64,000 nt of DNA from Streptococcus iniae (GTDB taxonomy: Bacteria > Bacillota > Bacilli > Lactobacillales > Streptococcaceae): positions 90,001 to 154,000 of the forward strand of contig NZ_CP132230.1 of NCBI RefSeq assembly GCF_030732225.1, read 5' to 3'. Below, in pieces: positions 1 through 64,000 of the stretch. Position 1 is the stretch's first letter, and every line of letters starts with the position of its first letter. Position numbers and translations under genes: made by a program. The notes below the pieces were generated by a model. That model was given only the letters and a program-made list of their open reading frames with translations, did no database searches and had not been told where the DNA came from.

Positions 1-1340
1 TTTCCTTTTTCTCTTGCCGGAGTTTTGGGACGCTTTTTTATTTGTGGTAATTTGCGAGGAAGAATATGTTCATCTAAAACACGATTAATAAAATCTACTT
101 TATTATCAGTGCAATAGATATCTTCTTCTCCAAAATGTAATTGAATCTCTTGATCATTACCTGTTTGGTAATAATCGTTGTAACTTAACTCTTTAATTTC
201 TGATAGATTATAGAATCTATCTTTTTCTTTATCGTGATTTCCCTTTTTCTTAGAAATCTCTAAAACGTTATTAAACCGTCTGATGTACTGGTTTAAATCT
301 TCATTTTGAATCTTTCCAAAGAAAGACTTCAGGGACTGATAATTAGTAATAACAATCAGTCGACCAATGACTAACTTATTTTTATAACGTGCGGATAGGT
401 AAGACTTGTTTAAAGGATCTAAGAGTTTTAACCAGTCTGCTGGTAATAAGCTATCAGACCGTGGGTCATCCAAGAGAATAACCTCTTCACCAAAGTACTC
501 ATCAAAAATATTCTTAGCACCAGCGCTGTACATTTTCCAATTGAGACCCTCTTCTTTAGCTCTCTTGATAATTTCTTCAATCACCTCAAGTGCTAAAGTG
601 GTTTTTCCTATTCCAGAAGAACCATGCACATAAATAATTGTTGGCTTGAACTCACCATTCTCTAACTCCCTTAAAGTTCGTTTAGAAGCTATCTTGCCAT
701 AAGCTCTAAAAGCTTCATCAAGTCTTGTTTGATTATAAGACCAAAGAAAGGTTAATTCTTCGTCCGCAAAGATCTCATCTTCTGTTAGATGACCATTGAT
801 AATTTCTTGAAAGACTTTATCCAAACTCTCGTCTGATTTTTCTCTTTTGGCAACGGCATAGCGTTTAGAAAAATCTGCTTTGTTATCCTCAATAAAAGCC
901 TCATAATCAAATGTTCCAAAAGTTTCCACTTCGTTAGAGGCATACTGATGTTTATCAGGACTCTTTGCGTGAATTAAATAGGCTTTGGAATTGACTTTTC
1001 CATATTTCCCTTGACCACTTGGTTCAATATATTGAGGTAAGAGACCAAGAGCACTAGCTAATACAGATAAGTCTCTACGACTGGCAAATTCAATATAAGC
1101 ATGGATATGAGGCTCTACAGGTTTAATTCCATACTTGATATCTTTATCATGAACAATTAAAGCGACCTTTGCTGGAATATCTTCTTCGAGGGTTTTAATG
1201 CGACGATGTATTTCTTGGAAGATTTTTGTTTTATGATTTTCCCAATTGGTAAATAATGCTTTTTTATCTTCTTCCCAATCCCAATATTCTGCATGCAATT
1301 GTTGCTCAAAGATATAAGTTGTAGTTCTTTTTCGACTCAT
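1..1340 (-). CDS. Replication initiator, HUH endonuclease plus SF3-type helicase (partial, C-terminus beyond left edge)
   Basis: The frame is open from an ATG at 1340 to the window edge (446 codons, no stop). It looks like a rolling-circle Rep of the Rep_2/RNA_helicase architecture found on Gram-positive plasmids and integrative mobilizable elements, which nicks the element's origin and unwinds it. Visible motifs: an HUH metal-binding motif PHIHAYIEF (His78, His80), a probable catalytic tyrosine in KAYLIH (Tyr121), a Walker A GSSGIGKT near residues 240-247 and a Walker B-like VILLDDP near 287-293. A GGAGA-type ribosome site precedes the ATG. The gene lies downstream of two small genes on the same strand, with an origin-like region between. 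The family assignment comes from motifs; whether it is a circular plasmid Rep or an integrated-element Rep is inferred from the tRNA attachment site far to the right. Confidence 0.85.
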   Translation of the reverse strand, partial: MSRKRTTTYIFEQQLHAEYWDWEEDKKALFTNWENHKTKIFQEIHRRIKTLEEDIPAKVALIVHDKDIKYGIKPVEPHIHAYIEFASRRDLSVLASALGLLPQYIEPSGQGKYGKVNSKAYLIHAKSPDKHQYASNEVETFGTFDYEAFIEDNKADFSKRYAVAKREKSDESLDKVFQEIINGHLTEDEIFADEELTFLWSYNQTRLDEAFRAYGKIASKRTLRELENGEFKPTIIYVHGSSGIGKTTLALEVIEEIIKRAKEEGLNWKMYSAGAKNIFDEYFGEEVILLDDPRSDSLLPADWLKLLDPLNKSYLSARYKNKLVIGRLIVITNYQSLKSFFGKIQNEDLNQYIRRFNNVLEISKKKGNHDKEKDRFYNLSEIKELSYNDYYQTGNDQEIQLHFGEEDIYCTDNKVDFINRVLDEHILPRKLPQIKKRPKTPAREKG

Positions 1341-1373
1341 TTATCTCCTTTCTATAGAAAATTTTTATCATTC

Positions 1374-1425
1374 TTGGGCAAATTAGTTTAATTTGCCCAT
1401 TAATTTACCCATCAATTTGCCCAAG
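1374..1425. repeat. Iteron-like repeats (AATTTGCCCAT) upstream of rep
   Basis: Three direct copies of AATTTRCCCAT start at 1390, 1402 and 1414, exactly 12 bp apart, and an inverted copy TTGGGCAAATT lies at 1374-1384. A further inverted copy ATTGGGCAAATTA is at 1534-1546. Regular 12-bp phasing just upstream of the Rep start fits Rep-binding iterons or an autoregulatory operator. That function is inferred from position and spacing. Confidence 0.6.
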
Positions 1426-1467
1426 ATTTTCAAGGATTCTTGTTTTTTCGAAAATCGCTGAAAGCAT

Positions 1468-1490
1468 TGGTATTATTGGGTTACATACCA
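1468..1490. other. Candidate double-strand origin hairpin
   Basis: Arms TGGTAT (1468-1473) and ATACCA (1485-1490) enclose an 11-nt loop TATTGGGTTAC. A short hairpin with an A/T-rich loop ending in TTAC, next to iterons and upstream of an HUH-type Rep, is what a rolling-circle nick site looks like. No nick site has been shown, and the loop is not an exact match to any motif I can name. Confidence 0.4.
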
Positions 1491-1610
1491 TTCTGTCGAC
1501 AAGCCCTGAATGGTGCGCCCGTCACAATTAGGCATTGGGCAAATTAAATCCCAGAAAACTCTTTAGAAATCAAACTAAGATTTTCCATTGTCGCTCATGC
1601 GGACACGTTT

Positions 1611-1659
1611 CTCACTCCCTTACGAGCTATGACTTCGTCGTCTCGCTCGTAGTGAGTGA
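1611..1659. other. Long imperfect hairpin in the rep upstream region
   Basis: CACTCCCTTACGAGC (from about 1613) can pair with GCTCGTAGTGAGTG (1645-1658) across a short spacer, with a small bulge. It sits between the hypothetical gene ending at 1690 and the rep gene, in the leader of the minus-strand transcript. It could be a transcript-stabilizing or terminating structure or a lagging-strand (single-strand) origin. No T-tract favours a simple terminator on either strand. Confidence 0.4.
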
Positions 1660-1689
1660 ACTCTCCGCACTCACAAGAAAACTCTTAGA

Positions 1690-2049
1690 TTATTTAGCAG
1701 GTTCTTTAGCTAATGAAATCCCATCTGCCTTTGCGCTTAATTCGAGTGACACAAATTCTGAATTCTTAGCAGTACGTGTATACATACCAACATTGAGATT
1801 AGTGAATGTCACAGTAGCAGAACCTAACTCCGCCAACTTCTCACTTGAAATAAAAGGAACTTCACCGTTTGGATTAGGCACCTTAACAGCAACTTTTTCA
1901 TAACGTAAGCGAGGTAAGACAATAACATATTTCCAACCAGCATGTTCACGGTCATTTCCTTTGTATTCAAACCATTCTTGAACTTCGACTAATTGGTAAT
2001 CTTTTTCTTCCCAATTCTTCACTGCGATATCTGCATTCTTTAGGCTCAT
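1690..2049 (-). CDS. Hypothetical accessory protein of the replication module (119 aa)
   Basis: A small soluble protein of 119 residues when started at the ATG at 2049. I chose this start because it overlaps the stop of the upstream reading frame as ATGA (2046-2049), the usual sign of translational coupling; a longer start at 2076 would overlap it by 31 bases. The sequence is rich in beta-type segments (VIVLPRLRYEKVAVKVPN, then SATVTFTNLNVG) and has no membrane segment. It weakly recalls the DUF961/YdcP-like small proteins found beside relaxase or Rep genes in conjugative elements, but I cannot assign it. It would be co-transcribed with rep. Confidence 0.6.
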   Translation of the reverse strand: MSLKNADIAVKNWEEKDYQLVEVQEWFEYKGNDREHAGWKYVIVLPRLRYEKVAVKVPNPNGEVPFISSEKLAELGSATVTFTNLNVGMYTRTAKNSEFVSLELSAKADGISLAKEPAK

Positions 2050-2516
2050 AATTTTTCTTCTTTCAATTTTTTCCATTTTGAGAGAAAGCTTTTATCTTTT
2101 CCCTCTTCTAGTTGATCTAACCGTTCACTAAGAGTGGTTAGACGTTGCGATAAGAAATGATTTTGTTTCCTAAGAGATTGGATTAATAACAAGCTTTTCT
2201 TTTGATAAGCTTGGAAGTCTTTTCTCAGGTCAGCAATCATTTCTTTTGAATCTTGTTCGAGCTGGGTATCAAGGTCACCTCAAACCTGTTTGATAGCTTG
2301 ATCCAAGTTATTAATTTTATTTACTAGCCGATTTACTTCGATAAACTTAGATACTTCCTCATCAGTAAACTCATAAAAGACTTGCGTTGAATAGCGACTA
2401 ACTTTATGTTTAGCCTTCTTAAAGCTATATCCTGAAAGCTTTTCTATTCGTAAACGCCACTTCTTTATGGTAGATACTGATTTCCCTGTTTGATTTGCGA
2501 TTAACTTGTAATCAAT
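2046..2516 (-). pseudogene. HTH DNA-binding/coiled-coil protein, broken by an in-frame TGA and lacking a normal start
   Basis: One reading frame runs from about 2516 to 2046, interrupted only by TGA at 2282-2280 (codon 79). Before the stop is a helix-turn-helix-like segment (DYKLIANQTGKSVSTIKKW); after it is a Lys/Glu-rich coiled coil ending KLKEEKL. A strong AGGAGG ribosome site is present upstream, but the codon at the right distance is ATT (2516-2514) rather than ATG. Two lesions suggest a pseudogene; the 64-codon downstream part from the ATG at 2240 could still be translated. The intact protein would have been about 156 residues and probably regulated or assisted replication. Confidence 0.65.
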
Positions 2517-2584
2517 ATGTTTAACCTCCTTGTTTATACATAATCTGATATGGTATACTTAATTAGTATCAGAACGAAACAAAG

Positions 2585-2631
2585 TTAATGTATCGAATTG
2601 ATACATTAATATTATAGTATCAATGCGATAC
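2585..2631. promoter_or_regulatory. Palindromic repressor operators between the HTH pseudogene and the Xre gene
   Basis: A perfect 10-bp inverted repeat TTAATGTATC / GATACATTAA (2585-2594, 2600-2609) has a 5-bp centre. A second site, GTATC-AATGC-GATAC, lies at 2617-2631, and a further GTATC half-site at 2566-2570. The half-site GTATC with a 5-bp spacer is shared by the two full sites. Lying in a divergent promoter region beside an Xre/Cro-type gene, they are probably its operators. Confidence 0.6.
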
Positions 2632-2658
2632 ATTGCCAAGGATTTTTAAGGAGACTTT

Positions 2659-3066
2659 ATGCTTTTTTCACAAAATTTAAAAAAGAAACGACAAGAAAGT
2701 GGATTAAAACAGCAAGAAATTGCAGACATGATGGAAGTGAATCGTGTAACATATACAAATTGGGAAAATGGGAAAAGAGAACCGACTTTAGAAAATGTCG
2801 TAAAGCTTGCGAAAATATTAAAAACAACTACGGATAATTTATTAGGACAGACAATATACTCAAAAGTAGACTTATTAAGATTTTTAGATGATTTTGATGT
2901 CAGTAATATCAAAGATTTTACGAAAAGTGATGTAGATAAGCTAAAATTTGCAATCATGTTCGAAATTACAAAGAATAAGGTTAATGCACTTAACTTAAAA
3001 GATGACCTTATTTTAAAATATAAACTTGATAAAGACGAAAGAGAAATTCTTAATACTATTTTTTAG
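2659..3066 (+). CDS. Xre-family transcriptional repressor
   Basis: A 135-residue protein with an N-terminal HTH_3 (Cro/C1) domain at about residues 3-60: LKKKRQESGLKQQEIADMM forms the first helices and VNRVTYTNWENGKREPTLE the recognition region. The C-terminal half is Lys/Asp-rich and likely helical, with no protease or metal motif. An AAGGAG ribosome site (2648-2653) precedes the ATG. It is transcribed divergently from the replication module, with palindromic GTATC operators in between, so it probably represses the module and itself, as phage-type regulators of integrative elements do. The regulatory role is inferred; the DNA-binding fold is clear. Confidence 0.85.
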   Translation: MLFSQNLKKKRQESGLKQQEIADMMEVNRVTYTNWENGKREPTLENVVKLAKILKTTTDNLLGQTIYSKVDLLRFLDDFDVSNIKDFTKSDVDKLKFAIMFEITKNKVNALNLKDDLILKYKLDKDEREILNTIF

Positions 3067-3159
3067 TGAAGTACAAGATGAAATGAACGACTTATTTAAT
3101 TTTAAATTGCGATGATTATAGTAATAAATTAAAAAAATAAAATTATGTAAAGGTGAAAA

Positions 3160-3354
3160 ATGGGAATCTACGAAGCTTTAAAAGATGTTCTGAATTTGGC
3201 TACTGGTTCAAAAGATTTAATTCTAAAAGATGCAGTAATGAGATTGCAAGATGAGTATATTATTTTAACAGATAAAGACAGAGCATTACGAGATAGAATA
3301 ATTGAACTTGAAAACGAAAAATTAGAAAATGATCAGTTACTCGTTATACTATAA
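3160..3354 (+). CDS. Small coiled-coil protein of the mobile element, probably 3'-truncated
   Basis: 64 codons starting MGIYEALKDVLNLATGS, with a following Glu/Lys/Asp/Leu-rich helical stretch. The N-terminus resembles short proteins that follow Xre regulators in streptococcal integrative elements, which are usually longer. Here the frame ends in DQLLVIL exactly where homology to a sigma factor on the opposite strand begins (about 3333-3354), so the 3' end looks replaced by unrelated DNA. An AAAGGTG ribosome site precedes it. Function unknown. Confidence 0.45.
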   Translation: MGIYEALKDVLNLATGSKDLILKDAVMRLQDEYIILTDKDRALRDRIIELENEKLENDQLLVIL

Positions 3355-3668
3355 TTCTCTTCAAAACTCGAATATGGAATTTGTAATCCATTAATATCTT
3401 TATGTAATTCAAAAAAATTCTCTGATTCGTTGTAGTACAAATTATTTTCTATAAAGAATTCTTTTTGCAAAATTTCGTTATAGCGTTTGTCTCTTTGATA
3501 AAGATCAATATATCTCCTAATTGCTGTCCTATACATCCAAGCCTTTATTTTTTCAAATGGAAGAGAAGGTTCAGATTCTATCATTTGCAAAAAGACATCT
3601 TGAGTAATATCCTGAGCTTGATTAGGATCTACACCAGATTTAATTAGGTAATGGAGTATTGATAAGTC
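3333..3668 (-). pseudogene. Remnant of a sigma-70 family (ECF-like) RNA polymerase sigma factor
   Basis: An open frame from 3668 to 3333 encodes a region-2-like segment (LIKSGVDPNQAQDITQDVFLQ, then EKIKAWMYRTAIRRYIDLY). This resembles sigma factor region 2 including the -10 recognition helix. There is no start or region 2.1 upstream, and the frame ends in a short unrelated tail with no region 4. Both ends are therefore missing. It overlaps the tail of the TetR pseudogene in another frame, showing that two broken genes were joined here. Confidence 0.6.
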
Positions 3669-4187
3669 TTAGAAAATCGTCTTTGAATTCATCAGGTGGG
3701 GTTGAGTTTTCTTGAATAATCCAATTTTTGATGATTATCATCGTTTGTTCAATGATTAGTTGGGTTAAAGCATTATTTGATAAATGGAATTTCTCGCTTT
3801 GAGGTTGGATATTTTTCATCCCCCATTTGGTATAAGTAGAGACGATGAATTATTCAAACGAAGGGTTAATGGCAGAGGTATATAGACAACTAATCCACTT
3901 TCTTCTCTCATAAATGACAGGAAGGATATTATCAGCTACGTAGTCAAAAGGGTTACCATCTGTAGTTATATCATAATTACTATAAACTTGATAGATTTGC
4001 TCATCAATTAGGGTATGTACTTAGTTAATAATTTCCTGAAAATTTTTAAAATGTTTTCGATAAATGGCTTGACGAGTGAGAACAGCTTGATGTGCTATTT
4101 CTGTTATAGTAAAATTGGTTTTTTCTGGATTATTTATAGCTAATTCAAAAAAAGCATTAATGATTTTTTACGAGTATTTTCTAACAT
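3640..4187 (-). pseudogene. TetR/AcrR-family regulator, frameshifted and with internal stops
   Basis: From an ATG at 4187 the frame reads MLENTRK, shifts at an A-run, then continues with a TetR HTH (TITEIAHQAVLTRQAIYRKHF). It is interrupted by TAA near 4020 and by another stop near 3850, and runs to TAA at 3640-3642. The C-terminal part (KWGMKNIQPQSEKFHLSNN, then LIIEQTMIIIKNWIIQE) resembles the ligand-binding half of TetR proteins. At least three lesions make it a pseudogene. The 150 bp upstream of it (4190-4340) is AT-rich and holds nothing else I can recognise. Confidence 0.7.
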
Positions 4188-4340
4188 GGTAACTTCTTTC
4201 ATTAGTAAACTTATTATTATGTAAAATTATATCTAATTTTATTTGAAAAATCACGTAAAAATTTAAAATAAGATAAATATTTAGTTTATACTTTGTGGAC
4301 TAAAAAATATAACTTTTATTAATTTTTACGATATAATAAG

Positions 4341-5654
4341 GATACTGTCAATAATTTTGTGTAAACACAAGAGTAGAGTTTTTGAATATTAGTCAAATAA
4401 GCTATCAAGTGTGTCAAAACATACTCCGAATCCTTTATGAATACGAGCTCCGAACTTAATGTTATAGTCTTCGAAAATACTTACAAGGCATCGTTCTAAG
4501 GCTTCTTCATTTGGAAAAACCACCCTCTTCTTGCTTTGTCGCTTGATTTCTTTATTGAGTGATTCAATCAAGTTTGTAGAGTAAATACTAGACCAAATGT
4601 GATGTGGAAATTGATAGAAAGTTAGGAGATTTTCAGTTGTTTCAAGTGATGTCATAACCTTTTTGTAACGAGGTTTCCACTCAGAAACAAATTGTTCCAA
4701 TAATTTAATAGCCTCCTGTAAATTTGTGGCACGATAAATCTGCTTGAACTGATTTAGAATAGGTGCCCTATCTACTCGTTTGACCTTACTGGAGATATTG
4801 CGACCAATGTGAACCAGACACCGTTGCTGTTTAGCCATTGGATAGGCTTGTTGGATGATTTGATCCACACCGTTAAGCCCGTCTGTAACAACTAGAGAAA
4901 CTTGCTTAAGTCCTTGATTTTGTAGCCTCTTAAGAAGATCTGACCAAGAGACATTATTTTCATTAGGGGCAATCTCATAGCCAAGAACTGATTTATACCC
5001 TTCAGGCGTGATACCAAGTGCAATGTGAATACATTCTTTACTGACCGTACCTCGTCGCAAGGGTAAGTAAGTTCCGTCTAGATACAAGACTGAGTAGTTA
5101 GTTTGAAAGGAACGCTCATGAAAGGCAGTGACACTTTCTTGAGTCACTTTTGTGATATTTGACACCGTTGCTGGACTGTAGTGGTGACCATACATGCGCT
5201 CAATAATGTCACTGATTTCGCGTGTCGTAACGCCAGTTTGATAGAGTTTAATCACCATCTCTTCCAAGTGGTCATCTCGTCTAGCATAAGATGGTAATAA
5301 AACTGGTGAAAACTCGCCGTTTCGATCTCTTGGAATGATTAAATTGACTAAGCCATACTTCGTTTCAAACTGTCGAGAGTAGGTCCCATTACGGCTATTA
5401 CCTGTATTGTAACCTTCTTTTTTATATGGCTCATATCCAAGGAAAGCTGATAGTTCAACCTGCAAGAGATCATTCATAGCTATTTCTAAAGAGGATCGAA
5501 AGAATTCATCAATATCTTGTTTTTGCGCTAGGAAGTTAAGTAATTCTGTGGTAAACTGAGTCATGGGAATAAATCTCTTTCTAGTGAAGTGTCGTAACTC
5601 TACTATACAGGATTTATTCCTTTTTTGTGTTTACACAAGATATTTTACACTACC
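4341..5654 (-). mobile_element. IS256-family insertion sequence, copy A (1314 bp)
   Basis: The element runs from GATACTGTCAATAAT at 4341 to the complement of GGTAGTGTAAAATAT at 5654. The 30-bp terminal inverted repeats match at 24 of 30 positions and share the inner palindrome TTGTGTAAACACAA. It is flanked by an 8-bp direct repeat ATAATAAG at 4333-4340 and 5655-5662, the duplication length expected for IS256-type transposition. It has the same length as copy B at 9437-10750, the two transposases are identical, and the orientation is opposite. Confidence 0.9.
4389..5564 (-). CDS. IS256-family (Mutator-type DDE) transposase, copy A
   Basis: A 391-residue transposase, full length for the family, moving the surrounding element by a cut-and-paste or copy mechanism. 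DDE acidic residues are visible in the expected contexts: LYLDGTYLPLR (first Asp), LVVTDGLNGVDQ (second Asp) and SLNKEIKR near the C-terminus (Glu). The N-terminal portion carries the family's characteristic segment ending in LLQVELSAFLGYEPYKK. The encoded protein is identical to copy B. No frameshift or stop is present, so it should be active. Confidence 0.93.
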   Translation of the reverse strand: MTQFTTELLNFLAQKQDIDEFFRSSLEIAMNDLLQVELSAFLGYEPYKKEGYNTGNSRNGTYSRQFETKYGLVNLIIPRDRNGEFSPVLLPSYARRDDHLEEMVIKLYQTGVTTREISDIIERMYGHHYSPATVSNITKVTQESVTAFHERSFQTNYSVLYLDGTYLPLRRGTVSKECIHIALGITPEGYKSVLGYEIAPNENNVSWSDLLKRLQNQGLKQVSLVVTDGLNGVDQIIQQAYPMAKQQRCLVHIGRNISSKVKRVDRAPILNQFKQIYRATNLQEAIKLLEQFVSEWKPRYKKVMTSLETTENLLTFYQFPHHIWSSIYSTNLIESLNKEIKRQSKKRVVFPNEEALERCLVSIFEDYNIKFGARIHKGFGVCFDTLDSLFD

Positions 5655-5743
5655 ATAATAAGTTTGTAAATGGTTTGTATTACCTTAGTAATTAATTATC
5701 ATATGCTATATAAAAATTAGATAAAATGCTAAATTTCAAGTCC

Positions 5744-6784
5744 AAGTTAGCCAACGGTTAAAAACTCTTTAGGAGATTTGTAGTCTAATATTTTCTTAGG
5801 ATAGTTGTTTATCCAATTTTCAATGAATGCGACCTCTCTTTGGGTCGTTTTCTTTGTTCCTTTAGGTAACCATCTTCTGATCAGTCTGTTGTGGTTCTCA
5901 TTCGTTCCCCTTTCCCAGGAAGCGTAGGGATGTGCGTAGTAGATATCTTCTTTTGGAAAGACAAGAGAAAGTCTGTTGAATTCAGTTCCGTTATCAGCTG
6001 TAATAGAGTGAATAGAGTGAGTCTTTACTATACTTTCTAAGGCATGATTGACCGACTGAGCAGACTTATCCGGAATGAGTCTGATAATCTGGTGACGACT
6101 ACGGCGGTCTGTTAGAGTTAGTAGACATTCATTCTTAGCCCTTGTTAGAATGACCGTATCAATTTCATAATGCCCATTTTCAAGTCTACGATTAATCGCA
6201 TCAGGTCTTTTCTCAATGGATTGACCAGCAGGTTTGAAACGAGGGCTAGCCTTCTTTGATTTTCCCTTTCTTTTCCTTGGATACAAGATGTGATCAGAAT
6301 GGATGCCAAGGTGTCCGTTATGAATCCAATAATAGATGGTTGAAACAGGAACAGCTATACCTTTCGACTTCACCATCATTTCAGGTGAAAAGTTCTGCCT
6401 CATATAGTGCAGAATCCTCTCTTTCGTATCTTTATCCAAGCCAATAGAACGAATAGAATTTCGTCGTTTATTCTCATAGCTAGCTTGAGCGTAGTCAGCT
6501 TGATAAATCATTTCAAATTTACCTTTACGAATTTGTTGTCTAACAAGTCCTCGTTTAACCTCATTATGAATGGTTTGAGGCGCTTTACCTAGCAAGTTAG
6601 CGATGGCTCTATTGGACTTTCCTTCTGACTTCCATTTCTCGATGAAGTAACGCTCAGCTATTGTCAAATGTTTTCCTTTTGGTGTATAATGTTCATGCAT
6701 CTCAAAGTGTCCTATCTTGTGTTTGTGGTGAACTACAAGTATATCTCTTTGAGATGTTTTTTCATACCCTCAGATGGCTAACTT
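5744..6784 (-). mobile_element. IS30-family insertion sequence (IS1239-like), truncating the adhesin gene
   Basis: About 1041 bp bounded by AAGTTAGCCA at 5744-5753 and its complement TGGCTAACTT at 6775-6784; these 10 bp are the only clear terminal repeat. The transposase stop codon lies inside the left repeat. No convincing target duplication is visible (left flank TTCAAGTCC, right flank CATTTTAGA), so an end may have been lost or a recombination has occurred. The right boundary is precisely where the adhesin reading frame begins. Confidence 0.75.
5747..6700 (-). CDS. IS30-family transposase
   Basis: A 317-residue DDE transposase. An N-terminal HTH (LTIAERYFIEKW, then NRAIANLLGKAPQTIHNEVKR) precedes the integrase core with the acidic residues in GHYEIDTVIL, ITADNGTEFNRL and the Glu of ERGTNENHNRLIRRWLPKGT, the typical IS30 signature. 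Length is normal. It resembles the IS1239-type transposases common in beta-haemolytic streptococci. It is only moderately similar to the other IS30-family transposase at 12779, so the two elements are different. Confidence 0.92.
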   Translation of the reverse strand: MHEHYTPKGKHLTIAERYFIEKWKSEGKSNRAIANLLGKAPQTIHNEVKRGLVRQQIRKGKFEMIYQADYAQASYENKRRNSIRSIGLDKDTKERILHYMRQNFSPEMMVKSKGIAVPVSTIYYWIHNGHLGIHSDHILYPRKRKGKSKKASPRFKPAGQSIEKRPDAINRRLENGHYEIDTVILTRAKNECLLTLTDRRSRHQIIRLIPDKSAQSVNHALESIVKTHSIHSITADNGTEFNRLSLVFPKEDIYYAHPYASWERGTNENHNRLIRRWLPKGTKKTTQREVAFIENWINNYPKKILDYKSPKEFLTVG

Positions 6785-7558
6785 CATTTTAGAACTTTCT
6801 ATGCAAACTTAGAAAAAGCTTATGTAGATTCAGACATTCGAATTGAAGATTACATTCAAGGTGGACAGGAGCTTGTTACTGACAGTTTTAATATTGATGT
6901 AGAAGGTATACATCCGAATTCACTATATGGTGCAGGTGCTTTAGTAGAATTTGCCAATAAGTATCCTGGCTCTAGTATTAGTGTTGATGGTAACCATATT
7001 TCAGTTGTTATTGCAAGAGGATATGCTTCAAATAATCATTTTACCATTAATTACAAGACAAAAATAACTAATCCTAACCAAAAGCAATTTGTTAACAATT
7101 CAAAAGCTTGGTATAAAGAAAACGGTAAAGATGCGGTTGACGGTGAAGATTTTAATCACGTCGTTGACAATGTTAATGCAAGTTCAGGTATCACAGGTAC
7201 ACTCAAGGGCGAATTAAAAATTGTCAAGAAAATTGAAGGTACGGAGATTCCTATTCCTGATGTAATATTTGAATTAAAAAATACAGAAGGTACAGAAATT
7301 AAAGATGGTCAGACCGTCTTACAGTTAAAGACAAATAGTGAGGGTATTGCAAATGTAAAAGGTTTGCCAGTAGGTAACTATACTGTCAAAGAAATTTCTG
7401 CCCCAGATTGGATTGATTTTGATTTACTAAATAGTCCAGAAAAACAATTTTCTGTAAGTGCTTCTGATACAGAAGGAACCCTGCTCAGTGTTGAGAATAA
7501 GGCAAAAAATATTGAAGTTACAGGTAAGAAAACATGGAATGATGGTGATAACCAAGAT

Positions 7559-8226
7559 GGTCTTCGTCCAACGTCAATTAAGGTTAACCTCTTAGCTAAT
7601 GGCACAGTTATTAACTCTCAAACCGTAACAGCTGATGACGATTGGAGTTATTCATTTACCGACTTACCTAAATACGCTAATGGTAGTGAAATTGCTTATA
7701 CAGTTGAAGAAGCTAACACTCCAGACGGTTATACGTCAGTTGTAGATGGCACAACTATTACCAATACTCATATACCAGAAACAACCGAAGTTTCAGGAAC
7801 AAAGACTTGGAATGATAGCGATGACCAAGATGGCAAACGTCCCGAAACAATCAAAGTTCACCTATTAGCTAACGGTACCGAAGTAGCTTCACAAGAAGTA
7901 ACAGCTGACAGTAATTGGAGTTATTCATTTACAGAGTTACCTAAATATGCTAAGGGTAGTGAAATTGTTTATACCGTAACTGAAGATGCTGTAGCTGACT
8001 ACACAACAACTTATGATGGTTACAATATTACTAATAGCTATACACCAGGTAAAACAAGCATCACAGTTACAAAAGTTTGGGATGATAATAATGACCAAGA
8101 TGGCATCCGTCCAAATGCTATCCAAGTTCAATTGTATGCTAATGGTAAAGTATCTGGTGATGTGATAACTTTGAGTGCAGCTAATAATTGGATATACACA
8201 TGGACAGGTCTTGCTGAAAAAGCAAA
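7559..8226 (+). repeat. Cna_B repeat block, copy 1 (668 bp, perfect)
   Basis: This 668-bp stretch recurs without a mismatch at 8393-9060, an offset of 834 bp (278 codons, three Cna_B units). Identity stops abruptly at both ends (AAGATGG against AAGACGG; GCAAATAAG against GCAAACAAG), as expected for a recent unequal exchange or slippage between similar units. Confidence 0.93.
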
Positions 8227-8392
8227 TAAGAAAGCTATCACTTATACTGTTGAAGAAGTAACGGCTATTGATGGCTACACTTCAGAAACAACACAAACAT
8301 CAGCTAATAACTTTACTATTACTAATACGCATACTCCAGAAACAACCGAACTTTCAGGAACTAAGGTATGGGATGATAATGACGACCAAGAC

Positions 8393-9060
8393 GGTCTTCG
8401 TCCAACGTCAATTAAGGTTAACCTCTTAGCTAATGGCACAGTTATTAACTCTCAAACCGTAACAGCTGATGACGATTGGAGTTATTCATTTACCGACTTA
8501 CCTAAATACGCTAATGGTAGTGAAATTGCTTATACAGTTGAAGAAGCTAACACTCCAGACGGTTATACGTCAGTTGTAGATGGCACAACTATTACCAATA
8601 CTCATATACCAGAAACAACCGAAGTTTCAGGAACAAAGACTTGGAATGATAGCGATGACCAAGATGGCAAACGTCCCGAAACAATCAAAGTTCACCTATT
8701 AGCTAACGGTACCGAAGTAGCTTCACAAGAAGTAACAGCTGACAGTAATTGGAGTTATTCATTTACAGAGTTACCTAAATATGCTAAGGGTAGTGAAATT
8801 GTTTATACCGTAACTGAAGATGCTGTAGCTGACTACACAACAACTTATGATGGTTACAATATTACTAATAGCTATACACCAGGTAAAACAAGCATCACAG
8901 TTACAAAAGTTTGGGATGATAATAATGACCAAGATGGCATCCGTCCAAATGCTATCCAAGTTCAATTGTATGCTAATGGTAAAGTATCTGGTGATGTGAT
9001 AACTTTGAGTGCAGCTAATAATTGGATATACACATGGACAGGTCTTGCTGAAAAAGCAAA
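8393..9060 (+). repeat. Cna_B repeat block, copy 2 (668 bp, perfect)
   Basis: Second copy of the block at 7559-8226. Together they double the length of the adhesin stalk from three to six units. The reading frame is kept through both junctions. Confidence 0.93.
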
Positions 9061-9410
9061 CAAGAAAGATATTGCTTACACTGTTAAAGAGTTATCAGAT
9101 GTTGAGGGTTACACTGCAACAGTTGGTGACATTGACAATGGTAATGTCACCATCACAAATAGTCATACACCAACAACACCAGAAGAACCAACGACACCAA
9201 GCAAACCTAATAAGAAATCTGATAAGCAGTCTAAGGATAAGAAATCAGGGTTACTTCCATCAACAGGAGATAGCGATGGTTTTGGCTTGTCTATCTTAGG
9301 TGTTACTATTATCGTGACACTTATTGCTGGATTTGTTTATTATAGAAAGCATAATTAATTTTTCTAATTGAGATATAGTTATTATGTTAACAGCTTAACA
9401 CTTTAATATT

Positions 9411-9436
9411 AGAGAGAACCAGACGGTTCTCTCTTT
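9411..9436 (+). terminator. Adhesin-gene terminator interrupted by IS256 copy B
   Basis: AGAGAGAACC / GGTTCTCTCT (9411-9420, 9425-9434) form a 10-bp stem. The T-tract that should follow is split: TT remains on the left, and the rest (TTTTTTAT) lies beyond the insertion at 10755-10762. The 8-bp duplicated target CTCTCTTT (9429-9436 and 10751-10758) is the 3' arm plus T-run of this terminator. Confidence 0.8.
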
Positions 9437-10750
9437 GGTAGTGTAAAATATCTTGTGTAAACACAAAAAAGGAATAAATCCTGTATAGTAGAGTTACGAC
9501 ACTTCACTAGAAAGAGATTTATTCCCATGACTCAGTTTACCACAGAATTACTTAACTTCCTAGCGCAAAAACAAGATATTGATGAATTCTTTCGATCCTC
9601 TTTAGAAATAGCTATGAATGATCTCTTGCAGGTTGAACTATCAGCTTTCCTTGGATATGAGCCATATAAAAAAGAAGGTTACAATACAGGTAATAGCCGT
9701 AATGGGACCTACTCTCGACAGTTTGAAACGAAGTATGGCTTAGTCAATTTAATCATTCCAAGAGATCGAAACGGCGAGTTTTCACCAGTTTTATTACCAT
9801 CTTATGCTAGACGAGATGACCACTTGGAAGAGATGGTGATTAAACTCTATCAAACTGGCGTTACGACACGCGAAATCAGTGACATTATTGAGCGCATGTA
9901 TGGTCACCACTACAGTCCAGCAACGGTGTCAAATATCACAAAAGTGACTCAAGAAAGTGTCACTGCCTTTCATGAGCGTTCCTTTCAAACTAACTACTCA
10001 GTCTTGTATCTAGACGGAACTTACTTACCCTTGCGACGAGGTACGGTCAGTAAAGAATGTATTCACATTGCACTTGGTATCACGCCTGAAGGGTATAAAT
10101 CAGTTCTTGGCTATGAGATTGCCCCTAATGAAAATAATGTCTCTTGGTCAGATCTTCTTAAGAGGCTACAAAATCAAGGACTTAAGCAAGTTTCTCTAGT
10201 TGTTACAGACGGGCTTAACGGTGTGGATCAAATCATCCAACAAGCCTATCCAATGGCTAAACAGCAACGGTGTCTGGTTCACATTGGTCGCAATATCTCC
10301 AGTAAGGTCAAACGAGTAGATAGGGCACCTATTCTAAATCAGTTCAAGCAGATTTATCGTGCCACAAATTTACAGGAGGCTATTAAATTATTGGAACAAT
10401 TTGTTTCTGAGTGGAAACCTCGTTACAAAAAGGTTATGACATCACTTGAAACAACTGAAAATCTCCTAACTTTCTATCAATTTCCACATCACATTTGGTC
10501 TAGTATTTACTCTACAAACTTGATTGAATCACTCAATAAAGAAATCAAGCGACAAAGCAAGAAGAGGGTGGTTTTTCCAAATGAAGAAGCCTTAGAACGA
10601 TGCCTTGTAAGTATTTTCGAAGACTATAACATTAAGTTCGGAGCTCGTATTCATAAAGGATTCGGAGTATGTTTTGACACACTTGATAGCTTATTTGACT
10701 AATATTCAAAAACTCTACTCTTGTGTTTACACAAAATTATTGACAGTATC
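9437..10750 (+). mobile_element. IS256-family insertion sequence, copy B (1314 bp)
   Basis: Starts GGTAGTGTAAAATAT at 9437 and ends with the complement of GATACTGTCAATAAT at 10750, the mirror image of copy A. Its own 8-bp target duplication CTCTCTTT is intact on both sides (9429-9436, 10751-10758), so it inserted independently rather than as the end of a composite transposon. Identical length and an identical encoded protein compared with copy A indicate very recent movement. Confidence 0.92.
9527..10702 (+). CDS. IS256-family (Mutator-type DDE) transposase, copy B
   Basis: 391 residues, identical over its whole length to the transposase at 4389-5564, with the same DDE contexts (LYLDGTYLPLR, LVVTDGLNGVDQ, SLNKEIKR). 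An AGAAAGAG-type ribosome site lies upstream of the ATG. The gene is intact and reads away from the adhesin, towards the ABC transporter remnant. Because the element sits in the adhesin terminator, read-through from the surface-protein gene could enter it. Confidence 0.93.
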   Translation: MTQFTTELLNFLAQKQDIDEFFRSSLEIAMNDLLQVELSAFLGYEPYKKEGYNTGNSRNGTYSRQFETKYGLVNLIIPRDRNGEFSPVLLPSYARRDDHLEEMVIKLYQTGVTTREISDIIERMYGHHYSPATVSNITKVTQESVTAFHERSFQTNYSVLYLDGTYLPLRRGTVSKECIHIALGITPEGYKSVLGYEIAPNENNVSWSDLLKRLQNQGLKQVSLVVTDGLNGVDQIIQQAYPMAKQQRCLVHIGRNISSKVKRVDRAPILNQFKQIYRATNLQEAIKLLEQFVSEWKPRYKKVMTSLETTENLLTFYQFPHHIWSSIYSTNLIESLNKEIKRQSKKRVVFPNEEALERCLVSIFEDYNIKFGARIHKGFGVCFDTLDSLFD

Positions 10751-10869
10751 CTCTCTTTTTTATAAAAATTAAAATTTACATAATGTGAATTTATAATGAT
10801 TATATCTTTAAAATATTTGTGATAGAATAGAGGTGCTCCTATTAAAGATTATAAGGAAAGGAGATAGCT

Positions 10870-11712
10870 ATGACAGCAATTATTGAAATCAAGCATCTGC
10901 AAAAATACTACGGCAAGCACATGGGTGTGGCGGATGTGTCCCTGACTGTCCAGTAGGGTGAAATTTTCGGTTTTATTGGTTCTAATGGCGCAGGGAAATC
11001 AACCACCATTCGTTGTTTACTTGGACTGATTCACAAAAGCAAGGGAGACATGTCACCTTTTTGGCAATCGCTACGCCAATTTAACAGAGGCACTTGTACA
11101 TATCGGCTACATGCCGTCAGAAGCCATGTTTTATCCCAAGATAAAAGTCAAGGATGTCATTGATTTTGCGGCTCGGTCTAGGAAGAAGGATTGTACAGAA
11201 GAGGCTGCTTGACTCTGCAAAATATTAGAGGTTCCCGTTGATAAGAAAATCGAGGATTTATCTTTAGGGAATCGCAAGAAAGTCTGTATTGTCTGTGCCA
11301 TGCAGCATAAACCAGACCTTTTGATTTTGCATGAGCCGACATCTGGACTTAACCCGCTCATGCAAGAACGTTTCTTCGGTCTGGTTAAAGAAGCCTGCAC
11401 TGCTGGTAGCACTTGTTTTCTATCTTCTCATGTCTTATCAGAAATTAAGAATTACTGTGACCGCGCAGCCATTATCAAAGACGGGAAAATTGTAACCGTC
11501 AATACCGTGGCTAATCTGACGCATACCCAAGCCAAGCAGGTTACTATTTGGAAAGACGGTCAGTCAAAAAACTTTGCACATACTGGCTCTAGTCAGGATT
11601 TGCTGGAAAGATTGGTTAGTCTAGCACCAGATGATTTTCTTGTTCAAGAGCCTTCCTTGGAAGACCTCTCTTTATGCACTATTATGAGGAGGTGCCACAT
11701 GACCATTCTTAA
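10870..11712 (+). pseudogene. ABC-2 exporter ATPase, broken by stops and frameshifts
   Basis: Starts MTAIIEIKHLQKYYGKHMGV behind an AAAGGAG ribosome site. It has a Walker A ([10 protein letters not shown]), a signature-like LSLGNRKK in place of LSGGQ, and LLILHEPTSGLNP as Walker B. Lesions: TAG at 10954-10956 (codon 29), a frameshift near 11050, TGA at 11210-11212, and a further shift near 11670 that destroys the natural ending (FMHYYEEVPHDHS, stop at 11710-11712). It would have energised the adjacent permease, exporting a drug, peptide or antimicrobial. Four lesions make it non-functional. Confidence 0.85.
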
Positions 11713-12466
11713 GCATGAACTCAAGCAGAATTTTAAGAGCCTCTTGATTTGGACCCTTAGTGTTGCTGTTATCTGTGCGGGCTGCATCTATCTTTATAAG
11801 AGTGTGGAAGGTCAATTGGCTGAGACCGCTGAACTCTATGCTAATATGTGGGACATGACCAAGGCAATTGGCATGGACAAGGTCAGTTTAGTGACCTTTG
11901 ATTGCTACTTTGTGACGGAGATTGTCCTTATGTTTGGACTAGGCGCAGGGATGTTTGCTGGTATGCAGGGAGCCGTGGCTCTTTCAAAGGAAGAAGAAGG
12001 TCACACCAGCGAGTTTCTCTTTACCTTGCCTTATGGACGGTCACAAATCCTTACTTGGAAATACTTGGCCGTCCTCTTGAACCTGTTATTGTTCAATATC
12101 ATCGTTATGGGAGCAGAGGCGCTGGCTATTTGGCAGATTGACTTGGATGTTTCTTGGGCTAACTTTATGATTTACCATGGTTTAGCCTTACTCTTGCAGG
12201 TAGAAGTTGCCACCATTTGCTTCCTGATTTCTGCTCTTAGTCGGAAGAAGCAAATCGGAGTTGCCCTCGGTCTGGCTCTTCTCTTTTACGTTATGGACAT
12301 GATGAGCCGAATTGTGCCAGATATTGGCTTTCTCAAAAATTGGACACCCTACAATTTTGACAGTGGTGCGGATGTCTGGAGTGGCGAGGCTCTGAACAGA
12401 ACAGGACTTGCAATTGCTTGCCTACTTATCTGTGGAAGTTTGATTGCTAGCTTTGCCATTTACTAA
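11699..12466 (+). CDS. ABC-2 type transporter permease, orphaned by loss of its ATPase
   Basis: 255 residues starting MTILKHELKQNFKSL at 11699, with an AGGAGG ribosome site at 11686-11691. About six hydrophobic segments are visible (for example LLIWTLSVAVICAGCIYLY and IGVALGLALLFYVMDMM). The start overlaps the natural end of the ATPase gene by 14 bases, so the two were coupled. A frameshift now joins the ATPase tail to this frame, giving an apparent 388-codon fusion from 11300, which I consider an artefact. The frame ends AIY, then TAA and RKDLNG; homologues probably continue a few residues, so the C-terminus may be slightly clipped. With the ATPase dead it is unlikely to work. Confidence 0.7.
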   Translation: MTILKHELKQNFKSLLIWTLSVAVICAGCIYLYKSVEGQLAETAELYANMWDMTKAIGMDKVSLVTFDCYFVTEIVLMFGLGAGMFAGMQGAVALSKEEEGHTSEFLFTLPYGRSQILTWKYLAVLLNLLLFNIIVMGAEALAIWQIDLDVSWANFMIYHGLALLLQVEVATICFLISALSRKKQIGVALGLALLFYVMDMMSRIVPDIGFLKNWTPYNFDSGADVWSGEALNRTGLAIACLLICGSLIASFAIY

Positions 12467-12558
12467 AGAAAAGATTTGAATGGGTAGCTTTGACGGGTTA
12501 AAACCTTGTGTAATCAATGGACGTATTTCTAAAACTTTTCTTTTTCATAATCTCAACG

Positions 12559-12590
12559 GGTAGGTATTAAAATGTTAGTACCTATCTTTT
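12559..12590 (+). terminator. Probable terminator downstream of the ABC-2 genes
   Basis: TAGGTATTAA (12561-12570) pairs with TTAGTACCTA (12575-12584) around a 4-nt loop, with one G-T wobble, followed by TTTT. The rest of 12467-12703 is AT-rich, with no recognisable gene. Confidence 0.6.
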
Positions 12591-12703
12591 ATTGGAAATA
12601 AAAAATGGATAAAGAGAGCTTCTATTCATAAAGATGATATATGGTATAGTTTCTAAAAAGTATCTAAAATTTGAAAAAATAGGTAGTTTTGAAAAAACCC
12701 GCG

Positions 12704-13855
12704 TTGTAAAATGAAGTGCAACAAAAAAGACATGTTCGTCTGATATACTAGAATTCCCCAACTCAGTATAGAAAGCAGATGAACATGTCCAACACTCATT
12801 CTACCAAAAAATCAACCTATTCTCATCTCTCAGCCTCGGAACGTGGCGAAATGGCTGCTTATCTTAAAATGGGAAAGAAACCGGCTGAAATCGCTCGTCT
12901 TCTAGGTCGTCACCGGTCGACAATCAGTCGAGAAATCAAACGTGGTTCGGTGGATCAGGTACAGGATAAGAATGGGAAACGTACCTATTTCAGTGCCTAT
13001 TTCGCTGATAGCGGACAGCGTGTCTATGAATCCAATCGTCAAAAGTGCTCTTATCTCAAGTTGAATGACTGCTCCGCTAAATTCATTGAGCAATTAGAAT
13101 ATGCCTTGAAAGCTAAAATTCGTCTCCATAGCGTAGATAGTTTCGTTCAGACTTATAAAGCAAATCATCCTGAGGAGGTTTTTCCCTCTACCAAAACCAT
13201 TTATCGCTATATCAAAGAGGGGCTGTTAGTTATAAAACCAATCGATTTACCTAAGATGGTCAGTATCAGGAAACGTTCTAAGCCAGTCATTAAGACGAAT
13301 AAGAAAACTTTAGGTCAGTCTATCGAAGAACGTCCTGAGTGTATCAATGACCGTTCTGAATTTGGTCATTGGGAGATTGACTTGGTTCTTGGAAAGAAAA
13401 CCAAAGGTGAAGCTGTTGTTTTGACTTTGGTAGAGCGCCAGACACGCTATGCACTAGGAGTTAAGCTAGAAGATAAACAGTCCCATACCATTAATAGTGC
13501 TGTCAAACAACTTACAAGTCAGTATCCTATTGCATCCATTACAGCTGATAATGGTTCTGAATTTAGTTTACTCTCAGACTTGGAAGCTGTTGATGTTTAC
13601 TTTGCCCATCCATATTCTTCACATGAGAGAGGTACAAATGAGAACTTCAATGGTCTCCTCAGAGAATATATCCCTAAAGGAAACTCTTTTAATTCACTAA
13701 CCTCTGAAGAACTTGACAACTATATCACAGCCATCAATGAGCGCCCGAGACGACTTCTTCAATACCAATCTTCAAAATTCCTATTTGGGATAGCCCAAAT
13801 AGCTTAACCTCTGGATTTCTAGTTATCAATCAACTTGTTGCACTTGACTTGACAA
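12704..13855 (+). mobile_element. IS30-family insertion sequence, second type (about 1152 bp)
   Basis: Ends are TTGTAAAATGAAGTGCAACAA (left, from 12704) and the complement of TTGTCAAGTCAAGTGCAACAA (right, to 13855); they match at all but three of 21 positions. It encloses one intact transposase gene. A short target duplication is not obvious. It interrupts the cluster of TTTTGAAAA repeats beside the tRNA fragment. Confidence 0.85.
12779..13807 (+). CDS. IS30-family transposase (second type)
   Basis: 342 residues. The N-terminal HTH segment (HLSASERGEMAAYLKMGKK, then AEIARLLGRHRSTISREIKRG) is the classic IS30 DNA-binding domain. The DDE core shows GHWEIDLVLGKK (Asp), ITADNGSEF (Asp) and HERGTNENFNGLLREYIPKG (Glu). 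The start is MNMSNTHSTKK; the second Met (12785) is also possible. Intact and full length. It is clearly divergent from the transposase at 5747-6700. Confidence 0.93.
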   Translation: MNMSNTHSTKKSTYSHLSASERGEMAAYLKMGKKPAEIARLLGRHRSTISREIKRGSVDQVQDKNGKRTYFSAYFADSGQRVYESNRQKCSYLKLNDCSAKFIEQLEYALKAKIRLHSVDSFVQTYKANHPEEVFPSTKTIYRYIKEGLLVIKPIDLPKMVSIRKRSKPVIKTNKKTLGQSIEERPECINDRSEFGHWEIDLVLGKKTKGEAVVLTLVERQTRYALGVKLEDKQSHTINSAVKQLTSQYPIASITADNGSEFSLLSDLEAVDVYFAHPYSSHERGTNENFNGLLREYIPKGNSFNSLTSEELDNYITAINERPRRLLQYQSSKFLFGIAQIA

Positions 13856-13931
13856 CATGCGAGTTTTGAAAAAATATAAATTTTGAAAAGCTTATTAAAT
13901 CAGTAATTTTGAAATTAAAAAATAAAAATGT

Positions 13932-13987
13932 CGCACTCAAAATCCAGTGTCCTCACGGACGTGCCGGTTCGACCCCGGCCGCCGGTA
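13932..13987 (+). other. tRNA-Leu(CAA) 3' fragment: right attachment site of an integrated element
   Basis: The sequence from the anticodon loop (CTCAAAA, anticodon CAA) through the 3' anticodon arm (TCCAGTG), variable arm (TCCTCACGGA), T arm (GCCGGTTCGACCCCGGC) and acceptor end (CGCCGGTA) matches the 3' half of a leucine tRNA. Upstream (TAAAAATGTCGC) there is no D arm, 5' acceptor strand or complete anticodon stem. A 3'-terminal tRNA duplicate followed by a normal terminator is the usual mark of an attachment site made by a tyrosine integrase; the intact tRNA gene would lie beyond the left edge. Confidence 0.85.
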
Positions 13988-13997
13988 TACTTATAAA

Positions 13998-14027
13998 GAC
14001 AAGGTTTTCAGACCTTGTCTTTTTTTT
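13998..14027 (+). terminator. Terminator behind the tRNA fragment
   Basis: AGACAAGG (13998-14005) and CCTTGTCT (14013-14020) form a stem with an 8-nt loop, followed by seven Ts. It is probably the original terminator of the tRNA transcription unit. Confidence 0.85.
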
Positions 14028-14145
14028 AAAAAATATTTATTGCAAAAAGTTATTTAAAATTTCATGTTATTATAGCAACACATGATCCAGCTGTTTATAA
14101 TAAAGTTGATGTTATAATTGATATGAAAGATATAGGGAATAAGAT

Positions 14146-14637
14146 ATGAAAAAGAAAATGTGTATTACTTTAATACTAATAACTGGGTTTCTTGCATTTT
14201 TCTTATTGGGAAAACAAGTCATAAAAAAAGAAAATCCTAATAAACCTAAAGTAGATTTAACAGTCTATACAATCTCTTCTAGTGATACCCAAAAATGGAA
14301 TGCAGTAAAAGAATTGGAAACAAAAGAAGCTATATACCCAATCACGGTAAAAGAAGCAGCATCTTCAGAAGAGATATTTTCAAACATAGTTGCAGATGGA
14401 GCAGCTATGGGTTTTGGAGTTAGTGAAGAAGAAGTTAAACAATTTAATCATAATTTTGGGAATACTATTGAAGATTCTAAGAATAATAAATTAATTGAAA
14501 TAGAATATTTTACTTTTTCGAATGCTAATGAGGGATTTATTGTAGCAAATTTTGACTATGGTAAAAAAGAGTTTAATTCTCAAAAAAAGGAAAAGAAAGA
14601 GTTGTATAAAAAACTATATGAAGCTTTTAAAAAGTAA
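14146..14637 (+). CDS. Membrane-anchored or secreted protein of unknown function (163 aa)
   Basis: The N-terminus KKKMCITLILITGFLAFFLL is a single hydrophobic segment after a basic start: a signal peptide or signal anchor without a convincing lipobox. The remaining 135 residues are Lys/Glu/Asn-rich and hydrophilic and should lie outside the cell (YTISSSDTQKWNAVKELET, later FSNANEGFIVANFDYGKK). I recognise no family; the extracytoplasmic part has some look of a substrate-binding fold, but I cannot support it. A weak AT-rich promoter (TATAATT near 14112) and an AGGGAATAAG site precede the ATG. It lies just outside the attachment site, so is probably chromosomal. Confidence 0.6.
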   Translation: MKKKMCITLILITGFLAFFLLGKQVIKKENPNKPKVDLTVYTISSSDTQKWNAVKELETKEAIYPITVKEAASSEEIFSNIVADGAAMGFGVSEEEVKQFNHNFGNTIEDSKNNKLIEIEYFTFSNANEGFIVANFDYGKKEFNSQKKEKKELYKKLYEAFKK

Positions 14638-14733
14638 ATGATGATATCGTCTTTAATTGTTTTATCTCATTCATATGATGTTATCCTTAAATCTTAGAGT
14701 CACTATTGTATAATTTAGACAAAGGACAAAAAC

Positions 14734-14994
14734 ATGAAAAAACGCTACTCAAAAGAATTTAAAGAAACCCTTATCGCCTTCTATCATTCTGGTCAATCCG
14801 TCACCCAGCTGTCTAAAGAATACGACGTGGCCCCTGCAACAATTTATAAATGGATAGACCTCTACTCTAAATCTAATGAAAGCTCCGTCTCTAAAGCTGA
14901 TTTTCTAGAATTAAAAAGACAACTGGCTAAAGTTAAGGAAGAACGAGACATCTTAAAAAAAGTATTGACCATATTCGCCGAGAAAAAGAAGTGA
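14734..14994 (+). CDS. IS3-family transposase OrfA (HTH protein)
   Basis: 86 residues with an HTH_Tnp_1/8-type domain (MKKRYSKEFKETLIAFYHSG, then VTQLSKEYDVAPATIYKWI) followed by a leucine-zipper-like helix LKRQLAKVKEERDILKKVL, as in OrfA of the IS150/IS3 groups. It binds the terminal repeats and is expressed alone or as an OrfAB fusion. The frame ends in an A-rich stretch (GAGAAAAAGAAG) just before the overlap with orfB, a plausible -1 slippage site. Confidence 0.9.
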   Translation: MKKRYSKEFKETLIAFYHSGQSVTQLSKEYDVAPATIYKWIDLYSKSNESSVSKADFLELKRQLAKVKEERDILKKVLTIFAEKKK

Positions 14995-15845
14995 GTGCTG
15001 CGGATATGGCTCAAACCATACAAACTTTAGCACTCAATGTCAGACTAAGCTGTCAACTCCTTGATGTTCCTGAATCAAGTTATTATGAACGGATTAACCG
15101 ACATCCATCTAAAACTCAATTAAGGAGACAATACCTGTCACTCAAAATTTCTCAACTCTTCAATGCTAACCGAGGAATCTATGGTGCTCCTAAAATTCAT
15201 CATCTTCTATTTAAACAATGGGAAAAAGTCGGGTTAAAACTGGTACAGAAGCTAATGAAGCAACTTCAACTCAAGTCTGTAGTCATTAAGAAATTTAAGC
15301 CTGGATACTCACTAAGTGATCACATCAATCGAAAAAATCTCATACAGACTGAACCTACAAAGAAAAATAAGGTTTGGTCAACCGACATTACTTATATTCC
15401 TACTCAACAAGGATGGGCTTATCTCTCAACCATTATGGATCGTTATACTAAAAAAGTCATTGCTTGGGATTTGGGCAAGCGAATGACTGTAGAATTAGTG
15501 CAAAGAACTTTAAATAAGGCCATTAAATCACAAGACTATCCAGAAGCTGTTATTCTTCATTCTGACCAAGGAAGCCAGTATACGAGTCTAGAGTATGAAG
15601 AGTTGCTTAAGTATTATGGGATGACTCACTCTTTCAGTCGAAGGGGATACCCTTATCATAATGCCAGTCTTGAATCTTGGCATGGACATTTAAAAAGAGA
15701 GTGGGTGTATCAATTTAAATATAAGAACTTTGAAGAAGCCTATCAGAGTATTTTCTGGTACATCGAAGCCTTTTATAATTCAAAACGAATCCATCAAAGT
15801 TTAGGGTATCTTACACCTAATCAATTTGAAAAGGTAAGTGCTTAA
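14991..15845 (+). CDS. IS3-family transposase OrfB (DDE integrase core)
   Basis: 284 residues with the rve core. Catalytic residues are visible in WSTDITYIPT (Asp), ILHSDQGSQYTS (Asp) and NASLESWHGHLKREW (Glu), and an HTH_21-like N-terminal segment NANRGIYGAPKIHHLL is present. The start GTG at 14991 overlaps the orfA stop as GTGA, so the product is made by coupling or by programmed frameshifting as OrfAB. Intact. Confidence 0.92.
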   Translation: MSAADMAQTIQTLALNVRLSCQLLDVPESSYYERINRHPSKTQLRRQYLSLKISQLFNANRGIYGAPKIHHLLFKQWEKVGLKLVQKLMKQLQLKSVVIKKFKPGYSLSDHINRKNLIQTEPTKKNKVWSTDITYIPTQQGWAYLSTIMDRYTKKVIAWDLGKRMTVELVQRTLNKAIKSQDYPEAVILHSDQGSQYTSLEYEELLKYYGMTHSFSRRGYPYHNASLESWHGHLKREWVYQFKYKNFEEAYQSIFWYIEAFYNSKRIHQSLGYLTPNQFEKVSA

Positions 15846-15959
15846 AATAAATAGATTAAAATTCTACGTTTGTTACTCTAAAAACTTGACTTAACCTCAA
15901 TAAGGTATCCTTCTTGGTACTAAAATTTATGAAGTTAAACACTTTTTTCTTGTAACTTT

Positions 15960-15994
15960 AAAAACCACAAAAAATCTATCTTTTGTGGTTTTTT
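15960..15994. terminator. Hairpin terminator after the IS3 element
   Basis: AAAACCACAAAA (from 15961) and TTTTGTGGTTTT (15981-15992) pair around a short loop, with Ts on the right and As on the left, so it could act in both directions. The flanking 15882-16045 has no gene. Confidence 0.75.
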
Positions 15995-16045
15995 GACTGT
16001 TAAATTAATATCCTTTTCTTTTAAACACGTTTTTGTATTTTTTGT

Positions 16046-16068
16046 TATACTATAAGAAAACGTTTACA
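16046..16068 (+). promoter_or_regulatory. Extended -10 promoter with overlapping cre-like site
   Basis: TGTTATACT (16043-16051) is an extended -10. Immediately downstream, AAGAAAACGTTTACA (16054-16068) fits the CcpA cre consensus at all but one fixed position. The placement at the start of transcription predicts carbon catabolite repression of the next gene. Confidence 0.5.
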
Positions 16069-16078
16069 GGAGATTGCT

Positions 16079-16528
16079 ATGAAATTAAATGATATGATGA
16101 CCTTGTTAGAGGATATGAAAGTGGGCGTATTTGCAACTATTGATAGCGATGGGAATCCTCATGCTAGACATGCTCATATTACAGCTGCTAATGAAGAGGG
16201 AATTTTCTTTATGACTAGTAAAGAGACCCATTTTTACAAACAATTGATGTCTGATGAGCGAATAGCTTTGACGACTATGATGGAAGATGGTTATTTAATT
16301 CAGGTGATGCGTATAGAAGGGCTTGCGAGGCCTGTGGAAAATGATTATTTGAAAGAAGTTTTTGTTAATAATTCTTATTATGATTTTATTTACAAGGATT
16401 TGGAAGGGGACCATATGCAAATTTTTCAAATATATGATGGTGAAGGATTTTATCACAGTTTAACGCAAGGTCATAAGTATGTTTTCTCAGTGGGTAAGTG
16501 TAAAACCCCGTTTGTAAAAGTAGTATAA
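16079..16528 (+). CDS. Pyridoxamine 5'-phosphate oxidase-like flavin-binding protein
   Basis: 149 residues of the PNPOx-like split-barrel family. The N-terminus MLLxDMKVGVFATIDSDGNP-type segment (residues 5-28) followed by HARHAHITAANEEGIFFMTS and KQLMSDERIALTTM is typical of FMN- or F420-binding oxidoreductases that act as general stress or flavin reductases. It is too short and lacks the C-terminal signature of true PdxH, so the substrate is unknown. A CAGGAG ribosome site precedes the ATG. It is monocistronic, with a likely cre site in its promoter. Confidence 0.75.
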   Translation: MKLNDMMTLLEDMKVGVFATIDSDGNPHARHAHITAANEEGIFFMTSKETHFYKQLMSDERIALTTMMEDGYLIQVMRIEGLARPVENDYLKEVFVNNSYYDFIYKDLEGDHMQIFQIYDGEGFYHSLTQGHKYVFSVGKCKTPFVKVV

Positions 16529-16570
16529 ACGGAAACTACTATTTTCTTGAGATTTTAAAAGGGTCATTGA

Positions 16571-16600
16571 TTGACGGCAAGCTAGAAAAATTGCTATTAT
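16571..16600 (+). promoter_or_regulatory. Promoter of the DUF1722 gene
   Basis: TTGACG (16571-16576), an 18-bp spacer, and TATTAT (16595-16600). The predicted start of transcription (about 16606) lies after the ATG at 16603, which is why the ATG at 16630 is taken as the translation start. Confidence 0.55.
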
Positions 16601-16629
16601 GAATGGTAAATAATGACAAGGATAATAGT

Positions 16630-17043
16630 ATGATTGAAAAACGTGAGAAATTGCTGTCTGAGAAACTATGGGCAGAATATAAATATGAAGTATTGAGTAA
16701 ATGCCCTAGAACTTATTTGCAAATTCGTGAGTATTTAAAAAATGATTTTGTTGAAGTGGCTCAAGTGCAATTCTTGATTTCAAAAGCTCAGGAGCTTGAA
16801 GAAAATCCTTTTTATGTTATCAATGCATCAGAGCATATGTGGGGCTATTTCAAAAAAGTTGCTACAAATGATGAGAAGGAAGCGTTTTTTGCTTTACTTG
16901 AGGCCTATAAGAAGAAAGAAGTGAATAAGCAGCATATTATTCAGGCCTTTCAGAAACTTTTAGGGAAATACCCTAATGCTTATCTTCAAAACTCATCACT
17001 ACTTAAGATAAGTAATGATTCACTTTATCAGAATTTAAACTAA
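16630..17043 (+). CDS. DUF1722 (YbgA-like) family protein
   Basis: 137 residues from the ATG at 16630, which has AAGGA eight bases upstream; a longer start at 16603 falls on the promoter. The family pattern is clear: W..YKYEVLSKCPRTYLQI at the N-terminus, HMWGYFKKVATNDEKEAFF in the middle and QHIIQAFQKLLGKYPNAYLQNSS at the C-terminus. In proteobacteria this domain is fused to DUF523 or stands near photolyase genes; the biochemical role is not known. Predicted cytosolic and helical. It is followed by a strong bidirectional terminator shared with adhP. Confidence 0.8.
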   Translation: MIEKREKLLSEKLWAEYKYEVLSKCPRTYLQIREYLKNDFVEVAQVQFLISKAQELEENPFYVINASEHMWGYFKKVATNDEKEAFFALLEAYKKKEVNKQHIIQAFQKLLGKYPNAYLQNSSLLKISNDSLYQNLN

Positions 17044-17055
17044 TAATAGACAACA

Positions 17056-17085
17056 AAAGACAAGGCTAATAATTGCCTTGTCTTT
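17056..17085. terminator. Bidirectional terminator between DUF1722 gene and adhP
   Basis: AAAGACAAGGC (17056-17066) and GCCTTGTCTTT (17075-17085) form a perfect 11-bp stem with an 8-nt loop between two convergent genes. Confidence 0.9.
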
Positions 17086-17102
17086 ATCGTTTCTTATCCG
17101 TT

Positions 17103-18122
17103 TTATAGGAGGGTGAAATCAAGGACTTTTCTTCCTTGAATTAAGCCTTTTTCCATTTCATCAAATACTTGTGGAGCGGTATCAACTGGAACAGTTTCAA
17201 CAATTGGAACAACAAGTCCTTCAGCTCCAAAAGAGAATGCTTCTTCAAGATCTTTACGGGTTCCAACAAGTGAACCTTTGATTCGGATGCCGTCAAGAAC
17301 TGTTTTAACAATGCTGAGTTCCATAAATTCAGATGGAAGACCTACAGCAACAACTGTACCTGCTGCACGTACGCTGTCAACAGCTTGGTTGAATGCTACC
17401 TTAGAAACAGCAGTAACAACAGCGCCATGACAGCCACCAGTTAATTCTTGAATTTTTCCAGGAACATCTTCAACTTCCTTACCATTGATAATAATATCTG
17501 CACCAGATTCTTTGGCTAAATTAAGTTTATCGTTATTTATATCAACTGCTACAACATGGGCATTGAATACTTTTTTAGCATATTGAATAGCAAGGTTTCC
17601 AAGTCCACCTGCACCATAAATAACAATCCAGTTGCCAGGTCTTACTTCAGATTCTTTAATAGCTTTATAAGTTGTAACGCCGGCGCAAGTAATTGAAGAA
17701 GCTTGTGCAGGGTCGAGGTTTTCAGGTACTTTAACAGCGTAATCAGCTGTTACGAGAGCATATTCACTCATTCCACCATCGACACTATAGCCGGCATTTT
17801 TAACAGAGCGACATAGAGTTTCACGTCCAGTTGTACAATATTCACAATGGCCACATCCTTCAAAGAACCATGCGATAGATGCACGATCGCCGATAGATAA
17901 GGTAGTAACACCTTCGCCAACTTCGACAACAACTCCGATGCCTTCATGACCAAGGATTGTACCTGGGACTTCACCAAAGTCCCCGTGAGCAACGTGCAAG
18001 TCAGTGTGACAGACACCACAATATTCAACCTTGACAAGTGCTTCGCCATATCCAGGTTTTGGAATATCGTGATCGACAACTTCAACACCTGTACAAGTGT
18101 CATTTACAACAACTGCTTTCAT
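17103..18122 (-). CDS. adhP: Zinc-dependent alcohol dehydrogenase AdhP
   Basis: 339 residues, medium-chain dehydrogenase family, interconverting ethanol/acetaldehyde with NAD. The catalytic zinc site is seen in YCGVCHTD (Cys37 region), GHEGIG and the later Cys of [12 protein letters not shown]. The structural zinc site is the four-cysteine lobe [16 protein letters not shown]. The nucleotide-binding loop is [16 protein letters not shown] ribosome site lies nine bases before the ATG. The promoter carries a consensus -35/-10 and a cre site, so expression should respond to glucose through CcpA. It is single-gene and convergent with the DUF1722 gene. Confidence 0.95.
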
Positions 18123-18152
18123 ATATTATCCCTCCAGGAAGCCTATATTTTT

Positions 18153-18205
18153 TTGAAAACGCTTCCTTTTGAGAGTATTTTATAATTTATAAACTATTTT
18201 GTCAA
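18153..18205 (-). promoter_or_regulatory. adhP promoter with cre site
   Basis: Read on the minus strand: TTGACA (18205-18200), a 17-bp spacer, TAAAAT (18182-18177), then a cre-like palindrome whose plus-strand form is TTGAAAACGCTTCC (18153-18166). CcpA binding just downstream of the -10 would block the polymerase. Confidence 0.75.
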
Positions 18206-18239
18206 TATTCTGCGGGATAATTTTCCATGAATTTTTTAT

Positions 18240-18395
18240 ATTAATTCATAGTTAAAAAAGGTATCGTCAATTGTCATAAGAGAGAAGTCCTTTGGGAGCT
18301 GATCCTTTGCAATGGTTTGGAAGTCCTGATTTTTGTAGAATACTTATGCACTTTCAAAAATAGACCCTATAGGCAATAATAGTCATAATGTCTCC
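18240..18395 (-). pseudogene. Fragment of an acetyltransferase-like gene
   Basis: One minus-strand frame reads VFYKNQDFQTIAKDQLPKD followed by FSLMTIDDTFFNYEL, which looks like the C-terminal part of a GNAT-type or related protein. The upstream part from ATG near 18390 is out of frame and hits TGA after ten codons. No complete gene is present. The family call is weak. Confidence 0.35.
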
Positions 18396-18507
18396 TTTGT
18401 GATGGTTCATTATACCATAGTTTGTCTATAAAATTTTATAAAAGACAAAGGGTGCCCGTAAATAGTGCTATAACAGAGCTAATATACAATAATATCGGAG
18501 CTTCTAT

Positions 18508-18800
18508 GAATAAACTTGAAATCGTTAAACAAATTGTCAAAGTAATGACAGAGGATTCTTCTACCTTAGAAGATAACAAGGGCGAAAATGCAAGAGAGAG
18601 TATAATTTGAGTGATTATCTTCAAACGAAAGGAAATCATTATGACTGTTGATTTGAAACGTTATCGTGAAAATTTAGAACAACCTTGGGGCAAGATTCAA
18701 TATGAGATTACGTTTGCGTAGTTAGCACATCTTAAGGAACAAGATATTACAGATGTTAGCTCAGTCTTTCATTCAATAATAAATCTGTTAAGTAACCGTT
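18508..18800 (+). pseudogene. Remnants including a SAM-dependent methyltransferase start
   Basis: From ATG 18641, behind GAAAGGA, the frame reads TVDLKRYRENLEQPWGKIQY and then EITFA before TAG at 18719-18721, continuing LAHLKEQDI in the same frame. The ENLEQPWGKIQY-type opening is characteristic of small streptococcal methyltransferases, whose SAM-binding core should follow but has been lost. Just upstream (18508-18610) a 34-codon frame MNKLEIVKQIVKVMTEDSS is of unknown origin. The stretch 18400-18920 therefore contains debris but no intact gene. Confidence 0.45.
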
Positions 18801-18921
18801 TTTCTACTGATTTTATAAGAAGCCTTGGTTGAACAACCATTCTCACGGATTGGCAGCAATAGGATAATTTTAACAATAACAAGTGTGTTATTTGAAGCGT
18901 TTGTAAAAAAGAAAGGGTACT

Positions 18922-19710
18922 ATGCTAATAAATTCAAAAGTTGGTCATCTCTATAGTCGTTACAAATCAGGAGATAGCATTGTTATATTTTTAAGTGGTT
19001 ATGGTGATTTCCCATCTTATGAAAATTTTTTACCTTTAATCAGTCGATTAGATAGTAATTTTGGTTATCTAACCATTGACTACCCTAATTCAGGGGAAAG
19101 TTCTACAAGAAATCAAGTTGGGTTAGGTCTGTCTGACTTAGTAGAGTCTTTTATGACAATAGTAAACTTCTATAACGTTAAGGACTATATTATTTGTGCT
19201 CATAGTATGGGTGGGGTAATAGCATCAAGGTTAGTGAATCATCTTAGCGGAAAAAATCGTAAGGGACTCCTTTAAATTGAACCAACGACTTTTTCAGTAT
19301 TATTTGGTGATTTGACTAAAAATCCTTATCCTGAATTCTTGGCCTTGCAAGAACACATACAAAGCTATGCAGATTCGATGGATTATTTCCGAGAACTTAG
19401 TAGCAAATCAATGACTACAGAAGAGTCGCAGATACTTTTAGAAAAACAATACCAATCAGCAAATCGTTTGGTTAAAGAGGATATTAATTTTCACAAAAAC
19501 TGTTGTATTGAAGCAGAAGATATCTCTAAGATTTCCCTTCCAAATGAACTTCCGATTTATATTGTGACCCAGTCTTTTAGACTTAATGAATATCGCTACT
19601 CTGAGTATTTCAATGATAAAACTGAGATAATTAGTATAGGAACGAATCATTATTTGCATTGGACAGAAGCAGAAGAGATTTCTAATCTTCTAAAATTACT
19701 TCTAGAGTAG
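18922..19710 (+). pseudogene. Alpha/beta hydrolase, single nonsense mutation
   Basis: One frame of 263 codons, broken only by TAA at 19273-19275 (codon 118, between RKGLL and IEPTTF). The N-terminal part contains the HG-like SGYGDFPSY segment, the strand VIFLSG and the nucleophile elbow ICAHSMGGVIA (Ser in A-H-S-M-G). The C-terminal part has the catalytic-His region GTNHYLHWTEAEEI. An AGAAAGG ribosome site precedes the ATG. Everything but the one stop is intact, so the inactivation looks recent. The original esterase or lipase substrate is unknown. Confidence 0.85.
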
Positions 19711-19822
19711 AAGATAGGAATAACAAAAAGAGATTAACTCTATAATATGAGTCACTCTTATTAATGCTAAAGTTTTTGTCTGTTATTATTATTCAAATAA
19801 ACAAAATATTTAAGGAGTTTTT

Positions 19823-20353
19823 ATGTTTGACATTAAAACAGATAGGCTACACCTAATTCCTAATAATAGAAAATTTCTCCACTCGACACATGCTTATGCT
19901 AGTGATTTTGAAGTTACTCAGTTTATGTTACATTTGCCAAATAATAGCCTCGAAGAAACAGAAGAATTTCTTCGAGTATGTGAGGAGAATTGGAAGAACT
20001 ATCAAGCAGATGAATTTCAACTAGAGTTCGCTATTCTTTATGAAGGCAAACATGTTGGTGGTTTAGGCTTGTCTAAGGATCGTGGAAATCCATGTGTGGA
20101 ATTAGGCTGGATTTTAGCCAAAGATTATTGGCATAAAGGGATTGCTTATGAAGCAGCTCAGGCGGCAATTGCGTATTTTGCAAAACAGTTTCAGGTAACA
20201 AGCTTTATTGCACATTGTGATGCTGACAATAAAGCATCTTTTGGCTTGATGGAAAGATTAGGAATGAAACGCAAATCAAAAAAGACTGGACGCTTTAATA
20301 AATCGTCACAGATCGAAACTTCAGAGTTATTATATGAGCTAGATTTAAGTTAA
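19823..20353 (+). CDS. GNAT-family N-acetyltransferase (RimJ/RimL-like)
   Basis: 176 residues. The typical opening IKTDRLHLIP is followed by the acetyl-CoA-binding region VELGWILAKDYWHKGIAYEAA and the C-terminal ASFGLMERLGMKRKSKK segment of Acetyltransf_3 proteins, which acetylate N-terminal amines of proteins or small molecules. An AAGGAG ribosome site precedes the ATG. It appears intact and stands alone among decayed genes. The 220 bp after it (20354-20572) hold no gene I can see. Confidence 0.85.
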   Translation: MFDIKTDRLHLIPNNRKFLHSTHAYASDFEVTQFMLHLPNNSLEETEEFLRVCEENWKNYQADEFQLEFAILYEGKHVGGLGLSKDRGNPCVELGWILAKDYWHKGIAYEAAQAAIAYFAKQFQVTSFIAHCDADNKASFGLMERLGMKRKSKKTGRFNKSSQIETSELLYELDLS

Positions 20354-20572
20354 ACTTATTGGTCTGATGGCAAGGTGACTTGTTCTTTTAAATAGCCCAA
20401 TTTCTGCTATAATAATTGTAAGTAAATATAAGATTAATAAATACACACACTTAATAAGACTAGAAGGAGTTTTGGAAGGCATTCTCTTTCAATTGGTGGA
20501 GTTATGTAGCATTTAAGATTGTTTAACATATTGTCAGTAACTATTATTTAATACTAAAAGGAATGTGTATTT

Positions 20573-21195
20573 ATGTTTAAACAATCTTATAAAAAAAATA
20601 TAGGTCTTTTAGGGGCCTCTGAATTTTTTGCTTTCTTTGGGATAACGTCTTTTTGGCTTCTCTTTTTAAGTCAAAATGGTATGAGCCTGCTAGAGATTGG
20701 TCTTCTAGAAAGTCTTTTTCATGCGACCAGTTTGCTTTCTGAAGTGCCCTCTGGTATTTTAGCAGACCGCTTTTCTTACAAAAGCAATCTGTATTTAAGT
20801 CGCTTAACAGCTATTTTGTCAGCTATCGAAGAGGCTACCCGAACTCTTGGAATGGTTTTGGCAGGCTTTCTCATTCATGGTTTCTTGGATGTGCCCTATT
20901 CTTGCTTTTAGCATGGACAGCAAACCCTTCTATTTATATCCTTATTTTCATTCTAAGCGATGGTTTAGTGGCTTTCTTTTTCCCAATTTTTAACAATAAT
21001 TTGCAAGAAGAAATTGAAACCAGTGTACGTGCAACCATGTTGAGTGTCAGTGCTATGATAGGAAGCTTTGCTATGATTGTTATTTTTCCACTAACGGGCT
21101 TCTTGATTGATCATTTCGGGTTTTCCACAACTTTTTTTGCTTTAGGAATAGCTCTGCTTCTTAGCAGTATGGCCCTTCCAAAACTCATTACTTAA
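20573..21195 (+). pseudogene. MFS transporter with internal deletion and frameshift
   Basis: The N-terminal frame (from 20573) has transmembrane segments 1-2 and the conserved loop SEVPSGILADRFSYKSN of the major facilitator superfamily. It then jumps from TM3 (LSRLTAILSAI) to EEATRTLGMVLAGFLIHGF, a region normally well over 100 residues further on. It goes out of frame near 20900 and continues in another frame from 20902 with the last helices (FFPIFNNNLQEEIETSVRAT, then FPLTGFLIDHFG). Only about half of a normal 390-residue protein remains. An AAAAGGAATG site precedes the ATG. Confidence 0.88.
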
Positions 21196-21215
21196 AGCTA
21201 ATAGAGATGTTACAG

Positions 21216-21244
21216 GACAAAGTCTAAGCACTTTGTCTTTTTTT
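21216..21244 (+). terminator. Terminator after the MFS pseudogene
   Basis: GACAAAGT (21216-21223) and ACTTTGTC (21230-21237) form the stem, followed by seven Ts. The remaining 21245-21454 is AT-rich with no gene. Confidence 0.85.
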
Positions 21245-21466
21245 AATTGGTTTGAAGCGACTGAGAGAATTCATTTTTGTTACAATGTTTCAAAAACATT
21301 ACAAATATTACTGAAAACTATTGACTTTGTAATATAACTTATTTATAATTAGTCTTGTAAAAAATATTAAAGTTATAAGAGAAAAAAGTGATATTTTTTT
21401 GGAAAAAGCCAAAGATTTTTCGAATGTTAAAGTGAAGGCGTTAAGCAGTTAGTTTTGGGAGGAAAT

Positions 21467-22690
21467 ATGATTACAAAGGGGTTTGATTATAAAATTGGCA
21501 TTTCAAAACAAGAACATGATAGTTTTGTCAAAGGTCATGAACAGGTAAATCTTTTGCAAAGCAGTTCTTGGGCTAAAATTAAGTCCGAATGGCACAACGA
21601 ACGGATTGGAATTTTTCAAGATGGCCTGCAAGTGGCTTCGCTTTCTTTATTGTTAAAACCCTTACCTTTAGGATTTTCGATGATTTATATTCCAAGAGGT
21701 CCTGTCATGGATTATCACAATACCGCTTTGGTGAACTATGTAGTTGGGGTATTGAAGGATTATGGTAAAAAACAAAAAAGTCTTTTTATCAAATGTGATC
21801 CAGCAATTGTGTTAAAACAATATGCAATTGGTCAAGAGGTCGATGAAATACCTGAAGCAAGACTTGCGATTTCAAATCTTCTTAAAGCAGGTGCTGTTTG
21901 GACAGGATTGACCGTTGATATCGCTGATAGTATTCAACCACGTTACCAAGCAAATTGTTACACTAAAGCATCTATTGAACAAACATTTCCAAAGCACACC
22001 AGAAGATTGATGGCTGATGCAAGTTCAAGAGGTGTTGAGGTTGGGCGTGCAAATATAACTGATTTACAATCATTTGCTGATTTGGTTTCATTAACAGAGC
22101 AACGTAAACAAATTTCACTCCGAAATCAAGCCTACTTTAGAAAAATTATGGAAACCTACGGAGATGATGCCTATCTCCATTTAGCTAAAGTTAATATCCC
22201 TAAAAAGTTGGAGCAGTATCAGAATCAATTAAAAGTGGTCGAAGAGGAATTGGAAAAGACTCAAGACCATCAAAAAAAACGCCTTTGCAGATTATCAGAC
22301 CAACAAAAGTCTTTACAAAAATATATTAGTGAATTTGAACAATTTGCTGTAAAATATCCAGAAGAAGTAGCTATCGCTGGAATAATTTCAATTTCTTATG
22401 GTAATGTTATGGAGATGTTGTATGCTGGGATGAATGATGATTTTAAAAAATTCTATCCTCAATACTTACTCTATCCTAAAGTATTCTCAGATGCCTATGA
22501 TAATGGTATTATTTGGTCCAATATGGGTGGTGTAGAAGGAAGTTTAGATGATGGATTGACACGATTCAAATCCAACTTTAATCCAACTATAGAGGAATTT
22601 ATTGGAGAATTTAACATTCCAGTTAGTCCATTTTACAAACTTGCTAATGGCCTGTATAAGCTTCGTAAACGATTGCGCAATAGACATTAA
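21467..22690 (+). CDS. FemABX-family peptidoglycan branch aminoacyltransferase (MurM/FemX-like)
   Basis: 407 residues from the ATG at 21467, chosen because GGGAGG lies just upstream; a TTG twelve bases earlier is inside the ribosome site. The two GNAT-like lobes of the Fem family are recognisable (LLQSSSWAKIKSEWHNERIG at the start; IPRGPVMDYH; FPKHTRRLMADASSRGVEVG; MLYAGMNDDFKKFYPQYLLY near the C-terminus). A coiled-coil insert lies at about residues 245-300 (KKLEQYQNQLKVVEEELEKT), as in the tRNA-interacting arm of FemA/FemX. It should add an amino acid from aminoacyl-tRNA to the lipid II stem-peptide lysine. Which position of the cross-bridge it builds cannot be told from sequence. Confidence 0.88.
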   Translation: MITKGFDYKIGISKQEHDSFVKGHEQVNLLQSSSWAKIKSEWHNERIGIFQDGLQVASLSLLLKPLPLGFSMIYIPRGPVMDYHNTALVNYVVGVLKDYGKKQKSLFIKCDPAIVLKQYAIGQEVDEIPEARLAISNLLKAGAVWTGLTVDIADSIQPRYQANCYTKASIEQTFPKHTRRLMADASSRGVEVGRANITDLQSFADLVSLTEQRKQISLRNQAYFRKIMETYGDDAYLHLAKVNIPKKLEQYQNQLKVVEEELEKTQDHQKKRLCRLSDQQKSLQKYISEFEQFAVKYPEEVAIAGIISISYGNVMEMLYAGMNDDFKKFYPQYLLYPKVFSDAYDNGIIWSNMGGVEGSLDDGLTRFKSNFNPTIEEFIGEFNIPVSPFYKLANGLYKLRKRLRNRH

Positions 22691-22770
22691 TGGCTTTAAA
22701 ATACTATTTTTCAATGCCTAAATTTTGATAAATTGGTAAAATAAGGAAAAAGGGTTTTCTAGGAGGCAAT

Positions 22771-23301
22771 ATGGCAGAATATTGGGATATTTATACATCT
22801 GACCGATGTAAAACAGGTGAAAAAATGAAACGTGGTTCAGTTTTCCCAGAAGGGGCTTACCATTTGGTTGTTCATGTCTGTATTTTTAATAAGAAAGGCC
22901 AAATGCTTATTCAACAACGTCAAAAAGATAAAGAGGGTTGGCCCAATTATTGGGATGTGACTATTGGTGGCAGTGCTTTATATGGAGAGAGTTCGCAAGA
23001 GGCTGCTATGAGAGAAGTTGCTGAAGAAATTGGTTTAAACATTGATTTAAAAGGGGTCAGACCTGCCTTCACGATAAACTTTAACCAAGGGTTTGACGAT
23101 ACGTTTTTAGTTCAAATGGATCTTGATTTGGAGAGCCTGGTTTTACAAGAAGAAGAGGTTCAAGCAGTAGCTTGGGCTTGGCAAGATGATATCAAACAAA
23201 TGATTAACGATGGGCATTTTATACCTTATCACCACAGTAAAATTGATATGTGTTTTGATATGCGTCAACAACTGGGTGCGATAAAGCAGTTTAACTGTTA
23301 G
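22771..23301 (+). CDS. Nudix hydrolase (IDI-like subfamily)
   Basis: 176 residues with a full Nudix box: GG, then GE (GESSQEAA) and REVAEEIGL. The opening EYWDIYTSDRCKTGEKMKRG and the ligand-binding VHVCIFNKKGQMLIQQRQKDK resemble the YfcD/isopentenyl-isomerase-like Nudix group. It hydrolyses a nucleoside diphosphate-X compound of unknown identity. An AGGAGG ribosome site precedes the ATG. The next gene follows after 10 bp, so they form an operon. Confidence 0.9.
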   Translation: MAEYWDIYTSDRCKTGEKMKRGSVFPEGAYHLVVHVCIFNKKGQMLIQQRQKDKEGWPNYWDVTIGGSALYGESSQEAAMREVAEEIGLNIDLKGVRPAFTINFNQGFDDTFLVQMDLDLESLVLQEEEVQAVAWAWQDDIKQMINDGHFIPYHHSKIDMCFDMRQQLGAIKQFNC

Positions 23302-23311
23302 AGGAGTTCAT

Positions 23312-23935
23312 ATGACTGATAAGATTGATGCTGCTTGGAACTTATTTTTCCAAGGAAAAAACGACGAGGCTGAGGCATTAATTGCAGATAGTTTTCAATT
23401 CGAAAAATGTCAGGATTTTAGTTTCCTGAATCTGATGACCTATCTTTACTTAGGTCGTGAGGATTTTGACAGTGCCTTACAAGTCATGAAAAGATATCTT
23501 GAATTGGCAGCTCAGCAGTCAGATCTTGAGCAACAACATATAGGTCTTCATCAAACAGCAATGGTTTATCGAGACATGGGGGAGTTTGCCAAAGCTTTGG
23601 GTTTTATTCAAAAGGAAAAGGAAATTATTGAGAGTTATTTTTCTGATGATGCCTTGAAAAAGTCGGTTAACAATTATGAGCAAGGGTATTTGCGCTTGAA
23701 ACTAGGGGATAGTGAGTCGGCATTTCCTTTTATGGTTCAATCTTTAGAGCAGGCTTTAAAGACCGAGGATCTTATTGCTCAAGCATGCTCTTATAGAGGG
23801 TTAGGTGAACTTTACTTAGCACAAAAAAACAAGGGCCAAGCAAAAAATCATTTTTTAAAAGCCTTAAGCTTATTTGAAGCGTCAGGCGATAGCCTGGGTG
23901 AAAATGACATTCACGGCTTTTTGAAGCAATGTTAA
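23312..23935 (+). CDS. Tetratricopeptide repeat protein
   Basis: 207 residues composed of helical TPR-like repeats, for example FSFLNLMTYLYLGREDFDSA, QTAMVYRDMGEFAKALGFI and ACSYRGLGELYLAQKNKGQA with FLKALSLFEASGD. It has no signal or membrane segment, so is a cytosolic scaffold or regulator. It lies 10 bp behind the Nudix gene with GAGGAG as ribosome site, hence co-expressed. Function unknown beyond protein-protein interaction. From 23936 to 24260 there is no convincing gene. Confidence 0.85.
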   Translation: MTDKIDAAWNLFFQGKNDEAEALIADSFQFEKCQDFSFLNLMTYLYLGREDFDSALQVMKRYLELAAQQSDLEQQHIGLHQTAMVYRDMGEFAKALGFIQKEKEIIESYFSDDALKKSVNNYEQGYLRLKLGDSESAFPFMVQSLEQALKTEDLIAQACSYRGLGELYLAQKNKGQAKNHFLKALSLFEASGDSLGENDIHGFLKQC

Positions 23936-24040
23936 TCAAAGAAAGCGTTTTACCTAGCTTTGCAAATGAATTGCTTTAGTATCCAACAAATGAAGATTTC
24001 TAGTTTGGGAATTCGCTACTATCAATTAAATAGACAGTAT

Positions 24041-24090
24041 AAAACGAACAAGATGATATTTCTGAATGGCAGAGACGTCTTGTTCGTTTT
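24041..24090 (+). terminator. Probable terminator of the Nudix-TPR operon
   Basis: AAAACGAACAAGA (24041-24053) pairs perfectly with TCTTGTTCGTTTT (24078-24090) around a 24-nt loop. The long loop is unusual, but the 13-bp arms and T-rich end fit a terminator. Confidence 0.6.
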
Positions 24091-24260
24091 TATGGTTTTA
24101 GAGGAGCTTTTCCCTGTAAGTCTAAATGTATTGGAAATGCTATCAAAAAACAATAAGATTAAGAACTGCATTTGTTTGCAATTTTGAGCAGAAGCACTGT
24201 TTGTTTTGAGGGATTTGCTTAAGAAAAGGAAAAAAATTGAAAATAAATGAGGATTTGCAA

Positions 24261-24308
24261 AAATTTCCGGTTCAATTAGTATTCAAAACCAGAAATTTCC
24301 TCTATAAT
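24261..24308 (+). promoter_or_regulatory. Palindrome and promoter upstream of menA
   Basis: AAATTTCCGGTT (24261-24272) and AACCAGAAATTT (24287-24298) form a 12-bp inverted repeat with one mismatch, directly upstream of TATAAT (24303-24308). Its position over the -35 region suggests an operator controlling the respiratory genes. It does not match Rex, FNR or CcpA consensus as I know them. Confidence 0.5.
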
Positions 24309-24344
24309 AGTAATGTTAATGTACATTTAGAGAGAAGGTTTATT

Positions 24345-25244
24345 ATGACTATTCCAGTTTTTTTGGAACTAGTTGAAATGAAGGCAAAAACAGCAAGTGT
24401 TTTACCCTTTTTGATTGGTCTTTGCTTTAGTTACTATCATTATAAGTCGGTACACCCTATACTGGTTCTTCTTTTTTTTATAGCCATGTTTTTATTTAAC
24501 ATGTTTGTTGATATGTGGGATAACTACAATGATTATCTCAATGCCAAAAATAGTGCTTATCAAAAAGAGACTAACATTATAGGGAGGGAAAATCTAGATT
24601 TAAATTTGCTTAAAGTGTTAATGGGTGCTTTTTTTGCCCTAGCAACATTTTTAGGCTTGGTGTTAACTTATTTGGTAGGTTGGCAACTTTTGGTTATGGG
24701 ACTCTTTTGTTTTGCAGTTGGAATTCTGTATTCTTATGGGCCAAAACCCTTATCTAGTTTACCTTTAGGTGAATTCTTTTCCGGATTTACTATGGGATTT
24801 GTGATTACCTTGATTTGCGTCTTTCTGAATGCTTATCAGGTGTTCGCTTGGGATTTTAAATCAATTGGTGCTATTTTCTTAATATCACTGCCCAATACCT
24901 TGTGGATTGCAAATCTTATGCTGACCAATAATCTTTGTGATAAAGAAGAAGATGAAAGTAATCATCGTTACACCATCGTACACTATATTGGTGTCAAGGG
25001 TGCTCTATGGTTGTTTTCACTGACTAATCTATTAGCAATGTTTGCCATTGTCTTAGGCGTTTCACTAGATTTAGCACCAGCAACAGTAATATTCACATTG
25101 CTTTTAATACCATTTATTTATAAGCAAACGCGGATGTTATGGGAAAAACAAGTAAAAAAAGAAACATTTATCTGTGCAGTCCGCATTTTGGCATTGGGGT
25201 CATTTACCTTGGTGTTTACATATGCTATTGGATTGCTACTTTAG
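24345..25244 (+). CDS. menA: 1,4-dihydroxy-2-naphthoate prenyltransferase MenA (UbiA family)
   Basis: 299 residues from the ATG at 24345 behind AGAGAGAAGG; an upstream in-frame start at 24237 precedes the promoter. The protein is an integral membrane prenyltransferase with about eight hydrophobic helices and the two Asp-rich motifs of the UbiA family: NMFVDMWDNYNDYLN and NNLCDKEED. It attaches a polyprenyl chain to dihydroxynaphthoate, giving demethylmenaquinone. No other men genes are in the window; in streptococci with this gene alone, the naphthoate precursor is taken up from outside. It is 12 bp from ndh, so the two form an operon supplying quinone and its reductase. Confidence 0.88.
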   Translation: MTIPVFLELVEMKAKTASVLPFLIGLCFSYYHYKSVHPILVLLFFIAMFLFNMFVDMWDNYNDYLNAKNSAYQKETNIIGRENLDLNLLKVLMGAFFALATFLGLVLTYLVGWQLLVMGLFCFAVGILYSYGPKPLSSLPLGEFFSGFTMGFVITLICVFLNAYQVFAWDFKSIGAIFLISLPNTLWIANLMLTNNLCDKEEDESNHRYTIVHYIGVKGALWLFSLTNLLAMFAIVLGVSLDLAPATVIFTLLLIPFIYKQTRMLWEKQVKKETFICAVRILALGSFTLVFTYAIGLLL

Positions 25245-25256
25245 AGGAGAAATTTT

Positions 25257-26468
25257 ATGCAAGAAGTTTTAGTTTTAGGAGCTGGTTATGCTGGTTTGAA
25301 GGCTGTTCGTAATCTTCAAAAGCAAGCTGGGGATTTTCATATTACCTTGGTGGACCGTAATGAATACCATTATGAAGCAACAGAATTACACGAGGTTGCT
25401 GCTGGTTCACAACCAAAAGAAAAAATTACTTTTTCGGTTAAAGAAGTGATTAACCCTAAAAAGGTAACTTTCTTACAAGACGAGGTTGTTAAAGTTAACC
25501 CTGAAGAAAATACAGTTGAACTTAAAACAGCTGGAAGCGTATCTTATGATTATGTCGTTGTTGCTCTAGGTTTTTGTTCAGAAACCTTTGGCATTAAAGG
25601 TGCTAAAGAAAATGCCCTTGAAATGGTAAACATTGATACAGCGGTAAATATCCATAATCACATTTTACAAATGATGGAAAAATACCGTGAAACGAAAGAT
25701 AAAAATTACCTTCGTTTGCTCGTTTGTGGTGCAGGTTTCACTGGAATTGAACTTGCGGGAGCTTTGGTTGATGAACGTAAACGCTATGCTAAAGTTGCTG
25801 GTGTTAGTCCTGATGACATCGAGATTGTTTGTGTGGAAGCAGCAACACGTATCTTACCAATGTTTGACGATAAACTGGCACAACACGGCCTTGATTTAAT
25901 CCAAAAACTTGGTGTTAAAATGATGCTTGGTTCAATGATTAAAGAAATCAAACCAGGTGAAGTGATTTATGTAACAAGTCCAGAAGAAGATGCAGAACGT
26001 CAATCCATTGCTGCTGAAACAATCATTTGGACAACAGGTGTTAGCGGAAGCCCTGTTATGGGGGAATCTGGATTTGCTGAGCGTCGTGGACGTGTTATCA
26101 TCAATAAAGACTTACGTGATCCTAAGTATGATAATGTTTACATCATTGGAGATGTTTCTGCTTTGATGGATCCATCAACAGACCGTCCTTATGCAACGAC
26201 TGCTCAAATTGCAACGCGTATGGGAGCACATACGGCAGTCAATTTGGCCCATCAATTAAAAGGTGAAGCAACTGTTGATTTCAACTACACGTCATTAGGA
26301 ACAGTGGCATCAGTTGGGAATACACATGCTTTTGGCTTAGTTGGAAAAGCAAAAGTTAAGGGTTATCCAGCATCAGTGGTTAAAAAGAGCATTATGAATA
26401 AATCACTGGTTGATATGGGTGGTTTAAAAGAGCTTTTAGCTAAAGGACGCTTCGATTTGTATCATTAA
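25257..26468 (+). CDS. ndh: Type II NADH:quinone oxidoreductase (non-proton-pumping)
   Basis: 403 residues with two Rossmann folds: an FAD-binding motif at the N-terminus (VLGAGYAGLKAVRNL) and an NADH-binding motif (VCGAGFTGIELAGAL, residues about 155-170), plus the C-terminal FAD contact VYIIGDVSALMDP. A membrane-associating C-terminal region is typical. It passes electrons from NADH to (demethyl)menaquinone, feeding the cytochrome bd oxidase encoded next. Ribosome site AGAGGAGA. It follows menA by 12 bp. Confidence 0.93.
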   Translation: MQEVLVLGAGYAGLKAVRNLQKQAGDFHITLVDRNEYHYEATELHEVAAGSQPKEKITFSVKEVINPKKVTFLQDEVVKVNPEENTVELKTAGSVSYDYVVVALGFCSETFGIKGAKENALEMVNIDTAVNIHNHILQMMEKYRETKDKNYLRLLVCGAGFTGIELAGALVDERKRYAKVAGVSPDDIEIVCVEAATRILPMFDDKLAQHGLDLIQKLGVKMMLGSMIKEIKPGEVIYVTSPEEDAERQSIAAETIIWTTGVSGSPVMGESGFAERRGRVIINKDLRDPKYDNVYIIGDVSALMDPSTDRPYATTAQIATRMGAHTAVNLAHQLKGEATVDFNYTSLGTVASVGNTHAFGLVGKAKVKGYPASVVKKSIMNKSLVDMGGLKELLAKGRFDLYH

Positions 26469-26554
26469 GATAAGGAAGAGTCAAAACATTACGAGTGATT
26501 TCGTAGGGGTCACTTATTTATCTGCTATTATTATTACAAATCGGAGGGGATTTT

Positions 26555-27982
26555 ATGACTATTGAAACGTTAGCGCGCTTTCAATTTGCAATGACAACAA
26601 TCTTCCACTTTTTCTTCGTTCCATTTACAATTGGAACATGTTTAGTGGTTGCAATCATGGAAACATGTTATGTTGTTACTGGAAATGAAGACTATAAAAA
26701 AATGACAAAATTTTGGGGTAACATCATGCTCCTTAGTTTTGCAGTTGGTGTTGTTACAGGAATTATCCAAGAATTTCAATTTGGAATGAACTGGTCTGAT
26801 TATTCTCGTTTTGTTGGGGATATTTTTGGCGCACCCTTGGCTATTGAAGCTTTGCTTGCCTTCTTTATGGAATCTACTTTCTTAGGATTGTGGATGTTCA
26901 CCTGGGATAATAAAAAAATCAGCAAAAAAATGCATGCTGCTTTCATTTGGTTGGTTGTTTTTGGCTCAATGATGTCAGCTATGTGGATTTTGATTGCTAA
27001 TAGTTTTATGCAAAATCCAGTAGGTTATGAAATTAAAAATGGCCGAGCTCAAATGACGGATTTCTTTGCACTTGTTAAGAATTTCCAATTCCATTATGAA
27101 TTTGCGCATGTTATTACGGGTGCAATTACCATGGGCGGTATTGTTATTGCAGGTATGGCAGCCTTCATGCTCTTGAAAAAAGAGTCTTTAACAGAATCAA
27201 CACAACGTATTTATAAAAAATCACTGCGTCTTGGTTTGCTTGTGTCATTGATTGGTTCTATTTCAGTTATGGGAGTTGGTGATTTACAGATGAAATCACT
27301 TCTTCATGACCAACCAATGAAATTTGCAGCCATGGAAGGTGACTATGAAGATTCTGGTGATCCCGCTGCTTGGACAGTTGTGGCTTGGGCAAATGAAGCT
27401 GACAAAAAACAAGTCTTTGGGATTAAGATTCCTTACATGTTAAGTATCCTTTCTTATGGCAAACCATCTGGTTCTGTTAAAGGGATGAATACTGTTAACA
27501 AAGAGTTAATTGAAAAATACGGTAACCGTAATTATTATCCAATGGTAAACCTTTTGTTCTACGGCTTTAGAACGATGGCGGCCTTTGGGACATTGATGTT
27601 TGGTGTTTCTGTCTTAGGATTATTCTTAACACGTCAGAAAAATCCACTTCTTTATAAGCACAAGTGGATGCTTTGGATTGTTGCTTTGACAACTTTTGCA
27701 CCATTCTTTGCTAACACATTTGGTTGGGTTATTACTGAGCAAGGGCGTTACCCTTGGACAGTTTATGGACTCTTCACAATTTCAGACAGTGTGTCACCAA
27801 ATGTTTCAGTAGCATCACTTCTTGTTTCAAACATCGTTTACTTCCTTCTCTTTAGTGGTTTAGGGGCAATGATGGTGGTCCTAGTTATTCGTGAATTGAA
27901 AAAGGGTCCAGAACATGAAGAAGAGCAACTGGGTTTGTTAAAAACGTCGTCATTAGATCCATTTGAAAAGGGGGCTTATTAA
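26555..27982 (+). CDS. cydA: Cytochrome bd quinol oxidase subunit I
   Basis: 475 residues, a multi-pass membrane protein. The N-terminus LARFQFAMTTIFHFFFVPFT carries the His ligand of haem b595 (His18). FQFHYEFAHVITGA supplies the haem b558 His, and the quinol-binding Q-loop region is of the short Firmicute type. GRYPWTVYGLF is a hallmark near the C-terminus. It oxidises quinol and reduces oxygen to water without pumping. It has a strong GGAGGGG ribosome site. The 86 bp upstream contains a promoter-like TATTAT, and the gene begins the cydABCD operon. Confidence 0.96.
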   Translation: MTIETLARFQFAMTTIFHFFFVPFTIGTCLVVAIMETCYVVTGNEDYKKMTKFWGNIMLLSFAVGVVTGIIQEFQFGMNWSDYSRFVGDIFGAPLAIEALLAFFMESTFLGLWMFTWDNKKISKKMHAAFIWLVVFGSMMSAMWILIANSFMQNPVGYEIKNGRAQMTDFFALVKNFQFHYEFAHVITGAITMGGIVIAGMAAFMLLKKESLTESTQRIYKKSLRLGLLVSLIGSISVMGVGDLQMKSLLHDQPMKFAAMEGDYEDSGDPAAWTVVAWANEADKKQVFGIKIPYMLSILSYGKPSGSVKGMNTVNKELIEKYGNRNYYPMVNLLFYGFRTMAAFGTLMFGVSVLGLFLTRQKNPLLYKHKWMLWIVALTTFAPFFANTFGWVITEQGRYPWTVYGLFTISDSVSPNVSVASLLVSNIVYFLLFSGLGAMMVVLVIRELKKGPEHEEEQLGLLKTSSLDPFEKGAY

Positions 27983-27983
27983 A

Positions 27984-29003
27984 ATGAGTGGTTTACAATT
28001 TTTTTGGTTCTTTCTAATTGGTCTCCTTTTCTCAGGGTTTTTCTTCCTTGAAGGATTCGACTTTGGTGTTGGTATGGCAGTTCAAACGCTTGCTCACAGT
28101 GAAGAAGAAAAAGATCAAATCGTATCAACTATTGGCCCAGTTTGGGATGGCAATGAAGTTTGGTTGCTAACGGCTGGTGGTGCAATGTTTGCATCGTTTC
28201 CGTATTGGTATGCTTCTCTTTTTAGTGGTTACTACTTGATTTTATTAACCATTTTGTTTGGTTTAATTATTCGTGGCGTTTCTTTTGAATTCAGACACAA
28301 TGTGCCAAAAGAACAAAAGAACATTTGGAATTGGGCTTTAACCATTGGTTCAGCTATCGTGCCATTCTTCTTTGGGGTGATGTTTGTTAGTCTTGTTCAA
28401 GGAATGCCTTTAGATGCGTCAGCTAATATGACAGCAAGTTTCAGTGATTATTTCAATATTTTCTCAATCGTTGGTGGCGTAGCTATGCTACTTCTTGCCT
28501 ATTTGCACGGCTTGAACTATATTGCTTTGAAAACGGATGGACCTGTTAGACAACGTGCAAACAACTATGCGCAATTGCTTTACTGGGTTCTTTACCTTGG
28601 CTTAGCTGTTTTTGCCTTATTATTGCTTTTGAAAACAGATTTCTTTAGTCTTCATCCGGTCGTGACATCTCTTCTTGTTGTAGTCTTGGTTGCTTTATCA
28701 GTCTTTGCTCATGTGTCAGTCTTTAAAGGTGCTGAAATGGCTGCTTTCTTGGCAAGTGGTCTTAGCTTGGTAACAGTGGTTGTTCTCTTATTCCAGGGCT
28801 TATTCCCGCGTGTGATGATTAGTTCAATCAGTTCAAAATATGATTTGTTAATTGCTAATGCATCATCAACACCATATACCTTGAAGATTATGTCAATAGT
28901 AGCTATTAGCTTGGTTCCATTTGTTTTGGCATACACAGCTTGGGCTTATTACATTTTTAGAAAACGTATTACATTACCAGTTATTGTAACGGGGGAAAAA
29001 TAA
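27984..29003 (+). CDS. cydB: Cytochrome bd quinol oxidase subunit II
   Basis: 339 residues from the ATG at 27984, two bases after the cydA stop, with AAGGGGG as ribosome site inside the end of cydA; I reject an upstream start at 27963. The N-terminus FFWFFLIGLLFSGFFFLEGF, DFGVGMAVQTL and the IGPVWDGNEVWLLTAGGAMF segment are diagnostic of CydB. It has eight or nine membrane helices. It stabilises the haem sites of CydA. Its stop overlaps the cydC start (TAATG). Confidence 0.96.
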   Translation: MSGLQFFWFFLIGLLFSGFFFLEGFDFGVGMAVQTLAHSEEEKDQIVSTIGPVWDGNEVWLLTAGGAMFASFPYWYASLFSGYYLILLTILFGLIIRGVSFEFRHNVPKEQKNIWNWALTIGSAIVPFFFGVMFVSLVQGMPLDASANMTASFSDYFNIFSIVGGVAMLLLAYLHGLNYIALKTDGPVRQRANNYAQLLYWVLYLGLAVFALLLLLKTDFFSLHPVVTSLLVVVLVALSVFAHVSVFKGAEMAAFLASGLSLVTVVVLLFQGLFPRVMISSISSKYDLLIANASSTPYTLKIMSIVAISLVPFVLAYTAWAYYIFRKRITLPVIVTGEK

Positions 29004-30721
29004 TGCTTGATAAGGCGGTTATGCGTCTGTCTGGTATTCATAAAGTATTAGGATTGCTTGCAGGATTAGATTTCCTTCAGGCAATCTTTATTATCGGACA
29101 GGCTTATTTTTTAAGTAGTACTATTACAGGTCTTTGGCATGGGCAGGGTCTTAAGGCACAATCAAATGTTCTAATACTCTATATGCTAGCCTATTTGGGT
29201 AGACATGCCATTAATTACATTAAAGACAAGCAATTGGATGCTTTTGCAGCCAAACACTCCAAGGCCATACGCAGTCAACTCTTGAGTAAAATATTTAGGC
29301 TTGGTCCTACAGTTGTGCAAGAAGAGGGATCTGGGAATGTTATTACTATGGCCCTTGATGGGATTAGTTTGATTGAAAATTATTTGCATCTTGTTTTAAA
29401 TAAGATGATGAATATGTCAGTGATTCCATTTTTAATTTTGGCCTTTATTTTTTATTTGGATTGGGAGTCGGGCCTCATTTTGTTGCTTGTATTTCCTTTG
29501 ATTATCATTTTTATGGTGATTTTAGGTTTGGCAGCAAAGGCTAAGGCAGACCGTCAATATGCGTCCTATCAACTCTTATCCAATCATTTTTTGGATTCCT
29601 TACGTGGGATTGACACGCTTCGTTTTTTTGGAATTAGTAAAGCTTACGCTAAGAGTATTTATAATAGCAGTGAGTCCTTTCGAAAAGCGACGATGAGTGC
29701 TTTGAAAGTTGGGATTTTATCAACCTTTGCTTTAGACTTTTTCACAACGCTATCGATTGCTATTGTTGCAGTTCTCTTGGGTTTACGGCTCATTAATGAA
29801 GAAATTTTTCTTTTTCCAGCTTTGACGGTTTTGATTTTAGCGCCGGAATATTTTATCCCAGTTCGTGATTTTTCTAGTGACTATCATGCGACCTTGGACG
29901 GAAAGAATGCTTTTCAGGCAATTCAAAAAATTCTTGCTAAAGAAGAATCGGCTGTTACGGAAATGAAGCTTGCTGCTTGGTCAGAACAATCACGAATTAC
30001 CTTAGATGACATTGCTTTAGATTATGAAAAGACACCATTTTTGGAGATTCCTCAGCTGCATTTTTCGGGTTATCAAAAAATTGGAATTGTTGGAATGAGT
30101 GGTTCTGGTAAATCAACCTTGGTCAATCTTTTAAGTGGCTTTTTAGAGCCCTCTAGAGGAAGTTTCACTATTGATGGTCAAAAGACTTCTAATATGAACC
30201 AAATGGATTGGCGCAAGCAACTGCTTTACATACCACAATCACCTTACGTTTTTGAGATGACTTTAAGAGATAATATTGCTTTTTATACACCGGATGCTAG
30301 TGACCAAGAGATTTTGGAAGCTGTTAAGGTAGTAGGACTTGACGGTCTTTTAGCGGAATTGCCTCAAGGGTTAGAGACCCTTGTTGGAAACGGAGCTCGC
30401 CCACTTAGTGGTGGTCAGGCGCAACGTATTGCTCTAGCCCGTGCTTTCTTGGACCAAAATCGTAAAATTCTCTTGCTGGATGAACCAACGGCTCATCTAG
30501 ATATTGAGACAGAAGTTGAGTTGAAAGAAAGAATGTTGCCTTTAATGGCAAATCGCTTGGTCTTTTTTGCCACACACCGTTTACATTGGTTGAAGGAAAT
30601 GGATACTATTTTGGTTCTTGAAAATGGTCGCTTGGTAGAAGTAGGCTCTTATGATGAGTTGATGGCTAAAAAAGCTGCGTTATTCCATCTTAAGCACGCT
30701 ATGGGAGGTTTAAATGACTAA
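29003..30721 (+). CDS. cydC: Heterodimeric ABC exporter subunit CydC (cytochrome bd assembly)
   Basis: 572 residues: an N-terminal six-helix ABC transmembrane domain and a C-terminal ATPase with Walker A GMSGSGKST, signature LSGGQAQR and Walker B ILLLDEPTAHLD. With CydD it forms the exporter of thiols or haem-related factors needed to mature cytochrome bd. It begins at the ATG overlapping the cydB stop by one base and ends overlapping cydD by eight bases, showing tight coupling. Which partner is called C or D follows gene order in Gram-positive operons. Confidence 0.93.
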   Translation: MLDKAVMRLSGIHKVLGLLAGLDFLQAIFIIGQAYFLSSTITGLWHGQGLKAQSNVLILYMLAYLGRHAINYIKDKQLDAFAAKHSKAIRSQLLSKIFRLGPTVVQEEGSGNVITMALDGISLIENYLHLVLNKMMNMSVIPFLILAFIFYLDWESGLILLLVFPLIIIFMVILGLAAKAKADRQYASYQLLSNHFLDSLRGIDTLRFFGISKAYAKSIYNSSESFRKATMSALKVGILSTFALDFFTTLSIAIVAVLLGLRLINEEIFLFPALTVLILAPEYFIPVRDFSSDYHATLDGKNAFQAIQKILAKEESAVTEMKLAAWSEQSRITLDDIALDYEKTPFLEIPQLHFSGYQKIGIVGMSGSGKSTLVNLLSGFLEPSRGSFTIDGQKTSNMNQMDWRKQLLYIPQSPYVFEMTLRDNIAFYTPDASDQEILEAVKVVGLDGLLAELPQGLETLVGNGARPLSGGQAQRIALARAFLDQNRKILLLDEPTAHLDIETEVELKERMLPLMANRLVFFATHRLHWLKEMDTILVLENGRLVEVGSYDELMAKKAALFHLKHAMGGLND

Positions 30722-32459
30722 AATTCCTTTATTTGAAGCCTTTAAAAATGATCAATGGGTTAAACCTTTTTTTAAAAAGTACAAAGTTAATCTTGTTTTA
30801 GCCCTGACACTTGGTTTTCTAACCTTTTTTGCTGCTAGTGCTTTGATGTTTAACTCAGGTTTTTTAATCAGTAAATCAGCATCTTTACCGACAAATATTC
30901 TTCTGGTTTATATTCCAATTGTTTTGACTAGAGCTTTTGGTATTGGCCGTCCGATTTTTAGGTACTTGGAGCGTCTAACCAGCCACAATTGGGTTTTGAA
31001 GATGACCTCTAAACTTCGCTTAAAACTCTATCAAACTTTAGAACAAGACGCTATTTTTCTGAAGAGGAATTACCGATTAGGTGACATTATGGGCTTGTTG
31101 GCTGAAGACATTAATCATGTGCAAAATCTTTATTTGAGAACGATTTTTCCAACAGTTATTGCCTGGCTACTCTATAGTTTTGTTGTTATTGCTTTAGGCT
31201 TTTTCTCTATTTGGTTTGCTTTGGTGATGGCTATTTATTTGGGGGTTCTTGTTTTTCTATTCCCGATGTGGTCTGTCATTATTAATGGAGCCCGCCAGCA
31301 ACAAGAAAAGGCTCTAAAAAATGACCTCTACACGGAATTAACTGATAATGTATTGGGAGTTTCTGACTGGATTTTTAGCCAACGCGGGCAAGACTACGTT
31401 CAGTTGCATGAGGCTTCTGAGGACAAATTGGCTACTATCCAAAAAAGGATGAAAGAGTTCAACCATAAACGGACCTTTCTTTTTGAGATTGCTTTTGGTT
31501 TACTATCTGTTTTGGTGCTTATTTGGGCAAGTCAGACTTTTGTGGGACAAAATGGCGGTGCAGCCAATTGGGTCGCAGCCTTTGTCCTTTGCCTCTTTCC
31601 TTTAGTAGAGGCTTTTGCGGGCTTGTCGGCTGCTGGTCAAGAAAGCAATTCTTATGCGGACTCACTTCAACGTTTTAAGGCTTTGCCTATAATCAAAAAA
31701 GAAATTGAAGAAGGTTTATTGCCTCAAGAATGCTTTGATTTGCAGATTCAAAACCTCTCTTTTAGTTATGGAAATGGGCAAGGAAATGTTTTGGAAGGTC
31801 TTGATTTGGAGATTAAGCAGGGGCAAAAACTGGCGATTCTAGGTCGTAGTGGTTCTGGAAAGTCTACTTTTGCTAGTCTTTTACGAGGTGATTTGACACC
31901 CAGTCAAGGGCATATTTTACTAGGTGGATACCCAGTTTCTGAATTAAAAGAACACATTTCAGATTACATTTCAGTGATTCAACAAGCGCCTTATCTTTTT
32001 AACACTAGCATTTTAAATAACCTACGCTTAGCTAATCAAGAAGCTAGTGTTTCAGAGGTTTGGAAGATTCTGGATAAAGTTGGTCTTAAAGAAATGGTTG
32101 AAAGATTGCCTGAAGGGCTTGAAACAATGGTTGATGAAGCAGGGCTACGTTTTTCTGGAGGTGAGCGTCACCGCTTGGCCTTGGCAAGGATTTTATTACA
32201 AGACACACCGATAGTTTTACTAGATGAGCCGACAGTTGGTTTGGATCCTATTACAGAAATGAAACTGCTAAAAACCTTTATGCAAGCTTTAGAGGGTAAA
32301 ACGTTGATTTGGATCACCCACCATTTAAAAGGGATTGAGGCTTGTGACCGTGTTATCTTTATTGAAGACGGTCATTTGGAAATGCAAGGTTCTCCAGAAG
32401 AGCTTGCCCAAAACAGTTCACGTTACCGTCAGTTAAAAGCTATTGATGATGGTCAATGA
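30714..32459 (+). CDS. cydD: Heterodimeric ABC exporter subunit CydD (cytochrome bd assembly)
   Basis: 581 residues with the same layout as CydC: a transmembrane domain (SALMFNSGFLISKSASLP near the start and the conserved FRYLERLTSHN loop), then Walker A GRSGSGKST, a degenerate-looking but complete signature FSGGERHR and Walker B IVLLDEPTVGLD with the switch His in ITHH. The start is eight bases inside cydC behind GGGAGG. It is the last gene of the operon; a strong hairpin follows. Confidence 0.93.
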   Translation: MTKIPLFEAFKNDQWVKPFFKKYKVNLVLALTLGFLTFFAASALMFNSGFLISKSASLPTNILLVYIPIVLTRAFGIGRPIFRYLERLTSHNWVLKMTSKLRLKLYQTLEQDAIFLKRNYRLGDIMGLLAEDINHVQNLYLRTIFPTVIAWLLYSFVVIALGFFSIWFALVMAIYLGVLVFLFPMWSVIINGARQQQEKALKNDLYTELTDNVLGVSDWIFSQRGQDYVQLHEASEDKLATIQKRMKEFNHKRTFLFEIAFGLLSVLVLIWASQTFVGQNGGAANWVAAFVLCLFPLVEAFAGLSAAGQESNSYADSLQRFKALPIIKKEIEEGLLPQECFDLQIQNLSFSYGNGQGNVLEGLDLEIKQGQKLAILGRSGSGKSTFASLLRGDLTPSQGHILLGGYPVSELKEHISDYISVIQQAPYLFNTSILNNLRLANQEASVSEVWKILDKVGLKEMVERLPEGLETMVDEAGLRFSGGERHRLALARILLQDTPIVLLDEPTVGLDPITEMKLLKTFMQALEGKTLIWITHHLKGIEACDRVIFIEDGHLEMQGSPEELAQNSSRYRQLKAIDDGQ

Positions 32460-32516
32460 CAATACCTTTGGCTAAAATTTCTATGCTCATTTCTTCTTTT
32501 GAGAAATGAGTCCTCT

Positions 32517-32564
32517 AAAAAGGCATAGAATAACGTTATTAAAAACGTTGATTCTATGCCTTTT
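32517..32564. terminator. Bidirectional terminator between cydD and the prenyl synthase gene
   Basis: AAAAGGCATAGAAT (from 32517) pairs with ATTCTATGCCTTTT (32551-32564), with a short inner CG-containing extension, between convergent genes. A second small hairpin (CTCATTTC/GAAATGAG) lies at 32487-32510. Confidence 0.85.
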
Positions 32565-32592
32565 ACTTTATTCTTGAGCGTCGCTCTTTTTG

Positions 32593-33570
32593 TTACAAGT
32601 GACGTTTTAATAAATGTTTGCTTAGTTTTAATAATTGTTTTTGAGCTTTGATTTTTGGAAGTTTTTCAATAGCGAAGAGGGCCTCTTGTGTGTAAGTTTT
32701 TGCCATTTCTTTTGCTGCTTCGACGCCCTGATAATGAAGAACAAGTTCAGAAACTTTTTTGACGTCTTGGTCAGTCATGTGATTTTTCTTATCTAAGTAT
32801 GGCTTGAAAGCTTGGGGGTTTTCTTTAATGGCAAATAGTAATGGTAAGCTGTAAACACCGTTTCTTAAATCCTCAAGAACTGGCTTGTTAAATTGCTCTT
32901 TTTCTGCAGTATAGTCTAAAATATCATCTAAAATTTGGAAAGTCATGCCAATATTAAAGCCAATCAATGCTGCTTTGTCTGTGATGTTTTGGTCAGCTCC
33001 ACCAAAGAATGCTCCTTCTTGACAAGCTAGTTGGAAAAGTTCGGCAGTTTTTCCGGAAATGGCTTTTAAATAATCGTCAATAGACTGTTCTTGGTTAAAG
33101 TAGAGTTTCATTTGATCCAACTCGCCAATTAGGATTTTTTTCATGGCCTTGGCGTTGATAGTCATGTAGTCAGTTCCTGCCATTCCCTCTAGAATTAACT
33201 CAAAGAAAATGGTAAAGAGGAAATCTCCAGTATAGACAGCGACATCTTTGCCAAAAAGTGTTTGAATACTGGTCTGTCCACGTCTTAAGGGAGAGTCATC
33301 AATGATGTCATCGTGAACCAAAGTAGCCATATGAAGAATTTCAAGTGAGGCAGCAATTTTAAAAAGCTTATCTTGATTGTTTGCTTTAGATTGGCCAAAC
33401 TGGCTAAAGAGCAAGAAAAAAGCAGGCCGCAAATATTTTCCACCAGCGCGTGTCATTTTTTTTATGGCAGCTTCGATTTGAGGGTGGTCTAGTTGGACCC
33501 TTTCCTCGATCAGAGAGCTGACCTGATTGAGGTGATTTTCAATTTCAGGATAGTTACTCCAGTACGACAT
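32593..33570 (-). CDS. Trans-polyprenyl diphosphate synthase (quinone side chain)
   Basis: 325 residues of the all-trans isoprenyl synthase family. Both Asp-rich motifs are present: VHDDIIDDSPLRRG (first) and ILDDILDYTA (second), with GGKYLRPAFFLL at the N-terminus. It elongates farnesyl or geranyl diphosphate with isopentenyl diphosphate. Opposite the cyd operon and close to menA, the likely product is the long prenyl chain that MenA attaches. Length fits the long-chain catalytic subunit type; I see no small partner subunit. Chain length cannot be judged. Confidence 0.88.
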   Translation of the reverse strand: MSYWSNYPEIENHLNQVSSLIEERVQLDHPQIEAAIKKMTRAGGKYLRPAFFLLFSQFGQSKANNQDKLFKIAASLEILHMATLVHDDIIDDSPLRRGQTSIQTLFGKDVAVYTGDFLFTIFFELILEGMAGTDYMTINAKAMKKILIGELDQMKLYFNQEQSIDDYLKAISGKTAELFQLACQEGAFFGGADQNITDKAALIGFNIGMTFQILDDILDYTAEKEQFNKPVLEDLRNGVYSLPLLFAIKENPQAFKPYLDKKNHMTDQDVKKVSELVLHYQGVEAAKEMAKTYTQEALFAIEKLPKIKAQKQLLKLSKHLLKRHL

Positions 33571-33770
33571 TTAGGCTTCTCCTTGGCTTACTCTATATCT
33601 TTCTATTCTACCTCAAATAGCTCGTTATGGCTAGGATATTATTTTCAAGATCTCAGCTAAAGTTGTGAAATGTAAGCGGTTTAGATATTTAATAAAAATA
33701 ATTTATTTGAATTTTTCATTAATATTGTGTATATTTTAAATGATATAAACAGAAAAAAAGGAGGGGCAAA

Positions 33771-34622
33771 ATGGCATCAATCACAGAAAGAGCGCCAGCT
33801 AAGATTAATCTTGGTTTGGATATTATTGGCAAACGTCATGATGGTTACCATGATTTAGACATGGTTATGGTTAGTGTTGATTTGTGTGACTATATTACCG
33901 TGTCACCGATGGATGAGGATAGAATCCTGATTCAGTCAGATTGTTCTAAAATGCCTGTGGATAATAAAAATGATGTTTACAAGGCAGCTCTTTTGGTGAA
34001 GAAAGCTTACGGCATCACCCAAGGGGTCTCCATTTTCTTACGCAAAAAGATTCCTGTTTGTGCAGGGATGGGAGGAGGCTCTAGTGATGCAGCTGCGACG
34101 CTTAGAGCCTTAAACCGCTTATGGAATTTGAATATGAGCTGTCAAGAGATGATTGGTCTTGGTATGGCAATTGGCAGTGATGTTCCCTATTGTATTGAAG
34201 CAGGCTGTGCGCGTGTTGGAGGAAAAGGGGAAAAAGTTGAACAACTTGCTGGGCGTTTTTCGTCTTGGGTGGTTTTAGTCAAGCCAGAATTTGGCATTTC
34301 GACACGAACGGTTTTTCCTAAACTTGATTTGGAGCGGATTAGCCGAGTAGATATTGATGCACTTGTAACAGCTATTGAAACTAAGAATTACAGCACTTTG
34401 CAGACTGTGATGGGGAATTCCTTAGAAGACGTGTCTATTGCCAAGAGGCCTTTTATTCAGAAGATTAAAGATAGGATGCTAGCATCTGGTGCTGATGTGG
34501 CTCTGATGACAGGTAGTGGACCGTCTGTTTTTGCTCTTTGTCGGGCGGAAAAGCAGGCTGACCGAGTGGTCAATAGTCTCAAGGGTTTTTGTAAGGAAGT
34601 TTATAAAGTCAGGACGTTATAG
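33771..34622 (+). CDS. ispE: GHMP kinase annotated as 4-diphosphocytidyl-2-C-methylerythritol kinase
   Basis: 283 residues with the GHMP-kinase ATP loop PVCAGMGGGSSDAAATL, the N-terminal ITERAPAKINLGLDI and C-terminal MTGSGPSVFAL typical of IspE. In the MEP pathway it phosphorylates the CDP-methylerythritol intermediate. Streptococci make isoprenoids by mevalonate, so the true substrate of this conserved orphan is uncertain. An AGGAGGGG ribosome site precedes the ATG. It lies just upstream of adcR with its own transcript. Confidence 0.88.
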   Translation: MASITERAPAKINLGLDIIGKRHDGYHDLDMVMVSVDLCDYITVSPMDEDRILIQSDCSKMPVDNKNDVYKAALLVKKAYGITQGVSIFLRKKIPVCAGMGGGSSDAAATLRALNRLWNLNMSCQEMIGLGMAIGSDVPYCIEAGCARVGGKGEKVEQLAGRFSSWVVLVKPEFGISTRTVFPKLDLERISRVDIDALVTAIETKNYSTLQTVMGNSLEDVSIAKRPFIQKIKDRMLASGADVALMTGSGPSVFALCRAEKQADRVVNSLKGFCKEVYKVRTL

Positions 34623-34633
34623 ATGGACAGTAG

Positions 34634-34673
34634 TTGATTGATAGGCTTGTTTTTGCTATAATTAACTGGTTAA
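34634..34673 (+). promoter_or_regulatory. adcRCB promoter with AdcR operator
   Basis: TTGATT (34634-34639), 17 bp, then TATAAT (34657-34662), and overlapping its last base a perfect palindrome TTAACTGGTTAA (34662-34673), matching the known AdcR motif TTAACNNGTTAA. Zinc-loaded AdcR binding here would cover the start of transcription, giving autoregulation. Confidence 0.9.
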
Positions 34674-34689
34674 GAAGGCGAGGTTTAGG

Positions 34690-35133
34690 ATGGGGAAATT
34701 AGAAGGTAAAATCGATTATTTAGTTAACAAAATTTTGGTTAAGGCTGAAAATCAACACGAGCTCTTATTTGGTGCTTGTCAAAGTGATGTTAAGTTGACC
34801 AACACTCAAGAACATATTTTGATGCTCTTGTCACAAGATAAGTTAACGAATACAGATTTGGCTAAGAAGCTTAATATTAGTCAAGCGGCAGTAACAAAAG
34901 CTATTAAAAGTTTGATCAAACACGGTATGCTTGCCAGCACAAAAGATGTTGTGGATGCTCGTGTTACCTACTTTGAATTGACAGATTTGGCAAAACCAAT
35001 TGCTGAAGAACACACGCACCATCATGACAAAACATTGGATGTTTACCGCAGACTATTAGAGAATTTTAGCCCAGAAGAAGCACAAGTGGTTGATAAATTT
35101 TTGACTATTTTTGCTAAAGAATTAGAAGGGTAA
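34690..35133 (+). CDS. adcR: Zinc-responsive MarR-family repressor AdcR
   Basis: 147 residues with a winged-helix MarR core ([20 protein letters not shown], then [21 protein letters not shown]). Zinc ligands known for AdcR are apparent: the cluster of His in [12 protein letters not shown], plus Glu/His in the N-terminal helix [12 protein letters not shown]. It represses zinc uptake genes when zinc is plentiful. It starts behind AAGAAGGCGAGG; the operator sits in its own promoter. adcC begins four bases after its stop. Confidence 0.95.
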
Positions 35134-35137
35134 GTCA

Positions 35138-35836
35138 TTGAGATACATAACAGTCGACAATTTGTCTTTTAATTATGACAGTGACCCTGTTTTAGAAGGC
35201 ATTAACTATACTTTAGACAGTGGCGAGTTTGTCACCCTAACAGGTGAAAATGGCGCTGCTAAATCAACATTAATCAAGGCAACTTTGGGAATTTTAAAAC
35301 CAAAAGTAGGGAAAGTGACGATTGCAAAGCAAAACCGAGAGGGCAAAAAGCTAAGAATAGCTTACCTTCCTCAGCAAGTTGCTAGTTTTAATGCCGGTTT
35401 TCCATCAACGGTTTATGAGTTTGTTAAGTCAGGTCGCTATCCTAGACGGGGTTGGTTCCGCCGCTTGAATCAGCATGACGAAGAACACATTAAAGCCAGT
35501 TTAGAATCTGTTGGCATGTGGGAGAGTCGTCATAAGGCAATTGGTAGTCTGTCAGGAGGGCAAAAACAGCGCATTGTGATTGCACGCATGTTTGCTTCTG
35601 ACCCTGATATTTTTGTGTTGGACGAGCCGACAACTGGTATGGATTCAGGAACAACAGATACTTTCTACCAATTAATGAACCACAGTGCCCACAAACATGG
35701 GAAAGCTGTTTTAATGATTACACATGATCCGGAAGAAGTGAAAGATTATGCTGACCGTAACATTCACTTGGTACGTAATCAGGAACTTCCTTGGCGTTGT
35801 TTTAATATTCATGACGACGAGAAAGAGGAGGTTTAA
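35138..35836 (+). CDS. adcC: Zinc ABC transporter ATPase AdcC
   Basis: 232 residues with an unusual TTG start (35138), immediately after adcR, behind GAAGGGTAAG. Walker A reads GENGAAKST, where the last Gly of the GxGK pattern is Ala, a variant I associate with this subfamily. The signature is LSGGQKQR and Walker B is [12 protein letters not shown]. It powers the AdcB permease; the binding protein AdcA is encoded elsewhere. Confidence 0.94.
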
Positions 35837-35838
35837 TC

Positions 35839-36654
35839 ATGTTAGAGATTTTAACCTATGATTTTATGCAACGAGCTGTTTTGGCAGTCATTGCTATCAG
35901 TATTTTTGCACCGATTCTAGGGGTTTTCCTTATTCTCAGACGTCAAAGTTTAATGAGTGATACCTTAAGCCACGTTTCCTTGGCGGGTGTCGCTTTGGGA
36001 GTTGTTATTGGTGTTAATCCAACATGGACAACCATTATTGTTGTGGCAATTGCGGCAGTAGTCTTAGAGTACTTGCGAGTGGTTTACAAACATTATATGG
36101 AAATTTCAACAGCCATTTTGATGTCGATGGGGCTTGCTATTTCGTTGATTATTATGAGTAAGTCGGCTGGAAAATCAAATATTAGTTTAGAGCAATACCT
36201 TTTTGGTTCTATTATCACAATCAGTAAAGAGCAAGTGATTGCCTTGTTTGTGATTGCCTTGTTTATTTTTCTATTAACCTTACTGTTTATTAGACCCATG
36301 TATATTTTAACTTTTGATGAAGACACAGCCTTTGTTGATGGTTTGCCGGTAAGGGTCATGTCAGTTCTTTTCAATGTGATTACAGGGATTGCCATTGCTC
36401 TTACCATTCCTGCAGCAGGAGCGCTTTTGGTGTCGACCATTATGGTTTTGCCTGCAAGTATTGCCATGCGGATTGGTAAAAATTTCAAATCTGTTATTTT
36501 TATTGGCATTTTAATTGGATTTACGGGAATGCTATCTGGTATCTTATTGTCCTATTATTGGGAGACGCCAGCTAGTGCGACCATTACCATGATTTTCATC
36601 AGTATTTTCCTTTTAGTAAATCTTTTGAGGTTCATCTTTCAGAAAATCAATTAA
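35839..36654 (+). CDS. adcB: Zinc ABC transporter permease AdcB
   Basis: 271 residues of the ABC-3 (metal) permease family with about eight membrane helices. The conserved RRQSLMSDTLSHVSLAGVAL segment couples to the ATPase, and LTIPAAGALLVSTIMVLPAS is typical of zinc permeases. The ATG is two bases after the adcC stop and has GAGGAGG as ribosome site within adcC. It is the final gene of adcRCB; a terminator shared with tyrS follows. Confidence 0.94.
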   Translation: MLEILTYDFMQRAVLAVIAISIFAPILGVFLILRRQSLMSDTLSHVSLAGVALGVVIGVNPTWTTIIVVAIAAVVLEYLRVVYKHYMEISTAILMSMGLAISLIIMSKSAGKSNISLEQYLFGSIITISKEQVIALFVIALFIFLLTLLFIRPMYILTFDEDTAFVDGLPVRVMSVLFNVITGIAIALTIPAAGALLVSTIMVLPASIAMRIGKNFKSVIFIGILIGFTGMLSGILLSYYWETPASATITMIFISIFLLVNLLRFIFQKIN

Positions 36655-36656
36655 AT

Positions 36657-36689
36657 AAAAGCCCTGAAGCTTTAGACTTCGGGGCTTTT
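36657..36689. terminator. Bidirectional terminator between adcB and tyrS
   Basis: AAAAGCCCTGAAG (36657-36669) pairs with CTTCGGGGCTTTT (36677-36689) with one mismatch, between convergent genes. Confidence 0.88.
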
Positions 36690-36698
36690 GCGATGGTT

Positions 36699-37955
36699 TT
36701 AGTAAGTTAGGACGGCATATTTTTTCTTGCCGCGACGAATGACGGTTAATTGCTCATCAATTTTGTCAGCGTCAGCTAGGACATAGGTTAAGTCTTGCAC
36801 GCGTTCACCGTTAATATAGATAGCACCGTTTTGAACATCCTCACGCGCTTGGCGTTTTGATGGAGAAATAGCAGCACTTACTAAAATGTCAACGATATTA
36901 AGGTTGTCTTCTTCTTTGACGTGATAGTTTGGCACATTGCTGAGGCCTTGTTTAAGTTCACTAGCGGATAATTCTTTGATTTTACCAGCAAATAACTGTT
37001 CTGTGATTTTTAAAGCTTGTTTGTAAGCTTCTTCACCGTGGACAAGTGTTACGACCTCGCGCGCTAGTGTTTTTTGAGCTAAGCGTTCATGACGGGCAGC
37101 TTCAAAAGCAGTTTCGATGTCAGCGATCTCGTCCAATGATAGGAAGGTGAAGATTTTGAGGAATTTGATAGCGTCATCATCCATAACGTTTAACCAGAAT
37201 TGGTACATTTCATAAGGTGATGTTTTATCAGCATCCAACCAAACGGCATTGCCTTCTGATTTGCCAAATTTCTTCCCTGTAGAATCAGTGATAAGTGGAA
37301 CGGTCATGACATGTCCTGCTTTATCAGCTTTACGACGAAGCAACTCAGTCCCTGCGGTCATGTTACCCCATTGGTCAGAACCACCAATTTGAAGTGTCAC
37401 ATTATGTTTGGCATTTAATTCATAGAAATCATAGCCTTGCATGATTTGGTAGGCGAATTCAGTATATGAAATACCAGTTTCGATACGTTTTTTAACAGAG
37501 TCTTTACTCATCATGTAGTTAACGGTAAAGTACTTACCAACATCACGAAGGAAGTCAATAAAACTAATTTGTGAGAACCAGTCATAGTTGTTAACCAGTT
37601 CAGCCTTATTTTGGCCCTCTTCGAAATCAAGGAAGCGTGACAATTGCCCTTTGATGTTGTCGCTCCATTCAAGGACGGTTTCTTTAGTTTGTAGGCTACG
37701 CTCAGCATCCTTAAAGGAGGGGTCACCAATCAATCCTGTGGCTCCGCCAACGAGTGCATAAGGCTTATGACCTGCTAGTTGTAAACGACGTGAGGTTAAG
37801 ATAGCAACCAAGTGGCCAAGGTGTAAGCTGTCAGCTGTTGGATCATAACCTGTATAATAGGATACTTGCCCTTCTGTTAGTGCTTTGACTAAGGCTTCTT
37901 CATCGGTCGTCTGAAAGACCAAGCCACGCGCTTTGAGTTCTTCAAAAATATTCAT
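36699..37955 (-). CDS. tyrS: Tyrosyl-tRNA synthetase
   Basis: 418 residues, class I synthetase charging tRNA-Tyr. The HIGH-type motif is HLGH in [13 protein letters not shown], the KMSKS-type motif is KFGKSEG, and the tyrosine pocket includes YTGYDPT and [12 protein letters not shown]-terminal S4 RNA-binding domain is present ([20 protein letters not shown]). A GGAGAAAG ribosome site precedes it. The leader to its promoter (TATAAT near 37995) is only about 30 bases, so there is no room for a T-box, although tyrS is T-box controlled in many other Firmicutes. Confidence 0.96.
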
Positions 37956-38063
37956 AGGCTTTCTCCATTTTCGTTATAGTTTCAGAAATCATTATATCAA
38001 AAACAACTCCTCCTATGCAAGCTTTATCAAAGTTTGGTATAATAGACAATGAGGTATTTTATC

Positions 38064-40355
38064 GTGAATCAAAGGAATAAGAAAAAACAAGAACAGGACC
38101 TGGATTATAAAGATTTAGGAATTGTCGCACTTAGAACATTAAAACTCATTTCGAATTTTATTTATATCATTATTTTCCTACTTGGGATGATGGGAGTGGG
38201 GATGGCTTTTGGCTACCTTGCCAGCCAGATTGATTCTGTGAAAGTGCCTAGTAAAGAGAGTTTGGTTAAGCAGGTGAATGCTATTTCAAGGATTTCTCAA
38301 CTAAACTACTCAGATAATAGCATTATTGCGCCGATTGACAGTGATTTGTTGCGGACTCCAGTTCCTAAGGAAGCTATATCAGATAACATCAAAAACGCTT
38401 TAGTTTCTACTGAAGATGAAAATTTTAGGGAGCATAAAGGCGTTGTGCCTAAGGCTGTTTTTAGAGCGACTTTAGCTTCTATCCTTGGTTTAGGCGAGTC
38501 GAGTGGGGGGTCAACCTTGACCCAACAGCTGGTTAAACAGCAAGTGATTGGAGATGCCCCAACCTTTAAACGGAAATCCAAAGAAATCATTTATGCGCTT
38601 GCTCTAGAACGCTACCTTTCAAAGGATGATATCTTATCAGACTATTTAAACGTGTCCCCATTTGGACGTAATAATAAGGGGCAAAACATCGCGGGAATTG
38701 GCGAAGCAGCGCGTGGTATTTTTGGTGTTGAACCAAAGGATTTAACCATTCCTCAGGCGGCATTTTTGGCAGGCTTGCCACAGAGTCCAATTGTTTACTC
38801 GCCGTATCTCTCAACGGGACAATTGAAAACAGACCAAGAGATGGTTTATGGTATTAAACGTCAGCAACATGTTCTCTATAACATGTATCGCGAAGGAATG
38901 TTAAGTAAGCAAGATTATGAGTCCTATAAAGCCTACCCGATTAAACAAGATTTTAAACAGCCAGAATCTGTCGCAAGTAATAACCATGATTATCTTTATT
39001 ACAGTATTTTAGAAAATGCTAAAGCTGCCATGTTTGATTATCTAATCAAACGAGATAAGGTTTCTGAAAGAGATTTGAAAAACGATAAAACTAAAGCAGC
39101 TTATGAAGAAAGAGCCATGACGGAGTTGCAACAAGGTGGCTATACCGTAACAAGTACTATTAATAAAACTATTTATCAAGCGATGCAAAGTGCAGCAGCT
39201 AATTATGGTGGTTTATTAGATGATGGTACGGGCACTCTTCAGATGGGGAATGTTCTGACGAATAATGCAAATGGAGCGGTTTTAGGCTTCATTGGTGGTC
39301 GTGATTACAAGATGAATCAGAACAACCATGCCTTTGATACCCGTCGCTCACCTGGTTCTAGTATCAAACCTATTATTGCTTATGGTCCTGCCATTGACCA
39401 AGGCTTGATGGGAAGTGCCAGCATCTTATCAAATTACCCAACGACTTACTCAAGTGGGCAAAAAATCATGCACGTTGATAGTGAAGGGACAGCTATGATG
39501 CCACTTCAAGAGGCCTTAAACACTTCTTGGAACATTCCTGCTTACTGGACGCAAAAGTTGTTGCGTGACAATGGTGTTAATGTTGAAGCATACATGTCCA
39601 ATATGGGCTATCATATCCCAGATTATTCAATCGAAAGTTTACCTCTGGGGGCTGGAATTGATGTTTCTGTGGGACAACAAACCAATGCCTACCAAATGAT
39701 TGCTAATAACGGAGAATTTCACAAACAATATATGGTGGAAAAAATCACTGCCAGTGATGGAACGGTTGTTTACCAACATCAAGCAAAACCGGTCCGAATT
39801 TTCTCACCAGCGACAGCAACTATTCTTCAAGAGCTATTAAGAGGGCCAATTTCATCTGGTTCAACAACCACTTTCAAGAGCCGCTTGTCTGCGATTAATC
39901 CTCACCTAGCTTCGGCAGATTGGATTGGTAAGACAGGAACGACGGAAAACTATTCTGATGTTTGGTTAATGCTTGCAACTCCTAAAGTTACTTTGGGAGG
40001 ATGGGCAGGTCATGATGATAATAGTTCACTAGCAGCGATGACAGGTTATCATAATGAGGCCAATTACATGGCCAATTTAGCTAACGCTATAAATCAGGCT
40101 GATGGAGATATTTTTGGTATAGGTCAGCGCTTCAAACTTGATAACAGTGTGATTAAGGCCTCTGTCAATAAAGCAACTGGTTTACAAGCTGGCGTAGTGA
40201 CTGTGAATGGGCGTAAAATTACCATTGGTGGGGAGAACACGACCAGTCTTTGGGCTAAAAATGGTCCAGGTCAAATGACCTATAAATTTGCTATTGGTGG
40301 AACAGACGCAGACTATCAAAAAGCCTGGTCTAGTTTTGGCGGTGGCAAGAAATAA
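38064..40355 (+). CDS. pbp1b: Bifunctional penicillin-binding protein 1b
   Basis: 763 residues from GTG 38064. I prefer it to the ATG at 38049 because an extended -10 (TGGTATAAT, 38035-38043) would start transcription at about 38050, and GAGG lies nine bases before the GTG. The protein is a class A PBP: a cytoplasmic tail, one membrane anchor (NFIYIIIFLLGMMGVGMAFG), a glycosyltransferase domain with EDENFREHKGV and SSGGSTLTQQL, then a transpeptidase domain with the nucleophile SPGSSIKP (SxxK), TSWNIP and KTGTTENYSD (KTG). It polymerises and cross-links peptidoglycan at the cell surface. Length is normal for the family. Confidence 0.94.
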   Translation: MNQRNKKKQEQDLDYKDLGIVALRTLKLISNFIYIIIFLLGMMGVGMAFGYLASQIDSVKVPSKESLVKQVNAISRISQLNYSDNSIIAPIDSDLLRTPVPKEAISDNIKNALVSTEDENFREHKGVVPKAVFRATLASILGLGESSGGSTLTQQLVKQQVIGDAPTFKRKSKEIIYALALERYLSKDDILSDYLNVSPFGRNNKGQNIAGIGEAARGIFGVEPKDLTIPQAAFLAGLPQSPIVYSPYLSTGQLKTDQEMVYGIKRQQHVLYNMYREGMLSKQDYESYKAYPIKQDFKQPESVASNNHDYLYYSILENAKAAMFDYLIKRDKVSERDLKNDKTKAAYEERAMTELQQGGYTVTSTINKTIYQAMQSAAANYGGLLDDGTGTLQMGNVLTNNANGAVLGFIGGRDYKMNQNNHAFDTRRSPGSSIKPIIAYGPAIDQGLMGSASILSNYPTTYSSGQKIMHVDSEGTAMMPLQEALNTSWNIPAYWTQKLLRDNGVNVEAYMSNMGYHIPDYSIESLPLGAGIDVSVGQQTNAYQMIANNGEFHKQYMVEKITASDGTVVYQHQAKPVRIFSPATATILQELLRGPISSGSTTTFKSRLSAINPHLASADWIGKTGTTENYSDVWLMLATPKVTLGGWAGHDDNSSLAAMTGYHNEANYMANLANAINQADGDIFGIGQRFKLDNSVIKASVNKATGLQAGVVTVNGRKITIGGENTTSLWAKNGPGQMTYKFAIGGTDADYQKAWSSFGGGKK

Positions 40356-40356
40356 C

Positions 40357-40490
40357 TTGATTTTCACGAAAAAATAGTGTATAATATTGGTAACTATTTG
40401 TCGTCTAATCTAGTTGAAATATTGTCCAACTAGACAGAACAGCAGTTAAATCATACTGATACAGTCAGATTTAGCTGCTCTTTTTGTGCC
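40357..40490 (+). promoter_or_regulatory. rpoB promoter and structured leader (candidate Lacto-rpoB element/attenuator)
   Basis: TTGATT (40357-40362), 17 bp, TATAAT (40380-40385). The leader contains two hairpins: TCTAGTTG/CAACTAGA (40409-40416, 40427-40434) and AGCAGTTAAATC/GATTTAGCTGCT (40441-40452, 40468-40479), the latter followed by C and five Ts like a terminator. A conserved leader upstream of rpoB in Lactobacillales (Lacto-rpoB) has been described; identity with it is inferred from position and lineage. Confidence 0.6.
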
Positions 40491-40616
40491 TATTTTTGCT
40501 TTAAAGGATACTTTGTTATCTATATTTAAAGATTCTAAAAATTCACATTCTGGACAAATGAAAGTAGACCTATTTGTTAAAAAACAAATCTTAAAAAAGA
40601 AAAAGGAGCTAAAAAC

Positions 40617-43600
40617 TTGGCAGGACATGAAGTTCGATACGGAAAACACCGTACACGTCGTAGCTTTTCAAGAATCAAAGAAGTTCTTGATTTACCAAAC
40701 TTGATTGAAATTCAAACTGACTCATTCCAAGAGTTTCTAGATGCAGGTTTGAAGGAAGTTTTTGAAGACGTACTTCCAATTTCAAACTTTACAGATACTA
40801 TGGAACTTGAGTTTGTTGGATATGAATTCAAAGAGCCAAAATACACTTTAGAGGAAGCTCGTGTTCACGATGCCTCTTATTCTGCACCTATTTTTGTAAC
40901 CTTTAGATTGGTAAACAAGGAAACTGGTGAGATTAAAACACAAGAAGTATTCTTTGGTGATTTCCCAATTATGACTGAAATGGGAACCTTTATCATCAAT
41001 GGTGGTGAACGTATTATCGTTTCACAGTTGGTGCGTTCTCCAGGTGTTTATTTCAATGATAAAGTGGATAAAAACGGAAAAGTTGGCTATGGATCAACTG
41101 TTATCCCTAACCGTGGTGCATGGTTAGAGTTAGAAACAGATGCAAAAGACATTGCTTACACTCGTATTGACCGTACTCGTAAAATTCCGTTTACAACACT
41201 TGTGCGTGCACTTGGATTTTCAGGTGATGACGAAATCGTTGATATCTTTGGTGAGAGTGAATTAGTTCGTAACACTATTGAGAAAGATATCCATAAAAAT
41301 CCAAATGATTCACGTACAGACGAAGCCCTTAAAGAAATTTATGAACGCTTAAGACCAGGTGAACCTAAAACAGCTGATAGCTCACGTAGCTTATTGATTG
41401 CGCGCTTCTTCGACGCACGTCGTTATGACTTAGCAGCAGTTGGTCGCTATAAAGTGAACAAAAAACTTAACATTAAAACACGTTTGTTGAATCAAGTGAT
41501 CGCAGAAAATCTTGTCGACGGTGAAACAGGTGAAATTCTTGTTGAAGCTGGAACAGAAATGACGCGTTCAGTCATTGAATCTATTGAAGAGCATCTTGAT
41601 GGTGATTTGAACAAATTTGTATACACACCAAATGACTATGCCGTTGTGACAGAACCTGTTGTCCTACAAAAATTCAAAGTGGTTTCGCCACTTGATCCAG
41701 ATAAAGTTGTTACCATTGTTGGTAACTGCCAACCTGATGACAAAGTTCGTGCACTTACACCAGCTGATATCCTTGCAGAAATGTCATATTTCTTGAACCT
41801 TGCAGAGGGTCTTGGAAAAGTTGATGACATTGACCACTTGGGTAACCGTCGTATTCGTGCAGTTGGTGAATTGCTTGCTAACCAATTCCGTATTGGTCTT
41901 GCTCGTATGGAACGTAATGTTCGCGAACGCATGTCTGTTCAAGACAATGATGTTTTAACACCACAACAAATCATCAATATTCGTCCTGTAACGGCAGCTG
42001 TTAAAGAATTCTTTGGTTCTTCTCAATTGTCACAGTTCATGGACCAACATAATCCTCTTTCTGAATTATCACACAAACGTCGTCTTTCAGCCTTAGGACC
42101 TGGTGGTTTGACGCGTGACCGTGCCGGCTATGAAGTTCGTGACGTGCATTACACTCACTATGGTCGTATGTGTCCGATTGAGACACCAGAGGGACCAAAT
42201 ATCGGTCTGATCAATAACTTATCTTCATTTGGACATTTGAATAAATATGGCTTTATTCAAACACCTTACCGCAAAGTTGACCGTGAAAGCGGCGTTGTTA
42301 CAAGTGAAATTGTTTGGTTGACTGCTGATGAAGAAGATGAATTTACAGTTGCACAGGCTAATTCTAAATTAAATGAAGATGGCACTTTTGCTGAAGAAAT
42401 CGTTATGGGACGTCATCAAGGTAATAACCAAGAGTTCCCAGCTAGTCAAGTTGACTTTGTAGACGTTTCTCCTAAGCAGGTAGTTGCCGTTGCGACAGCA
42501 TGTATTCCTTTCTTGGAAAACGATGACTCCAACCGTGCCCTCATGGGTGCCAACATGCAACGTCAGGCTGTGCCATTGATTGATCCTAAAGCACCATTTG
42601 TTGGTACTGGTATGGAATATCAAGCAGCCCACGATTCTGGTGCTGCAGTGATTGCACAGCACGATGGTAAAGTTGTTTTCTCAGATGCTGAAAAAGTTGA
42701 AGTTCGTCGTGAAGATGGTTCACTTGATGTTTACCATGTAACAAAATTCCGTCGTTCAAACTCAGGGACAGCTTATAACCAACGCACACTTGTTAAAGTC
42801 GGCGACATTGTTGAAAAAGGTGACTTCATTGCTGATGGCCCATCTATGGAAAACGGTGAAATGGCCCTTGGTCAAAATCCAGTCGTTGCTTATATGACAT
42901 GGGAAGGTTATAACTTCGAGGATGCTGTTATCATGAGTGAGCGCCTTGTGAAAGAAGATGTTTACACATCTGTTCACTTGGAGGAGTTCGAATCAGAAAC
43001 ACGCGATACAAAACTTGGTGCAGAAGAAATTACACGTGAAGTACCAAACGTTGGTGAAGAAGCCCTTAAAGACCTTGACGAGATGGGAATTATCCGTATC
43101 GGTGCTGAGGTTAAAGAAGGTGATATCCTTGTTGGTAAAGTCACACCTAAAGGTGAAAAAGACTTATCAGCAGAAGAACGTCTTTTACATGCTATCTTTG
43201 GCGATAAATCACGTGAAGTTCGTGACACTTCTCTTCGTGTGCCTCACGGTGGCGATGGTATTGTACGTGATGTGAAAATCTTTACGCGTGCTAATGGTGA
43301 TGAATTGCAATCAGGCGTAAATATGCTTGTTCGTGTTTACATCGCTCAAAAACGTAAAATTAAAGTTGGAGATAAAATGGCCGGTCGTCACGGAAACAAG
43401 GGGGTTGTTTCACGTATTGTTCCAGTTGAAGACATGCCTTACTTGCCAGATGGTACGCCAGTTGATATCATGTTGAACCCTCTTGGGGTGCCTTCACGTA
43501 TGAATATCGGACAAGTTATGGAACTCCACCTTGGTATGGCGGCTCGTAACCTCGGAATTCACATTGCAACGCCAGTCTTTGACGGGGCAAGTGCAGAAGA

Positions 43601-44180
43601 CCTTTGGGATACGGTTGCTGAAGCTGGTATGGATTCAGATGCGAAGACTGTCCTTTACGATGGACGTACTGGTGAGCCATTTGACAACCGTGTCTCAGTT
43701 GGTGTCATGTACATGATTAAACTTCACCACATGGTTGATGATAAACTTCACGCCCGTTCTGTAGGACCTTACTCACTTGTTACACAACAACCTCTTGGTG
43801 GTAAAGCACAATTTGGTGGACAACGTTTTGGTGAGATGGAAGTTTGGGCCCTTGAAGCTTATGGTGCCTCAAATGTTCTTCAAGAAATCCTAACATACAA
43901 ATCAGATGATGTTACTGGACGTTTGAAAGCATATGAAGCAATCACTAAAGGTAAACCAATTCCAAAACCAGGTGTTCCAGAATCATTCCGCGTTCTTGTT
44001 AAAGAATTACAATCACTTGGTCTTGACATGCGTGTTCTTGATGAAGATGACAATGAAGTTGAACTTCGTGACCTTGATGAAGGTGAAGATGATGACGTGA
44101 TGCACGTTGATGATCTTGAAAAAGCCCGTGAAAAACAAGTTCAAGAAGCAGAAGAAGCTTTACAAACAAAAGAAGACTAA
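40617..44180 (+). CDS. rpoB: RNA polymerase beta subunit
   Basis: 1187 residues, full length for streptococci, starting at TTG 40617 ([20 protein letters not shown]) with AAAAAGGAG upstream. The rifampicin-binding cluster reads [20 protein letters not shown] followed by [10 protein letters not shown], all wild-type-looking residues. The conserved [22 protein letters not shown] and [20 protein letters not shown] segments are intact. The C-terminus is long and acidic. It forms the catalytic core with RpoC encoded next. Confidence 0.98.
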
Positions 44181-44218
44181 GAAGGTTTAATAACCTATTG
44201 AAAGCAATAAATTACTGA

Positions 44219-44240
44219 CCTAGAGCATTATTGCTCTAGG
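44219..44240 (+). other. Perfect hairpin in the rpoB-rpoC intergenic region
   Basis: CCTAGAGCA and TGCTCTAGG pair over 9 bp around a TTAT loop. There is no T-tract, so it is not an ordinary terminator; it may be an RNA-processing or stability element setting the ratio of the two messages. Confidence 0.6.
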
Positions 44241-44277
44241 AGGCAGTAATCTGATAAATCGAAGAAAGGTAAAACTA

Positions 44278-47200
44278 GTGGTTGACGTAAATCGTTTTAA
44301 AAGTATGCAAATCACATTAGCCTCACCAAGTAAAGTCCGTTCATGGTCTTATGGTGAAGTTAAAAAACCTGAAACAATCAACTACCGTACACTAAAACCA
44401 GAACGTGAAGGACTTTTTGATGAAGTTATCTTTGGTCCAACAAAAGATTGGGAGTGTGCCTGTGGGAAATACAAACGTATCCGTTATAAAGGGATTGTTT
44501 GTGACCGTTGTGGTGTTGAAGTAACCCGTGCCAAAGTTCGTCGTGAACGCATGGGACATATTGAGTTGAAAGCACCAGTTTCACATATCTGGTATTTCAA
44601 AGGAATTCCATCTCGTATGGGATTGACTCTTGATATGAGTCCTCGAGCTCTTGAAGAAGTTATCTATTTCGCAGCTTATGTTGTGATTGATCCAAAAGAA
44701 ACACCTTTAGAGCCTAAATCATTATTAACAGAGCGTGAATACCGCGAAAAAATTCAAGAATATGGCTATGGTTCATTTGTCGCTAAGATGGGTGCAGAAG
44801 CTATTCAAGATCTCTTGAAACGTGTTGATTTACCAACAGAAATTGCTGAATTGAAAGAAGAACTGAAATCAGCAACTGGTCAAAAACGTATTAAAGCAGT
44901 TCGTCGTTTAGATGTTCTAGATGCCTTCAACAAATCAGGCAATAAACCTGAGTGGATGGTATTGAACATTCTTCCAGTTATTCCGCCGGATTTACGTCCG
45001 ATGGTTCAATTGGATGGTGGACGTTTTGCAGCATCAGATTTGAATGACTTATACCGTCGTGTTATTAACCGTAATAACCGTTTAGCACGTCTTTTAGAGT
45101 TAAATGCTCCAGGAATCATCGTTCAAAATGAAAAACGTATGCTTCAAGAAGCGGTTGATGCTTTGATTGACAATGGTCGTCGTGGTCGTCCAATCACAGG
45201 TCCTGGTAGTCGTCCATTGAAATCTTTGAGCCATATGCTTAAAGGTAAACAAGGGCGTTTCCGTCAAAACTTGCTTGGTAAGCGTGTTGACTTCTCAGGG
45301 CGTTCAGTTATTGCTGTTGGTCCTACTTTGAAAATGTATCAATGTGGTGTGCCACGCGAAATGGCAATCGAGCTCTTCAAACCATTTGTAATGCGTGAAA
45401 TTGTTGCCCGCGAATTTGCTGGAAACGTTAAAGCAGCAAAACGTATGGTTGAACGTGGCGACGAACGTATTTGGGATATCTTAGAAGAAGTTATCAAAGA
45501 GCACCCAGTACTTCTTAACCGCGCACCTACTCTTCACAGACTTGGTATTCAAGCATTTGAACCTGTTCTTATCGATGGTAAAGCCCTTCGTCTTCACCCG
45601 CTTGTATGTGAAGCCTACAATGCTGACTTCGATGGAGACCAAATGGCCATCCACGTCCCACTTTCTGAAGAAGCACAAGCTGAGGCTCGTTTGTTGATGC
45701 TTGCAGCAGAGCACATCCTTAACCCTAAAGATGGAAAACCAGTTGTTACACCATCTCAGGATATGGTTTTAGGGAATTACTACCTAACAATGGAAGATGC
45801 TGGTCGTGAAGGTGAAGGAATGATCTTCAAAGACAAAGATGAAGCTGTTATGGCTTACCAAAATGGCTATGCTCACTTACATAGTCGTGTTGGTATCGCA
45901 GTTGATTCGATGCCTAACAAACCTTGGAAAGATAGTCAAAGACACAAAATCATGGTAACTACTGTTGGTAAGATTTTGTTTAATGACATCATGCCAGAAG
46001 ATCTTCCATATTTGCAAGAACCAAACAATGCTAACTTAACAGAAGGTACTCCAGATAAATACTTCCTTGAACCAGGTCAAGAAATCCAAGACGTTATTGA
46101 CGGTTTGGAACTCAATGTCCCATTCAAGAAGAAAAATCTAGGAAATATCATCGCTGAAACTTTCAAACGTTTCCGCACAACAGAAACATCAGCTTTCCTT
46201 GACCGCTTGAAAGACTTAGGTTACTACCATTCAACACTTGCTGGTTTAACAGTTGGTATTGCTGATATTCCAGTTATTGATAATAAAGCTGAAATTCTTG
46301 AAGCTGCTCACCATCGTGTTGAAGAAATAAACAAAGCCTTCCGTCGTGGTTTGATGACTGAAGATGATCGTTATGTTGCTGTTACAACAACATGGCGTGA
46401 AGCAAAAGAAGCGCTTGAAAAACGTCTGATTGAAACACAAGATCCTAAAAACCCAATCGTTATGATGATGGACTCAGGTGCCCGTGGTAACATCTCAAAC
46501 TTCTCACAGCTTGCCGGTATGCGTGGTTTGATGGCTGCTCCTAACGGACGTATCATGGAATTGCCTATCCTTTCAAACTTCCGTGAAGGTTTGACCGTTT
46601 TGGAAATGTTCTTCTCAACCCATGGTGCTCGTAAAGGGATGACCGATACAGCCCTTAAGACAGCCGACTCTGGTTACCTTACTCGTCGTTTGGTTGATGT
46701 TGCCCAAGATGTTATTATCCGTGAAGATGATTGTGGAACTGACCGAGGTCTTCTCATTAAAGCTATCACAGATGGCAAAGAAGTTACAGAAACACTTGAA
46801 GAACGCCTTCAAGGGCGTTATACTCGTAAATCAGTGAAGCATCCTGAAACTGGTGAAGTTCTTATCGGAGCTGATCAATTGATTTCAGAAGATATGGCCC
46901 GTAAAATTGTTGATGCAGGCGTTGAAGAAGTAACAATTCGTTCAGTCTTCACATGTGCTACAAAACACGGTGTATGTCGTCACTGTTATGGTATCAACCT
47001 TGCAACAGGTGATGCTGTTGAAGTTGGTGAAGCAGTTGGTACAATTGCCGCTCAATCAATCGGTGAGCCTGGTACACAGCTTACAATGCGTACCTTCCAT
47101 ACCGGTGGTGTTGCGTCAAATACCGATATCACTCAAGGTCTTCCTCGTATCCAAGAAATCTTTGAAGCACGTAACCCTAAAGGGGAAGCTGTTATCACTG

Positions 47201-47910
47201 AGGTTAAAGGTACCGTTGTTGACGTTGAAGAAGATGCTTCAACACGTACTAAGAAAGTATTTGTTGAAGGTAAAACTGGTAAAGGTGAATACATCGTTCC
47301 ATTTACAGCTCGTATGAAAGTTGAAATTGGCGACGAAGTTAACCGTGGTGAGTCTCTAACTGAAGGGTCAATCCAACCAAAACGTCTTCTTGAAGTCCGT
47401 GATACATTGTCAGTTGAGACATACTTACTTGCTGAGGTACAAAAAGTTTACCGTAGCCAAGGGGTAGAAATCGGGGACAAACACGTTGAAGTTATGGTTC
47501 GTCAAATGCTCCGTAAAGTTCGCGTTATGGATCCAGGTGATACAGAGCTTCTTCCAGGAACACTTATGGACATTGCAGACTTTACTGATGCCAACAAAGA
47601 TATTGTTATCTCAGGTGGTAACCCTGCAACATCACGTCCTGTTCTTATGGGGATTACAAAAGCCTCACTTGAAACCAATTCATTCTTGTCAGCTGCATCC
47701 TTCCAGGAAACAACTCGTGTCCTTACAGATGCTGCTATCCGTGGTAAGAAAGATCACCTACTTGGTCTTAAAGAAAATGTTATCATCGGTAAAATCATCC
47801 CAGCTGGTACTGGTATGGCACGCTACCGTAACATTGAACCACAAGCAATTAATGAAGTTGAAATTATTGAAGAACCAACTGTTGAAGAAACAGTCGTTTC
47901 AGAAAATTAA
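44278..47910 (+). CDS. rpoC: RNA polymerase beta' subunit
   Basis: 1210 residues from GTG 44278 behind AGAAAGGT. The N-terminal zinc site is [20 protein letters not shown], the catalytic magnesium motif is [10 protein letters not shown], and the second zinc-binding region appears as [13 protein letters not shown]. Length is normal. The gene follows rpoB after 97 bases containing the hairpin noted above and ends before a strong terminator. Confidence 0.98.
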
Positions 47911-47917
47911 TCACAAT

Positions 47918-47950
47918 AAAGCAAACACTTTCAAAGGTGTTTGCTTTTTT
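47918..47950 (+). terminator. Terminator of the rpoBC operon
   Basis: AAAGCAAACAC (47918-47928) and GTGTTTGCTTT (47937-47947) form an 11-bp stem running into a T-tract. Confidence 0.93.
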
Positions 47951-48028
47951 TGTTTGCCGACCTCATGAGCAGAATTTTTCCAAAAAGACCTTTAATCAGC
48001 TATAATAGGCTAAAGAAGAGGTAAAAAA

Positions 48029-48394
48029 ATGTATCAAGTAATTAAAATGTTCGGAGATTGGGAGCCCTGGTGGTTTATTGAAGGTTGGCAAGACGATATT
48101 ATTTTAGAAAAAACGTTTGAAAACTGGGAAGAAGCTCTCGCTTATTATCAAAAAGAGTGGTTAATGATGAAGAGTCACTTTGAGAATTTTCATAGTCAAA
48201 AAAATTTATTAGCCACCTTTTGGAAAACTGGGGAAACAAGATGGTGTGAGGAATGTGTTGATAATCTCCAACAATTCCATTCAATCTTATTATTAAAAGA
48301 TTATGACATCGTTTCTCCAGAAGACAATGTTGAATCTTTTGAACAAGCTAACAATTCTCCTACACCACCATACCTCTGCAAGTTAAATCTATAA
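48029..48394 (+). CDS. DUF1033 family protein
   Basis: 121 residues starting MYQVIKMFGDWEPWWFIEGW, the hallmark of the DUF1033 family, which in streptococci usually sits between rpoC and the competence pseudopilus operon. Aromatic and acidic residues are abundant; no membrane segment. A TGCG-like C-E-E-C pair (RWCEECVDN) could hold a metal, but this is conjecture. AAGAGGT ribosome site. Function unknown. Confidence 0.85.
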   Translation: MYQVIKMFGDWEPWWFIEGWQDDIILEKTFENWEEALAYYQKEWLMMKSHFENFHSQKNLLATFWKTGETRWCEECVDNLQQFHSILLLKDYDIVSPEDNVESFEQANNSPTPPYLCKLNL

Positions 48395-48429
48395 AAGACT
48401 AAGTTTATCTAAAACTTGGTCTTTTTTTT
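48394..48429 (+). terminator. Terminator of the DUF1033 gene
   Basis: AAAGAC-T-AAGTTT (48394-48406) pairs with AAACTT-G-GTCTTT (48412-48424), and eight Ts follow. The T-tract doubles as the T-rich upstream part of the SigX box for comYA. Confidence 0.85.
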
Positions 48430-48435
48430 CGAATA
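48428..48435 (+). promoter_or_regulatory. SigX/ComX-type competence promoter box of comYA
   Basis: TTCGAATA, 19 bases before the comYA ATG, in the context TTTTTTTCGAATAAT. It matches the streptococcal late-competence (cin/com) box TACGAATA at 7 of 8 positions, and the identical 15-base context recurs upstream of ssbB. Confidence 0.8.
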
Positions 48436-48454
48436 ATGATATAAGGAGGTCTTA

Positions 48455-49396
48455 ATGATTCAAAGCTTAGGAAAAGAAGTGATTAAAATGGCAGATGACT
48501 TGAAGGCTCAGGACATATATATTATTCCAGAGGGCGATGATTACAAGATTCATATGCGTATTGATGGAGAAAGAAGACGCATTGAATCTTTTGATGGCGC
48601 ACAGATGCCTCAACTCATCAGTCACTTTAAATATCTATCGGGAATGAATGTTGGCGAAAAACGTCGATGCCAACTTGGCGCCTGTGATTACCAATATGGT
48701 GCTAAAAATGACATATCGCTTCGACTATCAACAGTTGGAGATTATCGTGGGAAGGAAAGTTTAGTAATCAGGCTTTTACACCACCAAAACAGGTCCTTAT
48801 CTTTTTGGTTTGATAGGGAAAAGGAATTGGCCGAGCAAGTCACCAGACGAGGACTTTATTTATTTTCAGGCCCCGTTGGTTCCGGTAAAACGAGTTTAAT
48901 GTATCAACTTCTAGCAAAGGATTCTAAACAAAAGCAAATCATCACTATTGAAGATCCCGTTGAGATTAAGGACACAAGAATGCTACAGTTGCAAGTAAAT
49001 GACAGTATTGGAACGACATATGATAATTTAATTAAATTATCTTTGCGTCATCGTCCAGATGTTCTCATTATTGGTGAAATTAGAGACACTGAGACAGCTA
49101 GAGCAGCCATTAGAGCAAGTTTAACTGGTAGTGTCGTCTTTTCCACCATACATGCTAAAAGCATCAAGGGTGTCTATGAGAGATTAATTGAATTAGGAAT
49201 CTCTAGAGAAGAAGTGACACAAACACTTCAACTTGTTGTTTATCAACGGCTACTTGGTGGTCGAGGCTTAATTGACTTTACACGAAAGGGGTTTGAAAAC
49301 TATCAACAAGAGCAGTGGAATAAAGACTTGGATCAACTTTTTGCGGATGGATATCTCACTGAGCAAGAAATCCAAACAGAGAAAATTATCAGCTAA
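48455..49396 (+). CDS. comYA: Competence pseudopilus assembly ATPase ComYA (ComGA)
   Basis: 313 residues of the type II/IV secretion ATPase family. Walker A is GPVGSGKTSLM and Walker B is VLIIGEIRD, with the Asp box IITIEDPVE and His box VFSTIHAKS between and after. It powers assembly of the DNA-uptake pseudopilus at the membrane. AAGGAGG ribosome site; first gene of the comY operon, controlled by the SigX-type box. A start at 48488 (MADDLKAQD) is possible but has a weaker ribosome site. Confidence 0.94.
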   Translation: MIQSLGKEVIKMADDLKAQDIYIIPEGDDYKIHMRIDGERRRIESFDGAQMPQLISHFKYLSGMNVGEKRRCQLGACDYQYGAKNDISLRLSTVGDYRGKESLVIRLLHHQNRSLSFWFDREKELAEQVTRRGLYLFSGPVGSGKTSLMYQLLAKDSKQKQIITIEDPVEIKDTRMLQLQVNDSIGTTYDNLIKLSLRHRPDVLIIGEIRDTETARAAIRASLTGSVVFSTIHAKSIKGVYERLIELGISREEVTQTLQLVVYQRLLGGRGLIDFTRKGFENYQQEQWNKDLDQLFADGYLTEQEIQTEKIIS

Positions 49397-50363
49397 AAAG
49401 CAGTATCAATTAATGCAACTCTTTCATAATTTATTTGCAAGTGGTTTTAGCTTATCTGAAATAGTGGCATTTTTAGAAAAAAGTCACTTATTGGAAGCAA
49501 AATACCTTGATAGAATAAAAGAAAACCTCATCAGTGGACGAAGTTTAGCAGAAATGACTAGAAGTTTAGGTTATCCTGACAGTATTGTAACGCAAATTAG
49601 TTTTGCAGATATTCATGGCAATACCAAGGAAAGCTTGTTTAAAATTATGCATTACCTTGATAAAGTGGCACAAGTCAGGAAAAAAACATTAGAAGTCCTA
49701 ACTTATCCTCTTATTTTGCTTAGTTTTTTAATAGCCATCATGTTTGGCTTACGCCATTATCTGCTTCCTCAAATAGAGGAGTCTAATGGGCTTACTCAAT
49801 TTTTGACTTACTTCCCTTTAGTTTTTTTGATTTTCTTAATATTGGGATTGCTACTCACATTTTACTTGAGCATTAGGTGGCGAAAACACTCACAATTAAA
49901 ACAAGTCAAGCAGTTTAGTCGGATACCTTTTTTAAAAGACTATATTAGCCTATATATAACTGCCTATTTTGCGCGTGAATGGGGAAGTTTAATGGGACAA
50001 GGCCTTGAGTTGAGTTCAATACTAACCGTTATGGCAAAAGAACAATCTCCTCTGGTAAAAGAAATCGGCCAAGATATGCAGGCCTATTTTTTAGAGGGTG
50101 GTGCTTTGCATGACAAAGTGTTACAATACCCATTTTTTCAAAAGGAATTAAGCTTAATGATTGAATATGGAGATATCAAGGCTAAATTAGGTCAAGAATT
50201 AGAAATTTATGCTCAACTAACATGGGAAAGATTCTTTAGCCGCTTATTTCAAGCGACACAATGGATTCAACCTATTATATTCTTATTTGTTGCACTTATT
50301 ATTGTGTGCATTTACGCGGCAATGCTTTTGCCCATGTATCATTCAATTGGAGGTTCTATATAA
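49347..50363 (+). CDS. comYB: Competence pseudopilus membrane platform protein ComYB (ComGB)
   Basis: 338 residues from ATG 49347, overlapping the end of comYA by 50 bases. The protein has the GspF/PilC layout: two cytoplasmic helical domains (LMQLFHNLFASGFSLSEIV; AREWGSLMGQGLELSSIL) and three membrane segments (PLILLSFLIAIMFGLRHYLL, a second near YFPLVFLIFLILGLLL, and a C-terminal FLFVALIIVCIYAAMLLPMY). It anchors the pilin assembly machine. An earlier in-frame start at 49272 has no ribosome site. Confidence 0.92.
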   Translation: MDISLSKKSKQRKLSAKKQYQLMQLFHNLFASGFSLSEIVAFLEKSHLLEAKYLDRIKENLISGRSLAEMTRSLGYPDSIVTQISFADIHGNTKESLFKIMHYLDKVAQVRKKTLEVLTYPLILLSFLIAIMFGLRHYLLPQIEESNGLTQFLTYFPLVFLIFLILGLLLTFYLSIRWRKHSQLKQVKQFSRIPFLKDYISLYITAYFAREWGSLMGQGLELSSILTVMAKEQSPLVKEIGQDMQAYFLEGGALHDKVLQYPFFQKELSLMIEYGDIKAKLGQELEIYAQLTWERFFSRLFQATQWIQPIIFLFVALIIVCIYAAMLLPMYHSIGGSI

Positions 50364-50690
50364 ATGAAAACAAAATGTAAACAACTAAAAGAAAGCCGTA
50401 CTAAAGCTTTCACACTTCTAGAAATGTTGATTGTTTTGCTAATTATTAGTGTTCTTATGCTACTGTTTATTCCGAATTTAAGTAAGCAAAAAGATAAGGT
50501 TACAGATGCTGGTAATGCTGCAGTGGTTAAAATTGTTGAAAATCAGGCGGAACTATATGAATTAACGGAAGGTGGGAAAGCAAGCCTCGCTCAACTCCAA
50601 TCAAAAGGTCATATTACAGACAAACAAGCGAAGGCTTATCAGGATTATTATGCCAAAAACAGTGACAAGCATAGACAAGTTAACAACTAG
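50364..50690 (+). CDS. comYC: Major competence pseudopilin ComYC (ComGC)
   Basis: 108 residues. A class III prepilin signal with the cleavage site KA|FTLLEM followed by a hydrophobic helix (LIVLLIISVLMLLFIPNLS) marks it as the major pilin, processed by the PilD-like peptidase. The start directly abuts the comYB stop, with TTGGAGG upstream. The mature protein polymerises into the competence pilus that captures DNA. Confidence 0.93.
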   Translation: MKTKCKQLKESRTKAFTLLEMLIVLLIISVLMLLFIPNLSKQKDKVTDAGNAAVVKIVENQAELYELTEGGKASLAQLQSKGHITDKQAKAYQDYYAKNSDKHRQVNN

Positions 50691-51078
50691 AGCCTTCACG
50701 CTAATTGAAGCTTTAATATGTCTATTAATCATAACATCGTCAATCCTCTTACTGTCTCTCCCGATTAGGGGAATTTATAGTAAAGTTGAAGAACAACTCT
50801 TTTTCCTTTCCTTTGAGAATTGTTATAGGCATAGCCGAAAAGTAAGTTTACTGAGGCAAAAGGAGCATTATTTTCAAGTTTCAGAAAAGAAAATCAGATT
50901 TGAGGAGCAAGAATTAACGATTCCTAACAGTGTTAAGGCATTAGGGAGTCATAAGATAAGATTAAACAAGTTAGGCGGCAATCATTCATTAGCCAAAATA
51001 ACATTTAAAACAGGGGCACAAGAGATTACTTATCAGCTAAATTTAGGGAGTGGAACATATCGAAAAACGAGTCGTTAG
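50650..51078 (+). CDS. comYD: Minor competence pseudopilin ComYD (ComGD)
   Basis: 142 residues from ATG 50650 (MPKTVTSIDKLTTRAFTLIE). The prepilin signal RA|FTLIEA and helix LICLLIITSSILLLSLPI are clear. The gene overlaps the end of comYC by 41 bases, a common arrangement in this operon. Minor pilins prime or tip the pseudopilus. Confidence 0.88.
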   Translation: MPKTVTSIDKLTTRAFTLIEALICLLIITSSILLLSLPIRGIYSKVEEQLFFLSFENCYRHSRKVSLLRQKEHYFQVSEKKIRFEEQELTIPNSVKALGSHKIRLNKLGGNHSLAKITFKTGAQEITYQLNLGSGTYRKTSR

Positions 51079-51343
51079 AGCTTATTTGTTACTTGAGGGA
51101 GTTATAGCCTTAGCTATTATGGTTATAATTGTCAGTCTTATCTTAACAGGAATAAGACTAAATCAACAATTTTTAGCCAAATCTAGGCATCAAGAAGAGC
51201 TTATTGTGACTGCTCTAATGGCAGTGCAGACCAATCGAAGACATTTGAAAATAAATGGATGTGAGGTGGACGTTGTTAGAAGTGAAAAAGGGATTGAAGT
51301 TAGTGAAAAGCATCAAAAAGTCTTTAGCCTTAAGAAAAATTAG
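51050..51343 (+). CDS. comYE: Minor competence pseudopilin ComYE (ComGE)
   Basis: 97 residues, start GTG 51050 (or slightly downstream), overlapping comYD by 29 bases. The N-terminal signal is VRAYLLLEGVIALAIMVI, an atypical prepilin motif with Tyr in place of Phe, followed by a hydrophobic helix. It is one of the small pilins of the pseudopilus tip complex. Assigned by motif and by position in the operon. Confidence 0.85.
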   Translation: MEHIEKRVVRAYLLLEGVIALAIMVIIVSLILTGIRLNQQFLAKSRHQEELIVTALMAVQTNRRHLKINGCEVDVVRSEKGIEVSEKHQKVFSLKKN

Positions 51344-51752
51344 CCTCAAGGCATTTACGCTTTTAGAGTGTATGTTGGCCTTAGTGATATTGTCAGGTGC
51401 CATCTTAGTTTATCAAGGAATGACAAAATCTTTATTTTTTAACATGTCTTATTTGGTTGAAAATGATCAGGACAAGTGGTTGTTGTTTTCACAACAGTTG
51501 AGAGCTGAGTTAACAGGAGCTCGGTTTGAGAAGGTCGAAAATAATAAACTTTACGTAGCAAAAGAAGGAAAGCAGATAGCTTTTGGACTTTCAAAACAAG
51601 GAGATTTTCGAAAAACAGCAGCAAATGGTCATGGTTATCATCCCATGCTTCTGGATCTTAAAGATGCTAAGATTAGTCATCATAATAAGGAGATTACAGT
51701 AAGTATCACTTGGAAAAGTGGGCTAGAAAGAGTCTTTCTTTATGCTTTTTAA
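51255..51752 (+). CDS. comYF: Minor competence pseudopilin ComYF (ComGF)
   Basis: At most 165 residues; the true start may be GTG 51282 (VKKGLKLVK), which has GAGGTGG twelve bases upstream. The prepilin motif KA|FTLLECM and helix LALVILSGAILVYQGM are present. The C-terminal beta-rich part resembles ComGF. The gene overlaps comYE by 89 bases and comYG by 11. It interacts with the other minor pilins in known systems. Confidence 0.87.
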   Translation: MDVRWTLLEVKKGLKLVKSIKKSLALRKISLKAFTLLECMLALVILSGAILVYQGMTKSLFFNMSYLVENDQDKWLLFSQQLRAELTGARFEKVENNKLYVAKEGKQIAFGLSKQGDFRKTAANGHGYHPMLLDLKDAKISHHNKEITVSITWKSGLERVFLYAF

Positions 51753-52095
51753 AAATCGTGTTAAAGCGGGCATCCTCTTATATGCCCTTCTAATGTCTTC
51801 CTTATTTCTTCTCCTTGTGCAAGTTTATTTGGAGCAAGTAAATGCCTTTAAAAGGGAATATATCTTACAAATCGACCATTCAAGGGCCTACATGATGGCT
51901 GAGTATATACGACAGTCTTCTTTGGATGGCAGTGGTCAAGTCATTTTTGACAGTGGAACTGTTCACTACCAAACAGTAAAGAATAATCAAAAGTTGACAG
52001 TTAAACTGACAAGTGGAGCTAGTTATCAATTAACTTTCCCGATAGAAGAACAAGGCAATAAAACTCAGTTGAATCAAGGAGATCTAAAGCCATAG
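51742..52095 (+). CDS. comYG: Minor competence pseudopilin-like protein ComYG (ComGG)
   Basis: 117 residues with an N-terminal basic stretch and hydrophobic helix (RVKAGILLYALLMSSLFLLL) but without a classic Phe-Thr-Leu cleavage motif, as in other ComGG proteins. The rest is a small beta-rich domain. It begins inside the end of comYF. Last pilin gene of the operon; the methyltransferase gene follows after 61 bases. Confidence 0.85.
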   Translation: MLFKNRVKAGILLYALLMSSLFLLLVQVYLEQVNAFKREYILQIDHSRAYMMAEYIRQSSLDGSGQVIFDSGTVHYQTVKNNQKLTVKLTSGASYQLTFPIEEQGNKTQLNQGDLKP

Positions 52096-52156
52096 ACTCA
52101 AGGAATTAAATGCTGTCTTCCTTTCTATTTTCAAGCATTTTTGATATGATAGAACT

Positions 52157-53113
52157 ATGAATTTTGAAAATATTGAGAAAGCTTTTGAGCTTATTTTAGA
52201 AAATAGTCAACTTATTGAAAATGAGTTGAAAACGCACATTTATGATGCCCTTATTGAGCAGAATTCTTTTTATTTGGGAGCTGAAGGTGCTAGTGAGCAG
52301 GTCGCTAAAAACAATGAAGTTTTAAGGTCACTCAATTTAAGTAAAGAAGAGTGGCGTCGCGCTTTTCAGTTTATTTTTATCAAGGTTGGTCAAACAGAAA
52401 AACTGCAGGCGAATCACCAATTTACACCAGATAGTCTAGGTTTCCTTATTTTATTTTTAATTGAAACCTTGACACAAGAAGACTCTCTTGACATTTTAGA
52501 GATTGGCAGTGGGACAGGTAATCTAGCACAAACACTTTTGAATAATAGTGGTAAACAATTAGATTACTTAGGTATTGAAGTGGACGATTTACTCATTGAT
52601 TTATCAGCTAGTATAGCTGAGATAATGAATTCGACAGCACGTTTTGTTCAAGAAGATGCCGTTAGACCACAAATTTTGAAAGAAAGTCATATTATTATCA
52701 GTGATTTACCAGTAGGTTATTATCCTAATGATGAGATTGCTAGTCGTTATCAGGTTGCAAGTCCAGATGGTCATACCTATGCCCATCACTTATTGATGGA
52801 ACAGGCTTTGAAATATTTAAAACAAGATGGCTTTGCAATTTTCTTAGCACCAGCCAGTCTTTTGCAAAGTCAACAAAGCCATCTCCTTAAAGAGTGGTTA
52901 AAAGGTTATGCTCAGTTATCTGCAGTGATTACCTTGCCAGAAACATTCTTTGGAGATCCATCCGTGGCTAAATCACTGATTGTTCTGCAAAAGCAGAGTG
53001 ACAAAAAAGGAGAAACCTTTGTTTATCCATTGACTGATTTACAGTCTGCAGATAAGGTTCGTCTCTTCATGGAGAACTTCAAAAAATGGAAAGCTGATAA
53101 TGTCTTTTCATGA
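52157..53113 (+). CDS. comYH: Class I SAM-dependent (N6-adenine type) methyltransferase ComYH
   Basis: 318 residues. The SAM-binding motif I is LEIGSGTGNLAQ and the catalytic-type motif IV is SDLPVGYYP (in the place of DPPY). The N-terminal helical domain (EWRRAFQFIFIKVGQTEKLQ) is typical of this streptococcal family related to the M subunits of restriction systems. Located just behind the comY pilins, it corresponds to comYH, reported to be needed for transformation in some streptococci. The DNA or RNA target is unknown. A possible promoter (TGATATGAT) precedes it. Confidence 0.87.
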   Translation: MNFENIEKAFELILENSQLIENELKTHIYDALIEQNSFYLGAEGASEQVAKNNEVLRSLNLSKEEWRRAFQFIFIKVGQTEKLQANHQFTPDSLGFLILFLIETLTQEDSLDILEIGSGTGNLAQTLLNNSGKQLDYLGIEVDDLLIDLSASIAEIMNSTARFVQEDAVRPQILKESHIIISDLPVGYYPNDEIASRYQVASPDGHTYAHHLLMEQALKYLKQDGFAIFLAPASLLQSQQSHLLKEWLKGYAQLSAVITLPETFFGDPSVAKSLIVLQKQSDKKGETFVYPLTDLQSADKVRLFMENFKKWKADNVFS

Positions 53114-53123
53114 TATTTTTTGA

Positions 53124-53156
53124 TATAATAGGATAGCATTACAGTAAACGATTACA
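53124..53156 (+). promoter_or_regulatory. ackA promoter with cre-like site
   Basis: TGATATAAT (53121-53129) is an extended -10. CAGTAAACGATTACA (53142-53156) is a cre-like palindrome downstream of the transcription start. CcpA control of ackA is known in other Firmicutes. Confidence 0.5.
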
Positions 53157-53169
53157 AGAGAGGTAAAAA

Positions 53170-54366
53170 ATGTCTAAAACAATTGCAATTAATGCAGGTA
53201 GTTCAAGTCTTAAATGGCAACTTTATCAAATGCCAGAAGAAACAGTTCTTGCGCAAGGAGTTATCGAGCGTATTGGATTGAAAGATTCTATTTCAACAGT
53301 TAAATTTGACGGGAAAAAAGAAGAGCAAATCACTGATATTCCTGACCATACAACTGCTGTTAAAATCTTATTGAATGATTTACTCCATTTCAATATTATG
53401 TCATCTTACGATGAAATTACAGGAGTTGGACACCGTATTGTTGCTGGTGGTGAGTACTTTAAAGAATCAGTTGTTGTTGATGAAGATGTGGTGACAAAAG
53501 TTGAAGAATTATCAGCCTTAGCACCTTTGCATAATCCTGGCGCAGTAGCTGGAATTCGTGCTTTCCGTGAATTATTACCTGATATTACAAGTGTTTGTGT
53601 CTTTGACACATCTTTCCATACAACAATGGCAAAACACACTTACCTTTATCCTATTCCACAAAAATATTACACAGAAAACAAAGTTCGTAAATATGGTGCT
53701 CATGGAACAAGTCATAAATATGTAGCTGAAGAAGCTGCGAAGATGCTTGGTCGTCCACTAGAAGAATTAAAATTGATCACAGCTCATATTGGTAATGGCG
53801 TATCAATCACAGCTAATTACCATGGAAAATCAATTGATACCTCAATGGGATTCACACCACTTGCTGGTCCAATGATGGGAACACGTTCTGGGGATATTGA
53901 CCCAGCTATTATTCCTTACTTGATTGCACAAGTACCAGAATTTAAAGATGCGGCAGATGTTGTAAACATGCTGAATAAAGAATCAGGTTTGGGTGGAGTA
54001 TCAGGAATTTCAAGTGATATGCGTGATATTGAAGCAGGTCTTGAACAAAACAACCCAGATGCTGTTTTAGCATACAACATTTTTGTTGACCGCATTAAGA
54101 AATTTGTCGGCCAGTACTTTGCTGTTTTAAATGGAGCAGACGCTTTGGTATTTACAGCAGGTATGGGTGAAAATGGACCTTTGATGCGTCAGGACGTTGT
54201 TAATGGCTTGTCATGGTTTGGTATGGAAGTTGACCCTGAGAAAAATGTTTTTGGCTTCCGTGGGGACATCTCAACACCAGAATCAAAAGTTAAAGTCTTG
54301 GTTATTTCAACTGATGAAGAACTATGTATCGCGCGTGATGTTGAACGTTTGAAAAACACAAAATAA
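53170..54366 (+). CDS. ackA: Acetate kinase
   Basis: 398 residues. The N-terminal phosphate-binding [10 protein letters not shown], the GHRIVAGG segment, the catalytic Asp region [18 protein letters not shown] and GTRSGDIDP are all intact. It converts acetyl phosphate and ADP into acetate and ATP, the energy-yielding end of mixed-acid metabolism. AGAGGT ribosome site. Located downstream of comYH, as usual in streptococci, but with its own promoter. Confidence 0.97.
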
Positions 54367-54417
54367 GACAATACATCAATGCTTAAAAAGGAGAAACAAA
54401 AAGTTTCTCTTTTTTTG

Positions 54418-54446
54418 TTGACAATAAATGTAAAGTGAGCTATACT
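54418..54446 (+). promoter_or_regulatory. Promoter of the Xre/membrane protein/CPBP operon
   Basis: TTGACA (54418-54423), 17 bp, TATACT (54441-54446). An apparent GTG start at 54435 overlaps the -10, so translation must start further down. Confidence 0.75.
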
Positions 54447-54488
54447 TTTTTGTGTAAAAAGAACTTTACTAAGAGAGTGGGTGTTTTT

Positions 54489-54692
54489 TTGGAAAACTGT
54501 ATTCAAGACTTGCGAAAAGCTCGCAAATTAAGTCAAGCTGAGTTGGCTGATCATATGGGGGTTACCAGACAGACCATTATTTCTTTAGAGAAAGGCCGTT
54601 ACAATGCATCATTGGAATTAGCTTTTAATTTAGCGACTTATTTTGATTGTTTAATTGAAGATATTTTTCTTTATCGAAAAGATAAGAACTAG
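54489..54692 (+). CDS. Small Xre/Cro-type transcriptional regulator
   Basis: 67 residues from TTG 54489 (ENCIQDLRKARKLSQAELAD); GTG 54477 is an alternative. It consists solely of an HTH_3 domain with VTRQTIISLEKGRYNASLEL as turn and recognition helix and a C-terminal DCLIEDIFLY. Such small regulators typically stand before a membrane protein gene and repress their own operon. The next gene starts 12 bases later. Confidence 0.87.
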   Translation: MENCIQDLRKARKLSQAELADHMGVTRQTIISLEKGRYNASLELAFNLATYFDCLIEDIFLYRKDKN

Positions 54693-54704
54693 GGGTGAGT
54701 AAAC

Positions 54705-55157
54705 ATGTTAGATTATATTATTACTTTATTGCAGGACAAGCCAAGTTTACAATCATTTAAGAAACGTATCATGTTGTGGAGTTATTTTTCTATTTTTATG
54801 GGAATCCTTACAATGATTGTGTTGCTCCGATCAAACTATGAAAGTTACACTAAAGGATTTTTAATAGGAATTGCTATTTCAAGTGTTCCACTTGGCATCT
54901 ATGGCATTATCATCGCCAATAATTCTGAAAAGTTAAAAACATTGTATATTAAGAATGTAGATGAACGTAATCAAGAAATTTCTAAAATTTCAGCAGTAGT
55001 AACAGTGATATTAACGATTTTCATGCTTATTATCTGTATCTGTTTAAATGCTTTTTTAAACATTCAATTTGACTATAGATTATTTCTTGTCTTTTTACTA
55101 TATTTTGTTATTATTGTTTACGTTGCTGGTCAAAGGCTCGTTAGTCGGTACCTTTAG
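54705..55157 (+). CDS. Four-helix membrane protein of unknown function
   Basis: 150 residues with four hydrophobic segments (YFSIFMGILTMIVLL; FLIGIAISSVPLGIYGIII; VVTVILTIFMLIICICL; LFLVFLLYFVIIVYVAG) and a short cytosolic loop carrying KTLYIKNVDERNQEISK. This RNxDER-type loop is typical of the small membrane proteins paired with Xre regulators in Gram-positive bacteria (DUF6773/DUF2178-like), but I cannot name the family with certainty. AGGGGTGAG ribosome site. Confidence 0.8.
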   Translation: MLDYIITLLQDKPSLQSFKKRIMLWSYFSIFMGILTMIVLLRSNYESYTKGFLIGIAISSVPLGIYGIIIANNSEKLKTLYIKNVDERNQEISKISAVVTVILTIFMLIICICLNAFLNIQFDYRLFLVFLLYFVIIVYVAGQRLVSRYL

Positions 55158-55163
55158 GAGGAT

Positions 55164-55823
55164 ATGATGAAAGAAAAAATAATGCATAAAGTGAAATGGT
55201 TTGTTTTAGCCCTTGTGGTTATTGTTGTTGAACAACTTCCAATCTTGCTCGTCAAAAAAGGAAAAGAACCTTGGCAAGTGGCTCTTATTTGTTTTCTTTT
55301 TCTGGCTATTACATTAGCAACCTTAATCTTAGCAAAAAAAGCAAAGTTATTGAGTTCAGATGCCTTTTCAAAAGGGGATCAGGTTGTTCTTTGGGTTGGA
55401 CTTGGCTTTGCAGCAATGATTATCGTTAAGATTTTAGGTTCTATTATCTTGACAATTGAAAAAGGGGGTCACGCCAATACTGCCAACCAAGCTGCCTTGG
55501 AACAAGCAAATTTACCGGCAATTCTTCTTGTTATACTCGCAGCAGTTGTGGCGCCAGTTGTTGAAGAAGTTGTCTTTCGCGGGCTTATTTTAGGAAAAGT
55601 CTTTGGGGATGGGTCTTACCTTGGACTTATCGTCAGCAGCTTTCTTTTTGGTGGCCTTCATAGTCCAAGTGATATTGGAAGTTGGGTTATCTATGGCGGC
55701 ATGGGACTGGTCTTAGGTTTTGTTTATATGAAAACTAAAAAGCTAGAGTATAGCATCTTGATTCATTTTGTCAACAATGGCTTAGGTGTTCTCTTCATGC
55801 TACTTATGCCTTATCTTAAGTAA
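55164..55823 (+). CDS. CPBP-family intramembrane metalloprotease (Abi/Rce1-like)
   Basis: 219 residues (a second Met follows directly). It has about six membrane helices and the three CPBP motifs: EEVVFRG (EExxxR), FGGLHSP (FxxxH) and HFVNNGLG (HxxxN). In streptococci such proteins serve in bacteriocin self-immunity or processing of membrane peptides. It starts six bases after the membrane protein gene behind AGGAGG, completing a three-gene operon with the Xre regulator. No bacteriocin precursor is visible nearby. Confidence 0.88.
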   Translation: MMKEKIMHKVKWFVLALVVIVVEQLPILLVKKGKEPWQVALICFLFLAITLATLILAKKAKLLSSDAFSKGDQVVLWVGLGFAAMIIVKILGSIILTIEKGGHANTANQAALEQANLPAILLVILAAVVAPVVEEVVFRGLILGKVFGDGSYLGLIVSSFLFGGLHSPSDIGSWVIYGGMGLVLGFVYMKTKKLEYSILIHFVNNGLGVLFMLLMPYLK

Positions 55824-55828
55824 TCAAA

Positions 55829-55868
55829 AAAACCTTATAGTTGAACAAGTGTTCAATTATAAGGTTTT
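55829..55868. terminator. Bidirectional terminator between the CPBP gene and proC
   Basis: AAACCTTATAGTTGAAC pairs with GTTCAATTATAAGGTTT across a short loop, with A- and T-tracts at the two ends. The proC stop codon lies within its right arm. Confidence 0.88.
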
Positions 55869-56627
55869 TGCTTTTGCGATGGTTTTGTCTATAGCAGAGC
55901 TGACAGCATGTGTTAGTCCTTGTTTTTCAAGTTCCATAAGGCCAGCAATAGTTGTGCCTCCAGGACTACAGATTTTATCAATTAAATCATTTGGTTTTTC
56001 AGAACCAAGTAGTAGTTGCTGGGCACTAGCTGCTACTGTTTGACTGACAATTTCAAGAGCCATCTCTTTTGGCATGCCATTTTTAAGACCAGCCTTAGTC
56101 ATGGCTTCGATAAAGAGGTAGATGTAAGCTGGACTTGAGCCTGCCAAGGCTGTGAATGTATCAAAGTCTTTCTCAGCAATAGAAAAGCAACTGCCAAAAG
56201 AATCAACCATTTCTTTAGCAGAAACAAAGAGTGCAGGATCGACCAGTTCGTTGTAACTGATAGCTGTCGTGCTTTGCAGAATTTGCGCATTCATGTTTGG
56301 CATGATACGAAATAGTGGCAAATGATCGCCAACAATCTGACTGATTCGCTCTAAGTTTAAGCCCGCTGCCATGGACATGACAGGTTGCTTAAATGTTAGT
56401 GGCTTAAGTATTGTTTCGAACACCTGTGGTTTAATGCCCAGAATAATAAAATCTGTTTGATCAATCAACTCTTGATGAGAGTTAGCATAGGCCACTTGTA
56501 AGTTATCAGCAATCTCTTTGGAACGGCTTAAGCTTGAACCTGAGATGATAATGTCGTGGTCGGTTTGTTTGAGGCCATTAATAATTGCGCTAGCCATTTT
56601 ACCAACACCAATGAAACCAACTTTCAT
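55857..56627 (-). CDS. proC: Pyrroline-5-carboxylate reductase
   Basis: 256 residues. The N-terminal NADPH-binding fold begins KVGFIGVGKMASAIINGL (GxGxMA), and the C-terminal dimerisation domain carries the signature SPAYIYLFIEAM and ICSPGGTTIAGLMELE. It completes proline synthesis by reducing pyrroline-5-carboxylate. An AGGAGT ribosome site precedes the ATG. It lies 23 bases downstream of pepA on the same strand and is probably co-transcribed with it. Confidence 0.95.
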   Translation of the reverse strand: MKVGFIGVGKMASAIINGLKQTDHDIIISGSSLSRSKEIADNLQVAYANSHQELIDQTDFIILGIKPQVFETILKPLTFKQPVMSMAAGLNLERISQIVGDHLPLFRIMPNMNAQILQSTTAISYNELVDPALFVSAKEMVDSFGSCFSIAEKDFDTFTALAGSSPAYIYLFIEAMTKAGLKNGMPKEMALEIVSQTVAASAQQLLLGSEKPNDLIDKICSPGGTTIAGLMELEKQGLTHAVSSAIDKTIAKAKTL

Positions 56628-56650
56628 AATGTTACTCCTAGTGTTTTGTT

Positions 56651-57718
56651 TTAGTAATGATTGATAAGGTCTACTGTTGAACGATCTAGTTTTTTGACAA
56701 TGGCTTGAAGGAAAGCTTGTGCTTCTAAGAAATCATCCATTGCATATAAGGTTTGATGTGAGTGAATATAGCGGGCACAAACACCAATAGTTGTTGAAGG
56801 AACGCCTTGATTTTTCAAGTGAGCTGCACCAGCATCTGTACCACCTTTGCCACAATAGAATTGGTAGTTGACACCAGCTTCCTCGGCAGTTGTTAGCAGG
56901 AAATCACGCATGTCTTTTAGCAGGACATGCCCTGGGTCGTAGAAACGTATGAGAGTGCCGTCGCCAATTTTCCCTTGGTCACCATAGATGTCACCGGCAG
57001 GTGAGCAGTCAACAGCAAAGAAGAGCTCGGGATCAAACTTGGTTGTTGAGACATGTGCGCCTCGGAGTCCAACTTCCTCTTGCACATTTGCGCCAGCAAT
57101 TAACCTATTGTTAAGGTCTTGTCCTTTGAGGTTTTCAAGAAGTTCTGTCACCATGAGTACACCGTAACGGTTGTCCCAAGCTTTTGAGATGATGTTTTCT
57201 TGGTTGGCTGTTAGGATTGTTTCGGATTGCGGGACGATAATATCGCCAGGAGCGACACCATAAGCTTGTGCTTGTGCTTTGTCTTTAAAACCTGCGTCAA
57301 AGATGATATTTGAAATACTTGGCAGGTTAGATGAGCCATTTGCGCCACGTAGGAAGTGAGGAGGAACAGATCCGGAAATCACAGGGATAGCCTTGCCTTC
57401 TCGGGTGTAGAGGGTGAAGCGTTGTGAGCTAACCACTAGCGGGTTCCAGCCACCAATCTCAACAACTGAGAATGTGCCATTGTCTTTGATGTGACTAATC
57501 ATAAAGCCGACTTCATCCATATGAGCAGCAACTAGAATATTTGGGGCATCAGGTGCTTGACTTTCTTTGATGCCAAAGATACCACCAAGTCCGTCGGTTT
57601 CCACCTTATCCACTAAGGGGGTCATTTTAAGGCGCAAGTAGTCCCGTACACTGTGTTCATAGCCAGCAATGCTATCTAACTCGGTGATTTCTTTAATCTT
57701 TGAAAATAGATTAGTCAT
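56651..57718 (-). CDS. pepA: Glutamyl aminopeptidase (M42 family)
   Basis: 355 residues of a di-zinc M42 aminopeptidase. Metal ligand motifs are LVAAHMDEVGFM, SKAWDNRYGV, NVQEEVGLRGA (with the catalytic Glu), FAVDCSPAGD and the C-terminal CARYIHSHQT. Such enzymes form large tetrahedral dodecamers that trim acidic N-terminal residues from peptides in the cytosol. AGAGGAGAT ribosome site. Upstream of proC in the same direction. Confidence 0.94.
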   Translation of the reverse strand: MTNLFSKIKEITELDSIAGYEHSVRDYLRLKMTPLVDKVETDGLGGIFGIKESQAPDAPNILVAAHMDEVGFMISHIKDNGTFSVVEIGGWNPLVVSSQRFTLYTREGKAIPVISGSVPPHFLRGANGSSNLPSISNIIFDAGFKDKAQAQAYGVAPGDIIVPQSETILTANQENIISKAWDNRYGVLMVTELLENLKGQDLNNRLIAGANVQEEVGLRGAHVSTTKFDPELFFAVDCSPAGDIYGDQGKIGDGTLIRFYDPGHVLLKDMRDFLLTTAEEAGVNYQFYCGKGGTDAGAAHLKNQGVPSTTIGVCARYIHSHQTLYAMDDFLEAQAFLQAIVKKLDRSTVDLINHY

Positions 57719-57858
57719 TCTTCATCTCCTCTTGTTTGATCGTTTTCGAAATGGTATCAATTTTACCTTTCTATTCTATCATTTTTGGAGTATTTTAGCT
57801 ATGATGGACCAAAGCCTCCTCTAGCTTTTTTGCCCTCTTTTATGATAAAATGGACTGT

Positions 57859-58143
57859 ATGAAGACTAGAAAAAGAAAACAACTTTCACACCTACTTGGA
57901 GCCTCAGCACTGGCTGTCACAGCTCTCTTATTGAAAGAAAAGTATGATGACAAGAAAAAAGAAAGATGCATCAGAGATTTGCGCCACTTCTTTTCCGAAA
58001 TGGGAACCATTGATGTGCTTTATTTTGATCATTCAGGAGCTGCTTCTTCTCATCATCAGGGCGGTCTTGTCCTGTCTGATGGCAGATGCTTTAGTTTTAC
58101 CTATGACAAGGGAGAAATTGTTTATCAGGAGGATATGTTATGA
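57859..58143 (+). CDS. DUF4651 family small membrane-anchored protein
   Basis: 94 residues from ATG 57859 (MKTRKRKQLSHLLGASALAV); a start nine bases earlier is possible. One N-terminal hydrophobic segment anchors a small hydrophilic domain (DVLYFDHSG, GGLVLSDGRCFSFTYDKGEI). It overlaps the thioredoxin gene by four bases (ATGA), so the two are coupled. Function unknown; I recall this protein as usual in front of the thioredoxin-like gene in streptococci. Confidence 0.78.
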   Translation: MKTRKRKQLSHLLGASALAVTALLLKEKYDDKKKERCIRDLRHFFSEMGTIDVLYFDHSGAASSHHQGGLVLSDGRCFSFTYDKGEIVYQEDML

Positions 58144-58457
58144 TTATTCCAAAGAACTATGATGAATTGGCTCAATTGATTGAGACAAATGCTAAAGTGG
58201 TACTCTTTTTTACGGCAGATTGGTGCCCAGATTGTCGCTTTATCTATCCGGTCATGCCGGAGATTGAAGCTGAAAATGACAGTATGACCTTTGTCCAGGT
58301 AAACCGTGATGACTTCATGGCTGTCGCTCAAGAATGGAATATTTTTGGAATTCCAAGTTTTGTGGTCATTGAAAATGGGCAAGAACGTGGGCGTTTGGTT
58401 AATAAACTGCGCAAAACTAAGGCTGAAATTAATCAGTTTTTAGCTAATTACAAGTAA
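58140..58457 (+). CDS. Thioredoxin-like protein (CPDC active site)
   Basis: 105 residues with the thioredoxin fold: KVVLFFTADWCPDCRFIYP contains the redox pair Cys-Pro-Asp-Cys rather than the CGPC of TrxA, and the cis-proline loop is FGIPSFVVIENG. It is a cytosolic thiol oxidoreductase of unknown partner. It starts inside the end of the DUF4651 gene, behind CAGGAGG, and is followed after 16 bases by ytpR. Confidence 0.9.
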   Translation: MIIPKNYDELAQLIETNAKVVLFFTADWCPDCRFIYPVMPEIEAENDSMTFVQVNRDDFMAVAQEWNIFGIPSFVVIENGQERGRLVNKLRKTKAEINQFLANYK

Positions 58458-58473
58458 AGGAAAGAAACAAAAA

Positions 58474-59100
58474 ATGATTTTTGCTTATAATAAAGAACAA
58501 GTTGGAGATGTCTTGATGGTGATCCTTCAAGAGACAAAAGATGTCAAACGTCATGTTGAGCGTCGTGGTAAAGTGGCGCGTGTGGTGTCAGAAGAAAATG
58601 GCGATACGCTTGCTTGGAACATATTTGAGGCATCAACCTTACTTGATATTACTGAAAATGGACAAGTCTTCCTTACCCAGTCAGATATTGATTGTTTAAA
58701 TCAAGAGTTGCAAAAAGAAGGCTTTGATGCCACTTTAGAAGCCAGTGAAACACCTGTTTTTTGTGTTGGTCAAATTCTTGAAATGGTTGCTCATCCAGAC
58801 AGTGACCATCTTAATATTTGCCAAGTACAGATTGCAGATCATAAACAGGTTCAAATCGTGGCAGGTGCGCCAAATGCAACAGTGGGTCTTAAAACAATCG
58901 TTGCCCTCCCAGGTGCTATGATGCCAAGCGGTAGCTTGATTTTCCCTGGAAAATTAAGAGGGGAAGATTCTTTTGGGATGATGTGTTCTCCACGCGAATT
59001 AGATTTGCCAAATGCTCCACAAAAACGTGGCATTATTGAATTAGATGCATCAGCAGTTGTTGGGGAATCTTTTGATCCAGAAAAACACTGGAAAGCTTAA
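58474..59100 (+). CDS. ytpR: tRNA-binding domain protein YtpR
   Basis: 208 residues. The N-terminal DUF4479 part (MIFAYNKEQVGDVLMVILQE) precedes an EMAP/tRNA-binding OB fold like that of PheT: VGQILEMVAHPDSDHLNICQ, IVAGAPNATVG and MMPSGSLIFPGKLRGEDS with GMMCSPRELDLP. It probably binds structured RNA. AAGGAAAG ribosome site; last gene of the DUF4651-thioredoxin-ytpR operon. Confidence 0.9.
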   Translation: MIFAYNKEQVGDVLMVILQETKDVKRHVERRGKVARVVSEENGDTLAWNIFEASTLLDITENGQVFLTQSDIDCLNQELQKEGFDATLEASETPVFCVGQILEMVAHPDSDHLNICQVQIADHKQVQIVAGAPNATVGLKTIVALPGAMMPSGSLIFPGKLRGEDSFGMMCSPRELDLPNAPQKRGIIELDASAVVGESFDPEKHWKA

Positions 59101-59101
59101 G

Positions 59102-59141
59102 AAAAACTGCCTTAGTTATTGGAACTAAGGCAGTTTTTTAG
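59102..59141. terminator. Bidirectional terminator between ytpR and the GNAT gene
   Basis: AAAAACTGCCTTAGTT (59102-59117) and AACTAAGGCAGTTTTT (59123-59138) form a perfect 16-bp stem with a 5-nt loop. Confidence 0.93.
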
Positions 59142-59548
59142 GATTGTAAAATAAAAGCTGTGCAACCCAATTGGTGAACAGGAACCAAGCCGAAAGCTTG
59201 GTAAAATGCCAATGTCTTTGGAGAACTTTCTGTTAATAATTGGATGTGATAACATCCTTTATAGGTATCTAAGACCAATTGCAATAAGGCAGAGCCGATT
59301 CCTTTTCGATGATGACTTTTTAAGACAATTAAATCCTGTACCACAACGAGTGAGTGACCATCTCCTACCACTCTGATAAGCCCAACTAAATGCCTCTTTT
59401 CATAGGCGCCATAGATAGCTAAAGAATGCTCGTAAGCTTTAGCTAAACGATCAGGTTTTCGAGTGTAATTGGTCCAATTGGCATCATGGTAAAGTGCTAG
59501 CATTTCGGGGCTTAAGTGATGTGGACATTTTTTTAGCAGTAAATCCAA
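59138..59548 (-). CDS. GNAT-family N-acetyltransferase
   Basis: 136 residues. The acetyl-CoA pyrophosphate loop appears as LKSHHRKGIGSALLQLVLD (R/QxxGxG/A pattern), with DLIVL before it and the C-terminal PKTLAFYQAFGLVPVHQLGC. The substrate is unknown. A GGGAGGTTC ribosome site precedes the ATG, and the gene is divergent from ssbB across a 71-bp gap holding the competence box. Confidence 0.88.
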   Translation of the reverse strand: MDLLLKKCPHHLSPEMLALYHDANWTNYTRKPDRLAKAYEHSLAIYGAYEKRHLVGLIRVVGDGHSLVVVQDLIVLKSHHRKGIGSALLQLVLDTYKGCYHIQLLTESSPKTLAFYQAFGLVPVHQLGCTAFILQS

Positions 59549-59591
59549 GAAGAGAACCTCCCATATGTTTTGCTATTATTCTACCATTTTT

Positions 59592-59599
59592 TTCGAATA
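59592..59599 (+). promoter_or_regulatory. SigX/ComX-type competence promoter box of ssbB
   Basis: TTCGAATA, 20 bases before the ssbB ATG, again in the context TTTTTTTCGAATAAT, identical over 15 bases to the comYA promoter. No sigma-A promoter is evident in this short gap. Confidence 0.82.
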
Positions 59600-59619
59600 A
59601 TAAAGTAGGAGGATAGAAA

Positions 59620-60015
59620 ATGTATAATAAAGTCGTAATGATTGGCCGCTTGGTTGCAGAACCAGAATTAATAAAAACAGCAAAGGATAAGTCTATTTGT
59701 CGTGTTTCACTAGCAGTCAATAGGCGTTACAAAAATGCTGATGGTGAAAAACAGGTGGATTTTGTCCCAATGATACTTTGGGGGAAATTAGCTGAGACAC
59801 TCGTTTCTTATGGCAGCAAGGGAAGTTTGATGTCGATTGATGGTGAATTGCGTACAAGACGCTATGAAAAAGAGGGCAAATCTCATTTTATGATGGAGAT
59901 TTTGTGTCAATCTTTTCAGTTATTAGAAAGTCGGGCACAAAGAGCCATGCGGGAAAACAATGCTGACAATGAGTTAGCAGACCTCATTTTAGATGAGGAA
60001 GAATTACCTTTTTAA
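59620..60015 (+). CDS. ssbB: Competence-induced single-stranded DNA-binding protein SsbB
   Basis: 131 residues with the OB fold of SSB (VVMIGRLVAEPELIKTAKDK, then KQVDFVPMILWGKLAETLV and GELRTRRYEKEGKSHFMMEI). It lacks the long Gly/Gln-rich linker of housekeeping SsbA but keeps a short acidic tip (DEEELPF). The competence paralog coats incoming single strands during transformation. Its SigX-type box and lack of ribosomal protein neighbours identify it as SsbB rather than SsbA. AGGAGG ribosome site. Confidence 0.92.
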   Translation: MYNKVVMIGRLVAEPELIKTAKDKSICRVSLAVNRRYKNADGEKQVDFVPMILWGKLAETLVSYGSKGSLMSIDGELRTRRYEKEGKSHFMMEILCQSFQLLESRAQRAMRENNADNELADLILDEEELPF

Positions 60016-60138
60016 AAAATAAATTTTTTAACCATTGATTGCTTTATAAATGGCCTTAAATCAGTCTTTTTGAGAAAGATTCATTGTCAGAAAATTGCCA
60101 AAAAACAAAAAATAAGAGAATTTTCCAAGAAGAAAGGC

Positions 60139-60167
60139 TTGACACCCTCATTGAAATACATTATAAT
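60139..60167 (+). promoter_or_regulatory. Promoter of the ABC uptake operon
   Basis: TTGACA (60139-60144), 17-bp spacer, TATAAT (60162-60167): a full consensus sigma-A promoter. Transcription from about 60174 yields a leader of roughly 315 bases before the first transporter gene. Confidence 0.9.
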
Positions 60168-60205
60168 TTAAAAAAATTAAATCAAAAGGAATTGGAGGTG
60201 CTGGC

Positions 60206-60268
60206 ATGATACTGGTAAGCACAGCTCAAAACTTGAATAAGCGTTATTACTTTAGCTTCTTTAGATAG
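60206..60268 (+). CDS. Leader peptide rich in Tyr/Phe (20 aa)
   Basis: ATG 60206 is preceded by a strong TTGGAGG seven bases upstream. The peptide reads MILVSTAQNLNKRYYFSFFR and stops at TAG 60266-60268. Five of the last seven residues are aromatic (codons TAT TAC TTT AGC TTC TTT), the composition expected of a leader that senses charged tRNA-Tyr and tRNA-Phe. Its 3' codons are complementary to RNA 60 bases downstream (see the attenuator entry). The coding capacity is seen directly; expression and sensing are inferred. It was found by reading the leader and is too short for ordinary gene finders. Confidence 0.75.
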   Translation: MILVSTAQNLNKRYYFSFFR

Positions 60269-60461
60269 TGTTTGTAGTCATGGCAATCATGGATACAAAC
60301 ACGTTGAACGTTAAGTTTGTATCTATGAGGCTAAGGACTTTTTGAGTTGTTTGTCCACATAGATAGTAAGAATATCTAAGTGGACGCCATACAGCACCTT
60401 TTTATTAGTGTAGTGTATTTGTGTAAGACCATTTAGATAGATTCTAAATGGTCTTATTTTT
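60251..60461 (+). promoter_or_regulatory. Relay-type transcription attenuator with six alternately pairing segments
   Basis: S1 (60252-60267, end of the leader peptide) pairs with S2 (60320-60334): TAGATA/TATCTA plus TTAGCTTC/GAGGCTAA. S2 (TATCTATG, 60320-60327) pairs with S3 (CATAGATA, 60358-60365). S3 (GTCCAC..TAGATA) pairs with S4 (TATCTA..GTGGAC, 60373-60385). S4 (TATCTAAGTGG) pairs with S5 (CCATTTAGATA, 60429-60439, one G-U). S5 and S6 form the terminator. Free translation gives S1:S2, S3:S4, S5:S6, hence termination; a stalled ribosome covering S1 gives S2:S3, S4:S5, hence read-through. Confidence 0.7.
60425..60461 (+). terminator. Attenuator terminator before the transporter genes
   Basis: AAGACCATTTAGA (60425-60437) and TCTAAATGGTCTT (60443-60455) form a perfect 13-bp stem with a 5-nt loop, followed by ATTTTT. 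It lies 28 bases before the first structural gene and downstream of its promoter, so it must be conditional. Confidence 0.92.
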
Positions 60462-60488
60462 GTGTTTGAAAAGAAAAGAGGAAAAGTG

Positions 60489-61451
60489 ATGAAAAAGAAA
60501 CGTCTGATGTTAGCAGTATTAACAGCCTTTATGGTGCTACCTTTGGTAGCTTGTCGTAAAGAAGGAGTCGCTGATAACAGCAAGGTCTCTATTGGGATTA
60601 TGCAATATGCAGAACACCCAGCTCTAGACAGTGCTCGTGAGGGCTTTATGGAAGCCTTAGCAGAAGGAGGCTACAAAGAAGGAAAGAACTTAAAAGTCAC
60701 TCTCAAAAATGCCCAAGGAGAACAATCTAACCTCCAAACCATGGTAGAACAATTAGCCGGGAAAAATAATCTTAATTTTGCCATTGCAACGCCAGCAGCG
60801 CAAGCCCTGTTAAACACGGATCCGGAGACGCCAGCAGTTTTTACAGCAGTCACTGATCCTCTTGCGGCAGGCTTGGCTAATTCTTTCCGTAAACCAGGAA
60901 AGAACATGACAGGTTCTATTGATGCAACAGAAGTTTCAGATCAAATTGACCTCCTCATCAAGGTAGTGCCAAAGGCTAAGAGGGTCGGCATTTTTTACAA
61001 CTCCAGTGAAGTCAACTCTGAAGTGCAAGCTAAGGCAGCGCGTAAAGTCCTTGAGAAAAAAGGAATGAAAGTCGTTGAAAAAACAGTAACAACAAGTAAT
61101 GATGTGCAACAAGTAATGACCAGTCTAGCTAGTCAAGTTGACGCGGTTTACTTGCCAACAGACAACACCGTAGCCTCAACAGCAACAACCATTGGTCAAG
61201 TTCTAAAAGATGCCAAAGTCCCAGCTCTAGGCAGTGATGAAGCTTACCTGCAAGCAACCTTATTAACATCAGGAGTGGATTTCAAGGCTATTGGAAAATC
61301 AGCCGGCAAACAGGCCCTAGCCATTCTCAAAGGGGAAAAAGCAAGCGACCTGGCTATTGTGAAACCCCAAAAACCACTTATTGCAATCAATGAAGATATG
61401 GCTAAAAGCCTTGGCAGGAATGTAGCTGAGCTAAAAGCCCTCGTGAAATAG
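60489..61451 (+). CDS. ABC transporter substrate-binding lipoprotein 1 (TrpX-like, PF04392 type)
   Basis: 320 residues from ATG 60489 behind AGAGGAAAAG. The signal peptide ends in the lipobox LVAC (lipid-anchored Cys22). The mature part shows the family's pattern: VSIGIMQYAEHPALDSAREG, YKEGKNLKVTLKNAQGEQS, FAIATPAAQALL, VYLPTDNTVAST and a C-terminal hinge region. Relatives in streptococci are assigned to aromatic amino acid uptake (TrpXYZ). It is the first of two tandem paralogs, so ligand choice may differ between them. The leader peptide suggests tyrosine or phenylalanine. Confidence 0.88.
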   Translation: MKKKRLMLAVLTAFMVLPLVACRKEGVADNSKVSIGIMQYAEHPALDSAREGFMEALAEGGYKEGKNLKVTLKNAQGEQSNLQTMVEQLAGKNNLNFAIATPAAQALLNTDPETPAVFTAVTDPLAAGLANSFRKPGKNMTGSIDATEVSDQIDLLIKVVPKAKRVGIFYNSSEVNSEVQAKAARKVLEKKGMKVVEKTVTTSNDVQQVMTSLASQVDAVYLPTDNTVASTATTIGQVLKDAKVPALGSDEAYLQATLLTSGVDFKAIGKSAGKQALAILKGEKASDLAIVKPQKPLIAINEDMAKSLGRNVAELKALVK

Positions 61452-61464
61452 ACGGAGAAAACAA

Positions 61465-62427
61465 ATGAAAAAAGTAGCCTATGTAATGACCATCGCCCTA
61501 ACCAGTTTGACACTAATAGCTTGTCGAGCACAGGAAGAATCAAAAGCGCCAAAAGACAATGTCACCGTAGGCATTTTGCAGTACATGGAACATGATTCCT
61601 TGAGCGCAGCCCGTAAGGGATTTGAAGAAGAATTAGCAGCAGAAGGGTATAAAGAAGGGAAAAACCTCAAACTAAACTACCAGAATGCCCAAGGAGACCA
61701 AGGCAACCTTCAAACCATTTCTGAAAAGTTGGTTAAGGACAGCGACCTGATTTTAGCCATTGCAACACCATCAGCACAGGCCTTGGCCACTGTTTCAACA
61801 CAGACACCGGTGGTCTTTACAGCTGTTACAGATCCTTTGTCAGCTAAGCTTGTCGAAAGCCTTAAAAAGCCAGGTGGCCTCTTAACAGGAACAAGTGACC
61901 AGGCACCTATTGATAAGCAGGTTGCTCTCTTAGGACAGGCATTGCCAAAAGCTAAAGAAATTGGCATTTTGTACACAAGCAGTGAACGCAATTCAGAAGT
62001 CCAAGTAAAAGAAGCTGAAAAAGAACTCAAAGCAGCTGGCTATAAAGTCACCAAAAAAGGCATTTCAAGCTCTAACGATGTTCAAGATGCAGCAACAAGC
62101 CTTATGCAAACAGCAGATGCTCTTTTTGTCCCAACAGACAATACCATTGCATCAACCATGACCATGCTTGGTCAGCTTTCTCTTGAGCACAAGGTGCCAA
62201 TCATTGGTGGTTCAACAGATATGGTTGACCAAGGCGGCCTCTTAACTTATGGAACTAATTATAAAGCTTTAGGCAAACAAGTTGGTAAACAAGCTGTGCA
62301 AATCTTAAAAGGCAAATCACCAGCAAAAATTCCTGTTGAAAAACCAGCAAATGTTCAAGTACATGTCAACGTCAAACAAGCTAAAGCCTTGGGGATTGAC
62401 GTATCAGGCTTATCAGAGAAAAAATAA
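61465..62427 (+). CDS. ABC transporter substrate-binding lipoprotein 2 (paralog of the preceding gene)
   Basis: 320 residues with lipobox LIAC (Cys20). The same landmarks occur in the same order as in the upstream protein: VTVGILQYMEHDSLSAARKG, YKEGKNLKLNYQNAQGDQG, LAIATPSAQALA, LFVPTDNTIAST. Equal length (320 residues) and adjacency (13-base gap) indicate a tandem duplication that has since diverged considerably. Both could feed the one permease. Confidence 0.88.
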   Translation: MKKVAYVMTIALTSLTLIACRAQEESKAPKDNVTVGILQYMEHDSLSAARKGFEEELAAEGYKEGKNLKLNYQNAQGDQGNLQTISEKLVKDSDLILAIATPSAQALATVSTQTPVVFTAVTDPLSAKLVESLKKPGGLLTGTSDQAPIDKQVALLGQALPKAKEIGILYTSSERNSEVQVKEAEKELKAAGYKVTKKGISSSNDVQDAATSLMQTADALFVPTDNTIASTMTMLGQLSLEHKVPIIGGSTDMVDQGGLLTYGTNYKALGKQVGKQAVQILKGKSPAKIPVEKPANVQVHVNVKQAKALGIDVSGLSEKK

Positions 62428-62436
62428 GGAGATCTC

Positions 62437-63321
62437 ATGACACTCATTCTATCAAGCTTATCACAGGGCCTACTTTGGTCAGTTATGGCCATTGGGGTTT
62501 ACATCACCTTTAGGATATTGGATATAGCTGATTTGACAGCAGAAGGGTCTTACCCTCTTGGCGCAGCCATTTGTGCTACAGGAATTGTATCAGGCGTAAA
62601 TCCGCTTCTTGCCACGCTAATGGCCTTTGGTGGAGGCTTGCTTGCAGGTTTAATCTCTGGTTTCATCCATACCAAACTTAAAATTCCCGCTCTCTTAACA
62701 GGGATTGTCACACTGACTGGACTGTACTCTATTAATTTAAAAGTACTGGGTAAGGCTAACGTGGCTCTCTTAGGGCAAAAGACCTTAGTCACACAACTTT
62801 ACGACCTAGGCTTCACAAAACTGGCTGCCGTCATTATCTTGGGTGTGCTTGTCACCTTAATTGTGATTCTTTTACTCACTCTCTTAATGAAGACGCAAAT
62901 TGGTTTAGCTCTGCGATCTACCGGAGATAATATCCCTATGAGTGCTTCTAACGGTATTGACACCGACAAAATGAAGATTTTGGGCTACATGATTTCAAAT
63001 GGCTTGATTGCGCTTTGTGGGGCGCTTCTTAGTCAAAATAATGGCTATGCTGATTTGAACTCTGGTGTTGGAACAATTGTTATTGGTCTTGCTTCAATCA
63101 TCATTGCTGAAGTGGTTATCCCTAACCTATCAATTGGTTGGCGCTTGTTATCCATTGTGCTTGGATCCATCATTTACAGACTGATTATCTTAGCAATTTT
63201 ATCTATTCCAGGGATGGATGCTGACTTGGTTAAACTCTTCTCAGCTATTCTACTTGCGACAGTTCTCTTTGTTCCAGAACTACAGAAAAAGTTAAACATT
63301 CACAAGCCCAAATTAGAATAG
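62437..63321 (+). CDS. ABC transporter permease of the aromatic amino acid-like uptake system
   Basis: 294 residues of the BPD_transp_2 (LIV-type) permease family, with eight or more hydrophobic helices. The loop LALRSTGDNIPMSASNGIDT is the conserved ATPase-contact segment. It starts nine bases after the second binding protein with AAGGAGA upstream. One permease gene suggests a homodimer. It corresponds to TrpY in TrpXYZ-type systems; the substrate is inferred, not shown. Confidence 0.9.
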   Translation: MTLILSSLSQGLLWSVMAIGVYITFRILDIADLTAEGSYPLGAAICATGIVSGVNPLLATLMAFGGGLLAGLISGFIHTKLKIPALLTGIVTLTGLYSINLKVLGKANVALLGQKTLVTQLYDLGFTKLAAVIILGVLVTLIVILLLTLLMKTQIGLALRSTGDNIPMSASNGIDTDKMKILGYMISNGLIALCGALLSQNNGYADLNSGVGTIVIGLASIIIAEVVIPNLSIGWRLLSIVLGSIIYRLIILAILSIPGMDADLVKLFSAILLATVLFVPELQKKLNIHKPKLE

Positions 63322-63329
63322 GAGTTATT

Positions 63330-64000
63330 ATGTCACCATTATTAGCATTACAAGAGATTCATAAAGTTTTTGAAGCAGGAACTGTCAATGAGAACCATGT
63401 CCTTAGAGGGCTCTCTTTAGACGTGGAAGAAGGAGACTTCATCTCAATTATCGGAGGAAACGGCGCCGGCAAATCAACCTTGATGAACACACTAGCAGGC
63501 ACACTAAGCATCGATTCAGGCGACATCTTACTGGAAGGAAAGTCCATTAAAAACCTCTCTGCCAACAAACGAGCTCGTGACATTAGCCGTGTTTTTCAAG
63601 ATCCCAAAATGGGAACAGCTTCGCGCTTAAGCATTGAAGAAAACATGGCCATTGCTTACCGTCGTGGAAAAAAACGTGGACTTGGCTGGGGCGTTAAAGA
63701 AGAGGACCGCAAAGTATTTCAAGAGTCACTGAAAGAATTAGGATTGCATTTAGAGAATCGCCTCAAGGTTGATACTCAGTTCCTATCAGGTGGACAACGG
63801 CAAGCTTTGACGCTGCTTATGGCTTCGCTAGAAAAACCAAAGGTCTTGTTGCTTGACGAACACACAGCAGCCTTAGATCCCAAAACCAGTGATATGGTCA
63901 TGCAATTAACAGATAAAATAGTTAAGAATCACCAGCTGACAACTCTTATGATCACACATAACATGGAAAATGCAATTGCATATGGTAATAGACTTGTGAT
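63330..64000 (+). CDS. ABC transporter ATPase of the uptake system (partial, cut by right edge)
   Basis: Starts MSPLLALQEIHKVFEAGTVN at ATG 63330 behind AGGAG; the frame is open to the window end (223 codons). Walker A is GGNGAGKSTLM, the signature is LSGGQRQALTL and Walker B is VLLLDEHTAALDP, where the usual DEP reads DEH, followed by the switch His in ITHN. It powers the permease immediately upstream; only the last few tens of residues should be missing. Confidence 0.92.
   Translation, partial: MSPLLALQEIHKVFEAGTVNENHVLRGLSLDVEEGDFISIIGGNGAGKSTLMNTLAGTLSIDSGDILLEGKSIKNLSANKRARDISRVFQDPKMGTASRLSIEENMAIAYRRGKKRGLGWGVKEEDRKVFQESLKELGLHLENRLKVDTQFLSGGQRQALTLLMASLEKPKVLLLDEHTAALDPKTSDMVMQLTDKIVKNHQLTTLMITHNMENAIAYGNRLV

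Follow-up and report, generated by a model that had tools for sequence, protein, structure and literature searches.

Which signal decides whether an ABC uptake operon in a 64,000-nucleotide stretch of Streptococcus iniae DNA (the whole of which is hereafter called the window) is transcribed? In Lactobacillales, amino-acid attenuation is mainly credited to T-boxes. No T-box had been seen at this locus in the initial annotation, and this was borne out by the Rfam search, which gave no T-box at cut-off anywhere in the window, and none up to an E-value of 5 within 60100-60500; a crude T-box-like string at two relatives (L093 and L101) was set aside, as neither had an Rfam match. The element ahead of the operon is read here as a ribosome-mediated transcription attenuator that would measure charged tRNA-Tyr and tRNA-Phe, a reading to which a probability of roughly 85% is assigned.

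The aromatic leader and the operon behind it

The promoter, ribosome binding site, 20-codon ORF and all helices listed in the initial annotation were each found in the sequence (Table 1). The TTGACA hexamer also occurs at the equivalent spot in the streptococcal leaders read for it, and a second UAG (60275-60277) lies in frame with the leader ORF. As in known attenuators, a short ORF with a ribosome binding site, the translation of which is predicted, is located 5' of the structures, and the proposal of a translated aromatic leader followed by a chain of exclusive helices and a terminator ahead of an ABC uptake operon is supported.

Table 1. Features of the leader region and the downstream operon (positions are those of the window; S1 to S6 are the segment names of the initial annotation).
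Feature	Position	Strand	Partner or basis
Promoter TTGACA-N17-TATAAT	60139..60167	+	12/12 bases match consensus
Ribosome binding site GGAGGT for leader peptide	60194..60199	+	sequence reading
Leader peptide ORF MILVSTAQNLNKRYYFSFFR, 20 codons	60206..60268	+	translation; stop UAG at 60266
Segment A1 (S1 with a short extension), holding the aromatic codons and the stop	60250..60267	+	partner C; 56 leaders
Segment A2, directly after stop codon	60268..60282	+	partner B; 98.8% of cells paired
Segment B	60288..60302	+	partner A2 or C; pairing in window and alignments
Segment C (includes S2)	60315..60336	+	partner B, A1 or D; B:C 99.9% of cells paired
Segment D (S3)	60353..60365	+	partner C or E; pairing and cross-genus test
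Segment E (S4)	60373..60385	+	partner D or F; pairing and cross-genus test
Segment F (S5), terminator 5' arm	60423..60439	+	partner E (antiterminator) or G
Segment G (S6), terminator 3' arm and U tract	60441..60463	+	
Substrate-binding lipoprotein 1	60489..61451	+	PF04392; closest solved structure 6hni
Substrate-binding lipoprotein 2	61465..62427	+	PF04392; Ser/Tyr at two ligand-selecting positions
Permease (BPD_transp_2)	62437..63321	+	domain match
ATPase, continues past window end	63330..63998	+	domain match

The solved structure nearest to lipoprotein 1 is that of C. difficile CD0873, which binds tyrosine according to the accessible part of PMC6816091. The predicted ligand of lipoprotein 1 is probably tyrosine, because Asp and Phe occupy its two ligand-selecting positions, and the gene cluster as a whole probably imports tyrosine or phenylalanine.

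Judged from its distribution, the leader is no accident. It was found upstream of 60 of the 61 Streptococcus orthologues examined (58 by pattern, L060, and L142 ahead of a tandem copy beside L047), the single loss being L040, and, outside Streptococcus, at 53 of 54 regions from Lactobacillales (52 by pattern and L140, which has one Leu); locus L123 shows no leader. An in-frame start is present in all 69 cores outside the streptococcal orthologue set. Ten loci (L225, L227 and L230-L237) were missed by the ORF filter, and a leader was found in each of the six that were then read (L225, L227, L230, L232, L233 and L237). Tyr or Phe occupies aromatic positions 1, 2, 3, 5 and 6 in 119, 118, 121, 121 and 121 of 121 leaders, respectively, these leaders having been collected by aromatic patterns. 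The aromatic codons are conserved in orthologous leaders, Tyr and Phe swapping with each other at these positions.

Competing helices and the position of the ribosome

The pairings of the initial annotation comprise 16 pairs for S1:S2 (duplex energy -17.7 kcal/mol), 8 perfect pairs and 2 more past a mismatch for S2:S3 (-11.0 kcal/mol), 12 pairs with one mismatch for S3:S4 (-17.0 kcal/mol), 11 pairs for S4:S5 (-13.8 kcal/mol) and 15 pairs for the S5:S6 terminator (60423-60457, -20.2 kcal/mol). The key segment, A2, had been overlooked. It forms 13 pairs with B (60268-60282 with 60288-60302), and B can alternatively form a 13-pair helix with C (60288-60300 with 60315-60327), the inner part of which had been described as a 9-bp hairpin competing for S2; it is really the 'off' alternative of the A2:B switch. 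The fold of 60206-60460 has an energy of -87.5 kcal/mol as compared to -53.3 +/- 4.2 kcal/mol for 200 dinucleotide shuffles (z -8.1). The region holds mutually exclusive helices which end in an intrinsic terminator, as is found in attenuators.

According to the proposed mechanism, RNA polymerase would initiate at approximately 60174, with a ribosome trailing on the leader ORF. Upon shortage of Tyr or Phe the ribosome would stall at codons 14-16, masking A1 and leaving A2 free, upon which A2:B, C:D and E:F would form, terminator arm F would be taken and the operon would be transcribed ('on'). When aromatic residues are ample, the ribosome would reach the UAG and cover A2 (edge at approximately 60278), which would favour B:C, D:E and F:G, the transcript then stopping near 60460 ('off'). 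In the absence of a ribosome, A1:C would close over an intact A2:B hairpin, leaving D free for E and therefore causing termination. A1 would in this way serve both as the carrier of the sensing codons and as a fail-safe clamp.

Nascent RNA was folded with the ribosome-covered stretch masked, an equilibrium procedure the outcome of which depends on the point at which the chain is cut. With the window cut at the decision point 60440, the probability of E:F was 0.65, 0.68 and 0.83 for stalls at codons 14, 15 and 16, as compared to 0.15 with the ribosome at the stop codon and 0.00 without a ribosome; with cuts at 60388 or 60460 the 'off' state prevails even with a stalled ribosome. Stalling at codons 18-19 also leads to 'off' in the window, the mean for codon 18 over 56 leaders being 0.73. 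Across these 56 leaders, mean E:F probabilities were 0.87 (codon 16), 0.34 (stop) and 0.34 (no ribosome). In 45 of the 56, E:F was at least 0.1 higher for the codon-16 stall than for the stop, i.e. the position of the ribosome selects between terminator and antiterminator in silico, and in 43 of the 56 it exceeded the ribosome-free value by at least the same amount. With the codon-16 stall, E:F did not rise above 0.5 in 5 of the 56 leaders, and 'on' was called in 19 with the ribosome at the stop and likewise in 19 without it.

These folds bear on the mechanism as first put forward, in which S1:S2 alone decides and a stalled ribosome masks S1, thereby forcing S2:S3 and S4:S5. The S1:S2 helix (A1:C) is real and strongly co-varying, and the later half of the chain operates as was originally written, but the sole role given to S1:S2 does not stand, as A2:B is required. 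The parity is not supported as written: if S1:S2 alone mattered, masking of S1 would let B:C form and free S3, leading to termination. Masking A1 together with A2 allows B:C and lowers E:F to the above-mentioned 0.15 in the window and to a mean of 0.34 over the 56 leaders, against 0.87 when A2 is free. Considering that A2:B is also conserved across genera, the first version is very unlikely, and the attenuator in which A2 is the switching segment is preferred.

Co-variation, codons and binding pockets

Compensatory changes, which the initial annotation had asked for in the alternate helices, are present. Among the 56 leaders, 99.6% of A1:C cells are paired and double changes occur at 4 pairs, three of which are frequent (60252, 60253 and 60258), Phe/Tyr codon changes being offset by compensatory changes that keep the pairing. 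In a cross-genus set of 60 distinct leaders, cognate duplexes are stronger than mismatched ones (z of -11.5 for A1:C, -15.4 for A2:B, -8.8 for B:C, -5.7 for C:D and -11.0 for D:E; +1.6 to -1.8 for four control pairs), as also applies to E:F (z -10.3) and F:G (z -22.6) in the 52 leaders for which a terminator was located (z -0.2 for the control D:F), all duplex-shuffle z values being computed without regard to kinship among leaders. Inside Streptococcus, A2, B and C are nearly invariant and C:D (z +2.6) is without co-variation support. Because two streptococcal control pairs reach z values of -3.7 and -4.1, similar to those of A2:B (-3.1) and B:C (-4.1), support for the latter two helices is drawn from the cross-genus set. 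E:F is weaker than -6 kcal/mol in 9 of the 52 cross-genus leaders, and the script did not find a terminator in 10 of 65. In E. cecorum and in Lacticaseibacillus, where the relay might have fewer segments, the scan located a separate terminator farther downstream; a hairpin sequestering the Shine-Dalgarno sequence (CAGTT/AACTG), at which some leaders hinted, is present in only 7 of 69 and was not retained.

The same codons may be asked whether it is the nascent peptide that matters, its conserved C-terminus arresting the ribosome in response to a free aromatic amino acid or drug. Position 4 is indeed Ser or Gly in 121 of 121 leaders (being part of the search pattern) and position 7 is Arg or Gly in 116 of 121. 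At position 4, however, only AGC, GGC and AGT are used and no other Ser codons (the unbiased sample being the 56 streptococcal leaders, which were found at the peptide level), and at position 7 the 116 codons are AGA, GGA or AGG (the remainder being 4 TAG and 1 ATA), with no other Arg codons. Such restriction is as expected if the A1:C helix, rather than the peptide, is selected. With Tyr and Phe being interchangeable and a Trp version following the same RNA logic with different residues, peptide arrest is highly unlikely, and sensing through codons is retained.

The leader codons agree with a binding-pocket residue of the downstream transporter at all 91 loci read. At this Trp-excluding position, Gln is found behind 39 of 39 Trp leaders, and Tyr or Phe behind 52 of 52 Tyr/Phe leaders. 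These counts use pocket position 2 only, because position 1 (Glu263) was taken by motif reading, which failed in 43 sequences. The leader codons correspond to the amino acid that the operon behind them is predicted to handle, and the leader would predict the substrate of a transporter, since codon swaps track the pocket. Elsewhere the Tyr/Phe leader also precedes aroE-like and DAHP-synthase-like genes of the shikimate pathway (Pfam confirmation at L168 only), including NRFYFSYF leaders ahead of DAHP-synthase-like genes at L226, L228 and L229. In the same S. iniae genome, a Trp-codon leader (WQSWHR) lies ahead of a Trp-type binding protein and folds by the same logic; if the proposed reading is correct, a paralogous Trp form of the aromatic switch sits in this genome.

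This Trp version is a member of RF04312 (66.9 bits, cut-off 59), whereas the window element scores 23.7 bits (E 0.41) and the match in Lactococcus lactis also stays below cut-off. RF04312, the trpB motif (SRC-39-1), is proposed as a riboswitch candidate in PMC11109978, of which the available main text contains the term 'leader peptide' 0 times. A riboswitch that binds an aromatic amino acid would fit the inclusion of this motif among ten strong candidates, and ABC transporters as the commonest genes behind it, as in the window (PMC11109978, available part). It would not fit the leader ORF present at the start of 13 of 14 RF04312 loci examined (with codons for Trp in 11, Tyr/Phe in 1 and His in 1), nor codons whose type follows the transporter pocket, and on alignment reading much of the conserved sequence falls in codons or competing helices. 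The authors themselves state, in the part available, that a classic attenuator cannot be excluded (PMC11109978). A metabolite-binding riboswitch is thus extremely unlikely as compared to a leader-peptide attenuator.

Rfam families and known attenuators

No Rfam family reaches its cut-off within 60.1-60.5 kb of the window. RF02863 ("sRNA_2410") matches 60252-60432 with 51.8 bits (cut-off 61, E 9.8e-8), and on this match the window element is homologous to it, below formal membership. The family exceeds its cut-off in leaders L009, L111, L112 and L116 (87-123 bits; 4 of the 7 loci given) and exceeds it in 71 of the 295 genomes of Lactobacillales; when matches down to E 1 are admitted, one control genome out of 14 also responds, that of Sulfolobus acidocaldarius, with a score under the cut-off. 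RF02863 is annotated as a small RNA, and its match begins inside the leader ORF of the window element. The E. faecium RNA behind it was detected by RNA-seq and Northern blot, as 195 nt in the RNA-seq table and two transcripts on the blot, and 'leader' and 'attenuat' occur 0 times in the main text, as far as available (PMC5593968). An RNA acting in trans would accord with this detection, but a terminated leader would give the same Northern picture, the RF02863 loci read precede a binding-protein, aroE-like or DAHP-synthase-like gene, and they end in a terminator that E:F can undo. As an explanation of the element, a trans-acting RNA carries minimal probability beside the cis-acting attenuator, although the leader may have a secondary role in trans.

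The trp, phe and his attenuators of Proteobacteria combine a short translated ORF, cognate codons, alternative hairpins and an intrinsic terminator, and the Salmonella his leader is a relay of about six segments. The element described here has the same components; it differs in its Lactobacillales host, its mixed Tyr/Phe codons, the greater length of its chain, which runs through six consecutive alternatives from A2 to G, and its A1:C clamp, which would explain how a relay whose chain parity alone gives 'on' in the absence of translation can still be 'off'. Because of the six-segment Salmonella relay, the earlier suggestion that some five alternatives constitute an undescribed design is not safe, and RF02863 and RF04312 already cover such RNA without naming a leader peptide. 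The kind of attenuator is known; the variant appears to be new, and appears widespread in lactic-acid bacteria, also as a tryptophan version.

Regular leader-peptide attenuation in Gram-positives is documented for another amino acid by His attenuators of Firmicutes (available parts of PMC9413887 and PMC2965389), and at RF04312 locus L215 a His leader precedes a HisZ/HisS-like gene (named from its translation only). The uORFC-13-1 motif before aroF of Acholeplasma is similar in having a uORF with Phe codons ahead of DAHP synthase and a terminator, attenuation having been proposed; it has 24 representatives, from Acholeplasma and environmental sequences only, and neither a multi-segment relay nor Tyr codons are mentioned in the available text (PMC8632094). 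The related Trp transporter trpXYZ of S. suis and S. pneumoniae is under a Trp T-box, which also senses charged tRNA but does so by binding it directly, and this T-box is reported absent in S. pyogenes (PMC9382623, available part). The open-licence literature searched yielded no description of the aromatic leader, with nothing on it in the accessible parts of PMC6296669, PMC11323703, PMC9412562 and PMC3896937.

We lean, with moderate confidence, towards a modular, Bacilli-wide class of ribosome-mediated attenuators, a counterpart of the T-box, in which a constant relay (A1, A2, B, C and on to the terminator) is combined with Tyr/Phe, Trp or His codons swapped to suit the transporter or pathway behind it, the Tyr/Phe form having two relay segments more than the streptococcal Trp form. 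This class would have gone unrecognised under RF02863 and RF04312, and it may account for the reported lack of a T-box ahead of the Trp transporter in S. pyogenes. If true, a switch for aromatic amino acids that is read by ribosomes would be widespread in Lactobacillales and would serve both uptake and the shikimate pathway, and an Rfam family now labelled 'sRNA' as well as a riboswitch candidate still open would become leader-peptide attenuators amenable to direct test. In S. agalactiae, for which 11 attenuation candidates outside Rfam were counted (PMC4448216, available part), the aromatic leader may be one of these.

The leader region and its switching logic

The leader, which belongs to a 2.18-Mb Streptococcus genome, is predicted from sequence comparison and folding to be a real, conserved leader-peptide attenuator. 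The region is far more stable in folding energy than shuffled sequence (z -8.1), and every pairing named in the initial annotation, which had described a relay of six segments (S1-S6) behind a Tyr/Phe leader peptide, was present when the sequence was re-checked; the segments are renamed A1, A2, B, C, D, E, F and G in the current work. Elsewhere in the window, two copies of the Spy392987 antisense RNA (RF02592; 97.5 bits each) lie on opposite strands approximately 4 kb apart, at 5563-5625 (+) and 9466-9528 (-), and a Lacto-rpoB leader RNA (RF01709) is located at 40396-40453.

Features of the leader region (window coordinates)
Feature	Position	Basis or role
Sigma-70 promoter, perfect consensus	upstream of leader ORF	sequence scan
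Leader ORF, 20 codons, with ribosome site	ahead of complementary segment chain	read from sequence
A1	60250-60267	relay segment
A2	60268-60282	relay segment
B	60288-60302	relay segment
C	60315-60336	relay segment
D	60353-60365	relay segment
E	60373-60385	relay segment
F	60423-60439	terminator 5' arm
G	60441-60463	terminator 3' arm
Terminator	60423-60457	end of segment chain
ABC operon (two binding proteins, permease, ATPase)	3' of terminator	protein domains

A ribosome stalled at codons 14-16 would favour A2:B, C:D and the antiterminator E:F (on), a ribosome at the stop codon would favour B:C, D:E and the terminator F:G (off), and in a leader free of ribosomes A1:C would form over A2:B, to be followed by D:E and F:G (off). 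The mechanism of the initial annotation was right in outline but lacked one essential part, A2, and its chain would run the wrong way because masking of A1 lets B take C.

In equilibrium folding at one chosen chain length (nascent chain to 60440, with F complete and G still absent, and the ribosome leading edge at P-site + 15), the E:F probability in the window was 0.65, 0.68 and 0.83 for a stall at codons 14, 15 and 16, respectively, 0.17 at codon 18, 0.15 at both codon 19 and the stop, and 0.00 when free. Averaged over 56 leaders, it was 0.87 at codon 16, 0.73 at codon 18, 0.42 at codon 19, and 0.34 both at the stop and when free; it exceeded 0.5 in 51/56 leaders stalled at codon 16 versus 19/56 at the stop and 19/56 free, and the stalled value was above the stop value by at least 0.1 in 45/56. 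Cutting the nascent chain in the window at 60388 or 60460 lets the off state win even with a stalled ribosome and, because the equilibrium result thus depends on the cut, the real decision must be kinetic.

Conservation of the leader and co-variation of its helices

Binding protein 1 was searched in 284 Streptococcus genomes, 159 of which had a match, and approximately 510-1,020 bases were inspected 5' of the gene for the best-scoring 61 orthologues (one per genome); from the order's other families, 54 more regions were picked among matches to cover a spread of genera. Conservation of the Tyr/Phe codons, which the initial annotation had proposed as a check, was borne out by the pattern-defined leader core in 58/61 streptococcal regions and, with an in-frame start, in 52/54 of the others. 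Locus L060 also has a leader, approximately 0.9 kb upstream, with its first stop changed and a second in-frame stop in use; in the genome of L047 the leader precedes the preceding tandem copy (L142), and L040 retains a decayed remnant only, its genome having an intact leader ahead of another copy (L143). Among the 54, L140 has a core with one Leu and no leader was seen in L123. Thirteen of 18 named loci have a leader, ten being Tyr/Phe (S. bovimastitidis, S. gallinaceus, five Lacticaseibacillus, two loci of one Atopobacter, one Enterococcus) and three Trp (E. cecorum type, AWRFWRR); the filter found none in the other five (Neobacillus, Ignatzschineria, and Clostridiales, gammaproteobacterial and Geobacteraceae MAGs).

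Tyr or Phe occupies the aromatic positions in 119, 118, 121, 121 and 121 of 121 leaders, and because these had been collected by aromatic patterns, the unselected statement of conservation is the pair of regional counts. For Ser/Gly between the aromatics and Arg/Gly after them, the codons used are those keeping A1:C paired. Double changes in A1:C are frequent at 60252, 60253 and 60258, the bases that distinguish TTT/TAC at codon 16 and TTC/TAC at codon 18.

The first stop is lost in L060, L094, L095, L102, L105, L108 and others, where the leader extends to an in-frame UAG within A2 and ends RNCL, RSCL, RCCL or RWCL; by position, B would stay uncovered. At seven streptococcal loci (L037, L039, L043, L049, L060, L062, L066), approximately 140-700 additional bases separate terminator from gene, placing the leader approximately 380-940 bases 5' of it. 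The binding protein is part of a 650-690-aa open frame, perhaps a fused tandem pair, in genomes G175, G181, G182, G231, G269 and G278.

Three global structures were scored on 56 distinct streptococcal leaders, with double-change cells compared to shuffles: A1:C + A2:B + D:E + F:G (94.8% of cells paired; 109 double changes versus 32.6 shuffled), B:C + D:E + F:G (93.2%; 65 versus 21.9) and A2:B + C:D + E:F (96.1%; 23 versus 11.8). Sliding the partner by 1-3 columns reduced pairing to 24-53%.

B and C, each having two or three partners, are nearly invariant within the genus, and leaders were therefore aligned across genera: 69 of 73 tried fitted the pattern (L011, L123, L140 and L146 did not and were left out), giving 65 distinct leaders, all but two non-Streptococcus. 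For every species, the duplex energy of its own segment pairs was set against that of pairs with swapped segments. All five alternative pairings tested were favoured in the 60 leaders with distinct A2, B and C, most strongly A2:B (z -15.4), with four non-partner control pairs at z +1.6 to -1.8. A terminator was detected 3' of E in 55/65 leaders; in 52 distinct ones E:F reached z -10.3 and F:G z -22.6 (control D:F -0.2), and E:F was at -6 kcal/mol or better in 43/52, so the six steps of the chain extend beyond Streptococcus. Within Streptococcus, the same test backs A1:C, D:E, E:F and F:G (z -6.6 to -8.8), two control pairs reaching about -4 through relatedness. The co-variation that the initial annotation had proposed as a check is seen across genera; C:D is unsupported inside Streptococcus (z +2.6).

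Binding-protein pockets and the Trp version

The nearest solved structure to binding protein 1 is CD0873 (6hni). According to PMC6816091, CD0873 binds tyrosine (Glu263 holding the hydroxyl, Tyr279 excluding Trp), SP1069 binds Trp with Gln284 at the Trp-excluding position, and VC_1101, with Ala and Tyr, binds Phe. The corresponding residues are Asp and Phe in binding protein 1, and Ser and Tyr in binding protein 2. The second residue is Gln in 39/39 Trp-leader loci and Tyr or Phe in 52/52 Tyr/Phe-leader loci, counts which omit L017, L040, L047 and L205 as well as any locus whose protein could not be read. L004 and L101 are a single locus and the loci are related, so the Fisher p obtained is not a probability. 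The two readable loci with the all-Phe leader FFFGFFG (L003, L005) have an Ala/Tyr pocket, as in the Phe binder. In other genera, Tyr/Phe leaders also precede aroE-like and DAHP-synthase-like genes (two sets of seven loci; names taken from translations, with Pfam on L168 only).

A version with Trp codons, MTQQTLSITWQSWHR, occurs in the window's own genome (L146, G000:C1:804360-804496), 5' of a third binding protein (Val and Gln pocket) in a third TrpX-type operon. Folded under ribosome masks, L146 gave the same switch with fewer segments. Among the 30 streptococcal orthologues that match this gene best, 29 are preceded by a WQSWHR-like leader.

Catalogued RNA families and earlier descriptions

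The initial annotation had thought the design undescribed; what is new differs. The kind is already known from His-codon leader-peptide attenuators in Firmicutes (PMC2965389, PMC9413887) and a Phe uORF ahead of aroF in Acholeplasma (PMC8632094). For the aromatic Lactobacillales class, its extent and its relay, no description was found in the literature searched, supplements being outside its scope.

Model matches, read in part, to RF02863 ("sRNA_2410", cut-off 61 bits) occur in 149/295 Lactobacillales genomes, 71 above cut-off, versus 0/14 control genomes at E 1e-4, and in 23/250 genomes of the class, five beyond the order. Its source paper handles this RNA as an sRNA (PMC5593968). RF04312 (trpB motif, a riboswitch candidate, cut-off 59 bits), for which the authors leave a classic attenuator possible (PMC11109978), matches 12/250 genomes of the class, 8 above cut-off. 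L146 is a weak second RF02863 match above the RF04312 cut-off, which 6 of 11 scanned WQSWHR-like leaders exceed. Thirteen of 14 RF04312 loci start with a leader ORF: 11 Trp (a single Trp codon each in L211 and L217), one Tyr/Phe (L216) and one His (L215); L218, a weak match, has none. The L215 leader contains four consecutive His codons, with a HisZ/HisS-like gene behind it. An RF02863 match above cut-off also lies 3' of an E. cecorum binding-protein gene (L011:5273-5448).
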